Source of the DNA: Aliicoccus persicus
GTDB lineage: Bacteria > Bacillota > Bacilli > Staphylococcales > Salinicoccaceae
NCBI RefSeq assembly: GCF_900110815.1
Contig: NZ_FOIT01000001.1
Coordinates: 417,910 to 481,909, forward strand
Length of the DNA: 64,000 bases
Reading direction: 5' to 3'
Position 1 is the first letter of the stretch, and each line of letters starts with the position of its first letter. A program made the translations under genes and the position numbers. The notes under the pieces were generated by a model. The model was not told the origin of the DNA and made no database searches. It saw nothing but the letters and a program-made list of their open reading frames with translations. This document shows, piece by piece, positions 1 to 64,000 of this stretch.

Positions 1-1151
1 TTCTTTTTAATGTATGGTACACCCGATTCCTTAATCTGTGCTTCATTCATACCGACTGAAGCAACTTCTGGTTGTGTGTAAATACACTTTGGTACTGTGT
101 TGTAATCAAGCGTAATTGGCGATTGATCTGCCATATGATCTACTGCAATCAATCCTTCTTTAGTAGCCACGTGTGCCAATTGAAGATTACCGATCACATC
201 ACCTACTGCATAGATATGTTTGTCTTTCGTCTGGTAAAATTCATTCGTCACGATGAAGCCATTGTTCGTTTCAATTTTCGTGTTGTTCAGTCCAATGTCT
301 TCAGTGTTTGGACTTCTTCCAATTGAAACAAGTACTTTATCGAATTGTTTTGTCTCTTCTTCAAACGTGATCGATACACTACTCTCTTCTACTTTTACCG
401 TATCTTCAGATAAACCAAGTCCAATATGGAACGCAACGCCTTTGTCTGCTAATGCTTTTTGAAGGCGTTTTGAGACGTCTTTATCTTCTGCTGGAATCAA
501 TGATTTACCGGCTTCAATGACAGTGACATTCGCACCTAAATCCGTCATTAATGATGCGAATTCTAAACCGATAACCCCGCCTCCGATAATCGCAAGGTTT
601 TCTGGAATCGCTTCTAAATTCATCATATGGTCACTTGAGAGCACAACGTTTCCGTCAAATGGTAAGAATGGTAACTCACGTGGTTTAGAACCTGTTGCAA
701 TTAACACGTTGTTGTTAATTAGTATTTCAGCTTCTGCTTCTTCATCATTTGGGTTTTCAACAGCAACAGTACCTGCCATCGGTGAGAAAATAGATGGGCC
801 AAGAATACGTCCGTAGCCTTCAAATACATCTACACCATTTTTCTTCATCAATCCTTGAACACCTTTGAACATTTGATCGACAACGGCATTTTTTCGGTTG
901 ACGATATTTTCAATTGAAAATGACGGTGTGTAACTGTCCACACCGTATTTTTCTGCATCTTTCATGTAAGTAATGACTTCTGCTGATTTTAACATTGACT
1001 TCGTAGGGATACATCCGTTGTGGAGACATGTACCACCGAGTTTTTTACTCTCAACAATCGCCGTCTTCAATCCGTTTTTACTCGCTTTAATTGCTGCAAC
1101 ATAACCTGCCGTTCCGCCACCTAATATGACTAAATCATAATTATGAGCCAA
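1..1151 (-). CDS. lpdA: Dihydrolipoyl dehydrogenase (E3 of branched-chain keto-acid dehydrogenase), partial
   Basis: FAD/NAD disulfide oxidoreductase that reoxidises lipoyl groups, here most likely the E3 subunit of the branched-chain 2-oxoacid dehydrogenase complex. About 383 residues are present; the C-terminal dimerisation domain runs off the left edge. Visible features are the N-terminal FAD loop GGGTAG, the redox disulfide CLHNGC about 40 residues in, and near the edge the family segment CIYTQPEVASVG. The start is a TTG at 1149-1151, placed 8 nt behind a perfect GGAGG; no ATG fits. It is the fourth gene of ptb-bcd-buk-lpd, 12 nt after buk. The E1/E2 genes should lie beyond the left edge (inference). 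Confidence 0.93.
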   Translation of the reverse strand, partial: MAHNYDLVILGGGTAGYVAAIKASKNGLKTAIVESKKLGGTCLHNGCIPTKSMLKSAEVITYMKDAEKYGVDSYTPSFSIENIVNRKNAVVDQMFKGVQGLMKKNGVDVFEGYGRILGPSIFSPMAGTVAVENPNDEEAEAEILINNNVLIATGSKPRELPFLPFDGNVVLSSDHMMNLEAIPENLAIIGGGVIGLEFASLMTDLGANVTVIEAGKSLIPAEDKDVSKRLQKALADKGVAFHIGLGLSEDTVKVEESSVSITFEEETKQFDKVLVSIGRSPNTEDIGLNNTKIETNNGFIVTNEFYQTKDKHIYAVGDVIGNLQLAHVATKEGLIAVDHMADQSPITLDYNTVPKCIYTQPEVASVGMNEAQIKESGVPYIKK

Positions 1152-1163
1152 TATAACTGCCTC

Positions 1164-2228
1164 CTATTCATAGATCTTTGCTTCTTCTTCTTTCATGTAC
1201 ACGCGATACGCACCTTCTGCCAGTGCTTGCATTTCCTCTTCACCAGGGTAAACAGTAATGTCTGCAATAAATGAAATATACGGTTTTACGAGTTCCATCA
1301 AGTATTTGCTGTAAGCTAGTCCACCGGTAAAGATAATCTGGTCGACTTCACCTTTTAACACAGCGGCACGTGATGCAACTTCTTTTGCTAACTGTATCGC
1401 TAGCACTGAATAGATTTGTTCCGCATATTTGTCCCCTGATAGTGCTTTGTTCTCAAGTTCTAACGCATCTTGTGTATTCGCTAGAGATACAAATCCACCT
1501 TCTCTTGTCAGTAACTTATATGCATCATCATATGATAGGTTGTTCGATAACACATGTTTGATCATCAAGTCATTCGGGATTGAACCACTGCGTGTCGGGC
1601 TTAATGGACCTTCACCAGCAAGACCGTCGTTCACATCGATGACTTTACCTTTTCTATGTGCACCTACTGTAATGCCACCACCCATATGTGCAACGATTAC
1701 ATTAAGATCTTCATAGTTTTTATTGATTGTTTCTGCAAATTTACGCGCCACCGCTTTTTGATTCAGCGCATGGAAAATTGATTTTCTTTCGATACCTTTA
1801 ATACCTGTCATGCGAACTTCTTCAAGCAGTTCATCGACGACAACTGGGTCTGTAATCACTGCACTCACACCGATTGTTTCCTTGATGCGATGGGCAATAA
1901 TACCGCTTAAATTAGATGCGTGCTTGCCAAACTTTTCAGACGTTAAATCTTCCATCATTTTGTCATTGATCTCATACGTACCACCGGCAACAGGTTTTAA
2001 CAAGCCACCGCGTGCAGAGACAATATCGATATTTTGAATATCAAAGTTATTGTCTTTAAAAAATGCCATAATCGCATCATATCTTTGTTCTGTCTGATCG
2101 ATCAGTTCTAGAGATGTCACTTCTGTCGGATGTCTGAGCGTCGACTCAAATAGACATGTTTTATTTTCAAAAATTGCGACTTTTGTCGATGTTGAACCCA
2201 GGTTTAAGACAAGTATATGAATCCCCAA
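1164..2228 (-). CDS. buk: Butyrate kinase / branched-chain-fatty-acid kinase
   Basis: ASKHA-superfamily acyl kinase that converts (branched-chain) acyl phosphate plus ADP to the acid plus ATP, the substrate-level phosphorylation step of branched-chain keto-acid breakdown. The 354 residues match family length. The N-terminal phosphate loop NLGSTSTK, the central VAHMGGGITV and the adenosine-binding FTGGLAYSK are visible. It lies 5 nt downstream of bcd and 12 nt upstream of lpd, so it is translationally tied to the operon. Acetate kinase is a relative, but the operon partners ptb and bcd favour butyrate/isobutyrate/isovalerate as substrates. Confidence 0.93.
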   Translation of the reverse strand: MGIHILVLNLGSTSTKVAIFENKTCLFESTLRHPTEVTSLELIDQTEQRYDAIMAFFKDNNFDIQNIDIVSARGGLLKPVAGGTYEINDKMMEDLTSEKFGKHASNLSGIIAHRIKETIGVSAVITDPVVVDELLEEVRMTGIKGIERKSIFHALNQKAVARKFAETINKNYEDLNVIVAHMGGGITVGAHRKGKVIDVNDGLAGEGPLSPTRSGSIPNDLMIKHVLSNNLSYDDAYKLLTREGGFVSLANTQDALELENKALSGDKYAEQIYSVLAIQLAKEVASRAAVLKGEVDQIIFTGGLAYSKYLMELVKPYISFIADITVYPGEEEMQALAEGAYRVYMKEEEAKIYE

Positions 2229-2233
2229 AGGAA

Positions 2234-3328
2234 TTACCTCCTAGAAAGTGTGTGCATCGGATTTTGTAAAAATTTAGATTTTACATTTTTCATTGCTTCT
2301 AAACGTTCTTCAGCAAGTTTGTTCGCTGCAAATGCAGTTGAGATATTATCGCGTTTTGCAATATCAAAGATTTTACCCATTTGCTTGTAGATCCCTTTAA
2401 CTTTGTGTACAGCACGCTCTTCGTCGTAACCTTCAAGCTCATCAGATACGTTGATAACACCACCGCTGTTTACAACGAAATCTGGTGCATATAAAATCCC
2501 ACGTTCTTCTAACATTTCAGAATGCTTTTGTGTCGATGCAAGTTGGTTATTTGCAGCACCACATACCGCTTTAACTTTTAAACGAGGAATCGTGTCATCA
2601 TTTAAAGTTGCACCAAGCGCACATGGTGAATAGATATCAGCTTCAACATCATAGATGTCATCAACACCAACAGCTTCTGCACCAAAGTTATCCACTGCAC
2701 GTTGAACAGCTTCTTCATTAATATCTGTAACGATTAATTTTGCACCTTCTTTGTGTAAGTACTCACACACTGCATATGCAACTGTACCGACACCTTGAAC
2801 AGCAATTGTACGATTTTTTAATGAATCTGTACCAAACACTTCTTGTGCTGTGCGTTTCATCGCCATGTAAACACCTAATGCAGTTTTCGGAGATGGGTTA
2901 CCACTTGAACCATAAGACTCACTAATACCCGTTACATATGGTGTTTCTAAGTAGATATTGTCCATATCTTGTACTGTCGTATTAACGTCTTCTGCTGTAA
3001 TGTAGCGTCCGTTTAAGCTGTGTACAAAGCGACCAAAAGCTCTAAATAATTCTTCTGATTTAATTTCTTTAGGATCTCCGATAATCACCGCTTTACCCCC
3101 ACCGATATTTAATCCAGCAGCAGCATTTTTATAAGTCATACCACGTGCTAAACGAAGTACATCTGTGATTGCTTCTTCTTCCGTTTCATAGTTCCAAAAA
3201 CGCGTACCACCAAGTGCTGGACCAAGCGTCGTATCGTGAATACAAATAATCGCTTTTAATCCAGTCGCTTTGTCTTGGCAAAATACTAACTGTTCATAAT
3301 CGTGGTGTTCCATTTTTTCAAAAATCAT
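2234..3328 (-). CDS. bcd: Leucine/valine dehydrogenase (Glu/Leu/Phe/Val dehydrogenase family)
   Basis: NAD-dependent oxidative deaminase of leucine, valine and isoleucine to 2-oxo acids, feeding the keto-acid dehydrogenase. It has 364 residues, as in Bacillus Bcd/Ldh. Visible are the glycine-rich substrate segment GGTRFW, the catalytic-lysine segment NIGGGKAVI, and the Rossmann motif [15 protein letters not shown] near residue 180. The start has a good ribosome site (AGGAG about 8 nt upstream). It is second in the operon, 32 nt after ptb. Glutamate dehydrogenase is less likely because of the short length and the operon context. Confidence 0.93.
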
Positions 3329-3360
3329 TGTTCATTCTCCTTTATATTTTAAGATTGATT

Positions 3361-4251
3361 TTATATATTATTCATTGCTAATTTAATCGATAAATATTTC
3401 ACTTCACTTGAATCCGCACGTGATGTTAAAACGATTGGTACTTTTGCACCAACAATCATCGCTGCAACTTTTGCATTTGCGGAGTACACGAGTGACTTAT
3501 AAAGCACATTACCTGCATCTAGTGCTGGTGCAATCAAAATATCTGCATCACCAGCAACTGGACTATCCAGCCCCTTAATTTCCGCAGCAGACTTAGAAAT
3601 CGCAAGATCATATTGCAATGGACCATCAATTACTAAATCTTCATTGTTATTAAAATGAGTTTTCAATTCATCGGCATCCACTGTCGATTGAATTTTTGGA
3701 TTCACTTTTTCAACTGCACTAAGAAGCGCAACTTTTGGCGTCTTCATACCTATCTTATGTCCAACTTCAACCGCATTTTCAATGATTGCTTTTTTCTGTT
3801 CGACAGTCGGTGCAATATTCATTGCACAATCTGTAATTAAGACAGCTTTGTCATAATTCGGAAGATCAAACAGTGCAACATGACTAAGTACAGGTTTTTC
3901 AATAAGATTGTGTTTTTTGTTTAATACTTCTTTAAGAATAACAGATGTTGAAACCATGCCCTTCATCAGCATGTGTGCTTCATTAGAAGCGACTAATCCA
4001 ACAGCAATTTCAGCAGCCTCAACATCAGACGCTGCGTGATGAATTTTAATTCTATCGCTTTGTATGAGTGATGCATCTAAAGATTCTAACAAATGCACTA
4101 ATTTTTCTTGGTCATCTACTAAATGAAACGTCATGGTGCTCTCTTGATAGAGTTGATACAATGGGTTCAATACGTCCATGTCTGCGGCTTTACAAACCGA
4201 AAGCGCTATCATTTGTGTAGATGTGACACTGATATATTCATTAAATTTCAT
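3361..4251 (-). CDS. ptb: Phosphate butyryltransferase
   Basis: Phosphotransbutyrylase-family enzyme that exchanges CoA for phosphate on butyryl- or branched-chain acyl-CoA, handing the acyl phosphate to Buk. It has 296 residues, the usual family size. The segments LMKGMVST and LLSAVEKVNP and the C-terminal DILIAPALDAGN stretch are typical of the PTA/PTB family. It is the first gene of the leftward operon, preceded by AAGGAGGTC. A CodY-like box lies about 70 bp upstream, so repression during branched-chain amino acid excess is plausible (inference). Confidence 0.92.
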   Translation of the reverse strand: MKFNEYISVTSTQMIALSVCKAADMDVLNPLYQLYQESTMTFHLVDDQEKLVHLLESLDASLIQSDRIKIHHAASDVEAAEIAVGLVASNEAHMLMKGMVSTSVILKEVLNKKHNLIEKPVLSHVALFDLPNYDKAVLITDCAMNIAPTVEQKKAIIENAVEVGHKIGMKTPKVALLSAVEKVNPKIQSTVDADELKTHFNNNEDLVIDGPLQYDLAISKSAAEIKGLDSPVAGDADILIAPALDAGNVLYKSLVYSANAKVAAMIVGAKVPIVLTSRADSSEVKYLSIKLAMNNI

Positions 4252-4318
4252 TCAATGACCTCCTTACACACATTATACATAAGTCTAAATAAATTTATAT
4301 ATATTCTATTAAACGTGG

Positions 4319-4333
4319 AATATTCTAAAAATT
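4319..4333 (-). promoter_or_regulatory. CodY-like operator upstream of ptb-bcd-buk-lpd
   Basis: The 15-mer AATATTCTAAAAATT differs at two positions from the CodY consensus AATTTTCWGAAAATT. It lies in the divergent gap between ptb (-) and the DUF2627 gene (+), about 70 nt upstream of the ptb start. CodY repression of branched-chain amino acid catabolism is established in Firmicutes; binding here is inferred. Confidence 0.55.
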
Positions 4334-4350
4334 CATGAATTGCAAATTAT

Positions 4351-4379
4351 TTTACGTGTAACCTATGATTGTTTATAAT
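4351..4379 (+). promoter_or_regulatory. Promoter of the DUF2627 gene
   Basis: A -35 TTTACG (4/6) and a perfect -10 TATAAT are separated by 17 nt, with the start codon 20 nt further on. Confidence 0.6.
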
Positions 4380-4398
4380 ATTTAAAGAGGTGTACACA

Positions 4399-4641
4399 AT
4401 GAAAAAGTTTATAGCCTTAATGCTCCTTGTTATTCCAGTAATCATTGCAGGTATTGGTATAAAACTCATTCGAGATAGTATGTTTGGAATCATCAATGAT
4501 CCCTTCACTGTCGTATATATGCAGTTTATTATCGGTGTAATTCTTATGATGCTCGGTATATGGTTTGTTGCCGGTTATATCATGAATCGAGAAAATAAAC
4601 ATAAGCGTTTAAAGGAATCTTTAAGAAAAAAGAATAATTAA
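4399..4641 (+). CDS. DUF2627 family small membrane protein
   Basis: An 80-residue membrane protein of unknown function with two hydrophobic helices (about residues 3-20 and 36-58) and a very basic C-terminal tail. It matches the DUF2627 (Bacillus YqzF) pattern, including the segment GIKLIRDSMFGI. In Bacillus the family is also encoded beside the branched-chain keto-acid genes. The ATG at 4399 is chosen because AAAGAGGTG lies 6-8 nt ahead; an upstream in-frame ATG at 4369 lies within the promoter and is unlikely. It is transcribed alone and ends at the compound hairpin 4650-4738. Confidence 0.8.
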   Translation: MKKFIALMLLVIPVIIAGIGIKLIRDSMFGIINDPFTVVYMQFIIGVILMMLGIWFVAGYIMNRENKHKRLKESLRKKNN

Positions 4642-4649
4642 CCCATATT

Positions 4650-4738
4650 AAAAAAGCATGCTTACTTTCCTGGGGCGTCGCGTGAGCCTGTAGTCTCACT
4701 GCAGACGCTACCCGCCTAGGAGTTAAGCATGCTTTTTT
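4650..4738. terminator. Long compound hairpin, bidirectional terminator between convergent genes
   Basis: Outer arms of 15 bp at 4650-4664 and 4724-4738 (A-run, AAGCATGCTTA and its complement, T-run) enclose a 59-nt GC-rich interior. The interior itself pairs: CCTGGG with CCTAGG, GCGTC with GACGC, GTGAG with CTCAC. A-runs and T-runs on both sides fit termination of both the DUF2627 gene (+) and recN (-). It is far larger than the simple terminators elsewhere in the window. Confidence 0.75.
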
Positions 4739-4768
4739 ATATTATATCTCAGTATCATATTTAAGTTT

Positions 4769-6427
4769 TTAGAATTTTTCAATCAATGACAAAGCATTCT
4801 GCCTCGCCTCATCTGTAATGTTATTGCCGCTTAATATTCTAGCAATTTCTTCAATATGATCATCATGCCCTAAATATTTAGCAACAGAAACAGTACGATT
4901 ATCTTCAACTGTCTTATCCACGAACAAATGATGGTCTGCACTCGCAACCGTTTGTGCTAAATGACTAATGACGATTGTTTGCATATGTTCTGATATCTGT
5001 TTCATACGCGTCGCCATCTTACTCGCAACAACACCACTTACTCCTGAATCGATTTCATCTAAGATGAGCAACGAATGATCATTATACTGAGAGAAAATCG
5101 TCTGGAACGATAACATGACACGGGATAGTTCACCACCAGAAGCGACATCATTTAGTGGTTTTAATGGTTCACCTAAATTTGGTGAAAAATTAAATGTAAT
5201 TTGAGATATACCGCTCGAACTGAACTTACCTCTTGTGACATCAATTTCAAATCGTGCATGTGTGATATCCAGTGTTTTTAATATCTCAATCACTTTTTCT
5301 TCTAACTGATGCTTATGCTTTAGGCGATATGCGTGTAATTTTTCTCCATATGTTTCAGTTTCATTATAGAGACAATCCTTTTCTTTAACGAGATTACTCA
5401 TTGACTCTGTAATATTTTCAAGTGAGTAAATGTCATTCCTTAACTCTTCTCTATATTCAATCAATTCATCGAATGTCTTATTATGTTTTCTTTTTAAACG
5501 ATTGATTTCTTGCAATTGTTGTTGTATTTCATTTAATCGAGTACGATCAAAATCCATACTGCTTAAGCTATCTGAAACTTTTAGCTCTAAATCGTTCAGC
5601 GTATAATATGCAGCTTCTATCGTTTTAAAATAAGCTTCATAGTCTTGATCAAATGGCACGAGGTCCATCAGTTTTTCTTGAATGTCAAATAGCATCGTGT
5701 TCGGAGAATTTTCTTGAGAGAATTTCTCCTTAATGTTTTCTAAACTCATAGAGATCTTTTCGAAATTATTTAAATAATGAAGTTCTTCTTCTAGTCTCTC
5801 CTCACTATTTTCTTCCAGTTCAAGTGCTTCGATTTCCGATAAATACGATTTATAAATATCAATCTGTTCGATGCGTGTCTTATTCTTTTGCTCAAGATCA
5901 AGCAACTTATTGTGGACTTGTTTAAAGGATTGATAGCTCTCTACATACTTTTTGTAGTCGTCTAGCGCTTCAAGTTCAATAAATTTATCTAAATAGTAGC
6001 GTTGACGCTTGTTATCGAGCATCGTCAAGTGACTGCCTTGCGAGTGAATAATCATCACTTCATTCATAATGTCCCTAAGTGCTGTTAATGTAACAACTTT
6101 TGAGTTGATTTTAATCATGCTCTTACGAGATGGTAGTATCTCTCGTCTGACGATACACAACTCATCTACTGGAATATCATGACGTCGAAAAAGTGCATCC
6201 AACTTTGCCGTTTCAGGCAAGTCAAATACACCTTCTATTACCGAGCGGTCTGTATCATATCGGATATCATCCGTCGATGCTCGTTTACCATATAAATATT
6301 TTATCGTTTCAATTATCATCGATTTACCGGCACCTGAACTACCAGAAATGACGGTTAAACCTTGATTGAAATCTAACTCTAAATGTTTTAAAACTGCAAA
6401 GTTCTTAATAGATAAATTCAATAACAC
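4769..6427 (-). CDS. recN: DNA repair protein RecN
   Basis: SMC-like ATPase that gathers DNA ends at double-strand breaks before RecA action. The 552 residues carry Walker A GSSGAGKS near residue 33, a long central coiled coil (about 150-370), the ABC signature ASGGELSR near 430 and Walker B LLILDEIDSG near 457. It follows argR with a gap of about 20 nt; the argR-recN pairing is conserved in Bacillota. The start ATG is weakly preceded by a GGTG-type ribosome site. Confidence 0.95.
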   Translation of the reverse strand: MLLNLSIKNFAVLKHLELDFNQGLTVISGSSGAGKSMIIETIKYLYGKRASTDDIRYDTDRSVIEGVFDLPETAKLDALFRRHDIPVDELCIVRREILPSRKSMIKINSKVVTLTALRDIMNEVMIIHSQGSHLTMLDNKRQRYYLDKFIELEALDDYKKYVESYQSFKQVHNKLLDLEQKNKTRIEQIDIYKSYLSEIEALELEENSEERLEEELHYLNNFEKISMSLENIKEKFSQENSPNTMLFDIQEKLMDLVPFDQDYEAYFKTIEAAYYTLNDLELKVSDSLSSMDFDRTRLNEIQQQLQEINRLKRKHNKTFDELIEYREELRNDIYSLENITESMSNLVKEKDCLYNETETYGEKLHAYRLKHKHQLEEKVIEILKTLDITHARFEIDVTRGKFSSSGISQITFNFSPNLGEPLKPLNDVASGGELSRVMLSFQTIFSQYNDHSLLILDEIDSGVSGVVASKMATRMKQISEHMQTIVISHLAQTVASADHHLFVDKTVEDNRTVSVAKYLGHDDHIEEIARILSGNNITDEARQNALSLIEKF

Positions 6428-6448
6428 TCGAACACACCCGCTAGTTTT

Positions 6449-6901
6449 CTAAATTAAATTAAAGATCTTTTCTTTAATTATCTGTTGTGATTCGTCATCT
6501 TTACAAATGATTAAGCATGTGTCATCTCCACAGATCGTTCCAATTACTTCTTCCCATTCTAACTGGTCAATAATCGCACCGATCGATTGCGCGTTACCAG
6601 GCAATGTTTTAAGCACAAGTAAATTATTTGCTGTGTCTAACTTGACGAAAGAGTCCATTAAGTAGCGTCCAAGCTTTTCAAGTGGATGGTACTTTCTATC
6701 CTTCGGTAAACTGTATACATATGTGCTGTTTGGTGTCGGGACTTTGATCAGTTGTAATTCTTTAATGTCACGTGAAATGGTCGCTTGTGTCACATTAAAG
6801 TTGTACTCATTTAACTTATCCACGAGTTCTTCTTGCGTTTCAATTTTGTTGTTACTGATAATTTCTCTAATTTTAATTTGTCTAATTGATTTATTGGACA
6901 T
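6449..6901 (-). CDS. argR: Arginine repressor ArgR/AhrC
   Basis: Arginine-sensing hexameric regulator of arginine synthesis and breakdown. It has 150 residues: an N-terminal winged helix (residues 1-70, with the recognition segment [12 protein letters not shown]) and a C-terminal oligomerisation/arginine-binding domain containing [22 protein letters not shown] ribosome site precedes the ATG. An ARG-box-like palindrome lies directly upstream, suggesting autoregulation. recN follows about 20 nt downstream. Confidence 0.94.
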
Positions 6902-6916
6902 ATTGTCATCCCCTAG

Positions 6917-6936
6917 TTACGAATATTTATTCAAAT
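6917..6936 (-). promoter_or_regulatory. ARG-box-like operator upstream of argR
   Basis: Read on the minus strand the site contains TGAATAAATATTC, matching the core of Bacillus/E. coli ARG boxes (TGAATwwwwATTCA). It lies 16-35 nt upstream of the argR start codon, where binding would block transcription initiation. Confidence 0.55.
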
Positions 6937-6962
6937 ATAACATATAAATTCTTTTTATGCAT

Positions 6963-6993
6963 AAAAAATCACTTATAAGTACCCTTATAAGTG
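6963..6993 (-). terminator. Terminator of the dxs-tlyA transcript
   Basis: A perfect 10-bp stem (CACTTATAAG / CTTATAAGTG) with a 4-nt loop is followed, on the minus strand, by ATTTTTT. It sits just after the tlyA stop codon. Confidence 0.85.
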
Positions 6994-6996
6994 AAA

Positions 6997-7779
6997 TTAT
7001 ACAGTATTTATGATAATTTCATTAGAAATTGATGAATAATCATTGCTTTTGAATTCTGCAAACACTAAATATTCAATATTTCCTTTACTTCCTTTAATTG
7101 GTGATTGTCTCAGCCCAAGTACGGTATAACCGCATTCTTCTAAATGATCAACGACTCTTTGAATGACATTGATATGTGTTTCTTTGGAAGTAATTATGCC
7201 ACCAGATTCAGCTTCTTCTAAATATGATTCGAATTGGGGCTTTATAAGTCCAATCAGTATAAACTGGTGGTTAAATAATTTATTAATATGGTTAATGATT
7301 GGCACAATGGATGTAAATGATACATCAATTGTGATTAAATCAGGCTGTACTGAAAAATCTTCATACACCGTACCCTTAAAGTTTGTCTGTTCCATGACAG
7401 TTACACGCGGATCAATTCTTAACTTGTAATCAAGTTGATTTGTGCCAACATCTACGGCGTATACATGTGCTGCTTGATGTTTTAGTGCACAGTCAGTAAA
7501 GCCACCCGTAGAACTTCCAATATCGATAACACATTTATTAGAGAGATCGAGTGAAAACTCTTTGATTGCATGTTCGAGCTTAATCCCACCACGTGACACA
7601 TATTGTTTCATATTACGAAAACGTATATCTGCCTTTGCTGGATGAATCATTTCAGACGGTTTATAAATCGGCGCATTGTTATTTAAAACTTGTCCAGCCA
7701 TTATATAGCGCTGAATTTCATCAATGGTTCCAATATTGAAGTGAGAATGAATGTACTCATCAACTCTAATTTTCTTCAT
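6997..7779 (-). CDS. tlyA: TlyA family rRNA 2'-O-methyltransferase / hemolysin-like protein
   Basis: S4-domain (residues about 4-60) plus FtsJ-like SAM methyltransferase (about 60-250), 260 residues. The SAM motif [12 protein letters not shown] near residue 85 and the motif IDVSF are present. Actinobacterial TlyA 2'-O-methylates rRNA; whether the Bacillota YqxC branch has the same activity is not settled by the sequence. Its start overlaps the dxs end by 14 nt, so the two are co-translated. The order ispA-dxs-tlyA-argR-recN is as in Bacillus. Confidence 0.88.
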
Positions 7780-9649
7780 TGTCTTGGTTTACCATTTCTT
7801 TTGCTTTGGCATAAATGTTATCAAATGAAATGCCAATATCATCGAGTAACTCATTGACGTTACCATGTTCGATGTATTCATTACCGATACCGATACGTTC
7901 GATTGAATTTTTGTAATTGTTATCCAACATAAACGATCCAATCATGCTGCCAAGTCCACCTTCAAGCATACTCTCTTCTACAACTAAAATCGGTTGGTTT
8001 TTCTGACCGAGTTCATGAAGCATTGATTCGTCGATCGGTTTAATAAATCGTGCATTAACCACATTGATGTTTATGTTTTCTTTCTTAAATGCATCAGCCA
8101 CATCTTGTACGAGTTCTAATGTTGGGCCAAATGATACGATTGTCAGTGCATCACCTTCGGATATATTTTCCCATTTACCGAGTTCTAATGGTGGATAAGT
8201 GACTTCGTCATCGATGCCATTTACATTACCTCTCGGATATCTAAGCGCAATTGGACCATCATGATTAAATGCAAGTTCAATCATTTGGCTGGCTTCTCTT
8301 TCATCTTTTGGCATCATCAGGACCATGTTTGGTAACGGCGTGATGAAACTGATATCAAATATACCTTGGTGTGTTTCTCCATCAGCACCTACTAACCCAC
8401 TCCTGTCAATACCGATAAATACATTTAAATTTTGACGATCGACATCATGTAATAATTGGTCATAGCCACGTTGTAAAAACGTAGAATAAATCGCCAAATA
8501 TGGTTTCATTCCTGCTGCTGCTAAACCTGCACTCATCGTAATCGCGTGTTGCTCCGCAATACCAACATCAAAGAATCGTTCAGGATACGTACGTGCAAAG
8601 TTTGTCAGCTTACTGCCCACCGGCATCGCTGGCGTGACAGCAACGATTCTTTCGTCTTCGTGTGCATGTGAAAGCACTGTATTTGAAACGAACTCGCTCC
8701 AAGAGACTGTAGATTTACCACCAAGTACTTCTCCAGTTTCGATCTTATATGGTCCTAACCCATGCCATGTTCCGATTTCATCTGTCTCTGCATGTGTATA
8801 ACCTTTACCTTTTTTCGTCACGACATGAACGAGTACTGGCCCTTTAAAATCCTTCGCATTTTTTAATGCAGTATCTAACTCTTCGTAATCATGACCATCA
8901 ACTGGTCCTAAATATTTGATGCCGAGTTCTTCAAAGAATACACCTTCAACAAATAAGTACTTAAAACTGTCTTTTACGCGATCGACGATATCTCTTAATT
9001 TAGCCCCCACTTGTGGTACATTCTCAATCATCTCTTCAAAATCATATTTGGCACGATTATAGCTCACATTCGAGCGAATACGTCCAAGCATATTGTGCAT
9101 TGCACCGACGTTTGGTGCGATACTCATTTCATTATCATTAAGAATAATTATCATTGGCGTCCGCTCGGAGCCGATATTATTTAACGCTTCAAGCGCCATT
9201 CCACCTGTTAATGCACCGTCACCAATAATTGGTACGACATAATGATCTTCCTTTTTAATATCTCGAGCAAGCGCCATACCCATCGCTGCCGAAAGTGACG
9301 TCGAACTATGTCCGGCTTCCCAAACATCGTGTTCTGATTCCCGCATCTTCGGAAATCCACATAGTCCTTTATATTGACGTAACGTATCGAATTCATTGAT
9401 ACGTCCTGTTAAAATTTTATGAATATATGCCTGATGTCCGACATCAAACAAAATTTTATCTTCTGGACTGTTAAAATGCTTGTGTAAGGCAATTGTCAGT
9501 TCTACAACGCCAAGATTTGCACCGATATGTCCACCTGTTTTTGAACATGATTCTATAAGAAAAGCACGTATGTCTGCACTTAGCTTTTCTAATTGTTCTG
9601 TATTCATGTCTTCTAAAAAATCAGGGTTTGTTATTTCGTGAATATTCAT
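7766..9649 (-). CDS. dxs: 1-deoxy-D-xylulose-5-phosphate synthase
   Basis: Thiamine-diphosphate enzyme joining pyruvate and glyceraldehyde 3-phosphate, the first step of the MEP isoprenoid pathway. The protein has about 627 residues. The ThDP motif [16 protein letters not shown], the KGKGYTHAE segment, and the transketolase pyrimidine-binding segment [16 protein letters not shown] are visible. The ATG at 9647-9649 is chosen over the one two codons earlier because AAAGGA then sits 9 nt away. Its presence with ispG and ispH in this window shows a MEP rather than mevalonate route. A TATAAT lies about 30 nt upstream of the gene. Confidence 0.95.
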
Positions 9650-9761
9650 TCCCATCCGTCCTTTTAATTACTAAACTTAATTATAACAAATCAACCCATA
9701 CAAAAAAATAAAATAATCATGTAATCTTAACTTGTAAAAAATTACGATAACTATTTTATCT

Positions 9762-10634
9762 TTATAGATTAATCTTTAATTTTTCTAGAATAGCCATGAG
9801 TGGTTCTACGGAAATTAGAGTTTCGATTGATTTCAGATGGTCCATCGCTGTTTCATACAGTGTATCAAATTGCTCATACGCGCCTTCGAGACCATATTCG
9901 CTTACATACGTCGTCTTATTATTTGATACATCACTACCAATATTTTTTCCAAGTTCTTCAACATTTGAGACAACGTCGAGTATGTCATCACGAATTTGAA
10001 ATAACACGCCAACTTCTGTGGCATATCGGTTTAATGTATTTGTAACATCGTCACTCGCCTCTCCGATAATGCATGCCATCTCAATGCATGCACGAATGAG
10101 CGCACCTGTTTTATAGTTATGAATTTGAGCGAGCTCATCAAGTGTAATCGGTGACGTCTCTCCTTCAATGTCTAACATCTGCCCACTGATCATACCTTTT
10201 TGTCCTGCATTTTTTAGCAAAACACCAAGTACTTTAATCTTCTTATCATCTGAGAGATTGTCATCAGAAATAACGACTCTAGCACTCTCTGTCAATAAGT
10301 TATCACCAGCAAGTATTGCTGTTGCTTCACCAAATACTTTATGATTTGTCGGCTGTCCACGCCTTAAATCATCATCATCCATTGCAGGCAAATCATCGTG
10401 TATCAGTGAGTATGTATGAATCATCTCTATTGCAGCGGCTGTCGAATGACCATGCTCAAGTGGATACCCAAGTGCTTTTAAAGTCGATAACACCATCGTC
10501 GGACGGAATCGTTTCCCACCGGCTTCAATCGAATAAATACTTGCCCGTTTAATTGTTTCTGAAATGTCATTATCTTTTAAATGTGTGATAATCAGTCGCT
10601 CCACAGCATCGAGTGATTGTTTAATATCATTCAT
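9762..10634 (-). CDS. ispA: Geranylgeranyl/farnesyl diphosphate synthase
   Basis: Short-chain trans-prenyl diphosphate synthase condensing IPP with allylic diphosphates. It has 290 residues. The first aspartate-rich motif DDLPAMDDDD with the following RRGQPT, and the second motif IRDDILDV, are intact. The start is ATG at 10632-10634 (a GTG one codon earlier is equally close to AGGAGAGGA); it overlaps the xseB stop by 8 nt. It sits in the same leftward run as dxs, so precursor and chain-building genes are together. Confidence 0.93.
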   Translation of the reverse strand: MNDIKQSLDAVERLIITHLKDNDISETIKRASIYSIEAGGKRFRPTMVLSTLKALGYPLEHGHSTAAAIEMIHTYSLIHDDLPAMDDDDLRRGQPTNHKVFGEATAILAGDNLLTESARVVISDDNLSDDKKIKVLGVLLKNAGQKGMISGQMLDIEGETSPITLDELAQIHNYKTGALIRACIEMACIIGEASDDVTNTLNRYATEVGVLFQIRDDILDVVSNVEELGKNIGSDVSNNKTTYVSEYGLEGAYEQFDTLYETAMDHLKSIETLISVEPLMAILEKLKINL

Positions 10635-10839
10635 CACTAGATTCGTCCTCTCCTAAATGATGTAACTCCTCGACTTTCATCTCAGCATTTTTCAAAATCA
10701 GTCCACAATCTTTTGCTAACTGAACACCCTGCTGATAAAGTTCGAGTGACTTTTCTAACGTTACATCATCCTTATCAAGTTCGACAACGATTTCTTCTAA
10801 CGTTTTAATTTTTTCTTCAAATGTCTTTTCTTTCGTCAC
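10627..10839 (-). CDS. xseB: Exodeoxyribonuclease VII small subunit
   Basis: A 70-residue, highly charged helical protein with the family pattern FEEKIKTLEEIVVELDKDDV followed by LEKSLELYQQGV. It is the small subunit of the single-strand-specific exonuclease VII. A GTG start overlaps the xseA stop by 4 nt (GTGA), typical of this pair, so it is translationally coupled; ispA overlaps its other end. Confidence 0.93.
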   Translation of the reverse strand: MTKEKTFEEKIKTLEEIVVELDKDDVTLEKSLELYQQGVQLAKDCGLILKNAEMKVEELHHLGEDESSDE

Positions 10840-12170
10840 TTTTTATTCACCCCTATCACTGTTGATCGTATAATACCGTCCGTTACTGTCGTTGAAATTT
10901 CATCATCAACTTCGACTTGATCAATACGTTTAATGATTTCACCTTGCTTTTCCGTGTAACTATAGCCACGTAGTAATACTTCAGTTGGACTCAGTGAGTT
11001 CAATAATCGTAACAAATGTTCATGTTGTTTTTTCTTACTATCTATATTCTTCTCCGTTTGACGGTTCAATGAAACGTTTAAATTTGCAAGTCGTTCTGAA
11101 TAATGTCTTATATCTCGTTTCGGAGATAAAGAGAGCAAGCCTTGCTCGACATAAGACAATGCTTTCTTCTTGTCGTGTAAGTTTGAATCGATCGACCGCA
11201 TCAGTTTTTCAACTAAATGATCGAGATGAATCTTTTGGAACTGATATAGATTAGATGGATGTTCTATTTTGTGTGAAGTCGTTTGCTTCAACAATTGATG
11301 TTTCCGATCTAAAATTGTTCGCATGCGTTTGTTCATGTGTAATTTAAACGTCTCAATACGTTCAAAAATATCCACAACATTTTTAACCGCACGCTCTATT
11401 GCTGCTGTTGGTGTTGCCGCTCTTAAATCAGACACGTAATCGACGAGCGTCGTATCCGGCTCATGTCCAACACCGGTAATAATTGGTGTGCTCGTATGGA
11501 ATACTTGCAGCGCAACTTCTTTTTCATTGAATGTCCACAAGTCTTCAATTGAACCACCACCGCGTGCCAGAATTAACACATCAAACCCCAACGAATCTGC
11601 ATACTTTAAATTCTTAATGACAGAATCTATACTGCCGACACCTTGTACACGCGTGTCAATAATCGTTGCTTGAGCAAGTGGATAACGACGTTCAAGCGTC
11701 GTTAACATATCGCCTCTCACAGCACCACTTATCGATGTCAGTATCCCAATTTTCTCTGGATATTCTGGAATTGGTTTTTTATGTTGTAAATCAAAGTAAC
11801 CGTTTGACTCAAGCTCTTTTCTATCTTTTTCGAGCTTTGCAAACAATTGACCCAGTCCATCGAGTTCAACATGCGTCACGATAAGCTGATAGCTACCCTG
11901 TTGCTTATACACACCAATTTTTCCCGTAACGAGTACGCTTTGTCCTTCTTCTAAATCAAATGATAAACCACGCTTATTACGGCTAAATAATGCACAATTA
12001 ATCACCGCATCCGCATCTTTCAATCTGAAATATACATGACCGGAGCGATGATGATTGACGTTTGACACTTCACCCTTCACATATGCTGTTTGCATATAAG
12101 GGTCCTGTTCAAACTTTCTGGATATATATTGAGTCATCACACTGACACTTAAAAACTTATCATTCTGCAT
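10836..12170 (-). CDS. xseA: Exodeoxyribonuclease VII large subunit
   Basis: Catalytic subunit of ExoVII, which degrades single-stranded DNA in both directions. It has 444 residues: an N-terminal OB fold (about 1-105), the catalytic domain with ILARGGGSIEDLWTFN and TGVGHEPDTTLVDYVSDLRAATPTAA-type segments (about 195-260), then a long coiled coil (about 270-400). It sits between nusB (12 nt upstream) and xseB. Confidence 0.95.
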   Translation of the reverse strand: MQNDKFLSVSVMTQYISRKFEQDPYMQTAYVKGEVSNVNHHRSGHVYFRLKDADAVINCALFSRNKRGLSFDLEEGQSVLVTGKIGVYKQQGSYQLIVTHVELDGLGQLFAKLEKDRKELESNGYFDLQHKKPIPEYPEKIGILTSISGAVRGDMLTTLERRYPLAQATIIDTRVQGVGSIDSVIKNLKYADSLGFDVLILARGGGSIEDLWTFNEKEVALQVFHTSTPIITGVGHEPDTTLVDYVSDLRAATPTAAIERAVKNVVDIFERIETFKLHMNKRMRTILDRKHQLLKQTTSHKIEHPSNLYQFQKIHLDHLVEKLMRSIDSNLHDKKKALSYVEQGLLSLSPKRDIRHYSERLANLNVSLNRQTEKNIDSKKKQHEHLLRLLNSLSPTEVLLRGYSYTEKQGEIIKRIDQVEVDDEISTTVTDGIIRSTVIGVNKK

Positions 12171-12182
12171 CTTAAAACGTCC

Positions 12183-12572
12183 TTACTTATCTAGGTGATC
12201 TGAGTCGATAAAACTCTTCAGTACACCATTAATAAACTTAAAACTATCATTGTCACCATATAGTTTTGCTAAAATTACAGTCTCATTAATGACAACCTTT
12301 TTCGGTGTATGATCGAGCAGTATTTCACAAAATGACATTCGAAGCAAACTGCGTTCCACTTTCGATAGTCGACCGATCGTAAACTTTTGCAGATAACTAC
12401 TGATTGAATTATCGATAGATTCATTATTTTGCACATAATAATCGACCACCGTTTTTACATATTCATAGTCATTATATGCATCTTTAAATTTAACTGAATC
12501 CATCAGCTCTTTTGAATCTTCTAACTGAAAAATAATTTGAAAAATTTTCTTGCGCTGTTCGTGTCTATTCAT
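12183..12572 (-). CDS. nusB: Transcription antitermination factor NusB
   Basis: All-helical RNA-binding factor that joins NusE (S10) on boxA of rRNA leaders. It has 129 residues from the ATG at 12572, giving the family start MNRHEQRKKIFQIIFQ; an upstream in-frame ATG lies within the preceding gene and is rejected. The C-terminal half carries LLRMSFCEILL, TPKKVVINE and FINGVL. The ribosome site is weak (AGGGAAA). It lies between an Asp23-like gene and xseA, the Bacillus order. Confidence 0.93.
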   Translation of the reverse strand: MNRHEQRKKIFQIIFQLEDSKELMDSVKFKDAYNDYEYVKTVVDYYVQNNESIDNSISSYLQKFTIGRLSKVERSLLRMSFCEILLDHTPKKVVINETVILAKLYGDNDSFKFINGVLKSFIDSDHLDK

Positions 12573-12585
12573 AATTTTCCCTATC

Positions 12586-12936
12586 TTATGATTTAATGTT
12601 AATGATATGAACATTGACATCTTTCACTTCAAAGTTCGTCATGTTCTTGATTGAATTGGTTATATTTTTTTGAATCTTTACTGCAGTTTTGTGCACATTC
12701 GCATGACTAAATAAGGATACATATACACTGACAGAAATCGTATCATTTTTCGTATCCACTTTAATACCTTTTCCACGGTACTTTTTCCCGAGCTTCTCAA
12801 AATTACCACTCGCAAAGTTATTTTGTAATGCGTGTACGCCTTTCGTTTCTGTCGCTGCGATACTCGCAACAACTTCAATGACTTCCGGAGAAATTTCGAC
12901 GCGACCTAAATTTTCATTGATTGTCTGTAAGTTCAT
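12586..12936 (-). CDS. Asp23/Gls24 family envelope-stress protein (YqhY type)
   Basis: A 116-residue Asp23-family protein: residues about 5-110 form the conserved domain, with GRVEISPEVIEVVASIAATETKG-like opening and the central VSVYVSLF. The family is linked to envelope stress and, as YqhY in Bacillus, to control of fatty acid initiation next to accBC, exactly the context here. The ATG at 12936 is chosen because AGAGGTGA lies 6 nt ahead; the upstream GTG overlaps that ribosome site. Confidence 0.88.
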   Translation of the reverse strand: MNLQTINENLGRVEISPEVIEVVASIAATETKGVHALQNNFASGNFEKLGKKYRGKGIKVDTKNDTISVSVYVSLFSHANVHKTAVKIQKNITNSIKNMTNFEVKDVNVHIINIKS

Positions 12937-12954
12937 ATCAATCACCTCTTGTTT

Positions 12955-12963
12955 ATTATACCA
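12955..12963 (-). promoter_or_regulatory. Extended -10 promoter upstream of the asp23-like gene
   Basis: TGGTATAAT on the minus strand is a perfect -10 with a TGn extension, 19 nt before the start codon. A weak ATTCAA lies 17 nt upstream of the hexamer. It follows the accBC terminator, so the asp23-nusB-xse run can start here. Confidence 0.5.
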
Positions 12964-12994
12964 AACTTAACACGATATTGAATTTGTTACTCAA

Positions 12995-13024
12995 TAAAAA
13001 AATCGTGATGTTAATCATCACGAT
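12995..13024 (-). terminator. accBC terminator
   Basis: A perfect 9-bp stem ATCGTGATG / CATCACGAT, 5-nt loop, then seven T on the minus strand. The stem overlaps the accC stop codon. Confidence 0.88.
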
Positions 13025-14373
13025 TCGTTCATTACATCGTTTTCCGCTAGGAAATTTGTATTGTAATTATTTTCTATGAAATTTTTGTTATTTAAAAGTT
13101 TTTGATGAAACGGAATTGTCGAATCAATACCGTTGATCGTGAATTCTTTTAACGCACGACGTGCACTGTTTATCGCTTCTTCACGACTATCACCATGAAC
13201 GATTAACTTAGCAATCATTGAATCGTAATATGGTGGAATCGTATAACCAGAGTAACATGCGGTATCAAGTCTTATACCATAGCCACCAGGCGCTAGAAAA
13301 TCAGTAATCTTACCTGCAGATGGCATGAAGTTTTTCGCTGGGTTTTCTGCATTGATTCTAAACTCAATAGAATGACCTCTAAACGTAATGTCCTCTTGTT
13401 TATAAGGTATCTCTTCACGCATTGCAACTTTTATTTGCATCTTGATTAAGTCAACACCTGTAATCATTTCAGTTACAGGATGTTCCACTTGAATACGCGT
13501 GTTCATTTCCATGAAATAAAAATTGTCATCATTTAAATCATAAATAAACTCAATCGTTCCTGCACCAATATATTGAATACTGCGTGCTGCGTTTACTGCC
13601 GTAATCCCCATTTCTTCCCGCTTTTCTTCTGTCATAATCGGGCTTGGTGCTTCCTCGACAAGCTTTTGCATGCGTCGCTGAACCGTGCAGTCACGTTCTC
13701 CCAAATGGATTACATTACCGTAGTAATCGCCGAGCACTTGAATTTCAATATGTCTAAAGTTTTCAATATATTTTTCCATGTAAAGACTGCTATTGCCAAA
13801 GGCACTTTGTGCTTCTTTCGTCGTCAATTTATACCCTTGGATTAATTCCTCTTCATTTCTGGCAACGCGAATTCCTTTACCGCCACCACCATGACTCGCT
13901 TTAATGATCACAGGGTATCCAATCGTTTCGGCAACTTCTTTGGCATGTTCAATAGAGTTTAGTATACCGTCACTACCTGGTACAGTCGGAACACCTGCTT
14001 TTTGCATCGTTTTCTTGGCCACATCTTTAATACCCATTGTTGAAATCGTTTCAGGCATCGGACCGACAAAAATGATATTCATCGCTTCACACATTTCAGC
14101 AAAATCATCATTTTCTGCTAAAAATCCGTAACCCGGATGAATCGCATCACAATTCGTCGACTTTGCGATTGTCATGATGCTGATCATATCTAGATAGCTG
14201 TCCTTCGACTGTTTCGGACCAATACAGTATGATTCCGTTGCAATTTTTCTATGCAGACTTTCACGATCTGCTTCAGAATAAATACTCACTGTCTCAATGC
14301 CAAGTTCATCACACGCACGTATAATTCTAACGGCAATTTCACCACGATTTGCCACTAATAATTTTTTAATCAT
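13018..14373 (-). CDS. accC: Acetyl-CoA carboxylase, biotin carboxylase subunit
   Basis: ATP-grasp enzyme carboxylating biotin on AccB, first half-reaction of malonyl-CoA synthesis. It has 451 residues: N-terminal [16 protein letters not shown], the glycine-rich ATP loop [10 protein letters not shown] near residue 160, the biotin/ATP segment [26 protein letters not shown] near 290 and the C-terminal barrel. Its ATG overlaps the accB stop (ATGA). accB-accC form a two-gene operon ended by the hairpin at 12995-13024. Confidence 0.96.
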
Positions 14374-14798
14374 CGAATTATAAACATCGGCTGATTGTAC
14401 TCAACCATTTCTCCATCTTCGATTAAAATCTCAACGATCTCACCGCTCATTTCAGCTTCGATTTCATTAAATAACTTCATCGCCTCTAAAATGCACACAA
14501 CGGTATCATTGTTGACTTTATCGCCTACTTTCACAAAAGCCTCAGCTTCTGGTGAAGGTGCCTTATAAAATGTACCGACCATCGGTGCTTTAATGACCTT
14601 GCCACTCGGCTGTTGTTCTTGTGGTGTTGGCGCCTCTTCTTTCACTGGTGCGGGTTGAACAGCAGGCTGAGCTTGTACTTGTGTAGGTGCTACTGCCTTT
14701 TTTAATTTGATTTCAACATCTTTGTCTTTATACTCTACTTCAGACAAAGAAGCCTTGTTCATTTTTTCAATCAATTGATCGATATGATTTAGATTCAT
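14370..14798 (-). CDS. accB: Biotin carboxyl carrier protein of acetyl-CoA carboxylase
   Basis: A 142-residue carrier: an N-terminal helical region (about 1-35), a Pro/Ala/Gln-rich flexible linker (about 36-65) and the biotinyl domain whose [12 protein letters not shown] contains the biotinylated lysine near residue 109. It shuttles carboxybiotin between AccC and the carboxyltransferase. It is the first gene of accBC, preceded by a recognisable promoter. Confidence 0.95.
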
Positions 14799-14834
14799 TT
14801 CGAATATCTCCTAGTCGCTCAAATATTGTAATTA

Positions 14835-14863
14835 ATTTTACTTAAAATTTTCTGTATCTTCAA
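14835..14863 (-). promoter_or_regulatory. accB promoter
   Basis: On the minus strand TTGAAG and TAAAAT are separated by exactly 17 nt, and the accB start codon follows 36 nt later. Confidence 0.6.
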
Positions 14864-14915
14864 GTCTATTATGTATTTTTGATAAAATCACGTTTAAAAT
14901 GATGTGATTAAAATT

Positions 14916-14945
14916 AAAAATTGAGTACATATGTACTCAATTTTT
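14916..14945 (-). terminator. efp terminator
   Basis: A perfect 30-bp palindrome (AAAAATTGAGTACAT and its complement) lies 8 nt after the efp stop codon. The T-run on its 3' side makes it a strong terminator. Confidence 0.85.
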
Positions 14946-14953
14946 AAAATCAA

Positions 14954-15511
14954 CTATGCTCTTGAAACGTAACTTCCATCTGTTGTACTAATCACGAGCA
15001 CATCACCTTGGTTAACAAACAAAGGCACTTGAATCTCTAAACCAGTCTCAAGTTTTGCTGACTTAGTAGCCCCTGTTGCCGTGTCACCTTTAATACCTGG
15101 CTCTGTTTCAACAACCTCAAGCTCTACAGACTTTGGTAATTCAACGCCGAGCGTTTCGCCGTTGTAACTCATAATTGAAACGTTCATGTTTTCTTTTAAG
15201 TAGTTTAACTCATCTTCTAATTGCTCAGCTGGTATTTCCACTTGCTCGTAAGAGTTATTGTCCATGAATACGTGCGTTGCGCCATCTGCGTACAAATATT
15301 GCATCTTGTTGTTTTCAATCATCGCTCTCGCAACTTTTTCCCCACCACGGAATGTTTTCTCTTGAATCGCACCGGTTCTTAAATTTCTTAATTTAGAACG
15401 TACAAATGCAGCACCTTTACCTGGTTTTACATGTTGGAAGTCCATGACGCGCCAGATGCCACCGTCAACTTCAATCGTTAAACCTGTCTTAAAGTCGTTT
15501 ACTGAAATCAT
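14954..15511 (-). CDS. efp: Elongation factor P
   Basis: tRNA-shaped factor that rescues ribosomes stalled at polyproline. It has 185 residues in three beta-barrel domains (about 1-64, 65-126, 127-185). The loop KPGKGAAFV near residue 30 carries the lysine that is modified in Bacillus-type EF-P. The end [16 protein letters not shown] is diagnostic. It is downstream of an Xaa-Pro peptidase gene, as in Bacillus (yqhT-efp), but has its own promoter and terminator. Confidence 0.96.
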
Positions 15512-15546
15512 TATTATTCCCCACTATCCTAAAATGAGATATTACC

Positions 15547-15575
15547 ATTATAAAGTGTTAATTCGTATTGGTAAA
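15547..15575 (-). promoter_or_regulatory. efp promoter
   Basis: TTTACC, 17-nt spacer, TATAAT on the minus strand; the efp ATG lies 35 nt beyond the -10 hexamer. Confidence 0.6.
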
Positions 15576-15582
15576 TGTTTGA

Positions 15583-16638
15583 TTAAAGAATAAACAATTC
15601 CTTGCTACTATTCGTCAATCGTTTTAAACCGTCTTTCGTCACTAAGCAATCGTCTTCAATTCTTACACCACCAACACCATCGATGTAAATACCTGGCTCA
15701 ATCGTAATACACATACCTTCTTCAATGATCGTATCGACGCTTGATGCAATACCAGGGCCTTCATGGACCTCTAACCCAATACCATGACCTAATGAATGTC
15801 CAAAGTTCTCACCATATCCATGTGAAGCAATCACATCGCGTGATACTGCGTCAGCTTCTGAAGCTTTCATACCCGGCTTGATTTTTTCTAATGCTAATAG
15901 CTGGCTCTCAAGCACGACATCATACACTTTTTTCATTTCATCACTCGGTTTACCGACAGCGAACGTACGTGTAATATCTGAAATATAACCATTGTATAAT
16001 GCACCGAAATCAAGTGTAACCATATCACCGTCTTCGATGACTTTATCGCTTGCAACACCGTGAGGTAATGCACCGCGTGCACCACTCGCAACGATAATGT
16101 CAAAGCTCGCACCAGACGCACCAAGTTCACGCATCTTGCGCTCGAGTTCATTTTTCACATCGAGTTCAGTCATGCCCGCTTTAACAAACGTTAAGATATG
16201 TTCGTATGTTTCATCTGCAATGTCACATGCTTTTTGAATGACAGCAACTTCATCATCAGATTTTACCATTCTGATCTTCTCAATTTCAGCAGTCAGTGGT
16301 GTGAGTTCAAATGATTTGTCTAATTCAGCATATGTATTATATGTTGTTAAATGGCCTTCAAAGCCTAATTTTTTAATGCCTTTACCCTCTAACAATTCGA
16401 TCACAAATGGTAAGTGACCGCCTTTTTGAAGTACAAAATCCAGATTTTTTGCTTGTTCTTGACCTTGCGCTTTATATCTAAAGTCTGAAACTAAAATGGC
16501 TTCATCTTGAGTCACGATGACAGAACCAGCACTACCCGTAAAATCTGATAAGTAACGTCTGTTGTGTGCGCTCATCACCAATACAGCATCTAAATCTTTT
16601 TCTGATAAAATTTCTCTCACTTTTTTTATTTTATCCAA
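15583..16638 (-). CDS. Xaa-Pro aminopeptidase (M24B family)
   Basis: Pita-bread metallopeptidase removing N-terminal residues before proline. It has 351 residues: an N-terminal creatinase-like domain (1-125) and the catalytic M24 domain. Metal ligands are visible in TLDFGALYNGYISDITRT (two Asp), GHSLGHGIGLEVHE (His), ITIEPGIY (Glu) and VRIEDDCLV (Glu). Without further data, Xaa-Pro dipeptidase (PepQ) versus aminopeptidase (PepP/YqhT) cannot be decided; its place next to efp favours YqhT type. Confidence 0.9.
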   Translation of the reverse strand: MDKIKKVREILSEKDLDAVLVMSAHNRRYLSDFTGSAGSVIVTQDEAILVSDFRYKAQGQEQAKNLDFVLQKGGHLPFVIELLEGKGIKKLGFEGHLTTYNTYAELDKSFELTPLTAEIEKIRMVKSDDEVAVIQKACDIADETYEHILTFVKAGMTELDVKNELERKMRELGASGASFDIIVASGARGALPHGVASDKVIEDGDMVTLDFGALYNGYISDITRTFAVGKPSDEMKKVYDVVLESQLLALEKIKPGMKASEADAVSRDVIASHGYGENFGHSLGHGIGLEVHEGPGIASSVDTIIEEGMCITIEPGIYIDGVGGVRIEDDCLVTKDGLKRLTNSSKELFIL

Positions 16639-16739
16639 TTTGTATCACCTCATTAAATATATTACATTAAATCTTTTTTAATACCAACCCACTACCCTTA
16701 CGTGGTAATATAAAATAATGATTAGTAAAGGAGCATTAT

Positions 16740-17279
16740 ATGAAATACATCGGACTATTATTCGTGCTCATTATAGCAAGCGCTTGTCAAAACGAAGCGA
16801 CATCTGAAGATCAACAAACGCACAATGCACTAAATGAAGAGTTGATGCTATTACAATCAGAACACAACTATTTAAGCGCATATTTAACAGAACTAAATGC
16901 AGATGATAATGATGAACAGACCGAAGCAGAGAGCGACGGTTATGATGCACAAATTGAAACTTTTATTGATTTAATTATTCCTGAACTGTCGAGTATTGCA
17001 ACTGTGCTTGATGAAACAGAGACGCATAGTATCGCACTTGCCTACTCTACTGTAAACACACATATTCAATCGATAAATAATAGTGTGACTCAGTTACAAG
17101 CAGAAATAGAAGGTATGTCTCTAAGCGAATCACAAGAAATACATTTCGATGATTTCCAATCGACGAACAATGAACTCGTTGAAACACTCGAATTGCTAAG
17201 ACGTGGTGTTGAAACGAACGATATCAATCAAGTCAACGAAGCGATTGAATCTCTAAATCAATTTAGTAATAAATATTAA
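16740..17279 (+). CDS. Putative lipoprotein, unknown function
   Basis: A 179-residue secreted acidic protein. Residues 1-15 form a lipoprotein signal peptide ending in the lipobox-like IIASAC with Cys16 as probable lipidation site. The mature part is Glu/Asp/Gln/Asn-rich and predicted helical, possibly coiled coil (about 25-60 and 95-175). AAAGGAGC sits 8 nt ahead of the ATG. It is 14 nt upstream of yqhQ in one apparent operon. I recognise no family; staphylococcal genomes carry poorly conserved lipoproteins at this place (inference). Confidence 0.65.
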   Translation: MKYIGLLFVLIIASACQNEATSEDQQTHNALNEELMLLQSEHNYLSAYLTELNADDNDEQTEAESDGYDAQIETFIDLIIPELSSIATVLDETETHSIALAYSTVNTHIQSINNSVTQLQAEIEGMSLSESQEIHFDDFQSTNNELVETLELLRRGVETNDINQVNEAIESLNQFSNKY

Positions 17280-17293
17280 GGATGAATGCACTG

Positions 17294-18202
17294 ATGACAA
17301 AGAATATTTTTGGTGGCCAAGCTGTACCAGAAGGCGTCATGTTCCAAAACAAGGAACATATGGTCACTGCCATACGTAGAACAGATCAATCCATCGATTA
17401 TTTCCATATGGAAAAACAACCAAAAAAATGGGTGAATACACTTAAGAAAATACCAATCGTACGCGGAAATGTCGCGTTGATTGAAGCAGCAATTTATGGT
17501 TCTAAGCACATGGATTTTGCTGCAGATAGATATGAGAGAGATCCAGCAGACGACGCAAAAATTGCCGAAGAGAAACAAAAAGAAAATTTAGCAAAGATGG
17601 TACTCTTTACGGTCGTTGTTGCCGTCGTTTCATTTTTAATCGGACAGTTTATTTTCACGCTCATTCCAGCATTTGTGGCGCACATGTTCGGCGGTTGGGT
17701 CACTGGTACATTCGGACAAGTGTTTATTGAAACGATGTTCAAACTCGTTGTATTACTCGGATACATCTATGTGTTGTCTCTAACTCCGATGGTCAAACGA
17801 CTATTCCAATACCATGGTGCTGAACATAAAGTAATCAATGCATATGAAAATGGGTATACGTTAACAATAGATAATGTGATGCAAGCATCAAGATTACACT
17901 ATCGCTGTGGTAGCTCATTTATTTTGTTTACTGTTCTCGTGAGCTTTGTATTGTACATGTTTGTACCATACGAACCACTTTATGTGAGAATTTTAAATAG
18001 AATCGCTTTGATCCCACTCGTTCTAGGATTTTCATTTGAAGTCCTTCAAATTACGAATAAATTAAGAAATATTCCTGTGCTAAAATATTTAGCTTTACCT
18101 GGACTTTGGTTACAATTGTTAACAACGAAAGAACCTCAACCTGACCAAGTTGATGTTGCGATCCACTCGTTTAATCGTCTCGTAAGGAAGGTGGAACAGT
18201 GA
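17294..18202 (+). CDS. yqhQ: DUF1385 membrane protein YqhQ
   Basis: A DUF1385 integral membrane protein annotated as a putative metal-dependent enzyme, of unproven function. It has 302 residues: a soluble N-terminal part opening with the family motif GGQAVPEGVMFQ, then four or more membrane helices from about residue 95. The segment FQYHGAEHKVINAYE and the motif RCGSSF are the conserved His/Glu/Cys-containing stretches. ATG 17294 is chosen over 17282 because the latter abuts the AAGG ribosome site. It overlaps the next gene by 4 nt. Confidence 0.87.
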   Translation: MTKNIFGGQAVPEGVMFQNKEHMVTAIRRTDQSIDYFHMEKQPKKWVNTLKKIPIVRGNVALIEAAIYGSKHMDFAADRYERDPADDAKIAEEKQKENLAKMVLFTVVVAVVSFLIGQFIFTLIPAFVAHMFGGWVTGTFGQVFIETMFKLVVLLGYIYVLSLTPMVKRLFQYHGAEHKVINAYENGYTLTIDNVMQASRLHYRCGSSFILFTVLVSFVLYMFVPYEPLYVRILNRIALIPLVLGFSFEVLQITNKLRNIPVLKYLALPGLWLQLLTTKEPQPDQVDVAIHSFNRLVRKVEQ

Positions 18203-18435
18203 AACGAGTATTATTAATTCTTGCCGGTCTAATTATAGTTATAGGTATTATAGGTAGCTTAGACTTTTTCGTAGCAGCGGTACTTAATTCACTGATATTC
18301 ATTATGGTACTCGGTGTCGTCGGCTACTTAATCTACTACTTTTTCTTTCTCACAGAATCGCAGAGAAAGTATAAGCGAGCACTTAGAAAGTCGAAACGCA
18401 CACATAAAAATAGAAGAACAAATAAAAAAATCTGA
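18199..18435 (+). CDS. Small membrane protein, unknown
   Basis: A 78-residue protein with two closely spaced hydrophobic helices (about 3-20 and 25-52) and a strongly basic C-terminus (KRALRKSKRTHKNRRTNKK). A GTG start overlaps the yqhQ stop (GTGA) with GGAAGGTGG just upstream, so it is translationally coupled to yqhQ. Its stop codon lies inside the following terminator. No family assigned. Confidence 0.7.
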   Translation: MKRVLLILAGLIIVIGIIGSLDFFVAAVLNSLIFIMVLGVVGYLIYYFFFLTESQRKYKRALRKSKRTHKNRRTNKKI

Positions 18436-18457
18436 ACCTATAGGTTCAGATTTTTTT
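18424..18457. terminator. Bidirectional terminator
   Basis: A perfect 20-bp palindrome (TCTGAACCTA and its complement) flanked by seven A and seven T. It ends both the yqhQ operon (+) and the rhodanese-like gene (-). Confidence 0.88.
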
Positions 18458-18842
18458 ATCTTGTCTTTGATTTAATTTTTCCAGTCCATTTGCTAATGCC
18501 ATTTTTAAGCATATACACATCTTTATGCCCTTTTTTCTTTAATACTTTTGCAGCACGAATTGAAAGACGTCCTGTTTGATCATATAAGTAAACCGGTTGG
18601 TCCTTACGTATTGATCCAATGCGTTGTTGTAAGTTCATAAGCGGTATATTTCTTGCACCGATAATATGACCATATTCATACTTTTCTTTTTCACGTAAAT
18701 CAATCAGCTGTACTTTTCTTAAATCCTTTTTAAATTCTTCTTCAGGTAATGATTTGACATTACGCATATTTAAGATTCCATTAATAATGATTAAGATAAC
18801 AATTACTGCTAATACGAGTAATACGATGAGCCATGTATCCAA
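18456..18842 (-). CDS. Membrane-anchored rhodanese-like protein (catalytic Cys absent)
   Basis: A 128-residue protein: one N-terminal membrane helix (about 3-22) and a rhodanese fold (about 40-125, with LIDLREKEKYEYGHIIGARNIPL). Active rhodaneses have Cys at the start of the loop after the central strand; here the loop reads YLYDQTGRLS, with Asp in the Cys position, so sulfur transfer is unlikely and a binding role is more probable. The TTG start at 18842 is supported by GGAGAGGGTG 9 nt upstream. It resembles Bacillus YqhL by position. Confidence 0.75.
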   Translation of the reverse strand: MDTWLIVLLVLAVIVILIIINGILNMRNVKSLPEEEFKKDLRKVQLIDLREKEKYEYGHIIGARNIPLMNLQQRIGSIRKDQPVYLYDQTGRLSIRAAKVLKKKGHKDVYMLKNGISKWTGKIKSKTR

Positions 18843-18929
18843 TGTTTCACACCCTCTCCAATAAATCACATAAATATATTATAAAGATTTATGATACAAT
18901 TTTCAAAGAAATACTAGGAGGAGTTTTAA

Positions 18930-19763
18930 ATGCAGAGAGAAAAATGGGTATATTTGAATAGTGGTAAGCAAGATGCCTTTTATAATATGGCAGTTGATGA
19001 ACTTTTAATGGAAAAACATCGCAACGGCCAGATTCCACCAGTCATTCGATTATACGAATGGCAAGTACCAAGTTTATCACTTGGATATTTTCAAAAAGTT
19101 AAAAAAGAAATAGATACAGAAAAAGTAGAAGAATATGGTTATCAGATGGTGCGCAGACTTACAGGTGGTCGAGGCGTCCTGCACGATAAAGAATTGACAT
19201 ATAGCATCGTCGTTTCAGAATCTCATCCAAGAATGCCACATTCAGTATCAGAAAGCTACCGCATCATCTCTAGCGGACTGTTGGAAGGGTTCAAGAACCT
19301 TGGATTAGATGCGTACTTTAGCGTACCTGATACAGAAGAGAAAAGGAAATCATTAACGAATATTAGAAGTAGTGTATGCTTTGACACACCGAGTTGGTAT
19401 GAGCTCGTTGTCGAAGGTAAAAAAATTGCAGGCAGTGCGCAAACACGTCAAAATGGTGTCATTATGCAGCACGGATCTATTTTACTTGACGTCGATGTCG
19501 ATCACCTATTTGATATGTTTAATTATACGAACCAACGCTTTAAAGAAAAAATGAAATCACAGTTTAAAGAAGTTGCTGTTGCAATAAATGATATAAGTGA
19601 AAAGAAATTTACAGTTGAAAATCTCTACCCAGCATTTAAGCTCGGCTTTGAAAAAGGACTTGAGATTGAAACAGAGCCACTTGTTTTAACTGAATCGGAT
19701 GACAAAAGAATTCAAATGCTGATTGAAAAATATAAATCTGAAGAATGGATGTATCGCAAGTAA
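18930..19763 (+). CDS. lipM: Octanoyltransferase LipM
   Basis: Transfers octanoyl groups from acyl carrier protein to GcvH, starting lipoate assembly in Bacillota. It has 277 residues, BPL/LplA fold. RRLTGGRGVLHDKELTYS near residue 72 and VEGKKIAGSAQTR near 160 are the substrate-binding segments, and the cysteine in SSVCFDT near residue 149 corresponds to the acyl-thioester cysteine of LipM. Strong AGGAGGAG ribosome site. Being close to the gcv operon fits its GcvH substrate. Confidence 0.9.
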   Translation: MQREKWVYLNSGKQDAFYNMAVDELLMEKHRNGQIPPVIRLYEWQVPSLSLGYFQKVKKEIDTEKVEEYGYQMVRRLTGGRGVLHDKELTYSIVVSESHPRMPHSVSESYRIISSGLLEGFKNLGLDAYFSVPDTEEKRKSLTNIRSSVCFDTPSWYELVVEGKKIAGSAQTRQNGVIMQHGSILLDVDVDHLFDMFNYTNQRFKEKMKSQFKEVAVAINDISEKKFTVENLYPAFKLGFEKGLEIETEPLVLTESDDKRIQMLIEKYKSEEWMYRK

Positions 19764-19792
19764 CGTACACTATATTTACTGGAGTGAATGAA

Positions 19793-20446
19793 TTGAAAAA
19801 ACAATTTGTAGTAATCGGTCTAGGTCGATTTGGTTCAAGCGTTGCCGACACACTACTCTATCAAGGACATGAAGTCCTGGTTATTGACCGTGATATGAGT
19901 AAAGTAGAACCATTTATGTCGACTGCAACACTCGCTGTTCAAGCGGATGCAACAGATGAAAATGTGCTGAATGAGTTGGGAATTCGAAATTATGAACATG
20001 CTATCGTCGCCATTGGTGAAGATATTCAGTCAAGTCTACTTGTGACACTATTATTAAAAGAAATCGAAGTAAATACAGTGATTACAAAAGCAAAGGATGA
20101 CCTTCACGGTAAAATGTTAAATAAAATCGGTGCAGATCGTGTCGTTTATCCAGAGCGAGACATGGGAGAGCGTCTTGCTCACCATCTTGATTCCAGTAAC
20201 TTAATAGAACATATTCGCCTATCACGTGAATATGACATCATTGAAATTGCAGCACCGAAATCTTTTTACAACAAATCAGTTCAGTCGCTCATGGGTATGA
20301 CAAAGAAAAAAATGACAATCGTCGCAATTAAAAAAGGTGACTCAGTTGATATTTCACCAATTCATGATGCCATCATCGAACCAAAAGACGTCCTGCTCAT
20401 CGTTGGTGAAAAAAAGCTACTTCGTAAATTGGAACAAGAGACATGA
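19793..20446 (+). CDS. ktrA: Potassium uptake regulatory subunit KtrA (TrkA family)
   Basis: Cytosolic RCK ring protein gating the KtrB channel. It has 217 residues: a Rossmann domain opening with VIGLGRFGSSVADTL and a C-terminal RCK_C domain (about 135-215). A TTG start at 19793 is chosen since GGAGTGA lies 8 nt ahead; a longer reading from ATG 19745 would overlap lipM. It overlaps ktrB by 4 nt, the usual regulator-channel coupling. In a halotolerant organism this pair would serve osmoadaptation (inference). Confidence 0.9.
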   Translation: MKKQFVVIGLGRFGSSVADTLLYQGHEVLVIDRDMSKVEPFMSTATLAVQADATDENVLNELGIRNYEHAIVAIGEDIQSSLLVTLLLKEIEVNTVITKAKDDLHGKMLNKIGADRVVYPERDMGERLAHHLDSSNLIEHIRLSREYDIIEIAAPKSFYNKSVQSLMGMTKKKMTIVAIKKGDSVDISPIHDAIIEPKDVLLIVGEKKLLRKLEQET

Positions 20447-21774
20447 ATAAGACATCGAATATCGGAGCTGCACGAGTCATAGTGATGTTTTTCTTTATAT
20501 CGATTGGGATTGGAACATTATTACTGATGTTCCCAGTATCATCAAATGGTAGTCATAACATTAATTTTATAGATGCATTGTTCACTGCGACATCAGCAGT
20601 CAGTTCTACAGGATTGACTGTCGTAGACACTGGTGAAGCTTTCACTCAATTTGGACAGATCGTCATCATGATTCTCGTACAAATTGGTGGGTTAGGTTTT
20701 ATGGTGCTCGGTGTACTCGTTACATTGTTGCTTGGCAAAAAGATTGGTATGAAGCAGCGTGCATTTTTACAAGAATCAACACAATCCGTATCCACGCGTG
20801 GACTTATTCGATTAAGTATTTATATACTCGCAATTGCACTCGTGTTTGAAATCATAGCAACGGCAATATTAACATTTAGATTTTCTCATGATATGCCGTT
20901 ATCAAATGCACTGTACAATGGAATGTTTCACGCGGTAACATCATTCAATAATGCAGGATTTACATTATTCAATAATGGATTATCTACGTATAGTGATGAC
21001 ATCATCGTCACGACGACAATTATGTTAATGATTATTTTCGGTGGTCTTGGATTTATTGTCATCGTCGACATTATTTTCAAGAGATCATGGCGTAGCTATA
21101 CGCTGCATACAAAACTTGTATTAACAGCTTCTGGGGCACTGATCGTAATTGGTACACTCTCCATCTTTATAATTGAACTGTTTAACACAAAAAATGGGAC
21201 GACGTCACTGTTTAATCAGTTCTACCACGCTTTATTCCAAAGTGTCACTGCACGAAGCGCTGGCTACAATACAGTTGATGTTGGTACGATGCTGTCATCG
21301 ACACAATTAATCATTATTATTTTAATGTTTATTGGTGCGGCATCAAGTAGTACCGGCGGTGGGATAAAAGTAAACACATTTGTCATCATCCTACTCGCAA
21401 CGTTAACGACATTTCGCGGTGGTGGTCAAATCAAAGCGTTTAATAGAGCGATTCCGTTAGAAGCCGTCATGCGTGCACTCGCAGTCGTCGTCAGTTCAAT
21501 CGTTGCTGTAATCGTGCTAACATTAACCCTCTCGATTACCGAAGACATGCTCAATGAGCATTTTCTAGAAGTATTTTTTGAATCTGTATCAGCAGTCAGT
21601 ACAGCCGGTTTAACGATGGGACTGACACCAGATCTATCAAACAGTGGTAAAATCATCGTTTCAATCACAATGCTCGTCGGTCGTCTCGGTCCATTGACAT
21701 TGGCATATGCACTCGCGCAGAAATCAAACAATTCAAAGATTAACTACCCAGAAGAAAAAGTAATGATTGGATAA
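20443..21774 (+). CDS. ktrB: Potassium/sodium uptake channel subunit KtrB (TrkH family)
   Basis: Membrane subunit of the Ktr system, 443 residues with four M1-P-M2 repeats. The four selectivity-filter loops are visible: SSTGLTV near 58, FNNAGFTL near 172, RSAGYNTVD near 275 and STAGLTMG near 387, each keeping the filter glycine. The C-terminus INYPEEKVMIG looks complete, so the AT-rich insert behind it has not truncated ktrB. Confidence 0.93.
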   Translation: MNKTSNIGAARVIVMFFFISIGIGTLLLMFPVSSNGSHNINFIDALFTATSAVSSTGLTVVDTGEAFTQFGQIVIMILVQIGGLGFMVLGVLVTLLLGKKIGMKQRAFLQESTQSVSTRGLIRLSIYILAIALVFEIIATAILTFRFSHDMPLSNALYNGMFHAVTSFNNAGFTLFNNGLSTYSDDIIVTTTIMLMIIFGGLGFIVIVDIIFKRSWRSYTLHTKLVLTASGALIVIGTLSIFIIELFNTKNGTTSLFNQFYHALFQSVTARSAGYNTVDVGTMLSSTQLIIIILMFIGAASSSTGGGIKVNTFVIILLATLTTFRGGGQIKAFNRAIPLEAVMRALAVVVSSIVAVIVLTLTLSITEDMLNEHFLEVFFESVSAVSTAGLTMGLTPDLSNSGKIIVSITMLVGRLGPLTLAYALAQKSNNSKINYPEEKVMIG

Positions 21775-21782
21775 TTTCTCGG

Positions 21783-22673
21783 TTGAACAAATACGCAAAC
21801 TTATACTACCACAATATATTAGTTAAGGGTTTTTCCATAAATTTTTTGAAATATAATGCGCTCTTGAATAAGTTTGTTCTTTGTATTGAAAACTACAATA
21901 CTGATATTATTTTTATTTATTATGATAATATTGAAGATATCAATGAAATTACTTCTTCAACATTAAATGTGGAACATCTAGTACTTAATGATGAAACATT
22001 TATATACTATAATAGAATAATGAATAAAAATTCATACTCAGATGACAGTAAAATCTTGATTTATTTGCACGGAGGTCCCAATAGCACAGATTTAAACCTG
22101 TATAACCCGCTTATATCGGATTTTTTATCTTTGAATTATACTGTATATTCATTAAACTATTATGGTAGTACTCTATTCGGTGAATCATACATGGAAAAAA
22201 TTCAAGGTGATTGGTTTAATTCCGAGGTTGAACAAGTAATATCTTTTATTGAACAACTTATTGTTGATCAAAAGAAAAAAGTTGTTCTGGTTGGTGAAAG
22301 TTATGGTTCTATTTTATCCGTATTCGTCGGTAATAGGTTAATTAATAAAATTGATTCTATCGTTGCGATATCACCAATTTTAAATTTAAGTAGATTGTTA
22401 ACTTTCAAGAAAACATACTTTGAAAATATAAGTAAAGACAAGGTTAAAAAATATAATAACTGTTTGGTACACTTATTGAATAGTTATAATGGTAATTTAT
22501 TATTTATTTATGGAGAGAAAGATAAATTCATAACTTCTTCAGATGTCCAAATTTTTTTAAAGCGATTTTCTCAAGATAATAACGAAAAATTACACTTGAA
22601 AGTAAATAAAACGAGTGGTCACTACTTTAATTCAGAAGATGATATGGAATATATCAAAAACATAGTCAACTAG
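21783..22673 (+). CDS. Alpha/beta hydrolase, S9-peptidase-like catalytic domain
   Basis: A 296-residue protein. Residues about 95-290 form a serine hydrolase: oxyanion segment YLHGGPNS, nucleophile GESYGS near 175, acid in YGEKDKF near 248, histidine in SGHYFN near 280. The surrounding pattern (HGGP, NYYGST, then DWFNSEVEQ) is that of prolyl-oligopeptidase (S9) domains, but only about 90 residues precede it instead of a full beta-propeller. The TTG start lies 8 nt after ktrB's stop, with no clear ribosome site. Base composition is far more AT-rich than ktrB (about 20 % versus 42 % GC in sampled lines). It is coupled to the MFS gene. Role unknown; peptide inactivation with export is one guess. 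Confidence 0.75.
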   Translation: MNKYANLYYHNILVKGFSINFLKYNALLNKFVLCIENYNTDIIFIYYDNIEDINEITSSTLNVEHLVLNDETFIYYNRIMNKNSYSDDSKILIYLHGGPNSTDLNLYNPLISDFLSLNYTVYSLNYYGSTLFGESYMEKIQGDWFNSEVEQVISFIEQLIVDQKKKVVLVGESYGSILSVFVGNRLINKIDSIVAISPILNLSRLLTFKKTYFENISKDKVKKYNNCLVHLLNSYNGNLLFIYGEKDKFITSSDVQIFLKRFSQDNNEKLHLKVNKTSGHYFNSEDDMEYIKNIVN

Positions 22674-22684
22674 GGGATGAATTA

Positions 22685-23959
22685 ATGGAGAAAACATATA
22701 ATTTTACAAAAAATGAATCCCGTAATTTATACATATACCTCATTAGTATCGTTGTGCTTACTATTGGGAATGGGATATATACATTTTCTATTTCATACTA
22801 CTTATTAAATGAGACAGGTTCAGCACTTTATTTCTCTATTAATTTAGCCATATCATCAATCACATTTCTAATTGTTACCCCATTTGCAGGTGTAATAACT
22901 GATTTCTTTGATCGAAAGAAAATTGTGCTATCTGGGGAATTTCTCATCACATTATTAACATTCATATTACTGCTCCTTGTTTACTTTCACGGTATCTCAT
23001 TAACAGCAATATTTGTTACAACGTTCTTTAGATCATTAATACTACCATTAGTGAACAATTCCTTCTCTGCTTCGATGTCAAACTTGTTTAATGTAGATAA
23101 TCTCCAAAGAGTGTTTGGGTTAAATGGAAGCATACAATCATCTGCAGCATTTTTTGGTCCAATACTCGGTGGACTAATTTTTGGTATTTTTAGTCTAGAA
23201 GTTACTTTGTTACTTTTTGTTGTCGCATCATTTGTCTCGTTTATGCTTGATTTTTGGTTAAAATTTGACTTGTTTCAACAACAAAAACCAAAGGATATTC
23301 TTGAATTAAAAAATAAAAATGTCCTCAAAAACTTTTTCATTGAAATTCGAAAGGGGTTCAAGTATTTACTGAGTATACCAATACTAAGAATCGTAATTTT
23401 TGCTGGTATCGGTATAAATTTCTTTAGTGCTGGTGATACCATATTACCTGAAAAAATGATGATTAATGAATTGAATTTTAGTCCTATAACTGTAGGTCTA
23501 GTGAATGGTATTATGGCCTTGGGTACGGTTACAGCTGGTATCCTTTTATCTTATAGAAAGAAAATTGTTAATCATGTATCCGTCATGAGATGGTGTTTCA
23601 TCATTAATGGATTTATTACGATTATACTTCCTTTACCGATATATTTATCCATGGATTTTGTACAAAACATGATATTCCTATCTGTTATGTTATTTTTCAA
23701 CTATTTCTTTATTGCAATTGCTAATGTGCCATTTATAAGAATTATTCATGAGGAAACTGAGGATCATATGAAAGGCAGAGTATTTTCAAATCTCGGTGTG
23801 CTAAGCAGCTCCGTTGTTCCTCTAGCTGTTGTTTTATACGGTATTATTTATGACGCAGGTTATTATATGACTGTAAATATTATTGGGGGAATTACAGTAA
23901 TAATAATTTCTTTTATTTTCTTAAATCCTTCGCGAGGACATAAGCGAGCTGAAGGTTAA
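22685..23959 (+). CDS. MFS transporter, drug/peptide-export type
   Basis: A 424-residue 12-helix major facilitator protein. The motif-A-like loop GVITDFFDRKK between helices 2 and 3 and the N-terminal half resemble the MFS_3 group (macrolide/siderophore exporters). It starts 11 nt after the hydrolase stop, with GGGGATG overlapping the gap. It shares the low GC of its partner and ends at a bidirectional terminator facing gcvPB. The substrate cannot be read from the sequence; a two-gene hydrolase-exporter cassette suggests self-protection or detoxification (inference). Confidence 0.82.
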   Translation: MEKTYNFTKNESRNLYIYLISIVVLTIGNGIYTFSISYYLLNETGSALYFSINLAISSITFLIVTPFAGVITDFFDRKKIVLSGEFLITLLTFILLLLVYFHGISLTAIFVTTFFRSLILPLVNNSFSASMSNLFNVDNLQRVFGLNGSIQSSAAFFGPILGGLIFGIFSLEVTLLLFVVASFVSFMLDFWLKFDLFQQQKPKDILELKNKNVLKNFFIEIRKGFKYLLSIPILRIVIFAGIGINFFSAGDTILPEKMMINELNFSPITVGLVNGIMALGTVTAGILLSYRKKIVNHVSVMRWCFIINGFITIILPLPIYLSMDFVQNMIFLSVMLFFNYFFIAIANVPFIRIIHEETEDHMKGRVFSNLGVLSSSVVPLAVVLYGIIYDAGYYMTVNIIGGITVIIISFIFLNPSRGHKRAEG

Positions 23960-23985
23960 TTAATAAATTTTAAAGTCCCATTAAC

Positions 23986-24036
23986 AAAAAAACTGCTTAG
24001 AATCTGATTTAGGATTCTAAGCAGGTTAATTTTTTG
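23986..24036. terminator. Bidirectional terminator between the MFS gene and gcvPB
   Basis: Perfect 12-bp stem CTGCTTAGAATC / GATTCTAAGCAG (23993-24004 and 24013-24024), 8-nt loop, seven T on the minus-strand side and TTAATTTTTT on the plus side. Confidence 0.9.
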
Positions 24037-24071
24037 ATTGTACTTATATTCTCAACAATATTATATTTAAA

Positions 24072-25550
24072 TTACTTCTCTTCCTTAATATCCTCTAAGC
24101 TAAATCGAAGAACTGGGTTTCTAGCTGCTTGTGTTTCATCTAAGCGACCGATTACTGTCGTATGTGGTGCTTCTAACACAACATCTAAGTTTTCATCGAT
24201 TTCTTTATCGATTTGAATTAACGTATCGATAAATCCATCTAATGTTTCTTTCGCTTCTGTTTCAGTCGGCTCGATCATCATACATTCCTCAACGTTTGTT
24301 GGGAAGTACACTGTCGGCGGATGGTAACCGAAATCAAGCAAACGCTTCGCAATATCTAACGTACGTGCACCACGTTTTTTCTGTGCAGACGCACTTAACA
24401 CGAACTCGTGTTTACAATGTTGCGGATATGGTACATGGTACGTGCCTTCTAGACGACGCATCATATAATTCGCATTTAATACTGCATAATCTGAAACAGC
24501 TTTAAGTCCATCTGGACCCATTGTTCTGATGTACGTATACGCGCGTAAGAATATACCAAAGTTACCGAAGTGTGCTTTAACACGTCCAACTGATTGTGGT
24601 ACGTCATGCTCTACTTTATAGTTATCGCCATCTTTAACGATTAACGGGCTTGGTAAGAACGGTGCTAAATCTGATTTTACTCCGATTGGACCTGATCCTG
24701 GACCACCGCCACCGTGTGGGCCTGTGAATGTTTTGTGTAAGTTTAAGTGAACCGCGTCAAACCCCATATCTCCTGGGCGTACTTTTGACATGATTGCGTT
24801 TAAGTTCGCACCATCATAGTAAAGTTTACCACCAGCACCGTGAACGATATCTCTGATTTCAATAATTTCTTCTTCAAAGATACCTAACGTGTTCGGGTTC
24901 GTTAACATGATTGCACATGTTTTATCGCCGACTACTTCTTTTAAGTGGTCGATATCGACTTGTCCTTTGTCATTTGAACGTACTGTAACAACGTCAAGAC
25001 CTGCGACAACCGCACTTGCTGGGTTTGTACCGTGTGCTGAGTCAGGCACGATCACTTCTGTTCTCTCTGTGTCACCGTTTGAATCATGGAATGCTTTGAT
25101 CATTAATAATGCTGTCCATTCACCTTGTGCACCTGCTGCTGGTTGTAATGAGATTTCATCCATACCAGTGATTTCTTTTAAGTGCTCTTGCATATCATAA
25201 ACGATTTCAAGTGAGCCTTGGATTTGTGAGTCATTTTGTAATGGATGACTCATCGCGAAACCTGGAATTCTTGCAACTCTCTCGTTAATTTTAGGATTAT
25301 ACTTCATCGTACAAGATCCTAACGGATAGAAGCCAGTATCCACACCGTGGTTACGGTTAGATAACTCTGTATAGTGTCTCATTAAGTCAAGTTCAGCAAT
25401 TTCAGGTAGTTCAGCTTTTGTTTTACGGATAAACTTATCATCAACAACTGAAGAAAGTTCTTTTTTCTCAACTTCTAACGTTGGTAATGAATAGGCAAAT
25501 CTGCCAGCAGTGCTTCTTTCAAAAATTAATGGTGAAGATCCCTTAAGCAT
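24072..25550 (-). CDS. gcvPB: Glycine dehydrogenase (decarboxylating) subunit 2
   Basis: Catalytic half of the P-protein of the glycine cleavage system, which decarboxylates glycine onto lipoyl-GcvH. It has 492 residues with PLP lysine in [20 protein letters not shown] near residue 270 and the segment [12 protein letters not shown] near 78. It overlaps gcvPA by 8 nt. It is last in the riboswitch-controlled operon gcvT-gcvPA-gcvPB; gcvH is not in this window. Confidence 0.96.
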
Positions 25551-26892
25551 TCAACTCACCTAACCTTTCAACAAATGTATCAATTTCATCTTTTGTTCTT
25601 AACTCTGTAACAGCAACAAGCATGTGGTTTTTGAAGTTGTCATCCACTTTACCTAAATCATAACCACCAATGAATCCATCATCTGCAAGTGTTTCGTTTA
25701 CATCATGAAGGTTTACATTGTCATTGAATTTAACAACGAATTCATTGAAAGTTGTACCGTCAAGTACGTCAAAACCTTTGCTAGAAAATTGATCTTTCGC
25801 ATAATGCGCAAGTGATAAATTATTCTCAGCCATCTCAACGAGACCATACTTACCTAATGCACTCATCGCAACTGAAGAACCGAGTGCGTTAAGCGCTTGG
25901 TTCGAACAGATATTACTTGTCGCTTTTTCACGACGGATGTGCTGTTCACGTGCTTGTAAAGTTAAAACAAATCCACGGTTACCATCATCATCTGTCGTTT
26001 GACCAACAAGACGACCAGGCATTTTTCTCATTAATTTTTTCGTAGCAGCGAAGTAACCACAGTGTGGTCCACCGAATTGTGCTGGAATACCGAACACTTG
26101 TGTATCACCAGTAACAATGTCTGCGCCGAACTCACCTGGAGGCGTTAAAATACCTAATGCAAGTGGATTAGAGTTTATAACGAATAAACCTTTGTTTTTA
26201 TGTGCAATTTTTTCGATTGCTTCAAGGTCTTCAATTGAACCGAAGAAGTTTGGATACTGTACCATTACAGCAGCTGTGTCTTCGTCTGATGCCGCATCAA
26301 GTTTTTCTAAATCTGTAACTGTACCGTCAAGATCGATCTCAACGATTTCTAAACCTTGTGCTTCACCATACGTACGAATGATTTGTCTAGACTGAATGTT
26401 AACGCCTTTAGACACAAGTAATTTTTTCTTTCTGCTTACACCTGCCGCCATTGTTCCCGCTTCAGCAAATGCCGTTGGGCCATCATACATTGATGAGTTC
26501 GCAACTGGCATACCAGTCAGTTCAGAAATTAATGTTTGGAATTCAAAGATTGCTTGTAATTCACCCTGTGAAATTTCTGGTTGATACGGTGTGTACGCTG
26601 TGTAAAACTCTGAACGAGAAATTACATGGTCAACAACAGTCGGAACGAAGTGATCATACACACCTGCACCTAGGAATGATGCATGTGTTTCTGATGTGAC
26701 GTTCTTACGTGCAATTCTTCCAAGCTCTTTTAGTAAAGAAGTTTCATCTTTTTTCGGCTTAATGTTTAGCTCGCCTTTGAAACGAATATCTTCAGGAATC
26801 TCACTAAATAAATCTTCGATACTATCAACGCCGATAGTCTCTAACATTTCTTTCTTGTCTTGCTCTGTTAATGGTAAATAACGATGACTCAT
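25543..26892 (-). CDS. gcvPA: Glycine dehydrogenase (decarboxylating) subunit 1
   Basis: The other half of the two-chain P-protein (449 residues), PLP-fold but without the catalytic lysine role. Segments [17 protein letters not shown] near residue 75, [15 protein letters not shown] near 100 and the C-terminal Rossmann-like part are characteristic. The split P-protein is the Bacillota arrangement. It starts 14 nt after gcvT. Confidence 0.95.
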
Positions 26893-26906
26893 ATTGAGGC
26901 TCCTAA

Positions 26907-27995
26907 CTAATTATATTTGTGAAATGGTGTGCTAACAAAACGTGCACGCACTTCATTTTTACGAATTTTAATGTAAAACTCTTTGTCTAATTCATAAGCA
27001 TCTGTATCAACTAATGCAAATCCGATTGAACGTTTAGATGATGGTGATTGCGTTCCGCTTGTTACTTCACCGATAACGTTACCTTTAGAATCAAGTACTT
27101 CATAACCCGTACGCGCAATACCTCGTTCTAATATTTCAAAACCAGCACGCGTGCGTGGTACACCATTCTCTTTTTGTTCAATAAGCGCTTGTTTACCAAC
27201 AAAGTCACTGTCTTTTTTCAGTTTTACCGCAAAGCCAATCTTCGCTTCAAGTGGTGAAATCTCTTCAGTTAGATCTTGACCATGAAGTGGTAACCCACCT
27301 TCAAGTCTTAATGTGTCACGTGCACCAAGTCCACACGGAGTCACACCCGCTTCTATGAAGTGGTTCCATAAGCCAACAGTATCTTCGGCACGACAATAGA
27401 TTTCAAATCCATCTTCCCCTGTGTAACCACTTTGTGAAAGAATCACGCCATAACCAGCAACTTGAATATTTCTCTTGAAGTTAAACATTTTCATGTCACC
27501 AATTGATTCTTCAACAGCTAACTGTACAACTGAACGTGCACGTGGCCCTTGAATTGCTAACTGACCGAACTCAGCGCTCACATTCTCAACCTTCGCATCA
27601 AATCCTTCAATCGCAGATAATACTTCAAAATCCTTATCTACGTTTCCAGCGTTAACGACAAGTAGGTATTCGTTTTCTCCCACTTTGTAAAGAACTAAGT
27701 CATCAATTGTACCGCCCTGCTCATTTGCAAGTACCGTGTACTGTGCTTTATCGTCTGTCAGTTTAGTTACATCGTTCGTTAAAGCATAATTTAAAAACGC
27801 TTCTGCCTCAGGACCTGTTACTTTGATCTCACCCATATGGGAAACATCAAACATACCGACTGCTTCTCTCACCGCTACATGTTCTTCTTTAATACTTGAA
27901 AATTGAACAGGTAGTGCCCAACCATGAAAATCCACTACTTTTGCACCAGATGCTTCATAGACATCAAACAAAGGTGTCTTCTTCAAATCACTCAT
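26907..27995 (-). CDS. gcvT: Aminomethyltransferase (glycine cleavage T-protein)
   Basis: Transfers the aminomethyl carbon to tetrahydrofolate with release of ammonia. It has 362 residues: the N-terminal [11 protein letters not shown] and [11 protein letters not shown] segments, then [12 protein letters not shown] near 195 and [21 protein letters not shown] near 225 for folate binding. AAGGAGGAAC provides a strong ribosome site directly behind the riboswitch. First gene of the operon. Confidence 0.96.
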
Positions 27996-28006
27996 ACCGT
28001 TCCTCC

Positions 28007-28155
28007 TTAAAACAAAAATAAACAGAATAGCAATCGTCTGCTACCCTGTTGATTACCCTCCAGGAATGCGTCCCAATGCCTTTCTTTTGCCTGAGAGATT
28101 CGCTTACGCTTGCTCCTTCGGCGACGATGACTCGTTCTCTCGAGCATTGTTCAAT
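28007..28155 (-). promoter_or_regulatory. Glycine riboswitch (single aptamer) with terminator platform
   Basis: On the minus strand the leader contains the glycine-aptamer core GCCGAAGGAGCAAGC followed by CTCTCAGGCAAAAG (about 28061-28150). Only one aptamer of this kind is present, not the usual tandem pair. Behind it, 28039-28049 pairs with 28022-28032 (11 bp, two G-U), followed by TTTATTTTTG, a transcription terminator. This is the layout of an ON switch in which glycine prevents termination, matching the catabolic gcv genes. Confidence 0.9.
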
Positions 28156-28177
28156 CGCATATGAAGTTGTTATTCTC

Positions 28178-28206
28178 ATTATAAAGTGAAGTTGTGTTCC
28201 ATTCAA
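28178..28206 (-). promoter_or_regulatory. gcv operon promoter
   Basis: TTGAAT, a 17-nt spacer and a perfect TATAAT on the minus strand, placed just upstream of the riboswitch aptamer. Confidence 0.8.
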
Positions 28207-28226
28207 GTTTATTTAATCTAAGACTC

Positions 28227-28712
28227 TCATTTTAGAAACTCTAGTATTTCTTTCACACAATCATCAACTGGTTTACGCGTATCAATTCTAATATCAGCTA
28301 ATGATTTATATTGTTCATGTCTAGATTCGTAACGCGCTATGATATCTTGTCTATTTTGTGCCAGTGGTCGATTCGTATCACCAGAAATTCTATGGAGTAA
28401 TTTGTCGATCGGTGCATCGAGCCAAACAATTGGCTTTTTCGTAGACTTTAAGAAATCAAATGACGGTGTATAAGTAACGATGCCTCCACCTGTCGCAATG
28501 CAATCATATGAGTCATGGGTCTCTTTTAATGCATGGTATTCTAACTCTCTGAAATGAGTTTCACCGTGTGCATTAAAGATATCTGGAATCGATTGTTGTG
28601 CATTTGATTCGATCCAGTGATCCATATCGATATATGAAAAGTCATTATTATGTAAACGTTTGGCAATGGTAGATTTACCACTGCCCATAAACCCGATTAG
28701 TATCATAGTCAT
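28227..28712 (-). CDS. aroK: Shikimate kinase
   Basis: ATP-dependent phosphorylation of shikimate at the 3-hydroxyl, a step to aromatic amino acids. It has 161 residues: Walker A GFMGSGKST near residue 8, the substrate-binding DMDHWIE near 31, ATGGGIV near 78, and the LID segment NRPLAQ near 120. Its start follows the comGG stop with no gap, so it is probably read from the comG transcript as well; no distinct ribosome site is seen. Confidence 0.92.
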   Translation of the reverse strand: MTMILIGFMGSGKSTIAKRLHNNDFSYIDMDHWIESNAQQSIPDIFNAHGETHFRELEYHALKETHDSYDCIATGGGIVTYTPSFDFLKSTKKPIVWLDAPIDKLLHRISGDTNRPLAQNRQDIIARYESRHEQYKSLADIRIDTRKPVDDCVKEILEFLK

Positions 28713-28886
28713 CTATCCCATCAATTCAATTAGTTTTTGATTGTATATTTCGATTAAGTTTTTACGAATCTCAATGATATATATAATCTTATTATAGTAA
28801 TAGTAGAACACTTGATACAAATAGACGAGAAAGATGTACATCGTTATGCTGACAAATCCATCATTTTTTAAAACTATATGTTTCAT
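28713..28886 (-). CDS. comGG: Short ComGG-like pseudopilin
   Basis: A 57-residue frame starting at ATG 28886, overlapping the comGF end by 26 nt and stopping immediately before aroK. The start of the protein, KNDGFVSITMYIFLVYLYQ, has the charged-Gly-Phe plus hydrophobic helix seen in ComG pseudopilins, although the +5 Glu is missing, as in other ComGG proteins. GGGGGA lies 10 nt before the ATG. Its position after comGF is that of comGG in Bacillus. It is much shorter than Bacillus ComGG (about 124), so it may be reduced; expression is inferred. Confidence 0.6.
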   Translation of the reverse strand: MKHIVLKNDGFVSITMYIFLVYLYQVFYYYYNKIIYIIEIRKNLIEIYNQKLIELMG

Positions 28887-29283
28887 TTCCTATTTGTCCC
28901 CCTATTATCTCAAGTTGGATACTGTGTTCTGATTCTGTAATGATAAATGCGTCCACATTGAATAGCATTGTAATAAAACCAGTACCATCGATTGATTTAA
29001 TGACGCGATTATTGTTCAAGCGATAGCTAACGTTTTTTGATTTAGTTGTGAAGTTTATCATTGATTGTCCAGAATTTGTGCTAACCGCTTCGCTGTCTTG
29101 GTAAGTTTCCATCAATTCAATGACGAATAAATCGTAGTCAAGATCATATATGACATCATCGGTATGAAAAAATTTTATAAGCATCGGTAAAAAACTGAGG
29201 ATAAAAGCTAATGTAAATAACGAAAGTATCGCTTCAATCAGTGTAAAACCGGAATCACTCCGTACAAACTTCAATATCTTCAT
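28861..29283 (-). CDS. comGF: Competence pseudopilin ComGF
   Basis: A 140-residue minor pseudopilin of the DNA-uptake pseudopilus. The processing motif SDSGFTLIEAILSL near residue 9 (cleavage after Gly, Glu at +5) precedes a hydrophobic helix. It overlaps comGE by 29 nt and is itself overlapped by comGG. It resembles Bacillus and Staphylococcus ComGF in length and position. Confidence 0.85.
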   Translation of the reverse strand: MKILKFVRSDSGFTLIEAILSLFTLAFILSFLPMLIKFFHTDDVIYDLDYDLFVIELMETYQDSEAVSTNSGQSMINFTTKSKNVSYRLNNNRVIKSIDGTGFITMLFNVDAFIITESEHSIQLEIIGGQIGNETYSFKK

Positions 29284-29503
29284 GACGACATATCACTCCA
29301 GCATTAAAAAATTCGTCATCAAATAGAACGGCCTCACTGTTTATGAGTGTGATATAAATATCTCTTTTAAATTTCAGTGTTTGCTCAGTCAACGCTTCCG
29401 TCTGATGAAGTGCAATCATTGAAGGGACGAGTATTGTCACGATAATACTAAAAGTTAAGATTGCGAGTAATGTATCTATGAGTAAAAACCCTTCATTGTT
29501 CAA
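29255..29503 (-). CDS. comGE: Competence pseudopilin ComGE
   Basis: An 82-residue minor pseudopilin. From the TTG at 29503, supported by AGGGGCGG 7 nt upstream, the protein starts LNNEGFLLIDTLLAIL: a very short leader, Gly before Phe, then a hydrophobic helix, with Asp instead of Glu near +5. A longer frame back to 29557 lies inside comGD and is rejected. It overlaps comGD by 11 nt. Confidence 0.78.
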   Translation of the reverse strand: MNNEGFLLIDTLLAILTFSIIVTILVPSMIALHQTEALTEQTLKFKRDIYITLINSEAVLFDDEFFNAGVICRHEDIEVCTE

Positions 29504-29927
29504 CTCTGAACCGCCCCTTTTGAATTTGGAATATAAAATTGACGTCACTGTTTGCACAATTCAATCGAATCGTACCGAATGCATTTGTATCTCCATTTGG
29601 TAAATATGAAAAACGCGTCATGCTGTTTGTCTTAATTGTGCACTGTTCGAGTACTATCGATTCTTCTATCGTTCCATCGCTATTGATTCTCATAATCTCA
29701 TTAGCAACCTGATAGACGAAAATGACATTTCGCTCCCCTTTTTCTATCGCACTGATCTGTGCATTATGAAAGAAGTATCGAATGTTCTCTATTTCTCTAT
29801 CGACTAATGATCCTGAATTACTTGGCATTTGTATCATAACAACAAAGGAAATCAAGCTAACTATAAAGAGAGTTAGCATTGATTCCATCAATGAAAAACC
29901 GTTATTCAAGACGCGATGCTTCGCCAT
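29493..29927 (-). CDS. comGD: Competence pseudopilin ComGD
   Basis: A 144-residue minor pseudopilin with prepilin motif NNGFSLMESMLTL near residue 8 (Glu at +5) and one N-terminal hydrophobic helix, followed by a soluble beta-rich domain. It overlaps comGC by 26 nt and comGE by 11 nt, as is common in comG operons. The prepilin peptidase ComC is not in this window. Confidence 0.87.
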   Translation of the reverse strand: MAKHRVLNNGFSLMESMLTLFIVSLISFVVMIQMPSNSGSLVDREIENIRYFFHNAQISAIEKGERNVIFVYQVANEIMRINSDGTIEESIVLEQCTIKTNSMTRFSYLPNGDTNAFGTIRLNCANSDVNFIFQIQKGRFRVEQ

Positions 29928-30225
29928 TTGTTACGACGATTTCATCACCATTTTGACATGTTGTTTGAGACGACGATAAGTAAGTCGGCACTAAGTCATT
30001 GATTGTTTGAGGTTGTGTCCCTTCATTCAATGTATATGCTTCTACCTGACTTTGAACCATACGCACTTGTGCCTCACAGCCTGTGTTTTGAACATTCTCA
30101 CTCTGCGCTGCTATATTTGGAATGATTAAGATGATCAACACAGAGATAACGAGTAGTACGAGTAACATCTCAACAAGTGTAAAACCTTGTTCATCTTTCA
30201 TTTTTCTTAAAAATAACTTTCTCAT
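29902..30225 (-). CDS. comGC: Major competence pseudopilin ComGC
   Basis: The main pseudopilus subunit, 107 residues. Prepilin motif EQGFTLVEMLLVLLVISVL near residue 13 with Glu at +5, then a soluble domain with two cysteines (in TGCEAQ and TTCQNG) that could form the disulfide known for Bacillus ComGC. It follows comGB by 19 nt. Confidence 0.93.
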   Translation of the reverse strand: MRKLFLRKMKDEQGFTLVEMLLVLLVISVLIILIIPNIAAQSENVQNTGCEAQVRMVQSQVEAYTLNEGTQPQTINDLVPTYLSSSQTTCQNGDEIVVTNGEASRLE

Positions 30226-30244
30226 TCATATCAACCCTTATCTA

Positions 30245-31294
30245 TTATATTTGGGACATCATTTGAAATATCGGTAATACGATTACGAGATATAAACATG
30301 TAATCAGTCCACCCAGGACGGCGAATATTACCGGTTGTATACGCTTGGTGACGAACTCAATATCCATGAGCAGTCGACCTAACACATATTCACTGAATGT
30401 AATCAGTTCCTTACCAACTGTTGAATTTTGTTCACCATGACTCACGAATACAGATAATTTCTTATCGATCATGAACAATGATAGAAATGCTTGGCTCAGC
30501 GTTTCCCCTCTAAGCAACTGAGTTTCAAGCATTTCCGATTCATATTTCATCTGGTTATCGATTGTCTGGGACTTTAACAATTCGATAATCGCCTTGACTT
30601 CCATACCGTTTAAAATAAAGTAGCCAAACTCTCGTGAAAGTTTATATGTCTGTATTTTCATATAAACACTCTTTATGACTGGTATAGACATCAACAATCG
30701 GTTCTTACGCTCTATCGTTAAGACGCGCGTGAAAAAGAAAAGATTGATGATTAAAAATAAACAGATGATAAGTGAGATTAGAATGATGCTCGGCAACATT
30801 TCTATAAATGTTGTTAAGACGAGAACTGCACCACTAACTTCACTGCCCATACTTTCATAAAGCATTTTAAACTGTGGTATGACTGTAAAATTCAAGATGA
30901 TCAACATCCCGATAAAGATCACGCTTAAAATGACTGGGTATTGTATCGCCTTAACCACACGTTCGACCATCGTGCGCTTCGTGAACAAAAACTGTGCTGC
31001 TTCACGTAACACTTTCGATACCTCACCATGATGTTCACTAAATGTAACCTGCATGATGACTGTGCGTTCAAAATTCAGAATGGTTAAAACATCGCTAATT
31101 TTACCTGCATCATGAATTACTGTTAAACATTCTTCTTTCGTCTTTTTGTCAATTACGTCATATTGCTCGAGTAAAAACTCAATCGATTTGGTCAATGTAA
31201 ATCCACTGTCGAGTAAATCAGCCAAGTTCTCTAAAAAGTGCACATCATACTTTTTAAGTTTATTGGAATTGTTTCGAATATTTTTCATAAACAT
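30245..31294 (-). CDS. comGB: Competence type II secretion-like inner-membrane protein ComGB
   Basis: GspF/PilC-family platform protein for pseudopilus assembly, 349 residues. Two T2SF domains (about 10-130 and 215-340) alternate with three hydrophobic segments (about 110-140, 165-195 and 315-345). It overlaps comGA by 35 nt. Confidence 0.92.
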   Translation of the reverse strand: MFMKNIRNNSNKLKKYDVHFLENLADLLDSGFTLTKSIEFLLEQYDVIDKKTKEECLTVIHDAGKISDVLTILNFERTVIMQVTFSEHHGEVSKVLREAAQFLFTKRTMVERVVKAIQYPVILSVIFIGMLIILNFTVIPQFKMLYESMGSEVSGAVLVLTTFIEMLPSIILISLIICLFLIINLFFFTRVLTIERKNRLLMSIPVIKSVYMKIQTYKLSREFGYFILNGMEVKAIIELLKSQTIDNQMKYESEMLETQLLRGETLSQAFLSLFMIDKKLSVFVSHGEQNSTVGKELITFSEYVLGRLLMDIEFVTKRIQPVIFAVLGGLITCLYLVIVLPIFQMMSQI

Positions 31295-32252
31295 CTCGGT
31301 CGATTACCTTCTCTTTATATAATGTGGCGACCTTATCATTTAACGTTTCATATGATGGATATTCACCATCTAACAGTTGGCATATATCATCATTCGTGAT
31401 GTGTTCGTAGATGAGATATGACCGATTCTCTGTATGAATGAGTCGCTGATTGATTATGAGTGAGACACTTTGTCTGATCTCTTCTTTAAACAATCCATAA
31501 TCCTTTAATCGTTCGATCGTTGCGATTGCAGACTTACTATGAAACGTCGATAATACTAAGTGTCCTGATAAGCTTGCCTTAATTAATGATTCAGCGACTT
31601 CTTTAGAGCGGATTTCTCCAAATAGTAGAATGTCTGGATCACATCGTAAAGCGCCTTTTAATATATTTTCATGATTCATCTCTGTCTTTTCATTGATCTC
31701 AACTTGAATCATATGATCAGATTCATACTCAATTGGATCTTCTATGCTTATAATTTGTTTTTTCGATTGATTGATTTCATTCGTCAGTAACTGATACATC
31801 AACGTCGTCTTACCGACACCCGTTGGCCCTGTAAATAATATTAATCCTTGTGATTTACTTACATAGTTTTGGAGAAACATCATATCTTTTTCATCATGAA
31901 ACAACTCGAGTTGCTTTAAATGGTTTTCAGAAAGTAATAATCGAATAACAATCACTTCGTTCATCATGTCAATTGGGAGTGTACTCACTCGTACTGCGAT
32001 AGATTCTTGATTATGTGTAATTAATGTTTTTCCACTCTGTGGAATTCGATGTTCATTAATGTCTAGATCTGCCATAAACTTTAAATAGTTAATCATCTTG
32101 TTATATTCACTTGTTTTAATGTAATCGTAATCTACCATTTCTCCTTTAATTCTAAATCGGACTAGACCATATGAACTTTCTAAAGTAATATGGATATCAC
32201 TCGCATGTTGTTCCTTCGCATGTACGATAATTTTTTCTATATTTTGTCTCAA
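31260..32252 (-). CDS. comGA: Competence assembly ATPase ComGA
   Basis: GspE/PilB-type traffic ATPase powering pseudopilus assembly, 330 residues. Walker A GPTGVGKTT near residue 135, the Asp box EDPIEYE near 165, and Walker B DPDILLFGEIR near 198 are intact. A TTG start at 32250-32252 follows AGGGGGTG. First gene of the comGA-GG operon. No K-box of the ComK type was found upstream; a SigH-type promoter as in S. aureus is possible but not readable with confidence. Confidence 0.93.
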   Translation of the reverse strand: MRQNIEKIIVHAKEQHASDIHITLESSYGLVRFRIKGEMVDYDYIKTSEYNKMINYLKFMADLDINEHRIPQSGKTLITHNQESIAVRVSTLPIDMMNEVIVIRLLLSENHLKQLELFHDEKDMMFLQNYVSKSQGLILFTGPTGVGKTTLMYQLLTNEINQSKKQIISIEDPIEYESDHMIQVEINEKTEMNHENILKGALRCDPDILLFGEIRSKEVAESLIKASLSGHLVLSTFHSKSAIATIERLKDYGLFKEEIRQSVSLIINQRLIHTENRSYLIYEHITNDDICQLLDGEYPSYETLNDKVATLYKEKVIDRDVYEKYSKQFQ

Positions 32253-32401
32253 AAATACACCCCCTACTCTATATAAGCCTTTTTTCGGGTGATTTATTTT
32301 TTATCGACAACATATTTTCAATTTTTGTACTATATGAACTCAATTGTTGAAATCCTGAATAAATTTCAGATGTTGCACAAGTGCTATTTACAATGTTCAT
32401 T

Positions 32402-32430
32402 TTGTTATATATAATTGAATATGATTATAA
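32402..32430 (+). promoter_or_regulatory. Probable promoter of the DUF2626 gene
   Basis: TTGTTA, 17-nt spacer, TTATAA, with the start codon 34 nt beyond. The divergent gap 32253-32464 otherwise shows only AT-rich sequence. Confidence 0.4.
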
Positions 32431-32464
32431 AAGCGTGAGATACATACGAAAGGACTTGTTTACT

Positions 32465-32716
32465 ATGATGTCAAAAAACGTTAAAACATTAGGCTTTTGG
32501 ACAGCAATATTTGCAGTTTTATTTTATGTCGGCGACATGCTTGCTGTTTCCGCATTCATGGTCATCCAATCATTATTTTTTGTCATTATTGCCTATATGA
32601 ATTTAACTGAACGTACTTACTTGTATATATTTTTTGCATATCTCGTTTTATTCTTTGCCGGATTTAGTTTCTACAGCACATTTATTGTAGAACCAAGCTT
32701 CGGAAACCAACATTAA
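32465..32716 (+). CDS. DUF2626 family membrane protein (YqgY type)
   Basis: An 83-residue protein with three hydrophobic helices (about 9-25, 29-47, 54-72). The pattern LGFWTAIFAVLFYVGDM and the following NLTERTYLYIFFAYL match the DUF2626 family (Bacillus YqgY), also encoded beside the comG locus there. Function unknown. The start at 32465 is chosen because AAAGGAC precedes it by about 10 nt; 32468 is the alternative. Confidence 0.82.
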   Translation: MMSKNVKTLGFWTAIFAVLFYVGDMLAVSAFMVIQSLFFVIIAYMNLTERTYLYIFFAYLVLFFAGFSFYSTFIVEPSFGNQH

Positions 32717-32746
32717 TTTTAAAAAGAAAAATTAGGGGGTATTTAA

Positions 32747-32983
32747 ATGCCATTTATAGATACAGGAGAATTATTTGAATTTTTTGGAACGACAATTCAC
32801 ATCGGGGTCAATGCAACATCACTTTTGATGTTACTTGTTACAATCATCGCGGGTTGGGGATTTGTATTGGCACTTAGAAATAAGAACATATTAGCGATTT
32901 TATTCAGTGCTGCATCCGTGTTAACATTTGGATTTTTCGCACTTGCAACGATATTTACATTCGGATATCCGGACTTTCATTAA
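32747..32983 (+). CDS. Small membrane protein (DUF2759-like, YqgW type)
   Basis: A 78-residue protein with two long hydrophobic segments (about 20-43 and 46-72) linked by LRNKNILAI. The pattern resembles the DUF2759 family (Bacillus YqgW) by size and position; this match is from memory and moderate. A TTAGGGGG ribosome site lies 8 nt ahead. It follows the DUF2626 gene by 30 nt and ends at a strong terminator. Confidence 0.65.
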   Translation: MPFIDTGELFEFFGTTIHIGVNATSLLMLLVTIIAGWGFVLALRNKNILAILFSAASVLTFGFFALATIFTFGYPDFH

Positions 32984-32991
32984 TTAATAGT

Positions 32992-33023
32992 AAAAAGGAC
33001 CAAGCTGCGCTTGGTCCTTTTTT
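32992..33023. terminator. Bidirectional terminator
   Basis: A perfect stem AAAAAGGACCAAGC / GCTTGGTCCTTTTT with a 3-nt loop lies between the DUF2759-like gene (+) and glcK (-). Confidence 0.9.
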
Positions 33024-33978
33024 ATTTGATATATTGTTCTACGAGTCGTGCTGCACCGTATATTCCTGCATCATTACCGAGTTCAGCAAGCACGATATTT
33101 ATGCCTTCTGCTGCGGGTGGAAATGTGACCGTAGGAAACTGAGAGATGACTGAGTCTAACAAAATGTGGCCTGCATCTGAAACGCCACCACCGATAACAA
33201 AATGCGATGGATTCACAACTGACGCGATATAACTTAATCCGAGTGCAATGAAGTAGCCGACTTTATTCAGTACCTTTAATGCAAGTGGATCTTTTTGACC
33301 AGCCGCTGTAATGACATCACGGCTTGATAAGGTACCGGCATCAATGAGTTCTGAAAGTATTGATTCAGGAAAGTCTTTTTGAAAATCATAACATAGATTC
33401 ACTATACCTGTTGCAGATGCAACAGTCTCTAAACAACCACGGTGACCACAGTTACATTGAAACTGTTCTGTATGATCTACTTTCAAATGACCAACTTCGC
33501 CACTTGCACCTTTAAATCCATGCATGAGCTCACGGTTTGAGATAATACCGCCACCAACACCTGTACCGATCGTAAGTACTGCGACGTTGCTGTAGTTTTT
33601 ACCTGCTCCTTTGTATTGCTCTCCAAGTGCTGCTAAATTCGCATCATTATCCACGATGACTTCTAAATTCATTAGGTTAGATAATATACCTTTTACATCG
33701 ACTTTACCTTTCCAACCGAGGTTAACGGCACCATTGACCACACCATCTTTAAAATTAACTGGTCCTGGCACACCGATGCCAATTCCGATACACTCATCTA
33801 CATTACTCTCCATTTTTTCCAACTGTTTTTGGAATGAAGTCGCAATTTCTTTTAATAGTTCTGTTTCACTATTAATACCTGTTGGTATTCTCCACTTTTC
33901 GATCAACTCTAATTCTTGATCAAATATTCCGAGCTTACAACTCGTCCCACCTAAATCTGCTGTTAATACATACTTCAT
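33022..33978 (-). CDS. glcK: Glucokinase (ROK family)
   Basis: ATP-dependent glucose phosphorylation. It has 318 residues: the phosphate loop ADLGGTSCKLG at the N-terminus, the substrate loop GEVGHLKVD near 155, and the ROK zinc cluster CNCGHRGCLE near 173. It lies 1 nt after yqgQ, in the Bacillus order 5-FCL, gluP, yqgQ, glcK. ROK repressor function is excluded by the lack of an HTH. Confidence 0.94.
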   Translation of the reverse strand: MKYVLTADLGGTSCKLGIFDQELELIEKWRIPTGINSETELLKEIATSFQKQLEKMESNVDECIGIGIGVPGPVNFKDGVVNGAVNLGWKGKVDVKGILSNLMNLEVIVDNDANLAALGEQYKGAGKNYSNVAVLTIGTGVGGGIISNRELMHGFKGASGEVGHLKVDHTEQFQCNCGHRGCLETVASATGIVNLCYDFQKDFPESILSELIDAGTLSSRDVITAAGQKDPLALKVLNKVGYFIALGLSYIASVVNPSHFVIGGGVSDAGHILLDSVISQFPTVTFPPAAEGINIVLAELGNDAGIYGAARLVEQYIK

Positions 33979-33979
33979 A

Positions 33980-34165
33980 TTAAACGCCTCGGTTCCTTAA
34001 GATAGTTAGTGACTCTATAAATTCTTCTTTCGATATCAATTGATTTCTATATAATTCTCGAATTTCAAGTTTCATCATTTCTATTTTAGTTTCTTCGTTT
34101 TTATCATAGACATAAATACCATATCGCAATAACAATCGATTGATATACGTTAAATCTTTATTCAT
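33980..34165 (-). CDS. yqgQ: YqgQ family (DUF910) small protein
   Basis: A 61-residue helical, charged protein. The pattern TYINRLLLRYGIYVY followed by a MKLEIRELY helix is that of the YqgQ family of unknown function. The start is ATG 34165, overlapping the gluP end by 8 nt; it ends 1 nt before glcK. Confidence 0.87.
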   Translation of the reverse strand: MNKDLTYINRLLLRYGIYVYDKNEETKIEMMKLEIRELYRNQLISKEEFIESLTILRNRGV

Positions 34166-35561
34166 CGTATTCTCTCGCAATAATTTCCAATCCCTTATCT
34201 TCTATATTATCAATATCGAATCGAGACAGTATCGTTCTGATTTCATCGTGCTCACTATCTCTTCTCAACATAATAATCTTCTCTTTAGCAATTTGTTCAT
34301 TGGTTGGATTGAGTTCAAAACTCTTTTGTAAAAATTCATCGCGCTTGTTATAGTCACCAGTGACCTCAGCTAATATAGCAAGTGAAGCATAGGTTTGGTA
34401 ACTTTCATTACCATGTCTTAAACCTTCATTAATAATGTCTAATGCTTCCTCATATTGTTCTTGTTCAATATATTCAGCAGCGAGCGTATCAAACGCTGGT
34501 ACCGAATCATGTGATGAAATAAATACGATATTTAGAATGACAGAAACAATAAACACGACGATGACTAGAAATACGATTTTTAAATTCACTTTTCTGAAAT
34601 AGATAAAAATACCAAAAATAATACCATATATTAACCCACTAAAATGTGCGAAGTGATTGATGTTTGATGAAAAATGCGTGAACACGGATAGCACCGTGAT
34701 AATTACTGCAAGCTGAATAACACGCTTTACATCGATGTGCTTATGAATGATCATATGTGCAACGAGTAGACCAAGCAAACCATATATAGATCCGCTCGCA
34801 CCAAGCATAATGCCTTCTGAAATAAACATAAGGCTAAACATACTTGAGAGTATACCCGTTAAAATATAGGTGATCATCAAGGTAATTTTTCCATATATGA
34901 CTTCTACAAATTTACCAATGATATAAAGTGCAAACATATTAAACAAAAAGTGTTCAATTGAAATATGTAAAAAACTACTCGTGAGCAAACGGTAAATTTC
35001 ACCTGATACGACTTCATAATGTGAGACTGACAATATGTTTACGAGAAAGTACGATTGATTGAAATAGATACTTAAACTCGCAATTAAGAAGACAATTAAG
35101 TTTAAAGTCAAGAGCACACTCGTCACAGGTGTAAACTTTAACATGTATGATTCAAGTGGATGTTTGCTGCTCACTCGTTTTTGATAGACTTTATCTTCCT
35201 TATCTGGCTTATATTTATAATTAAAACGATAAAATAAACTCTTTAATATTTTTTCTGGTTGATTTGTTAAATGCTCAACAACTTTAACACCATCTATGGT
35301 CTCTTTGCTCTTTTCTTCGGATGGTGACGGATAAATCATTTTTATTTCAGTAGGTTTAAACCCGATAAAACGACTGAAATCCGTCAATCGACCGGATACT
35401 TGGTCCGTGACATTGTAAGTCTCTCTTAGGGCTCCTGAAATACCCATCACAAGTTTATCTTTGTTATTTATGAGCCATATCACATCACCGGACTTATCGA
35501 AGGCGTGATACGAATATTTAGAGTGCCTCAGCACTTCATATGCAATTTTCCACTTATTCAT
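34158..35561 (-). CDS. gluP: Rhomboid intramembrane serine protease GluP
   Basis: A 467-residue rhomboid protease. A soluble N-terminal domain (1-160) precedes six or seven membrane helices (about 170-350) with catalytic serine in GASGSIYGLLG near 258 and catalytic histidine in HFAHFSGLIYG near 310. The HxxxN segment EHFLFNMFALY near 210 is also present. A TPR-like C-terminus (about 370-460) follows. Bacillus GluP (YqgP) has the same architecture. It overlaps the 5-FCL gene by 8 nt. Confidence 0.92.
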   Translation of the reverse strand: MNKWKIAYEVLRHSKYSYHAFDKSGDVIWLINNKDKLVMGISGALRETYNVTDQVSGRLTDFSRFIGFKPTEIKMIYPSPSEEKSKETIDGVKVVEHLTNQPEKILKSLFYRFNYKYKPDKEDKVYQKRVSSKHPLESYMLKFTPVTSVLLTLNLIVFLIASLSIYFNQSYFLVNILSVSHYEVVSGEIYRLLTSSFLHISIEHFLFNMFALYIIGKFVEVIYGKITLMITYILTGILSSMFSLMFISEGIMLGASGSIYGLLGLLVAHMIIHKHIDVKRVIQLAVIITVLSVFTHFSSNINHFAHFSGLIYGIIFGIFIYFRKVNLKIVFLVIVVFIVSVILNIVFISSHDSVPAFDTLAAEYIEQEQYEEALDIINEGLRHGNESYQTYASLAILAEVTGDYNKRDEFLQKSFELNPTNEQIAKEKIIMLRRDSEHDEIRTILSRFDIDNIEDKGLEIIAREYDE

Positions 35562-36126
35562 CGCGTCTCAATTCCTTTGATGAAATACGTCGTTTCGGTG
35601 TAATGATTGCGTCCACTGGAATATCATGAGATTCTATTGGAATTTCATTTTTTAACTGTTCTTCAAACACGATAGAGATTGTATCTCCTTTGAAGTCAGC
35701 TAAAAATTTATCGTAGTAGCCACCACCATAACCAATACGGTAGCCGGTTTCACTAAAAATAAGCCCAGGAACGACAACCAATTCCATTTCATCAAAACTT
35801 TTCTTTAGATTGTTAGGCACTGGAATACCCTTCTCATCTTGCTTTTTATCTTCACTGTTATGCATCCGATAAAAGTGCATCGTTTTCGTCGCATAATCAC
35901 AAGCTGGACTATATACGTTAACACCATGCTCATTTAATACATTGATCGCAATGTCCGTGTTGATTTCATGCGGCATCGATATGATAAGCCCCACTGACTT
36001 ATAACCTTTTTCTAAAACAAAATCGATGAGACTATCCATCAGCACTTCTTCATCTTGAGCGCGCTTATCGTTATCGATTGATTTTAATGTTTGGATCATT
36101 TCTTTTCTATAAAGTTTCTTACTCAT
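35554..36126 (-). CDS. 5-formyltetrahydrofolate cyclo-ligase
   Basis: ATP-dependent conversion of 5-formyl-THF to 5,10-methenyl-THF. It has 190 residues: basic N-terminus SKKLYRKEM, the segment VPGLIFSETGYRIGYGGGYYD near 120 with the ATP/folate GYGGGYYD motif, and a C-terminal PVDAIITP. The start is ATG 36126, with GTGGAGATG 8 nt ahead; a longer frame from 36147 lacks a ribosome site. It corresponds to Bacillus YqgN. Confidence 0.92.
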   Translation of the reverse strand: MSKKLYRKEMIQTLKSIDNDKRAQDEEVLMDSLIDFVLEKGYKSVGLIISMPHEINTDIAINVLNEHGVNVYSPACDYATKTMHFYRMHNSEDKKQDEKGIPVPNNLKKSFDEMELVVVPGLIFSETGYRIGYGGGYYDKFLADFKGDTISIVFEEQLKNEIPIESHDIPVDAIITPKRRISSKELRRDE

Positions 36127-36172
36127 CACGACATCTCCACTTTTCATAGTTATATCTATATTATCAGAATAT

Positions 36173-36206
36173 AAAAAAAGAAAAAACTTCGGTATGCACC
36201 GAAGTT
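36173..36206 (-). terminator. Terminator of the pst-phoU operon
   Basis: A 9-bp stem AACTTCGGT / ACCGAAGTT with a 4-nt loop lies right behind the phoU stop, followed on the minus strand by an almost continuous T-run. Confidence 0.9.
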
Positions 36207-36207
36207 A

Positions 36208-36843
36208 CTATTTTAAGTGATCTGCTGTTAAAACAAAATGCACTTGATATGAAATACTTTTAATATGGTCACCAATACGCTCTAAATATTTCGCAGCGAG
36301 TTGAGATTGACCAGTAATGAATGAATCCGGCATATCGAACACGTCTGACGTTGTGATTTGAACAAACAATGCATCAATATCACTATCTCGATCGATAATT
36401 TCTTTTAGCAAAGCGATATCTTGTTCGTCATATGCTGTTTTTACATCGACTAACATCAAATGTGCAAGTTTTTCCATCGTTCTTAAGCGAATAATCAACT
36501 TATCATTATCGATAATCGTACGTTTTCTGACTTTGTACAAGTTACTGATGTTTTCACTGATTCGAAGCAACTCATAAGAGACCTTTATGCTTGAAATAAT
36601 GACTCTTAAATCGGTTGCAACAGGCTGTTGTTTCGTAATGATATTAATCGATTTATTATTGATTGCTCTTTCAAGTTCAATAATTTTTTCGCCTTCTTTA
36701 ATTTTACGTCGCGCAGTCTTCGCATCTTCGTTTTGTATTGTATCTACACAACCGACAAGGCGTTCATTAACAAGAACGCCTAACTCAATGACTGAATCAT
36801 GTAATTCAGCCATTTCTCGAGTGAATTCTTGTCTAGGCACCAT
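36208..36843 (-). CDS. phoU: Phosphate-signalling accessory protein PhoU
   Basis: Cytosolic protein linking the Pst transporter to the PhoR kinase and restraining phosphate uptake. It has 211 residues of two three-helix bundles; the repeated metal-binding patterns appear at IKEGEKIIELERAIN (near 52) and IIDRDSDIDALF (near 152). It is last in pstSCAB-phoU, 2 nt behind pstB. Confidence 0.92.
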   Translation of the reverse strand: MVPRQEFTREMAELHDSVIELGVLVNERLVGCVDTIQNEDAKTARRKIKEGEKIIELERAINNKSINIITKQQPVATDLRVIISSIKVSYELLRISENISNLYKVRKRTIIDNDKLIIRLRTMEKLAHLMLVDVKTAYDEQDIALLKEIIDRDSDIDALFVQITTSDVFDMPDSFITGQSQLAAKYLERIGDHIKSISYQVHFVLTADHLK

Positions 36844-36845
36844 AT

Positions 36846-37691
36846 TTAACCGAACCTACCTGATACGTAATCTTCCGTACGCTTATCGTTAGGATTCTCA
36901 AAAATTACATTTGTGTCATCGTGCTCAACGACATAACCTTCATAGAAGAATGCAGTCGTGTCTGAGACACGTGCTGCTTGTTGCATGTTATGTGTCACAA
37001 CGATGATACTGTAGTTCTTTTTAAGTTCTTTCATTAAATCCTCAACTTTAATCGTTGAAATTGGGTCTAATGCACTCGTTGGTTCATCCATTAAAATAAC
37101 ATCTGGCTCAATTGCTAATGCACGTGCAATACATACACGCTGTTGCTGACCACCAGATAATCCATAAGCATTTTCATGTAATCGATCTTTTAATTCGTCC
37201 CAAATTGCAGCATCGCGTAATGAAGATTCTACAACTTCATCAAGAATTTTTTTCTTTTTAATACCATGAACACGTGGTCCATAAGCAACGTTATCATAGA
37301 TTGATTTCGGGAATGGGTTAGGTTTTTGGAATACCATACCAACTTTAGTTCTTAACTCTTCTTTTGTAAAAGATTTTTCAAAAATGTCACGATCTTTATA
37401 GATGATTTGACCTTCCGTTCTAACGATTGGAACGAGTTCAACCATTCTATTTAATGATTTAACAAATGTTGATTTACCACAACCTGATGGTCCAATAATT
37501 GCAGAGATATCATTTTCTTTAAAGTCTAAGTTAATATCTTGTAACGCATGGTTATCGCCATACCATAAATTAAAGTTTTTAGATGAAAATACGTTCTTTC
37601 TATTATCATTTGAAAGAGTGCCAGCATCCGTTGAACTTACAATGTTTTGCTTTTTGATGTTTTTAGTTTCTATTTTAGTGTCGGGTGTCAT
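36846..37691 (-). CDS. pstB: Phosphate ABC transporter ATP-binding protein
   Basis: ATPase of the high-affinity phosphate importer, 281 residues. Walker [10 protein letters not shown] near residue 68, signature LSGGQQQR near 180, Walker [11 protein letters not shown] near 202 and the switch histidine in VVTHN near 233 are intact. An additional N-terminal stretch of about 30 polar residues precedes the ABC domain. It lies 16 nt behind pstA. Confidence 0.96.
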
Positions 37692-37707
37692 AAATATCCT
37701 CCTTCAA

Positions 37708-38589
37708 TTAATACTTTCTAGAAAACTTGTTACGTATAAAGATTGCGACTGAGTTCATTGCGAGTAATATCGCTAATAGTACTATGATACCAGTTGCAGC
37801 GAGATCTGAGAAGTCGTGCTGTGGCATTTTAACCCACGAATAAATTTGCATTGGCATCGCCTGGAACGGGTCCATCACAGATGATGGTGTTCTGAGCAAT
37901 GTCGTCGGTACCCCGATTACAACGAGCGGCGCTGTTTCACCGATTGCACGAGATAATGCAAGGATTATACCTGTAATAATACCAGGGATAGCAGCAGGCA
38001 GCACAATTCTTGATACGGTTTGCCACTTTGTTGCACCCATACCAATCGATGCTTCTCGCACTGAACTTGGTACAGCTCTGATTGCTTCTTGTGAGGCAAC
38101 TGCAATAACCGGTAAGATCATTAATGCGAGTGTTAAACCTGCAGCAAGTACTGAGTTCCCCATTGACATCGCACGAACGAATAAACCAAGACCGAGTAAA
38201 CCGAATACGACAGAAGGTACACCCGCTAAGTTAGAAATGTTGATTTTAATAAAATCCGTCACTCTTCCTTTGCGTGCATATTCCTCTAAGTACAACGCAG
38301 TACTTACAGAAAGAATAATGGCAACTGGTGCTGTCACGAGCATGAGCCACAGTGAACCAATAATTGCACCATAGAATCCAGAGACTTCAACATTACGCGC
38401 AGAAGCAAAATTTGTAATGAAATCCCATCTCAGGAATCGTAAACCATCGTTCAATGTATCATAAATCAACATTGCGAGTACAAGTAAACCGACGAGCGTA
38501 CATAGGAAAAATACGACCATTGCTGTGTTGTTCCAGAAGAGGCGTGATGTTCTTTTATTGTCAATAATTTTTTTATCGATTAAACCCAT
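37708..38589 (-). CDS. pstA: Phosphate ABC transporter permease PstA
   Basis: Six-helix permease, 293 residues. The ABC permease coupling loop EAIRAVPSSVREASIGMGATKWQT-type segment lies near residue 168 and is followed by IVLPAAIPGIITG. It starts 1 nt after the pstC stop, so the two permease chains are co-translated. Confidence 0.95.
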   Translation of the reverse strand: MGLIDKKIIDNKRTSRLFWNNTAMVVFFLCTLVGLLVLAMLIYDTLNDGLRFLRWDFITNFASARNVEVSGFYGAIIGSLWLMLVTAPVAIILSVSTALYLEEYARKGRVTDFIKINISNLAGVPSVVFGLLGLGLFVRAMSMGNSVLAAGLTLALMILPVIAVASQEAIRAVPSSVREASIGMGATKWQTVSRIVLPAAIPGIITGIILALSRAIGETAPLVVIGVPTTLLRTPSSVMDPFQAMPMQIYSWVKMPQHDFSDLAATGIIVLLAILLAMNSVAIFIRNKFSRKY

Positions 38590-38590
38590 C

Positions 38591-39517
38591 TTAATACTCC
38601 TCTCTAAAACGTTTAGATATCCAGATTGATATCATGTTCATTAAAAATGTAAAGAAGAACAACGTTAAACCAACTGCATATAAACTATAGTAGATATCTG
38701 TACCAAATGCAGTATCACCGCTCGTAATTTGAACGATAAACGCTGTCATCGTTTGCAATGTCGACGTAATATCGAGACTGAAGTTTGGATTAGAACCTGC
38801 GGCAATCGATACGATCATCGTTTCACCAATCGCTCTAGAAATTGCGAGAACGAATGATGCCATAATACCTGAGATTGCTGCTGGTATAACCACTTTGAAT
38901 GTCGTTTCTATTTTTGTTGCACCCATTCCGTATGATCCTTCGCGCATTGCACGTGGAACAGAACTCATTGCGTCTTCACTTAAGCTGGCAATCATCGGTA
39001 TGATCATAATACCAACTACGATTCCTGGTGAAATTGCGTTAAATAAATCAACTTCTGACCAAATACTTCTTAAAATTGGTGTAACGAAGTTTATTGCAAA
39101 GTAACCGTAAACAACCGTCGGTACACCAGCTAAAACTTCAAGAATTGGTTTGATAATTCTTCGGATTGTATCACTTGAATACTCACTTAAATAGATCGCT
39201 GCGCCTAATCCGATTGGCATAGCAAAAATTGCAGCGATGATTACGATTCTAAACGTACCACTGATCAATGCCCAAATACCATATTGAGCATCGCCTGAAT
39301 ATGGTCGCCAATCAGTTCCAGTAATAAAATCAATGAATGGAATACGTCTAAAGAATTCAATGGACTCTGATGCGAGTATGTAAAGAATTGCAATCGTTGC
39401 TAAAATTGAAATTGATGTGATTAAGAACAAAATAGTTGGTATTAACTTTTCTATCGTATTGGAGGAATTACTTTTGTTCTTATCAATCATTTCCTGAACA
39501 TTATAGTTTTTTGTCAT
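38591..39517 (-). CDS. pstC: Phosphate ABC transporter permease PstC
   Basis: Second permease chain, 308 residues. The coupling segment SVPRAMREGSYGMGATK near residue 190 and six helices are visible; residues 1-25 are a polar cytosolic extension. ATG 39517 is chosen because GCGAGGTT lies 6 nt ahead; the longer frame from 39574 runs through the intercistronic hairpin. A weak hairpin separates it from pstS. Confidence 0.94.
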   Translation of the reverse strand: MTKNYNVQEMIDKNKSNSSNTIEKLIPTILFLITSISILATIAILYILASESIEFFRRIPFIDFITGTDWRPYSGDAQYGIWALISGTFRIVIIAAIFAMPIGLGAAIYLSEYSSDTIRRIIKPILEVLAGVPTVVYGYFAINFVTPILRSIWSEVDLFNAISPGIVVGIMIIPMIASLSEDAMSSVPRAMREGSYGMGATKIETTFKVVIPAAISGIMASFVLAISRAIGETMIVSIAAGSNPNFSLDITSTLQTMTAFIVQITSGDTAFGTDIYYSLYAVGLTLFFFTFLMNMISIWISKRFREEY

Positions 39518-39543
39518 ATGATGAACCTCGCTTTCATTTGAAA

Positions 39544-39571
39544 AGAGCGAGTAAATGTTTCTACTCGCTCT
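39544..39571 (-). terminator. Intercistronic hairpin between pstS and pstC
   Basis: A 10-bp stem AGAGCGAGTA / TACTCGCTCT with an 8-nt loop is followed on the minus strand only by TTTTC. This weak, partly permissive terminator or mRNA-stabilising structure would give more PstS than permease. Confidence 0.65.
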
Positions 39572-39636
39572 CACCTAGCTTATTATATTATTCTCACATG
39601 AAGAATACCAGACATATTTCAGTCTTTTGAAGTCGA

Positions 39637-40761
39637 TTATTCAGCGTCTTCTTCTTCAGCGTCTTCTTCTTCAGTGTCTTCTTCTTCAGTGTCTTCTTCT
39701 TCAGTGTCAGCTTCTTCTTCAGCATCTGCATCTTCTTCTGTTTCTTCTTCAGCATCAGCATCTTCTTCATCAGCTTCTGGTGCATCGAATTCTACAGGCT
39801 CAACGTTAGGAAGTTTGTTGTACTGCTCTAATACTGCAGCGTCATCTAAAGGTACATAACCAACAGCTTCAGCAGCTTCTTGAGAGTTGATAATTACATA
39901 CTCTAAGAATGCATGTGCACTCGTGTTTTCAGCTAAAGCACCTTGGTCAGCATATACGTATAATGGACGAGCTAATGGGTAAGTGAAGTCCATAACGTTT
40001 TCGAATGTTGGTTCTGCTGGCTCATCCATGTCAGGAGACTGGATAGCAAGTGCAGTTAATGAATCTTGGTTTTCCATGTAGAAGTTGTAACCGAAGAAAC
40101 CAATTGCAGTTTCGTCGTTAACTACTGAACGAACTACTTCGTTTGTATCTTGGATTAACTGAACGTTGTCACCAACTTCACCGTCTTCACCGAAGATAGT
40201 TTCTACGAAGAAACCGTGTGTACCGTGGTCTTGAGTTGGACCGTAAACAGTGATTTCTTGATCAGGGAAGTCATCGCGAACTTCACTCCAGTTCGTTGCT
40301 TCACCTGAGTAGATAGCAGCTAATTCTTCAAAAGTTAAATCTTCAACGAAATCGATGTTTTGGTTTACTGCAACAGTTAAACCGTCAGTAGCTACTAGGT
40401 ATTCTTCCCAGTCCATTTCGTTTTCATCTAATTCAGCAGCTTCTTCTTCTTTAATATCACGAGAAGCGTTAGCGAATTGAACTGATCCATCGATTAAAGC
40501 AGAGAAACCAGAACCAGTACCGTTACCACCAAGTTCAACAGCTAAGTCGTACTCAGCAAAGAAATCTTCAACTAATACGTTTAAGATTGGGAATACTGTA
40601 GATGAACCTTCACCAGCAACACTTGCTTCTGTATCTACTTCAGAAGTTACTTCTAAACCTTCTAATACTTCACCAGCTTCTTGAGCTGATACGTTGCTTA
40701 CTGAAAATGCTGTAACTGCTAAACCAGAAAGTAAAGCAAATGAGAATAAACGTTTTTTCAT
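39637..40761 (-). CDS. pstS: Phosphate-binding protein PstS with acidic repeat tail
   Basis: Extracellular phosphate receptor of the Pst importer, 374 residues. The signal peptide (1-26) ends VSAQEA and contains no cysteine, so it looks like a signal-peptidase-I substrate rather than the lipoprotein usual in Gram-positives. The binding domain (about 47-325) shows phosphate-site segments GEGSSTVFPI and GNGTGSGFSALIDG. The last ~50 residues are almost only Glu, Asp, Ala and Thr, encoded near 39646-39705 by four identical-length 15-bp repeats. It is first in the operon, behind a four-repeat Pho box and GGAGGAAT. Confidence 0.93.
   Translation of the reverse strand: MKKRLFSFALLSGLAVTAFSVSNVSAQEAGEVLEGLEVTSEVDTEASVAGEGSSTVFPILNVLVEDFFAEYDLAVELGGNGTGSGFSALIDGSVQFANASRDIKEEEAAELDENEMDWEEYLVATDGLTVAVNQNIDFVEDLTFEELAAIYSGEATNWSEVRDDFPDQEITVYGPTQDHGTHGFFVETIFGEDGEVGDNVQLIQDTNEVVRSVVNDETAIGFFGYNFYMENQDSLTALAIQSPDMDEPAEPTFENVMDFTYPLARPLYVYADQGALAENTSAHAFLEYVIINSQEAAEAVGYVPLDDAAVLEQYNKLPNVEPVEFDAPEADEEDADAEEETEEDADAEEEADTEEEDTEEEDTEEEDAEEEDAE
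39646..39705. repeat. Four 15-bp tandem repeats in the pstS tail
   Basis: The unit GTCTTCTTCTTCAGY occurs four times without interruption, encoding an EEDTE-type pentapeptide on the minus strand. Each unit is a whole number of codons, so copy-number changes would keep the frame. Confidence 0.9.
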
Positions 40762-40819
40762 CGTATAATTCCTCCAAAAATTAATTATTAATCTTACACT
40801 AGATATAATAAAACATGAA

Positions 40820-40858
40820 TGTAAATCTAGAATGAATTAATTGTAAAGATTAAGTAAA
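40820..40858 (-). promoter_or_regulatory. Pho box (PhoP operator) upstream of pstS
   Basis: Read on the minus strand there are four hexamers, TTTACT, TTTACA, TTCATT and TTTACA, each separated by exactly 5 nt (11-bp period). This fits the Bacillus PhoP direct-repeat pattern (TTAACA-like hexamers). It ends 59 nt before the pstS start, just upstream of the TATATC/TATAAT-like region. Confidence 0.8.
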
Positions 40859-40869
40859 GGTCCATACTT

Positions 40870-43065
40870 TTAAAATGTACCTCTGACAAAACCTTGATAA
40901 ATTTCTTCGAAATCATATTGGAAATAAGACTGAGCCGGCTGTCCCTCATAGAGTTCATAATACTTATTGATCACGTCTCTTGAAATGTGATTTGTCGGAA
41001 AATACGGAATGACAAGTGGCATGTGTGGGATCACGACAGAAAATGCCATCGATGGTTCCTCATACGGTGCATATCCTACAAAGGTATGGTTTAAAACTTG
41101 CTCTCCTTCATAGAATGCTTCAGCTGTACCTGTCTTACCTGCAGCTTCTGGTTCAAGATCACTATGTGTTAAATAAGCAGTTCCCCATAGATTTCTATTC
41201 TGATCAGAGCCATGGAACACATCGTGTAAACCGAGTTGAATTTGTCCGAGCTCAGTATCATTCAATTCCAATATATTTAACACTTCAGGACCCTCACTTG
41301 CAATGATTGGACTTTCATTATTTGGGTCTCCTTTTCTCACTTCTTTTACGATGTTATGTTTCATGCGTTGGCCATCTGCAGCGATTGTTGAAATATACTG
41401 CAATAACTGCATGTTTGAATACGTATCTAACTGACCGATTGAGAAGTTTAAATATTCCATTGCATTGTAATCAAATGGAGGACTGATGCCTTCTGCTTCA
41501 TTCGGTAAATCTAGACCAGTTGACGAACCAAGACCAAATGACTGGAAAACGCTTCTTAACTGACGTCCAGCCGTCTCTACATTAGCAGGCACTTGCATGC
41601 CTTCTACATACGGTTCACCTGCGAGTAACAATGCAGTTTGGAACATATAAATATTTGAAGACACCATCAGTGCTTCTCTATCCGTTACATCATAAACGCT
41701 GTTTCTATTAAAGAGAGATGTAACTGAAGTGCCATCTTGGAACACCATGCGTCGATCCGTCACGATGTGTCCGGGTGAATATAAATCATTGATGTAACCT
41801 GCTGCGATGACCGCAGCTTTAATGGATGAACCGACTGCATACGTCGTCGTAAAGTTGGCATAATCAAACTCCACAATATTACCATCATCGTTAATCTGTT
41901 TGCCGACCATTGCTAAAATATCACCATTGTTTGGATCCTGAACAGCTAACAGTACAGTTGACACATGATCGGGTATAATCGTATAATCAATATTTCCTTG
42001 TGCGTCATTTCTCTCCGCTGTGCGCTCTGCAATGCTTCGCAATTGTAAAAGATGATACTCTGCTAAATCTTCTAATTCCTGCTGCAATTCAATATCAATG
42101 GTTAAGTAAATATCATCCCCCGGTGCGCCAGGGTCAAATACTTCTTGATTAATGACTGTACCTGAACGGTCCGTGCTATATTTAATTACTTCTTTTTCAC
42201 CGCTCAGTACTTCTTCATACATGAGTTCTAAATAGCTCTTACCGACTCTATCATTTCTTGAGTAGCCTTGAGCAACATAGTATTCTGCGAGCTCAGCTGG
42301 CAAACCTTCTGTTGCAGTAGAGACATCACCGAGAATCACGCGTAGCGATTCATCATAAGGGTATTCGCGTTTCCAGTCCATCCCTGTCGTCACACCGCTA
42401 ATCGGGTCAATGTTTTCATTGATATCTGCAAATTCTTTTTCAGAGACACCTTCGTTCTTAATAATCGTTGGTTGCAGCTCTTGTGCATTGACCATTTTGA
42501 TATATATTTTGATGAGATTTAAATCGTCATCATCTAATATACGATCCATATCATCCATCGTTGATACGTCATAAAATTCTTGTGCAAGATCGTTAAACGA
42601 TAAACTCCCTGTCTGAAACATATCATATTGTTCTGGGATAATATTTGATACATTTTCGAAATAGTTATTCAATACGAAATCTTGTCGATCACGTAAACCG
42701 ACAGTTTCGTCTGGCATCTCAATTACTTCACTCAATTCTCTAGCGATGCTTAAAATATCATTGGGTAGCATATTGCGGTGTCTTGTGAAAAATACAGTGC
42801 GGACAGATTCATTTCCGACGAGTAATTCTCCATTTCTGTCATAAATATTACCACGTGGTGCACTGTTATTTACCTCAACGTATGACGCGTTCTCAATCTG
42901 CTCTTGGTATGTATCGCCTTCAACGATTTGAAGTTGTCCTAACCGAATGACAAGAGTTAAACATAATAAAAAAACAATCAAGAGTATGAAGTTAATTCTT
43001 GATTTTAATATTTGAGGCGCATTTATTTTATAGTTTTTGATTTTAGTACGTTTCAAAATGCTCAT
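40870..43065 (-). CDS. Class B penicillin-binding protein (transpeptidase)
   Basis: A 731-residue membrane-anchored peptidoglycan transpeptidase. One helix (about 25-47) is followed by a dimerisation domain and the transpeptidase domain with SxxK in VGSSIKAA near 415, SxN in VSSNIYMF near 470, and KTG in GKTGTAEAF near 645. Its position beside sodA matches staphylococcal PBP3 (pbpC), a PBP2A/RodA-partner type enzyme; the equivalence is inferred. It is transcribed leftward without an obvious terminator before the Pho box region. Confidence 0.92.
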   Translation of the reverse strand: MSILKRTKIKNYKINAPQILKSRINFILLIVFLLCLTLVIRLGQLQIVEGDTYQEQIENASYVEVNNSAPRGNIYDRNGELLVGNESVRTVFFTRHRNMLPNDILSIARELSEVIEMPDETVGLRDRQDFVLNNYFENVSNIIPEQYDMFQTGSLSFNDLAQEFYDVSTMDDMDRILDDDDLNLIKIYIKMVNAQELQPTIIKNEGVSEKEFADINENIDPISGVTTGMDWKREYPYDESLRVILGDVSTATEGLPAELAEYYVAQGYSRNDRVGKSYLELMYEEVLSGEKEVIKYSTDRSGTVINQEVFDPGAPGDDIYLTIDIELQQELEDLAEYHLLQLRSIAERTAERNDAQGNIDYTIIPDHVSTVLLAVQDPNNGDILAMVGKQINDDGNIVEFDYANFTTTYAVGSSIKAAVIAAGYINDLYSPGHIVTDRRMVFQDGTSVTSLFNRNSVYDVTDREALMVSSNIYMFQTALLLAGEPYVEGMQVPANVETAGRQLRSVFQSFGLGSSTGLDLPNEAEGISPPFDYNAMEYLNFSIGQLDTYSNMQLLQYISTIAADGQRMKHNIVKEVRKGDPNNESPIIASEGPEVLNILELNDTELGQIQLGLHDVFHGSDQNRNLWGTAYLTHSDLEPEAAGKTGTAEAFYEGEQVLNHTFVGYAPYEEPSMAFSVVIPHMPLVIPYFPTNHISRDVINKYYELYEGQPAQSYFQYDFEEIYQGFVRGTF

Positions 43066-43127
43066 TCCTTCAAAACTTAATAGAATAATTTTAACATAAT
43101 TCGGGGTGAATAAGATATTTTGAACAC

Positions 43128-43155
43128 AAAAAAAGACGCATGATAATCATGCGCC
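43128..43155 (-). terminator. sodA terminator
   Basis: A 9-bp stem (GGCGCATGA / TCATGCGTC on the minus strand, one G-U) with a 3-nt loop is followed by seven T, shortly after the sodA stop. Confidence 0.85.
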
Positions 43156-43167
43156 TCAATTTAAATA

Positions 43168-43770
43168 TTATTTGTTAGCATTGTAAATTTCTGTAACTTT
43201 GTCCCAGTTTACTACGTTCCAGAATGCTTTTAAATATTCTGGGCGTTTGTTTTGATATTTTAAGTAGTAAGCATGTTCCCAAACGTCAACACCAAGTAAA
43301 GGTGTTTGACCATCAGTTACTGGGTTATCTTGATTTGGTGTAGAAACAACTTCTAGTTCTCCGTTGTTTAATACTAACCATGCCCAACCAGAACCGAATC
43401 GTGCAGCACCTGCAGCTTCAAATTCTTCTTTGAATCTATCAACAGAACCGAATTTTGCATCGATTGCGTCTTTTAATTCGCCTGATAATTCATTTTGTTC
43501 TGGAGATAATACTTCCCAGAAGAATGAATGGTTATAGTGTCCACCACCGTTATTTCTAACAGCTGTTTGAATATCTGAAGGTAGGTCTTTGTATCCTTTA
43601 ACAAGATCTTCTAAAGATTTGTTTTCATACTCAGTACCACTTACAGCGTCGTTTAATTTTGTAACGTAAGTGTTGTGGTGTTTAGAGTGGTGAATCTCCA
43701 TTGTTTCCTTGTCAAAATGTGGTTCTAATGCATCATATGCATAAGGTAAATTAGGTAATTCAAATGCCAT
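43168..43770 (-). CDS. sodA: Superoxide dismutase (Mn/Fe)
   Basis: Dismutates superoxide in the cytosol. It has 200 residues. Metal ligands are visible: His in [11 protein letters not shown] near 27, His in [10 protein letters not shown] near 81, and Asp plus His in [11 protein letters not shown] near 162. GGAGGAG sits ahead of the ATG. It is monocistronic, divergent from the DUF1189 gene and ending in its own terminator. Mn versus Fe cannot be called from the sequence with certainty. Confidence 0.96.
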
Positions 43771-43896
43771 AATTATTCTCCTCCAAAAGTTTATTCTATA
43801 CTAAATATAGCAATTAGATGATAAAATAACAATGATGCAACTCACGGTTATTTAAAATCAACCAAAAGTACGAGATACAAGGATGACATATAAAAT

Positions 43897-44652
43897 ATGA
43901 CAAGCTATTTTAACTACTTTATACGTGCCCTCACTTTTAAAAAGTACCCACTTTTTCGCACAGTAAACTTTAGATACTTACTCTATAATTTAATTTTGAT
44001 TACATTACTGTTGATATTACCAAGTGCAATTTCATTGCTTTCAACGGTGAATCAGATCAATTCAATTTCAGGCATAGAAGATGAAATTCCATCATTTGAA
44101 ATTAGAGATGAACAATATTTTGGAGAATCAAAAGAAATAACAATCCGAGAAGAGTCTTTTATCTTTGACGAAGATCTGACAAGTGAAGATGTGGTGACTT
44201 TTGACCAACATATTTTTGCAGGATTCATTCAGGATGGCATTTATATCAGAGACCTGCAAAATGATGTGCTTGGATACTTTTATATCGGCGGGATTCAAGA
44301 TGAGGATGATTTAAAAGCATTCATTGATAGACATCTTTCAAGCATATACTTTTACTATTTCGTGTATCTTACATTACAATTCTTCTTGATGATTGTTATG
44401 GCAATCCTATCGCTTACAGTAATTAGTTATGCATTAGATGCGGTCAGTCGTATGATGAAGAAAAAATCACGGTTTATGAATTGGTTTAAATTTGTGACAT
44501 TTATCTGTATCATATTACTTGTACCTTACGTATTGATTCAGATAATTTTCGGTTACTCATTCTATCTGATTATCTTACTGTCAATTCCGTTTATCGTACA
44601 CTATTACAATAAGTTGCCAGCAAATCGTAATAAGAAACCAAATATTAATTAA
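43897..44652 (+). CDS. DUF1189 membrane protein
   Basis: A 251-residue membrane protein: one helix near residues 28-50, a long acidic outer loop (about 55-145, rich in Glu/Asp), then four helices to the C-terminus. The layout and the N-terminal FNYFIRALTFKKYPLFR fit DUF1189 (Bacillus YqgB), also encoded next to sodA there. Function unknown. It lies 27 nt upstream of ispG in the same orientation; the ribosome site is AAGGATG. Confidence 0.78.
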   Translation: MTSYFNYFIRALTFKKYPLFRTVNFRYLLYNLILITLLLILPSAISLLSTVNQINSISGIEDEIPSFEIRDEQYFGESKEITIREESFIFDEDLTSEDVVTFDQHIFAGFIQDGIYIRDLQNDVLGYFYIGGIQDEDDLKAFIDRHLSSIYFYYFVYLTLQFFLMIVMAILSLTVISYALDAVSRMMKKKSRFMNWFKFVTFICIILLVPYVLIQIIFGYSFYLIILLSIPFIVHYYNKLPANRNKKPNIN

Positions 44653-44679
44653 AAATATATGCAAGGAGCACTGATTGAT

Positions 44680-45795
44680 ATGACTCAGTTAACAAATAGA
44701 AAAGACACACGTCCAGTGCGTGTCGGAAATTTAGTAATCGGCGGAAATGAAGAGATCGTTATCCAAAGTATGACGACGACGAAAACGCATGATGTCGAAG
44801 CAACAGTTGCTGAGATTAATCGACTGGAAGAAGCAGGCTGTCAAATCGTACGTGTGGCATGTCCAAAAGAAGAAGATGCCTTAGCGATTCCAGAAATTAA
44901 AAAGCGCATCAACATTCCACTCGTAGTGGATATTCACTTTGACTATAAACTCGCACTGCTTGCAATTGAGGGCGGCGCAGATAAAATTAGAATTAATCCA
45001 GGTAACATCGGGCGACGCGAAAAAGTAGAAGCCGTTGTCAATGCGTGTAAAGAAAAAGGCATTCCAATTCGTATTGGTGTCAATGCCGGAAGTTTAGAAA
45101 AACATATCATTAAAAAATATGGATTCCCTACTGCAGATGGTATGGTTGAAAGTGCGATGCACCACATTAAAATCTTAGAAGAGTTAGACTTCCATGACAT
45201 CATCGTTTCGATGAAAGCGTCGGATGTCCATTTAGCAATCGAAGCATATACGAAGATTGCAGAACTGATCGACTATCCACTACATTTAGGAATTACAGAA
45301 AGTGGTACGCTGTTTGCCGGTACAGTTAAGAGTTCAGCAGGACTCGGCGCAATTTTATCTAAAGGTATCGGAAATACGATGCGTATCTCATTATCAGCAG
45401 ACCCGGTTGAAGAAGTTAAAGTCGGACGCGAACTATTAAAGACATTCGGACTTGCGAGCAACGCAGCAACATTGATTGCATGCCCTACATGTGGACGAAT
45501 TGAGATCGACTTAATTTCGATTGCGAATGAAGTCGAAGAATATATCGCAGATGTGAAAGCACCACTAAAAGTTGCAGTCTTAGGTTGTGCAGTTAACGGA
45601 CCAGGAGAAGCACGAGAAGCAGATATCGGTATCGCGGGTGCACGTGGTGAAGGATTACTCTTCATGCACGGTAAAACAGTTCGAAAAGTACCAGAAGAAA
45701 CAATGGTTGACGAACTGAAAATGGAAATCGACAAGCTTGCTGAAGAGCACTACAAGAAGTTAGAAGAAGAAAAAGAAGCGTTGGAAAATCAATAG
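44680..45795 (+). CDS. ispG: 4-hydroxy-3-methylbut-2-en-1-yl diphosphate synthase
   Basis: Iron-sulfur enzyme of the MEP pathway reducing MEcPP to HMBPP. It has 371 residues: an N-terminal TIM barrel with [10 protein letters not shown] and QSMTTTKT, and a C-terminal [4Fe-4S] domain with ACPTCGR near 268 and [12 protein letters not shown] near 305. The ATG at 44680 is preferred (AAGGAG 11 nt ahead); an in-frame ATG 21 nt upstream overlaps the ribosome site. A terminator follows. Confidence 0.94.
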
Positions 45796-45809
45796 AGTGA
45801 GTATGAGAA

Positions 45810-45852
45810 ACGGTCATGGAATCTGAAGTATGGGATTCCGTGGCTGTTTTTT
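45810..45852 (+). terminator. ispG terminator
   Basis: A 14-bp stem with three G-U pairs (45810-45823 against 45834-45847), 10-nt loop, followed by a T-run. Confidence 0.85.
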
Positions 45853-45940
45853 TGTGAGATTATGTTTTGGGTCGCTACTTCAGAGTGATTTTCGAGCGTG
45901 ACATAGTGGTAATTAAAAATTCACATTCCTTTTCCAAGAG

Positions 45941-46183
45941 CTGCCAATTCACTAGACTTTTTAAAGTCGAATTGGCAGGAAAATGTAATAAGTGCCAATT
46001 CAGACTGTATTTTTATCTTGAATTGGCAGGCAAATCAAAAAGCTGCCAATTCAAATCCAATTTATGATCTGAATTGGCAGACAAGAATCAAGACGTGCTT
46101 ACTCTCTGCATTTTTTCTCCCTGAGTAAGCTCGAAACATAAAACCGTACTCACTCAACATAATTTTCGAGCTTGAGTAAGCAC
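45941..46183. repeat. Array of five 38-bp inverted-repeat units with a 51-bp period
   Basis: Units at 45941-45978, 45992-46029, 46043-46080, 46095-46132 and 46146-46183 each consist of a 10-bp arm, an 18-nt loop and the complementary arm. Spacers are 13-14 nt, A-rich. Units 1-3 use arms CTGCCAATTC / GAATTGGCAG; units 4-5 use GTGCTTACTC-like / GAGTAAGCAC-like arms. Loops differ. It fills the gap 45853-46204 between convergent genes. No gene is supported there. Confidence 0.9.
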
Positions 46184-46204
46184 GGCACACCATTTTTCAA
46201 ATAT

Positions 46205-46741
46205 TTACATCAACAAGTATCGAACTAATCCCAATATAGCGAAGCACAACAAGATGACACCATTACCTATTCCAGTAATCGTACTATTACCGACTTCAAA
46301 CTTCTTAGCAAGCCATGGTGAGATGACCGCTATGATTATCATGATTGCAGCTAATAAATATAAACTCGGATCTTCAAAGACATCAACTAGGAAGATAAAG
46401 TGGATGCCTACCAAGAGGCCAATCCACGGTGCAACGTAATCTCCCAATTTCTTTCGAATCAATATGAATGCAACAATCGCACCAATAATTAGTTGTGCAT
46501 AGAAAACAATCAGGTACATAGTAAATGCATCCATCTCTGACAAAGCTGAAGATTCACTCCAGTTCGTCACACTAAAATACACACCAACTGCACTGACTAT
46601 CAATGCGATTGCAGATCCGATTCCAAGATACTTTCGCCAGCTTTGTCTTGGATTTTCCTGTGCCCATCCAAACCAAACAAAACTGAGTATGCCGAAAATA
46701 GCTGCGTACATCACATAGTCTCTTATAAATTCTTGCTCCAT
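46205..46741 (-). CDS. Hypothetical multi-pass membrane protein
   Basis: A 178-residue protein with about six hydrophobic segments (residues about 9-26, 38-58, 75-97, 106-121, 125-142, 153-176) separated by short charged loops. No family recognised. GGGAG precedes the start; the ATG at 46741 is chosen, though a TTG one codon earlier is equally placed. It is flanked on both sides by the repeat arrays and stands alone. Normal codon use suggests a real gene. Confidence 0.65.
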   Translation of the reverse strand: MEQEFIRDYVMYAAIFGILSFVWFGWAQENPRQSWRKYLGIGSAIALIVSAVGVYFSVTNWSESSALSEMDAFTMYLIVFYAQLIIGAIVAFILIRKKLGDYVAPWIGLLVGIHFIFLVDVFEDPSLYLLAAIMIIIAVISPWLAKKFEVGNSTITGIGNGVILLCFAILGLVRYLLM

Positions 46742-46839
46742 CAATCATTCACTCCCTGTTTAAGATATACGTGAATGCTGAGTGAGACAATCCTTCAAAA
46801 TTCTTTACGATAAATAGCGAAACATTGCCGAGCGTGTTT

Positions 46840-47268
46840 CGTTGGCACAAAATCCAATTTGCATGTCCGTGAGTAAGTCTCATTGGCACGCAAACCAATC
46901 TGCGTGTCTATGAACAAGTCTCATTGGAACGCAAATCAATCTGCGTGTCAGTGAGTAAGTTTCATTGGAACGCAAATCAATCTGCGTGTCAGTGAGCAAC
47001 TCTCATTGGAACGCAAATCAATCTGCGTGTCTATGAACAAGTCTCATTGGAACGCAAATCAATCTGCGTGTCAGTGAGCAACTCTCATTGGAAAGCAAAT
47101 CAATCTGCGTGTCTATGAGCAACTCTCATTGGAAAGCAAATTAATCTGCGTGTCTATGAGCAACTCTCATTGGAACGCAAATCAATCTTCGTGTCTGTGA
47201 GTAAGTTTCATTGGCACGCAAACCAATCTGCACGCCAGTGAGCAACGCTCATTGGCACGCAAACCACA
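46840..47268. repeat. Tandem array of a 41-bp repeat, about 10.5 copies
   Basis: The anchor CATTGG (first copy CGTTGG) recurs at 46840, 46881, 46922, 46963, 47004, 47045, 47086, 47127, 47168, 47209 and 47250, exactly 41 bp each time. A typical unit is CATTGGAACGCA, AATCAATC, TGCGTGTCAGTG, then a 9-nt linker such as AGCAACTCT. The two 12-mers can pair (with G-U), so every unit folds as a hairpin. It fills the gap 46742-47318. It is not in frame (41 is not a multiple of 3) and has no variable spacers. Confidence 0.95.
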
Positions 47269-47318
47269 ATAAAATCGAACCACAAAACCTCACTTAACTA
47301 ACCATACCCCACTAAAAC

Positions 47319-47723
47319 CTACGCACACTTCTCACAATAGCCATACAACTCGACTTTATGACTATTTAATTTCACATCACCAAGCTCATTTTGCCATTTT
47401 TCAACTGGGCAGTACTCCACCACTTGCGTGACACCGCATCGCTCGCAAATAAAATGGTGGTGATGGTGTGTCACGCATGCAATTTTATAATGCATCTCTT
47501 GATCCAGTGATGTTTGCTCAAACACGCCAATATCCGTCAGTGTATGCAAATTTCTATAAATCGTGTCATAACTGATCGTCGGAAAATAATCTGCCAATTT
47601 ACTTTGAATCTCTTTGGCACTCATATACTTTTCATCACCTGCAAGCACTTCTATTAACTTTAGTCGTTTATCGGTTAATTTTAAATTATGTTCTTTCAGC
47701 TGTTCTTTATACTGATTGATCAT
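47319..47723 (-). CDS. zur: Fur-family regulator, probably zinc repressor Zur
   Basis: A 134-residue Fur-type repressor: N-terminal winged helix (about 1-80, with TISYDTIYRNLHTLTDIGVFE) and a metal-binding C-terminus with HHHHHFICERC and a final CEKC, giving the CxxC pairs of the structural zinc site. It is the third gene of a zinc ABC transporter operon (as mreA-mreB-zur in S. aureus), overlapping the permease by 17 nt, so Zur is far more likely than PerR or Fur. Confidence 0.9.
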   Translation of the reverse strand: MINQYKEQLKEHNLKLTDKRLKLIEVLAGDEKYMSAKEIQSKLADYFPTISYDTIYRNLHTLTDIGVFEQTSLDQEMHYKIACVTHHHHHFICERCGVTQVVEYCPVEKWQNELGDVKLNSHKVELYGYCEKCA

Positions 47724-48558
47724 CTAATTCACCTCTTTGTTTGTGATTGCTCTTTTTCAACACGGTCGCAAGTAAAATGAGTAATGACACGAGTACGATT
47801 GTACCACCTGGTGAGATGCTTAAATAATAGCTTGCTACTAGTCCTAATATGACCGCAATTTCTCCAAATATGACGGAGACGAACATCAGCTGTTTAAAAC
47901 TTGATGTCACGCGCATGGCACTGGCTACGGGCAGTGTCATCAATGCGCTGACGAGTAATATACCAACAATTCTCATCGACGCACTGATGACAAGTGCTAC
48001 TACGATGATGAACGCGATTTGAATCCATTTTGGTGCTTTCATCACATTTGCATACTCTTCATCAAATGATAATAAGAACAATTCTTTATAAAGTATAAAA
48101 ATGAAAAGACATACAATGACTGCGATGATTGCTATTAAATAGAAATCGGTCTTACCGACCGCACTGATGCTACCGAATAAATAGGCAAACAAGTTATTGT
48201 TAATACCATCTGCCATCGATAAAAGTACGATACCCATGGCGATACCTGCACTCATAATAATTGGAATCGCAAGCTCTTTATAGTTACTGTACACAGTGCG
48301 CAGTCGTTCAATACCGAGCGCCCCAATAACGCTGAACACTATTCCAGTGACAAGTGGGTTTATCGTCACTGCAAATATTGAAGATAACCATACACCAAAT
48401 GCAATACCGCCGAGTGTGACGTGACTGAGTGCATCCGCAATCAATGACAAGCGTCTGATCACGATAAACGCACCGATCAGTGGTGCAATAATACCGACAA
48501 TCAAACCGCTCAGTACGGAATAGCGGATGAAATCAAAAGTTAAAAATGCTTCGATCAT
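47707..48558 (-). CDS. znuB: Zinc ABC transporter permease (ZnuB/AdcB/MreB type)
   Basis: ABC-3-family metal permease, 283 residues, eight or nine helices. LIGAFIVIRRLSLIADALSHVTLGG near the N-terminus contains the conserved coupling stretch, and ILLVSALMTLPVASA near 200 is typical. The ATG at 48558 is used (GGAG 8 nt ahead); it overlaps the ATPase stop by 4 nt (ATGA). Zinc rather than manganese is inferred from zur and the Zur box. Confidence 0.9.
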   Translation of the reverse strand: MIEAFLTFDFIRYSVLSGLIVGIIAPLIGAFIVIRRLSLIADALSHVTLGGIAFGVWLSSIFAVTINPLVTGIVFSVIGALGIERLRTVYSNYKELAIPIIMSAGIAMGIVLLSMADGINNNLFAYLFGSISAVGKTDFYLIAIIAVIVCLFIFILYKELFLLSFDEEYANVMKAPKWIQIAFIIVVALVISASMRIVGILLVSALMTLPVASAMRVTSSFKQLMFVSVIFGEIAVILGLVASYYLSISPGGTIVLVSLLILLATVLKKSNHKQRGELDDQSV

Positions 48559-49337
48559 GAGCAGCACTCCCGGTCATGGTCATGTGAGACGAATTGAATT
48601 GGAAATCCATAAATTTTTGATATTTCCGCTTCATCCAACTGTTGGAAGTCATGGTTCGATCCATGGAAGTGCAAGTGCTCATTAATACACGCTACACTGT
48701 CTGCCTTATCGACAACGACGCCGATGTCATGTGTGACGAGTAAGATTGTGACTTCTTCATTTTTAAGTCTGCTGAGCACATCATAGAATTCTCTGACGTG
48801 TCGCGCATCAATTCCGACTGTTGGTTCATCCAAAACTAAGATTGACGGTTTCGTTACCAACGCACGTGCTATGAATACGCGCTGTGTTTGGCCACCCGAT
48901 AATGCAGAGATATTTTTATCAGCCAAGTCTTTAATATCGAGTAGCTCTAATACACGGTCACGTGCTGCTAAATCTTGCTTATTAAATGATTTGAATAACC
49001 CTTTTTTCTTCGTCAATCCACTTAGTACAACTTCGGAAACAGTCGCTGGAAATCCTTTTTGGAAGCTGTTTGATTTTTGGGAAACATAACCTACTTCATC
49101 CCAGTTGTTAAATTTTCTCGAGCGTTTTCCATTGATTAATATTTCACCCGTTTGAATGGATAACAATCCAAGTATCAACTTCACAAGCGTCGTTTTCCCC
49201 GAACCATTTGGTCCAACAATTGCTAAAAAATCACCTTTATTAATCTTTAAATTGATATCTTTTAATGCCGGTGTCTTTTCTGGTCTATCTGTATAGACGT
49301 AAGATAAATCCCGGACTTCAAATATTGTTTCTGACAT
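48555..49337 (-). CDS. znuC: Zinc ABC transporter ATP-binding protein (ZnuC/AdcC type)
   Basis: A 260-residue ABC ATPase: Walker A GPNGSGKTT near 42, signature LSGGQTQR near 147, Walker B ILVLDEPTVG near 166, switch His in VTHDIG near 199. A histidine/cysteine-rich end (SHDHDRECCS) may bind metal. First gene of the operon, directly behind a Zur-box-overlapped promoter. The binding lipoprotein is not encoded here. Confidence 0.9.
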   Translation of the reverse strand: MSETIFEVRDLSYVYTDRPEKTPALKDINLKINKGDFLAIVGPNGSGKTTLVKLILGLLSIQTGEILINGKRSRKFNNWDEVGYVSQKSNSFQKGFPATVSEVVLSGLTKKKGLFKSFNKQDLAARDRVLELLDIKDLADKNISALSGGQTQRVFIARALVTKPSILVLDEPTVGIDARHVREFYDVLSRLKNEEVTILLVTHDIGVVVDKADSVACINEHLHFHGSNHDFQQLDEAEISKIYGFPIQFVSHDHDRECCS

Positions 49338-49350
49338 TTCATTCTCCTAA

Positions 49351-49369
49351 TTCGTAATCATTCTGATTA
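49351..49369 (-). promoter_or_regulatory. Zur box upstream of znuC
   Basis: TTCGTAATCATTCTGATTA closely follows the staphylococcal Zur consensus TCGTAATnATTACGA. It lies just downstream of the promoter's -10 and 14 nt before the znuC start, so bound Zur would block initiation. Confidence 0.75.
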
Positions 49370-49370
49370 A

Positions 49371-49399
49371 ACTATACAAGAAAATTGAATTCTCGTAAA
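49371..49399 (-). promoter_or_regulatory. Promoter of znuC-znuB-zur
   Basis: TTTACG, 17-nt spacer, TATAGT on the minus strand; the -10 hexamer abuts the Zur box. Confidence 0.6.
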
Positions 49400-49400
49400 T

Positions 49401-49427
49401 AAAAAAGCAACCGTATTTACGATTGCT
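49401..49427 (-). terminator. nfo terminator
   Basis: AGCAATCGTA / TACGGTTGCT (one G-U) with a minimal loop, then TTTTTT on the minus strand, overlapping the end of nfo. Confidence 0.75.
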
Positions 49428-50328
49428 CAATATCTTTCATATTTGGATTGATATCAACGAGTAAGTTTTCGTTGAACACGCCACTTTTAATCATTTCAAT
49501 CTCATGTTTGTATGGTGCACGCTTATCAGTCTTATCAAGTCCCACAAACGGTGTCTCTAAAATCTTAGGCACCGATTTAAACGCATCATGTGTAATGATG
49601 TTATGCAGTCGATCAAAACCGATATGACCGAATCCGATGTTCTCGTGTCTATCTTTTCTCGCACCGACTATATTTTTAGAGTCATTCACGTGAACGACTT
49701 TAATACGATCTATTCCGATAATTTTATCGAATTCATTTAAAACACCATCAAAGTCATTGACGATATCGTAGCCTGAATCATGAACATGACATGTATCAAA
49801 ACATACACTCAAACGCTCATTATTCGTGACACCATCGATGATCATTGCGAGTTCTTCAAATGTTCTTCCCATTTCAGAACCCTTACCTGCCATCGTCTCT
49901 AGCGCAATCTGTACATCATTTTTATTTGATAAAACTTCATTTAAACCTTCGATAATCTTCTTAATGCCATCGTCTACACCTGCACCGACATGTGCACCGG
50001 GATGAAGTACAATCTGTTTCGCACCGAGCGCTTCTGTTCTGACGATTTCGTCTTGTAAGAACTCAACACCTAAATTAAATACGTTTGGTTTAATCGTATT
50101 ACCGATGTTGATGATGTATGGTGCGTGTACGACAATATTATCAATACCATTTGCAGCCATATGTGCCTTACCCGCTTCAATGTTCAAGTCTTCGATAGGC
50201 TTTCTTCTCGTGTTTTGTGGCGCACCTGTATAAATCATAAATGTGTTCGCACCATAACCTGCTGCAATTTCACTCGACTCTTCTAACATTCTCTTACCAC
50301 TCATTGAAACATGTGAACCTAATAGCAT
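49417..50328 (-). CDS. nfo: Endonuclease IV
   Basis: Zn-dependent AP endonuclease of base excision repair, 303 residues, TIM barrel. Metal-binding motifs are visible: VLHPGAHVG near 110, [13 protein letters not shown] near 143, [13 protein letters not shown] near 176, and VVHVNDSKN near 215. It lies 8 nt behind cshB, an order also found in staphylococci. Confidence 0.95.
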
Positions 50329-50336
50329 GTTGAATC

Positions 50337-51644
50337 CTACCTTTTCTTAGATTGTTTTGAATGCTTGCGTCTTGCTTCTCTTTTAAGCTGATTTAACTCT
50401 TCTTGGAACTTCTTCTTATAGCCCGGCTTAACCTTTTTGCTACGTCTCACTTTATGAACGAGTTGCTTTTCTAACTCCGCTTCCTTACGGACACGTGTCG
50501 AACGTTTCTTTCTCGACTTAACGGGTGCGAGCGCACCGTCGATGATATCTTCATTGTTAAATTTATACCCTTTTTTCTCTAACCGATCGACCAAATTCTC
50601 GTCTCTATTCGTATACAGCGTAATTGCCACACCTTCATAGTTTCCACGACCAACGCGACCAACACGGTGTGTGAAGAACTCTTCTTCCTTCGGTATATCA
50701 TAGTTTATCACATGTGATGCACCATCGATATCCAATCCACGCGCAGCAAGGTCACTTGCCACAACCCATGTATATTCTAAATCACGAATACGCTTGATCT
50801 CATTTTTGCGTTCACGTGGTTTTAATCCACCATGGAACAATCCGACGTCTACGCCTTCAGACAACAAGAAATCATAGAGTTCGTCCACACGTTCCTTTGA
50901 ATTCGCAAAAATGATCCCAATATATGGCGTAATTGTTTTTACGAGCTCCAATGTTTTCTGTTGTTTGTCGTCATCTTTCACTTGAACTAGACTAAAATGT
51001 ATCGAAGCCTTGTTCTTTGGTGTCTCAATGACAATCACATCAATATCTCCGATATATTTACGTAGAAACACACGAAGCTGCTCTGGAATCGTCGCTGAAA
51101 ATACTAAAAATTGACTGCCTTGTTTTAAATGTGAAGCAATCTGATTAATCGTATCTAAAAATCCTAAATCAATCATAATATCTGCTTCATCAATAACGAT
51201 TTTCTGTGCAGCGGATACTTTCAAAGAACCAGACTGAATTAAAGATAAAATTCGATTCGGCGTACCAATTACGATATGCGGTTGCTGTTCTGCGCGCTCC
51301 ATATCTCGATTTATATCATTACCACCGATAAACAGCTGTGATTTATGCTCAGGGAATTTTTCTAACAATACTTGAGTCATCCCATACAATTGTCTGGCTA
51401 ACTCACGTGTTGGAGCAAGTATAATCGCTTGCGTTGTATTTTGTTCAGTATCGATATCGTCAACAATCGGAATTAAAAAGGAATGGGACTTACCACTACC
51501 TGTCTCAGACTGAACGATCACCTGTTCACCGCGACCTACTTTTGGAATGACACGCTCCTGCACAAGTGTCGGATGTGTAAATCCAATCGATTCAATCGCC
51601 TCTAGCATATCATCTGAAATTTGAAATCTTTTAAATGCATTCAT
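50337..51644 (-). CDS. cshB: DEAD-box RNA helicase CshB type
   Basis: ATP-dependent RNA helicase, probably in ribosome assembly and cold adaptation. It has 435 residues with Q-motif start [23 protein letters not shown]-like, Walker A SETGSGKS near 46, DEAD in VIDEADIM near 148, SAT near 180 and HRVGRVGRG near 325. The tail (about 370-435) is very basic. ATG 51644 fits AGGTG 6 nt ahead better than the upstream GTG. Confidence 0.92.
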
Positions 51645-51776
51645 GTTACTCACCTACTTTTCTCTATTAACAATATAATATTATACCTTAAGTATGAGTT
51701 ACATGCGAATTGTGGCGATAACATTTCAAAAACGTATTGGTTTCAGTTATAATCAGGGAGAAGGAGTGGATATCGC

Positions 51777-52739
51777 ATGGATATTATTAAAATCACACCA
51801 CGTGGATACTGTTACGGAGTTGTAGATGCTATGGTCATTGCAAGAAATGCATCGCTCGACAAATCTTTACCACGTCCAATATACATTCTAGGTATGATCG
51901 TACACAACAAACATGTAACGGATGCTTTTGAAGAGGAAGGTATCATTACATTAGATGGACCGAACAGACTAGAAATTTTAGAAACGATTGATGAGGGTAC
52001 TGTAATCTTCACAGCGCATGGTGTTAGTCCACAAGTAAAAGCACGAGCAAAAGAAAAAGGACTCGTCTGCATCGACGCAACATGTCCAGACGTAGAAGTG
52101 ACGCATGAGTTGATTCGCAATAAGACAGAAAAAGGATACAAAGTCGTTTATATCGGTAAAAAAGGACATCCTGAGCCAGAAGGTGCTGTCGGTGTTGCAC
52201 CGGACGACGTATACTTAATCGAAACATTGGAAGATGTTGAGGCCCTGCCATCAACGCTTAATGATTATCCATTGCTTGTGACAAACCAAACGACGATGAG
52301 TCAATGGGATGTCAGTCACTTGATGGATGAATTAAAAGTTCAATTCCCGCATATCGAAGTGCATAAGGAGATCTGCTTAGCGACACAAGTGCGACAAGAA
52401 GCAGTTGCAGAACAAGCAGGTCAAGCAGAACTCTTAATCGTCGTTGGTGACCCGAAGAGTAATAACTCGAATCGATTAGCACAAGTGTCTAAAGAGATTG
52501 CACATACGAATGCATATAGAATTAGCTCATTATCAGAGTTAAATACAGATTGGTTTAAAGGTATCAATTCAGTTGCGATTACAGCCGGTGCTTCTACACC
52601 GACACCGCTTGTAAAAGAAGTGATTGATTATATTAAAAATTATGATGAAGCAAATCGCGTACATCCAGAATCAAATGTACCAAACAGAAAAATCTTACCG
52701 AAAATTAAAAATCCACAACCAGTTAAGATTATGGATTAA
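51777..52739 (+). CDS. ispH: 4-hydroxy-3-methylbut-2-enyl diphosphate reductase
   Basis: Last enzyme of the MEP pathway, producing IPP and DMAPP. It has 320 residues. The three iron-sulfur cysteines sit in RGYCYGV near 12, IDATCPDV near 103 and [10 protein letters not shown] near 199. GGAG lies 10 nt before the ATG. It is divergent from cshB and ends with its own terminator. With dxs and ispG it shows a working MEP route. Confidence 0.95.
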
Positions 52740-52747
52740 TTTTGATA

Positions 52748-52780
52748 GAAAGAGTCGACTTAAAATATCGGCTCTTTTTT
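52748..52780 (+). terminator. ispH terminator
   Basis: A 10-bp stem AAAGAGTCGA / TCGGCTCTTT (one G-U), 9-nt loop and T-run, facing the convergent Nif3-like gene. Confidence 0.85.
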
Positions 52781-53856
52781 TATTCAAACGGATTCGTATT
52801 TACTCTACTTGCTTTCACAGGCAAACCAGAAACTTTATCTTCTAACAGATCTTTAAGTCCATTCATCATCACCACTTCAATAAAATGCCCTACATCGATG
52901 ATATTTTGCTTGTTCAACTTCGCATCATACGCTTCATGATACTTTACATCTCCAGTAATCAGCACATCAATGCCTGCTTTAAACGCATCATTGACATAAC
53001 TCATACCTGATCCTCCGATGATACCAATTGACTTGATTGGTGCATCATTCGCTCGCACTAGATTGATTGACCCTGATATTTCTAATACTTTAATTTTTTC
53101 AACTAAAGCATCTAATGTTGTTTCATCTGACACTTTAACACCAAGTCCGATTTCAATCTCACGCTCGAGTGTCAGTACATCAAACGCTGGTTCTTCATAT
53201 GGATGCACTTGATATAATTGTTCGATTACTTGTTTCTTTAAATGCGTTGGGAATATTGCTTCGACAATATATTCCTCAACAACCTCAAGTTCATTGTTTT
53301 TACCGATATGTGGATTCGCATTTTCATTCGGTCTAAACTGGCCTTGAACTGGATACTCAAAAAAGCACTCTGAATAATCGCCTTGATTGCCGACCCCGAC
53401 TTTTGCTAATCCTGTCTTAATCGCTTCGACATTTTCTTTCGGTACATTCACACGCAATTTTTGATAATCCTCTGTCTGTTTAATCAGCACTTCTGATTCA
53501 TTAAATCCAAGTGCTTTTGCAATCATGTGACTGACGCCATACGGTTGGAAATCAAGTGGTGTATGAATTGAGATTAAGTTAATATCATGCTTGATCAACG
53601 TGCGAATAATCGATCCTATTCCATCTTCAGTTACCTTGCTGAGTTTAGAAAAAATTAATGGATGATGGCTGACGATTACATTTATGTTTTGATCAATTGC
53701 TTCTTTAACGACATCTGGGTGACAATCGAGCGTTGTCAAAATGCCAGTCACTTCTGCTTGCTCATCTCCAACAAGCAGGCCATTGTTATCCCACGACTCA
53801 CCGTAATGTAGAGGTGAGATATTATTGACTATATTTAGTAGATCATTAACCTTCAT
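52780..53856 (-). CDS. Nif3-like dinuclear metal centre protein (YqfO type)
   Basis: A 358-residue NIF3/GTP-cyclohydrolase-I type-2 family protein with the PII-like insert (about 140-255) found in Bacillota. Metal ligands appear in VSHHPLIF near 62, ISIHTPLD near 98 and the C-terminal GDVKYHEA near 315. The cellular role is unsettled. It overlaps trmK by 11 nt, the usual partner. Confidence 0.9.
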   Translation of the reverse strand: MKVNDLLNIVNNISPLHYGESWDNNGLLVGDEQAEVTGILTTLDCHPDVVKEAIDQNINVIVSHHPLIFSKLSKVTEDGIGSIIRTLIKHDINLISIHTPLDFQPYGVSHMIAKALGFNESEVLIKQTEDYQKLRVNVPKENVEAIKTGLAKVGVGNQGDYSECFFEYPVQGQFRPNENANPHIGKNNELEVVEEYIVEAIFPTHLKKQVIEQLYQVHPYEEPAFDVLTLEREIEIGLGVKVSDETTLDALVEKIKVLEISGSINLVRANDAPIKSIGIIGGSGMSYVNDAFKAGIDVLITGDVKYHEAYDAKLNKQNIIDVGHFIEVVMMNGLKDLLEDKVSGLPVKASRVNTNPFE

Positions 53857-54529
53857 GTTGAATCACTTCCTTTAACTCACTAATTTTTAGTTCGATTTGC
53901 TTTATATTGTCTAATGAGGAACCAAGTCTCATCTGCGCTTCAATACGCTGTTGGTGCTCGAGTTCCCGTCTTAGCATGTCTATAAACAATTCATCACGTC
54001 GTTTTAGGAATACTGGTCCAAATTTTAGTTCTTGCTCGGTATAATTTATCTGTTCGTCACTCAGCTCAGCCACGATGATTTCGTAATAATGATGTTTATC
54101 TTTGACGACTTTTTCATTTAATATTGTGTAATTAAAAGCCTGCAATATTTTTCGTATTGGATATGTGTACGTATTTGCTTGTACGACTATTTTAGGGCGT
54201 TGGTTGATTGTTTGTAGACCTTTTTCGAGTATCGAGGCAATGAGTGGTCCACCCATGCCACAGATAGATATCGTATCGATTTGATCTGTAGGTTCGACGA
54301 CTTCTAGTCCATCTCCAAGTCTTACATCTACACGGTTCGTGTAACCATACTGTGCAACATTCTTTTTTGATGATCTGTATGGACCTTCTACAACTTCTCC
54401 GCAAATTGCTTTTTTTATGATATTTTTTTTTAGTGCTTGTATTGGTAAATAAGCATGGTCGGAACCAATGTCGAGTAACGTTGGTCCCTCTACATAACTT
54501 AAAACCGTATTTAACCGTTCATCTAACAT
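53846..54529 (-). CDS. trmK: tRNA (adenine(22)-N(1))-methyltransferase TrmK
   Basis: SAM-dependent methylation of A22 in tRNA D-loops. It has 227 residues: SAM motif LLDIGSDHAYLPI near 17, the SICGMGGPLIA stretch near 90 and a C-terminal coiled coil (about 165-225). It sits between cccA and the Nif3-like gene, the Bacillus order. Confidence 0.92.
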   Translation of the reverse strand: MLDERLNTVLSYVEGPTLLDIGSDHAYLPIQALKKNIIKKAICGEVVEGPYRSSKKNVAQYGYTNRVDVRLGDGLEVVEPTDQIDTISICGMGGPLIASILEKGLQTINQRPKIVVQANTYTYPIRKILQAFNYTILNEKVVKDKHHYYEIIVAELSDEQINYTEQELKFGPVFLKRRDELFIDMLRRELEHQQRIEAQMRLGSSLDNIKQIELKISELKEVIQHEG

Positions 54530-54543
54530 GCGTAAACCTCCAT

Positions 54544-54578
54544 AAAAAAACTTCTACATGGCCTCATGTAGAAGTTTT
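54544..54578 (-). terminator. cccA terminator
   Basis: A perfect stem CTTCTACATG / CATGTAGAAG extended by A/T pairs, 4-nt loop, then seven T on the minus strand. It separates cccA from trmK. Confidence 0.9.
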
Positions 54579-54585
54579 ATATTAA

Positions 54586-54975
54586 CTATTCGAAGTGTGC
54601 AGCTAATACTTCTAAATCTTCGTCACTGATTTGGTCAGTTGAGAATGCTGGCATTGGACCTTGACCTTCACGTACAACTGACATGAATGTTTCTGGATCT
54701 TTACCATATATGTCAGGACCCATTCCACCAGTGAAATCTTGACCATGACATGAAGCACAGTTATCACGTGCGAAAGTTTCTGGATCAAAATCGCTAGTAG
54801 AAGCAGTTTCGTCTCCTTCTTCACCTGAATCATCAGATTCTTCTGTTGATTCTGAGCTATCTGCAGTATCAGTTTCGTTATTCATCTGATCAGCACCATA
54901 AGCAGAAAGTAGGAAAACCAAACCAATTCCTAATAGGATGATTAATAAAAATGGAATCGCAGGATTATTGTTCAT
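54586..54975 (-). CDS. cccA: Membrane-anchored cytochrome c-550 (CccA type)
   Basis: A 129-residue electron carrier on the outer face of the membrane. N-terminal helix (about 6-26), an acidic Ser/Glu/Asp linker (about 30-62) and a small class-I haem domain with CASCHG near 74 and the methionine ligand in GPMPAF near 105. ATG 54975 follows AGGAGG at 7 nt. Position behind sigA is as in Bacillus; typical staphylococci lack it. Confidence 0.92.
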   Translation of the reverse strand: MNNNPAIPFLLIILLGIGLVFLLSAYGADQMNNETDTADSSESTEESDDSGEEGDETASTSDFDPETFARDNCASCHGQDFTGGMGPDIYGKDPETFMSVVREGQGPMPAFSTDQISDEDLEVLAAHFE

Positions 54976-55071
54976 CGTAGTTCCTCCTATATTTTTCACT
55001 CAATCTTATATACATTGTATAATATCCAACTAGAAAATCAAATACATTTTAACAAAATTATTTTTTTGAAA

Positions 55072-56178
55072 TTAATCCATGAAATCTTTCAAACGTTTAC
55101 TACGGCTTGGATGACGTAGTTTTCTTAACGCTTTCGCTTCTATTTGACGAATTCTCTCTCGCGTTACGCCAAACACTTTTCCGACTTCTTCAAGTGTTCG
55201 CGTATTACCATCATCTAAACCAAAGCGTAAGCGAAGTACATTTTCTTCACGATCAGTCAATGTGTCGAGCACGTCTTCAAGCTGTTCTTTTAATAGTTCA
55301 TATGCAGCATGGTCGGCTGGACTTTGTGCTTCTTGGTCTTCGATAAAATCGCCAAGATGTGAATCATCTTCTTCACCGATTGGTGTTTCAAGTGATACTG
55401 GCTCTTGCGCGATCTTTAAAATCTCTCTTACTTTTTCAGCAGGTAAATCCATCTCTTCACCAATTTCTTCTGGTAAAGGTTCACGCCCTAAATCTTGTAA
55501 CAATTGACGTTGAACACGGATTAATTTATTGATTGTTTCTACCATATGGACTGGGATACGAATCGTACGCGCTTGGTCAGCAATCGCACGTGTAATCGCT
55601 TGTCGAATCCACCACGTTGCATACGTCGAGAACTTAAACCCTTTGTTGAAGTCGAACTTCTCAACGGCTTTAATCAGACCCATGTTACCTTCTTGAATTA
55701 AATCCAAGAATAGCATGCCGCGGCCGACGTAGCGTTTCGCAATACTAACAACAAGTCGTAAGTTTGCTTCAGCAAGTCTACTCTTTGCTTCCTCATCGCC
55801 CTTTTCAATGCGTTTTGCAAGTTCGATTTCCTCTTGTGCATTGAGTAAGTTCACGCGTCCAATTTCTTTTAAATACATGCGCACTGGGTCATTAATCTTA
55901 ACCCCAGGTGGTGCACTCATATCGTGTAAATTCAATTTTTCATCAGTGTCTGATGAATCTTTCTCGTTGATCATGTCTATATCATTTTCTTTGATTTCTT
56001 CAAAGAATTCATCCATTGCATCTGCATCGAGTTCAAAGTTAGATAGTTTATCGGCAATTTCTTCGTGTGATAAGTGACCTTCCTTCTTACCCTTCTCAAT
56101 TAATGCCGCTCTCGCTTGTTCAACTGTTGTGAAAATTTCTAGTTCATCTGCTTTTGAAGAAGTGATTTTTTCTGACAT
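55072..56178 (-). CDS. sigA: RNA polymerase primary sigma factor SigA
   Basis: Housekeeping sigma factor, 368 residues. Region 1.1-like acidic N-terminus (1-95), region 2 with [21 protein letters not shown] and [14 protein letters not shown], region 3, and region 4 with [23 protein letters not shown] near the C-terminus. The dnaG-sigA order is conserved. AGGAGGC precedes the ATG. Confidence 0.97.
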
Positions 56179-56209
56179 AAACTATGCCTCCTAATAGCAC
56201 ATACAGCGA

Positions 56210-57967
56210 TTAATTTTTGTGACGTACGCTGATAATTCTATATTGTTCCGTCAACCGCTTAATCTCATCAATATCCGCTGCTTGTTGTGCAATCTTTAAT
56301 TGACGAGATAAAAGTTCTCTTTCTTTCTTACTATTACGAATACCACTTAAATCATCAATGTAATCATCAATGATCGATTGATTCACACCATCATTTATTT
56401 TCAGCTGTTTAATTTTTTGCAATTCTTCTTGCTCATGGGTTTCTAGTTCTGATTGAAAAGTGGAGAGATCAATAGTTCCGTGGGTTTCGTAGTAAAAGAC
56501 TAACTTTCTAAATATACTATAAATCACCTCGGAAGTAAAGATTTCTGATGATAGAAATTCTTTATTTTTCATCATTAAATCTGGATCAGTTAGAAATATT
56601 TTTAACAGCTGTATTTCTTTAAAATCTCGAGAAAATAAATGTGATGACACGCGTGGTACAACTTGATTATTATTTGGGTAATTCGGCACTCTACTCTGCG
56701 ATGTAGCTAGTAATTCTGGGCTTACACTGTAAAGTTCACTCACATCATCAAGTAACCGCTGCAACAGAATCGGATCTTTCACGTAACTGAGCATACGTTT
56801 TAAAAACTTTATATTTTCATTGAATCGTATATCATTTGAGCGGCTATCATCAATGAGTTGATCTGCCATATACTTAACAGCATGTGTTTTTCCATTTCTA
56901 ACGAAGTAATTAAACTTCTCTTCTCCATGCTTCTCAATATATTCATCTGGATCTAAGCCATCTGGTACGCTTAACATATATACGTTTAGACCCATTTTTA
57001 GTAATTTCTCACCGTGTTTGAATTGAGCATTACGTCCTGCTTCATCCCCATCAAACATCAGTGTGACATTGTCAGTGACGGTTTTTATCGTGTTGATATG
57101 AGTATCTGAAAGTGCTGTACCCATCAATCCAACGACATTTTTTACACCGCTAGCTTTCACTTTAACGACGTCTAAATGTCCTTCCATGATGATGAGTTCA
57201 CGGCTTTCTGCGATTGCGCGTCTCGCATCTGACAGATTGAATAATATTTGTTGTTTTTTGAATATATTCGTTTCACTCGTGTTGATGTACTTAGGATGAT
57301 CTGAACCGAGTGTACGTGCAGTGAAGCCGATAAACGCTCCTTGATGATTTTTTATCGGTATCGTTATACGTGCTCTGAACTTATCGTAATAATCGTTCCG
57401 ATTCTCATTTCTACCGATCAGACCACCGCGTACTGCGAGTTCTAAATTCATGCCGCGTTTTTCAAGTAGTTCTGTCGTAAAGTTTTTCTTTTCTGGTGCG
57501 AGACCAATCATTTCTGACTTGATTGTCTCAAGTGTGAAGCCACGGTTTATTAAGTAATTAAGTGCTTGTTCACCTTCACGCGTATCTACGAGCACGTGAT
57601 GATACATCTTCGTCACAAATGCATGCATCTCCATCATCTGAGACTCCGGTGTTTCCGCTTCTGTTACACCTGATACTTCAACACCGATGTGTTTTGCAAG
57701 TTGTTGAATCGACTGTTTAATCGTTTTGTTTTCAATTTCAGCAACAAAGTCAATAACACTACCGCTTTTGTTACAACCAAAACAATTGAATACTTTGTAT
57801 TCTGGATTTACGTGGAAAGACGGTGTCTTTTCATTATGAAACGGGCATAAGCCAAGATAACTCTTCCCCTTTTTCTCCAAATTGACATATTGCCCAATGT
57901 ATTCCACAAGATCCACCTGATTTTTAATTTCGCTTATTAAATTGTTATTATTGTTCACAATCATCAT
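56210..57967 (-). CDS. dnaG: DNA primase
   Basis: Synthesises RNA primers at the replication fork. It has 585 residues: CHC2 zinc finger ([11 protein letters not shown] and CFGCNKSG, about 42-66), the primase core with TOPRIM segments [10 protein letters not shown] near 260 and [12 protein letters not shown] near 305, and a C-terminal DnaB-interaction domain. It overlaps the upstream regulatory-protein gene by 4 nt and precedes sigA by 31 nt. Confidence 0.95.
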
Positions 57968-58788
57968 CCTTTAATATCACGCTGATTGTCGATATATTTA
58001 ATAATTTCATTTGCTGTCTCTTCAATTGCCTTATCACTCACATCGATAACAGGACAGCCAATACGCTCGATAATCTTTTTAAAATGTGCAATCTCTTCTT
58101 TTATTCGCTCATTTTTTGCATACTGTGCTGCACTGTTTAAGCCGAGTTGTTGCAAACGTTCTTTACGTATCTTATTGAGCTTGTTTTCATCGATAATCAG
58201 ACCGACACACTTTTTAGGATCTATTTCTAATAATTCTTTTGGTATATTTACTTCAGGCAACACGGGCACGTTCATCACTTTATATTTTTTGTGTGCTAAA
58301 AACTGGCTGAGTGGTGTCTTGGATGTTCTCGACACACCGATGAGTACGATGTCTGCTTTCTCAAGACCTGACACATCTTTACCATCATCGAACTTTACGG
58401 CAAATTCAATCGCTTCAATCTTCTTAAAATAATCTTCATCGAGCTGGTGAACGAGTCCTGGTTCATAGAATGGTACTTCATCCAAACGTACACTCAACAT
58501 CTCCAGTAATTGTCCCATGACATCGATATGCGGGATGTTTTCTTCAACCATACGGCGCTCCATGTAAGCTTTCATATCCGGTTTTACCATCGTATAAACG
58601 ACAATTGCATCGTTTTCTTTCGCGACGACAATCATATCATCAATCGTTTCTTCAGAATCGATGTAAGGATAGCGAATCATAACTTCTTTCACACTTGAAA
58701 TATTAAATTGTGCGAGTGATGCACGTGCTACATTTTCTCCAGTTTCTCCGACTGAGTCTGACGCGATAAGTATTTTTAGTGGACGCAT
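57964..58788 (-). CDS. Pyruvate, phosphate dikinase / PEP synthase regulatory protein (YqfL type)
   Basis: Bifunctional ADP-dependent kinase and Pi-dependent phosphorylase for PPDK or PEP synthase, 274 residues. The P-loop GVSRTSKTP near 152 and the N-terminal [14 protein letters not shown] are family marks. In several Bacillota the ccpN regulator precedes it; none is seen here. First gene of a run into dnaG and sigA. Confidence 0.9.
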
Positions 58789-58861
58789 ACGTATACCCTT
58801 CTTGTTTCATTAGTACAGTAATTATATAACAGCATCTCATGAATTCAAAATGTATGAAACG

Positions 58862-58890
58862 TTGACAATTTCAGTGTGTCGGTATAATAT
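58862..58890 (+). promoter_or_regulatory. glyS promoter
   Basis: Perfect TTGACA at 58862-58867. The -10 is TATAAT at 58883-58888 (15-nt spacer) or TAATAT at 58885-58890 (17 nt). Transcription would start near 58897, just ahead of the T-box leader. Confidence 0.8.
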
Positions 58891-58896
58891 GTGACT

Positions 58897-59052
58897 AAGC
58901 GAGTTAGGGACAGTGAGAGCTTAACAACATTAAAATGGCAAAGCACGAACACAAAGATTATAAATATTTAAAATGAAGTCTATTTTCAATTAGGGTGGAA
59001 CCGTGGGTTTTTACTCGCCCCTAGATAACTTAACTGTTGTCTAGGGGTTTTT
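58897..59052 (+). promoter_or_regulatory. T-box riboswitch, tRNA-Gly type, unusually compact
   Basis: The T-box motif AGGGTGGAACCG lies at 58992-59003. The terminator pairs 59018-59029 with 59036-59047 (12 bp) followed by TTTTT; the antiterminator can pair TAGGG at 58991-58995 with CCCTA at 59019-59023. The 5' part starts with the usual CAGTGAGAGC. GGC at 58937-58939, followed by A, is a candidate glycine specifier. Only about 94 nt lie between the expected start and the T-box, leaving little room for a full Stem I. Confidence 0.88.
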
Positions 59053-59074
59053 ATATTTTAAGGGGGAAATTATT

Positions 59075-60445
59075 ATGGAAAAGATTGTTAACTTATCTAA
59101 GACGCGTGGATTTGTCTTTCCAGGCAGTGAGATTTATGGTGGTTTAGCAAATACGTGGGACTATGGTCCACTCGGAACGGAATTAAAAAATAATGTCAGA
59201 AAAGCTTGGTGGCAAAAATTCATTCAAGAATCACCGTATAATGTCGGACTCGATTCTGCAATTTTAATGAATCCAAAAACTTGGGAAGCAAGTGGTCATC
59301 TATCGAACTTCAACGACCCAATGATCGACTGTAAAGAATGTAAGAGCCGTCATCGCGCAGACAAATTGATTGAAGATGTCATTCAAAAAGAAGATGAAAA
59401 CTTCGTCGCGGATGGTTTAAGCTTTGAAAAAATGATTGAAATCATCAACGAAAGAAATATTACGTGTCCAAATTGTGGTCATCACAACTATACGGATATT
59501 CGTCAATTTAACCTGATGTTCAAAACATTCCAAGGTGTAACGGAGTCTTCAACAAATGAGATTTTCTTACGTCCTGAAACAGCACAAGGTATTTTTGTTA
59601 ACTATAAAAATGTACAGCGTACGATGCGTAAAAAACTACCATTCGGTATCGGTCAGGTTGGTAAATCATTCCGTAACGAGATTACACCAGGTAACTTCAC
59701 GTTCAGAACGAGAGAATTCGAACAGATGGAACTCGAGTTTTTCTGTAAACCCGGTGAAGAATTAGAATGGCAAAAATACTGGATTGAAACAAGTGATCAA
59801 TGGTTACAAGATTTAGGTTTAAAAGTAGAAAATCGACGTCTGAGAGATCACGATGAAGATGAACTGTCGCACTACTCGAATGCAACGACAGATATCGAGT
59901 ACAAATTCCCGTTTGGTTGGGGAGAATTATGGGGTATCGCGAGTCGTACTGATTTTGATTTAAAACAACATATGGAACATTCAAACGAAGACTTTAGATA
60001 TCACGATCCAGAAACGAACGAAAAATATATTCCATATTGTATTGAACCGTCAGTCGGTTTAGACCGTGTGACACTTGCATTTTTATGTGATGCATACGAT
60101 GAAGAAACATTAGAAGGTGGCGACACGCGCACAGTATTGCGTTTCCATCCACAACTGGCACCATTTAAAGCAGCTGTCTTACCTTTATCTAAAAAGTTAA
60201 GTGATGATGCAATTAAAGTTTACGAATTGCTTGCTTCAGAATTCAACGTTGAGTTTGATGAATCACAATCAATCGGTAAACGATACCGTCGTCAAGACGA
60301 GATTGGTACACCTTACTGCATTACATTCGACTTTGACTCATTAGAAGATCAGTCAGTGACAGTACGCGACCGCGATACAATGGAACAGACACGTATACCA
60401 ATTGATGAAGTGAAAGCTTACTTAAAAGAGAAAATGAAATACTAA
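59075..60445 (+). CDS. glyS: Glycyl-tRNA synthetase (single-chain)
   Basis: Class II homodimeric GlyRS, 456 residues. Motif 1/2 segments [20 protein letters not shown] at the N-terminus, [15 protein letters not shown] near 167, [11 protein letters not shown] near 196 and motif 3 [14 protein letters not shown] near 330 are visible. The C-terminal anticodon domain ends near [19 protein letters not shown]-type sequence. AGGGGGAAA precedes the ATG. Transcription is controlled by the T-box leader. Confidence 0.96.
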
Positions 60446-60474
60446 AATACATCTTGTAGGTTTTGAATAATTTG

Positions 60475-60512
60475 AAAGCACTTGCCGATAAAGTTTGGCA
60501 AGTGCTTTTTTT
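60475..60512 (+). terminator. glyS terminator
   Basis: A perfect stem AAAGCACTTGCC / GGCAAGTGCTTT with a 10-nt loop and T-run, 30 nt after the glyS stop. Confidence 0.92.
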
Positions 60513-60554
60513 GTGTGAGTGGGTTGTTTAGTATGGGGTTTGATTTATGAAAAT

Positions 60555-60716
60555 GGATTTGACGGACTGTGAGATGAGCTCATGGACTCGCAAATGGGTT
60601 TGACGGACTATGAGATGAGCTCATGGACTCGCAAAAGGATTTGACGGACTGTGAGATGAGCTCACGGACTCGCAAATGGATTTGACGGACTGTGAGACTT
60701 GCTCATTGGCACGAAA
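60555..60716. repeat. Second 41-bp tandem repeat array, about 4 copies
   Basis: GACGGACT recurs at 60561, 60602, 60643 and 60684, exactly 41 bp apart. A unit reads GTGAGATGAGCTCATGGACT then CGCAAATGGATTTGACGGACT. It aligns without gaps to the 46840-47268 unit at about 24 of 41 positions. The right end changes to GCTCATTGGCACG, the same words that end the other array. It fills the gap 60513-60731 between convergent glyS and recO. Confidence 0.93.
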
Positions 60717-60731
60717 AAATTAATTCACCTA

Positions 60732-61493
60732 TCACTCTGTCCCCTCTGAATGACCTGTCTCTATCAGCTTCCTCGATTTAAAAAACACACCAGTATATTC
60801 ATCATAGAGATGCTCAATAAACCGCCTTAAATTCTCACCATTCTCTTGAGACATCTTCACAGAATTCATCTGTAAGATTTTCGTCTTTTTAAACAACTGC
60901 GCAAAATATAAAATCTTATTACTCACCGGGACAGTTCTTAAATGTTCGAGTTCATTAAAACAGTTCGTACAGATGATGCCATGATGTTCATAGCTGTAGC
61001 GGTCAAATAACTTATAATCCGTCTCACCACATATTTCACAATATTCCGCCTGCAGTTCTACACCGTAAAACTTCATCATTTTAATCAAGATAAAGCTCAA
61101 AACAGCATTGCGCTCGCCGCCTGCTTCTAACAGATCAAAGCCTTTTTTCAGCAATACATAAAAACCTTTTGATTCGAGGCCGCCTTCCATACCTCGGATG
61201 ACAACTTCTTGTATGTAAGACGCATAGTAATACAAATCAAAGTCTTTATTGATCGCTTTATAGTTATGGATGGGCTCCACTTCAGTCAGTGTTCCCATCC
61301 CTTTATGTTTGCTATACGTAAACAACGTTTCATTAATGCCTTGTTTTAAAGTTTGAAACGCATTATTCGGTTTATTGAAACCACGCGCCATCATCGGTAC
61401 TTGAACACCTTGTTCGTTCAGCATCGTGATGATTTTACTTGATTCACTATAATTTGTTTGTCTAATTACAAAACCTTGTTGTTTATACAGCAT
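60732..61493 (-). CDS. recO: DNA repair protein RecO
   Basis: Loads RecA onto SSB-coated DNA and anneals strands. It has 253 residues: an N-terminal OB fold (about 1-80) with KQQGFVIRQTNYSESSKI-like opening, then a helical domain with a four-cysteine zinc site (CEIC near 150 and CTNC near 177). It lies 12 nt behind era, the conserved partner. Confidence 0.93.
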   Translation of the reverse strand: MLYKQQGFVIRQTNYSESSKIITMLNEQGVQVPMMARGFNKPNNAFQTLKQGINETLFTYSKHKGMGTLTEVEPIHNYKAINKDFDLYYYASYIQEVVIRGMEGGLESKGFYVLLKKGFDLLEAGGERNAVLSFILIKMMKFYGVELQAEYCEICGETDYKLFDRYSYEHHGIICTNCFNELEHLRTVPVSNKILYFAQLFKKTKILQMNSVKMSQENGENLRRFIEHLYDEYTGVFFKSRKLIETGHSEGTE

Positions 61494-61505
61494 TTCTTCA
61501 CCTAT

Positions 61506-62411
61506 TTAATATTCATCATCTTTATAACCTAAACCACGGATAAAGTTCTTCTTGTTCCGCCAATCTTTTTGCACTTTCACCCAAAGTTCTAAATACACTT
61601 TAGAACCGAGGAGATGCTCAATATCAACACGTGCAAGCTTACCAATTTCTTTTAACATCTTGCCGCCCTTGCCGATAACCATCCCTTTTTGTGACTCACG
61701 TTCAACGAATATCGTCGCTTGAACATGTACTTTATCGCCTTCATTTTCAGCCTTCATTTTTTCTACTTCCACACCGATTGCATGTGGAATCTCTTGGCTC
61801 GTTAAATGCAGTGCTTTCTCACGTATCAGTTCACTCACGATAAAGTGTTCCGGATGATCGGTCACGCGGTCCGCAGGATAATACATCGGTCCTGGTGGTA
61901 GATGTGACTCAATTACTTCAAGTAAGCGTTCAATATTATTACCTTGCAGCGCTGAAATTGGAACGATATCACTGAAATTTAACTTGTCTTTATAGACATC
62001 GATTTGTTTAATTAATTGATCTGGGTGTACCAAGTCAATCTTATTTAACACGAGAATAATTGGCGTCGTCGTATTCTTTAACATATCTATTATGAATTCA
62101 TCACCACGCCCGATTTCTTCAGCCACATTCACTAAAAATAAAATAACTTCTGTCTCACGAAGTGTATTGCGTGCCACTTTCATCATGTGTTCCCCAAGCT
62201 CATGCTTCGGCTTATGAATGCCTGGCGTGTCAATAAAGATCATCTGTGCATTATCTTTCGTGTAAACACCTTGGACTTTATTGCGTGTTGTCTGCGGTTT
62301 ATCGGACATAATTGCAATTTTTTGACCCAGTACTTTATTCATAAATGTAGACTTTCCGACGTTCGGTCTACCGATAATACTTATAAAACCTGATTTGAAT
62401 TCTTCACTCAT
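61506..62411 (-). CDS. era: GTPase Era
   Basis: Ribosome-assembly GTPase binding the 3' end of 16S rRNA. It has 301 residues: G1 GRPNVGKST near 14, G3 DTPGIHKP near 61, G4 NKID near 124, and a C-terminal KH domain with [15 protein letters not shown] near 240. It overlaps cdd by 4 nt. Confidence 0.96.
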
Positions 62412-62818
62412 TCATTTAAATCCTTTCCAGAAAAACCAAGCGGTAACAATTCATCTACCGTACGTTTCACGATGTCGCCTTTATGGTTCGTCATATAAAC
62501 CGGCATTTCATCATGCGTCAGTTCTTTTAGAACTTGTCTGCACACGCCACAAGGACTTGATGGCGTATCAACATCTGTCGTAATCACAATCGCTTTAAAC
62601 TTCGTAATACCTTGTGAATACGCGCTGACGAGTGCTGAACGCTCCGCACAAATTGTCGGTGAGTACGAAGCGTTTTCAATGTTCGCACCATATACGTATT
62701 CATCATCTTCAGTAATTAACAGAGCGCCAACATTAAATTTCGAATACGGTGTATACGCACGAGATTGTGCCACTCTTACTTCTTCTAACCATTCTTCTTT
62801 AAAAATACCATCGTTCAT
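62408..62818 (-). CDS. cdd: Cytidine deaminase
   Basis: Zinc-dependent pyrimidine salvage enzyme, 136 residues. The zinc site is formed by [10 protein letters not shown] (Cys plus catalytic Glu) near 54 and PCGVCRQ near 87. ATG 62818 is chosen because AAGGAG lies 8 nt ahead; a GTG 9 nt upstream overlaps that site. It sits between dgkA and era as in Bacillus. Confidence 0.95.
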
Positions 62819-62830
62819 TTCCTTCACTCC

Positions 62831-63178
62831 TTAAAACAAATATGGGATAAAAATAATAAATCCAACGATTAAGGCATATATCGATGCTAAGAGAACTGCA
62901 AAAGCACTCACATCTTTAGTTATTTTCGCAAGTGGATGCCTTTTTCTCGTCACCAAATCTACTGCCGTTTCAATCGATGTGTTGACCGCTTCTGTTATAA
63001 ATACAATCATAATTGCACTGATGATAAACAACCACTCTACTTGTGTAGTACCAATTGCGAAACTAATGATAATGACGATGAATGCAATGATTAAATGAAT
63101 AAGAAAGTTTGTATCTTTCTTAAATAACGCGATACAGCCATTAAACGTGTTTCTAAATCGTTGTATCACTTTATCCAT
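62831..63178 (-). CDS. dgkA: Diacylglycerol kinase / undecaprenol kinase
   Basis: A small three-helix membrane kinase, 115 residues. The conserved cytosolic segment FITEAVNTSIETAVDLV near 58 holds the catalytic and Mg-binding glutamates. In Gram-positives this family mainly phosphorylates undecaprenol. Its start overlaps the ybeY stop by 1 nt (TAATG). Confidence 0.92.
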   Translation of the reverse strand: MDKVIQRFRNTFNGCIALFKKDTNFLIHLIIAFIVIIISFAIGTTQVEWLFIISAIMIVFITEAVNTSIETAVDLVTRKRHPLAKITKDVSAFAVLLASIYALIVGFIIFIPYLF

Positions 63179-63642
63179 TACGCATCTCTAGAAATACCAA
63201 ATTCATTTAATATATCATCTTGTAAACGATTCATTTCAACTTCTTCATCTTTTTCGATGTGATCATAGCCCATCAGATGTAAGAAGCCATGTAATGCTAG
63301 AAATAAGTATTCACGTTTATTTGAATGACCATATTCAGCCGCTTGGTTTCTCGCAACGTCATCGGCAATTATAATATCACCAAGCACGCGTTCAGCACCT
63401 TCAACATCAATTTCATCATCGCCATCTTCCATGGCAAAGCTGATGACATCGGTTACTTCATCTTTATTTCGATAATCTCGATTGATCTTTTGGATTTCTT
63501 CGTTTGTTACATATGACACACTAAGCTCTGCCTCTTCTTCTTGTTTTAAATACGTATAAGCAAACTGTAGCAATGCTTCCGTACTCGTTTTAATGTCATC
63601 GTCTAATACGCTGCGATCATCAATAAAATCAATTGTTAGCAT
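63178..63642 (-). CDS. ybeY: Endoribonuclease YbeY (rRNA maturation factor)
   Basis: Zinc-dependent single-strand RNase for 16S rRNA 3'-end maturation and ribosome quality control. It has 154 residues with the zinc motif [11 protein letters not shown] near 117. It overlaps phoH by 14 nt and is followed by dgkA, cdd and era in one run. Confidence 0.95.
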
Positions 63643-64000
63643 CTAGGTTCTCCTTATCGTAAGCACGTATTATTTTTGATACGAGTGGATGTCTCACAAC
63701 GTCTGAATCATCCAAACGATTGATTGCTACCCCTTTAACATTCTCCAGTTTAGATAATCCATCAACTAAACCACTGCGCGTTCCTTTTGGTAAGTCTATC
63801 TGTGTGACGTCTCCTGTCACAACCATCTTTGATTCAAATCCCAAACGCGTTAAAAACATCTTCATCTGCATTTCAGTCGTATTCTGTGCTTCATCTAAAA
63901 TGACAAACGCTTCATTCAATGTACGTCCACGCATATACGCCAGTGGTGCCACTTCAATCGTCCCGCGCTCAATCAAACGGTCAGTGGTCTCTACACCTAA
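63629..64000 (-). CDS. phoH: PhoH family protein, partial
   Basis: The C-terminal 123 residues of a PhoH-like P-loop ATPase; the N-terminus and Walker A lie beyond the right edge. Visible are the segments [31 protein letters not shown] (Walker B) and [17 protein letters not shown]. The phoH-ybeY order is the rule in Bacillota. Its function is thought to be RNA-related but is unsettled. Confidence 0.93.

Follow-up and report, generated by a model that had tools for sequence, protein, structure and literature searches.

REP/BIME elements, among them the GTAG and CGTC REPs, are extragenic palindromes that are present in tens to hundreds of copies per genome, clustered and mosaic, in the gaps between convergent and unidirectional genes (PMC3733652). 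Sub-families are told apart by complementary residues of the stem; CGTC REPs have loops of 4-5 and also occur without a dedicated transposase, and frequent G-T pairing has been reported for REPs as evidence of an RNA form (PMC3733652). Stem-loop sequence families are dispersed in low-GC Firmicutes, including Staphylococcus aureus (PMC2267715).

The array described here was found in the window, a stretch of 64,000 nucleotides of the Aliicoccus persicus genome. As first noted in a reading of the letters alone (the sequence-only reading), positions 45941-46183 hold five inverted-repeat units with 10-bp arms and a loop of 18 nt in all five. The spacers measure 13, 13, 14 and 13 nt, and the units start at 45941, 45992, 46043, 46095 and 46146, in steps of 51, 51, 52 and 51 bp. 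Ahead of them lies one more unit, decayed and of a third arm type, recovered as a pattern match at 3 mismatches (C8:463783-463816), and a gene converges on the array from either side. In the following list the strand of a unit is that with the A-rich loop (minus in unit 1), and R1 is a covariance model of the family.

44659-45795, plus strand: ispG-like gene (called from sequence), converging on the array
45872-45909, minus strand: decayed sixth unit, third arm type TCGCTACTTC; TCGCTACTTC AGAGTGATTTTCGAGCGT GACATAGTGG
45941-45978, minus strand: unit 1, CTGCCAATTC-18-GAATTGGCAG; R1 match 45928-45978 minus, E 7e-9
45992-46029, minus strand: unit 2, GTGCCAATTC-18-GAATTGGCAG; R1 match, E 1.9e-10
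46043-46080, minus strand: unit 3, CTGCCAATTC-18-GAATTGGCAG; R1 match, E 2.6e-10
46081-46094: junction spacer of 14 bp at the switch of arm type (start-to-start 52)
46095-46132, minus strand: unit 4, GTGCTTACTC-18-GAGTAAGCTC; R1 match, E 3.9e-9
46146-46183, minus strand: unit 5, GTACTCACTC-18-GAGTAAGCAC; R1 match, E 1.8e-10
46205-46744, minus strand: ORF of 179 aa, converging on the array, whose A-rich strand is sense to it
46836-47263 (also L010 1325-1610, L037 732-1050, L039 666-986): 41-bp tandem repeats, family CGTGTCNGTGAGCAAGTTTCATTGGAACGCAAATCAATCTG

A Pfam search with the 179-aa ORF gave no match. The 41-bp array had been placed immediately next to the five units; it is about 650 bp off, beyond this ORF. 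It belongs to a separate repeat family with copies at several loci, often neighbouring a 51-bp array, and each of its units contains an imperfect dyad, GTGAG..CTCAT. Another array of 41-bp repeats, at 60551-60697 of the window and just after a terminator, has a similar GTGAG..CTCAT layout but its own sequence (AAATGGATTTGACGGACTGTGAGATGAGCTCATGGACTCGC).

The five window units are one array of a genome-wide 51-bp inverted-repeat family. A search of the 2.06-Mb host genome (8 contigs) for the two arm patterns, with an 18-nt gap and at most 3 mismatches, returned 48 and 77 sites, and the reversed control patterns returned none (0 and 0); thus the window units are not a product of chance. The 10-18-10 geometry recurs at many other loci; its confinement to a single locus would have spoken against the sequence-only reading. 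Counting from the pattern searches and the stretches collected around their matches, there are approximately 160 units in about 27 or more host arrays; the R1 model, for which only 150 candidates were scored, returned 167 matches, a few of them perhaps counted on both strands. The family comprises about 160-170 units. Neighbouring units are spaced by exactly 51 bp in 105 of about 130 pairs and by 49, 50 or 52 bp in 11, and adjacent units are often identical. Exact 10-bp arms are far commoner in the array loci than in shuffled sequence and their commonest gap is 18 nt; other gaps (e.g. 13, 16) come from the spacer side of the 51-bp lattice and from arms extended inward. At the 5' ends of several host arrays, read on the A-rich strand, a sequence close to TTGNTGTGSC stands just before the first arm (window 46184-46196, L014, L015, L016, L020), a possible array end signal.

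Out of 27 host arrays, 13 lie between convergent, 13 between codirectional and 1 between divergent genes; window gaps of at least 80 bp comprise 5, 13 and 5, respectively. In the codirectional gaps the A-rich strand is the sense strand in 9 of 13. The flanking genes are ordinary (mgsA, thiF-like, folD, fabF-like, a clp-type ATPase, a class II tRNA synthetase and others). A recurring neighbour was considered as a source of the cognate protein and rejected: about 40 flanking proteins were scanned, all ordinary and unrelated, and none recurs. The sole array between divergent genes, L012 (C4:131392-131703), has two blocks whose A-rich strands run in opposite directions, one block pointing to the gene of a TetR-type regulator and the other to that of an acetyltransferase.

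Iteron and centromere arrays and the site sets of nucleoid proteins are helically phased direct or inverted half-sites. The arrays described here differ from all of these in that there are dozens of them, chromosomal and at gene ends, with no adjacent reader gene and with several arm types per lattice. They share regular repeats, partial dyads and variable interiors with CRISPR, but their arms vary, the counterparts of spacers have a common core and adjacent loops are often copies of one another; the scan of array neighbours found no cas genes. The nearest described class is REP/BIME. As in that class, the arrays are extragenic, multicopy, mosaic and mostly in convergent or unidirectional gaps. 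Broad-sense REP/BIME elements are further marked by the binding of gyrase, IHF or another architectural protein. In contrast to REP/BIME, they have 10-bp arms, an 18-bp gap, a near-strict 51-bp head-to-tail lattice and no Y1/RAYT gene, and the array arms are without frequent G-T pairing. Membership in the REP/RAYT group itself was rejected on two grounds. No GTAG/CGTC tag is evident at the stem foot, where unit consensus positions 39-42 read GGtT or GcAn and TTTC or AAAT precedes arm 1, and a search for the Y1 transposase (PF01797) found nothing in the host genome, with control genomes positive.

The arrays and the stem-loop families can both be folded as stem-loops; in a comparison by description, text searches found no tandem arrays among those families (PMC2267715). 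Among known RNA families (Rfam 15, gathering score), the only match was elsewhere in the window, a glycine riboswitch (RF00504, 64 bits, 28069-28154, minus strand). Intrinsic terminators were rejected as the array unit, given arms that are not GC-rich, the gap of 18 and the separate terminators beside many arrays. We found no description of a 51-bp inverted-repeat family in the literature outside subscription.

Host arms fall into the types CTGCCAATTC, CTGCTACTTC, TCGCTACTTC, TCGCTAACTC, GTGCTTACTC, GTGCTCACTC, GTGCTAACTC, GTGGTAACTC and GTGCCAACTC, each usually paired with a matching opposite arm. The two window types had been called unrelated, but intermediates such as GTGCCAACTC and GTGCTAACTC bridge them. 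The loops had been called unrelated as well, but all of them are centred on an A/T tract and follow a weak consensus, A-R-G-C-Y..AAAA..TG..GT. Based on position-matrix scoring, this A-tract core carries over between arm types (mostly P<=0.005). Within each array the A-rich strand is mostly on one side; the orientation rule uses this strand and may misorient a few arrays, affecting asymmetry counts.

The R1 search found the same family in 6 of 6 genomes of g2, another genus of the host's own family (7-62 matches per genome at E 0.01, some units counted on both strands) and hardly at all in genera g3-g6. A joint model (R2), run on 157 genomes of the order, added only G033, the single genome of family f2; no arrays were found in the approximately 150 other genomes of the order that were searched, those of families f3 and f4 included. 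A pattern scan of named genomes gave 8 isolated single hits, about the chance level. In g2, arms are of the form CTGCTYAYTC, or CTGCTCACTT in G006 and G018, and neighbour spacing is exactly 51 bp in 65 of 69 cases. Irregular spacing in relatives, which would have spoken against the sequence-only reading, was not seen: across g2 species, orthologous arrays differ in unit number, loops and spacers and yet stay on the lattice. The G033 array shows an independent switch of arm type: five units of the CGTTTAGAT type come first and three CTGCTCACCT units after them, each of them 10-18-10 and on a step near 51 bp. A terminator precedes this array, and the gene beyond it is convergent. The CGTTTAGAT type is also present in five g2 genomes (25, 13, 3, 2 and 1 sites); beyond these and G033 only single two-mismatch sites occur, close to the control level. 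It has G3, T5 and A7 in common with the first type, and judged by these positions the two may be related by descent.

Orthologues of ispG were identified in all 33 family genomes searched. The relatives' ispG loci examined have no array of the 51-bp family and a different neighbouring gene, with some loci reversed and not all 32 read downstream of ispG. Near ispG in genus g6, where the 51-bp family is lacking, there are tandem repeats of 42 bp whose arms are inverted (CACAGTGACG..CGTCATTGTG); they may be a class of arrays analogous to it.

L122 2949-3047 (G005): 42-bp repeats downstream of ispG
L127 2950-3066 (G025): 42-bp repeats downstream of ispG

The proposal that structure is preserved independently of sequence holds for the geometry, which stays constant as the arms change, at many loci and in two genera as well as a second family. 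For arm pairing it is not supported. Across arm types the arms covary strongly (100 double-changed cells, compared with 37 after shuffling), whereas within types stem-pair covariation is absent or negative. In the RTGCTYACTC type the arms are independent at position 6 (TT14 TC11 CT10 CC13, P=0.27) and anti-correlated at position 1; in CTGCTYAYTC they are independent at positions 6 and 8 (P=0.95 and 0.58). Type 2 arms are independent at positions 2 and 6, vary in opposite ways at position 9 (43 of 61 unlike) and are anti-correlated at position 1 too. The exception is position 10 in g2, which is associated between arms (P<0.001) and reflects the CTGCTCACTT sub-type. G-U pairs are about equally frequent on one strand and the other (55:59, 63:46, 28:42). 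Independent or opposite variation within types, together with the even G-U counts, points to inverted DNA half-sites and argues against selection for hairpins.

Hybrid units, with half-sites of two types, lead to the same view. At L139, nine units on one lattice run from type 1 through a hybrid to type 2; the hybrid units at L139 position 492 and L145 position 594 are in register, and that of L145 is in the other direction. These non-complementary hybrids sit on the lattice, and arm pairing does not appear to be what is conserved. On this comparative evidence the arrays look like rows of paired double-stranded DNA half-sites and not like RNA hairpins.

The explanation we favor, tentatively and at somewhat less than an even chance, is a lattice of half-sites for a putative DNA-binding protein, with a role in nucleoid architecture or as a supercoiling boundary. 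The 51-bp unit would be two inverted 10-bp half-sites around an 18-bp A-tract core, followed by a 13-bp spacer, and a protein acting as a dimer or oligomer, or several related proteins that differ in specificity, would recognise the half-sites as double-stranded DNA. Protein contacts would account for the 28/23-bp alternation and for a repeat of 51 bp, or about five turns, aligning the proteins on one face. Arrays between convergent genes and downstream of genes would then be nucleoid-architecture or supercoiling-boundary sites, as proposed for BIMEs. Tandem duplication lengthens and shortens the arrays, and in the past composite arrays were copied from locus to locus.

We infer the reader protein, the one-face phasing and the function of the arrays from this layout. 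The phasing fits 51 bp as 5 turns of 10.2 bp, but at 10.5 bp per turn each step of 51 bp adds a drift of about 50 degrees. Off-lattice spacings (70-71, 82 and 91-92 bp) are suggestive of helical phase, with few independent cases and partly homologous linkers. A test of AA/TT periodicity was weak, as the column shuffle breaks tracts. Intrinsic curvature did not exceed that of shuffles in a wedge model, in which a phased A-tract control bent as expected. Also counter to the lattice explanation, the neighbouring genes offer no recurring candidate for the binding protein, both arms mostly switch type together, with strong covariation across types, as pairing or palindrome correction would also give, and most genomes of the order manage without arrays.

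Possible, although rather doubtful, is that the arrays are REP-like selfish or neutral DNA with no cellular role, spread by a lost or unknown mobiliser and by replication slippage, with template-switch palindrome correction keeping the arms alike. Spacers at 52-bp junctions are alike at unlinked loci (L009, L014 and L020; L019 and L028; more loosely the window), and linkers of 33 nt and 53 nt recur (L012, L016, L021); thus, composite arrays have been copied between loci as blocks. The identity of adjacent units, the patchy distribution, the array-free ispG loci examined in relatives and insertion only at permissive intergenic sites would also be expected of such DNA. However, the 18-bp gap, the 51-bp step and the loop core are held across genera and families, an excess of constraint for neutral repeats, and palindrome correction should erase the asymmetric and hybrid units that are both seen. 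No Y1/RAYT transposase accompanies the arrays, and carriage by mobile elements was rejected, as viral contigs were free of arrays and the phage and plasmid collections held no similar DNA.

Decidedly unlikely is that the arrays act as RNA, in the form of tandem 3' UTR hairpins that shield the ends of transcripts, serve as RNase III substrates or terminate convergent transcription. Hairpins of around -14 kcal/mol are predicted on either strand, and the covariation across types, the location 3' of genes and the A-rich strand bias in codirectional gaps agree with such a role. Against it, the arms show neither a G-U strand bias nor covariation within types, non-complementary hybrid units persist, separate intrinsic terminators often adjoin the arrays and Rfam has no match there. 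That several paralogous proteins each recognise an arm type of their own, with arrays of different type doing different jobs (e.g. a centromere-like or recombination system with diversified specificity) is highly unlikely, since the discrete types with a common core and geometry, the recurrence of block order and junctions among loci and the second, more distant type on the 51-bp lattice of g2 and f2 are offset by the lack of a candidate protein family and by the mixed lattices and hybrid units, which suggest one tolerant reader.

An extended form of the half-site lattice, which we consider unlikely, is a chromosomal address system in some Staphylococcales: dozens of phased inverted-half-site lattices around a common core, with specificity that can be swapped while the lattice is unchanged, and one or more co-evolving putative DNA-binding readers that would organise the nucleoid at gene ends. 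If true, such a system would be previously undescribed in Staphylococcales. Extragenic palindromes are usually taken as RNA hairpins or transposase substrates. The arrays allow one arm to be tested against the other in several genomes, and the distance is kept almost to the base but the pairing apparently is not. The arrays are therefore a clean test of the protein-binding-lattice idea in organisms without REP transposases, and the natural arm-swap variants provide a handle for finding the reader.
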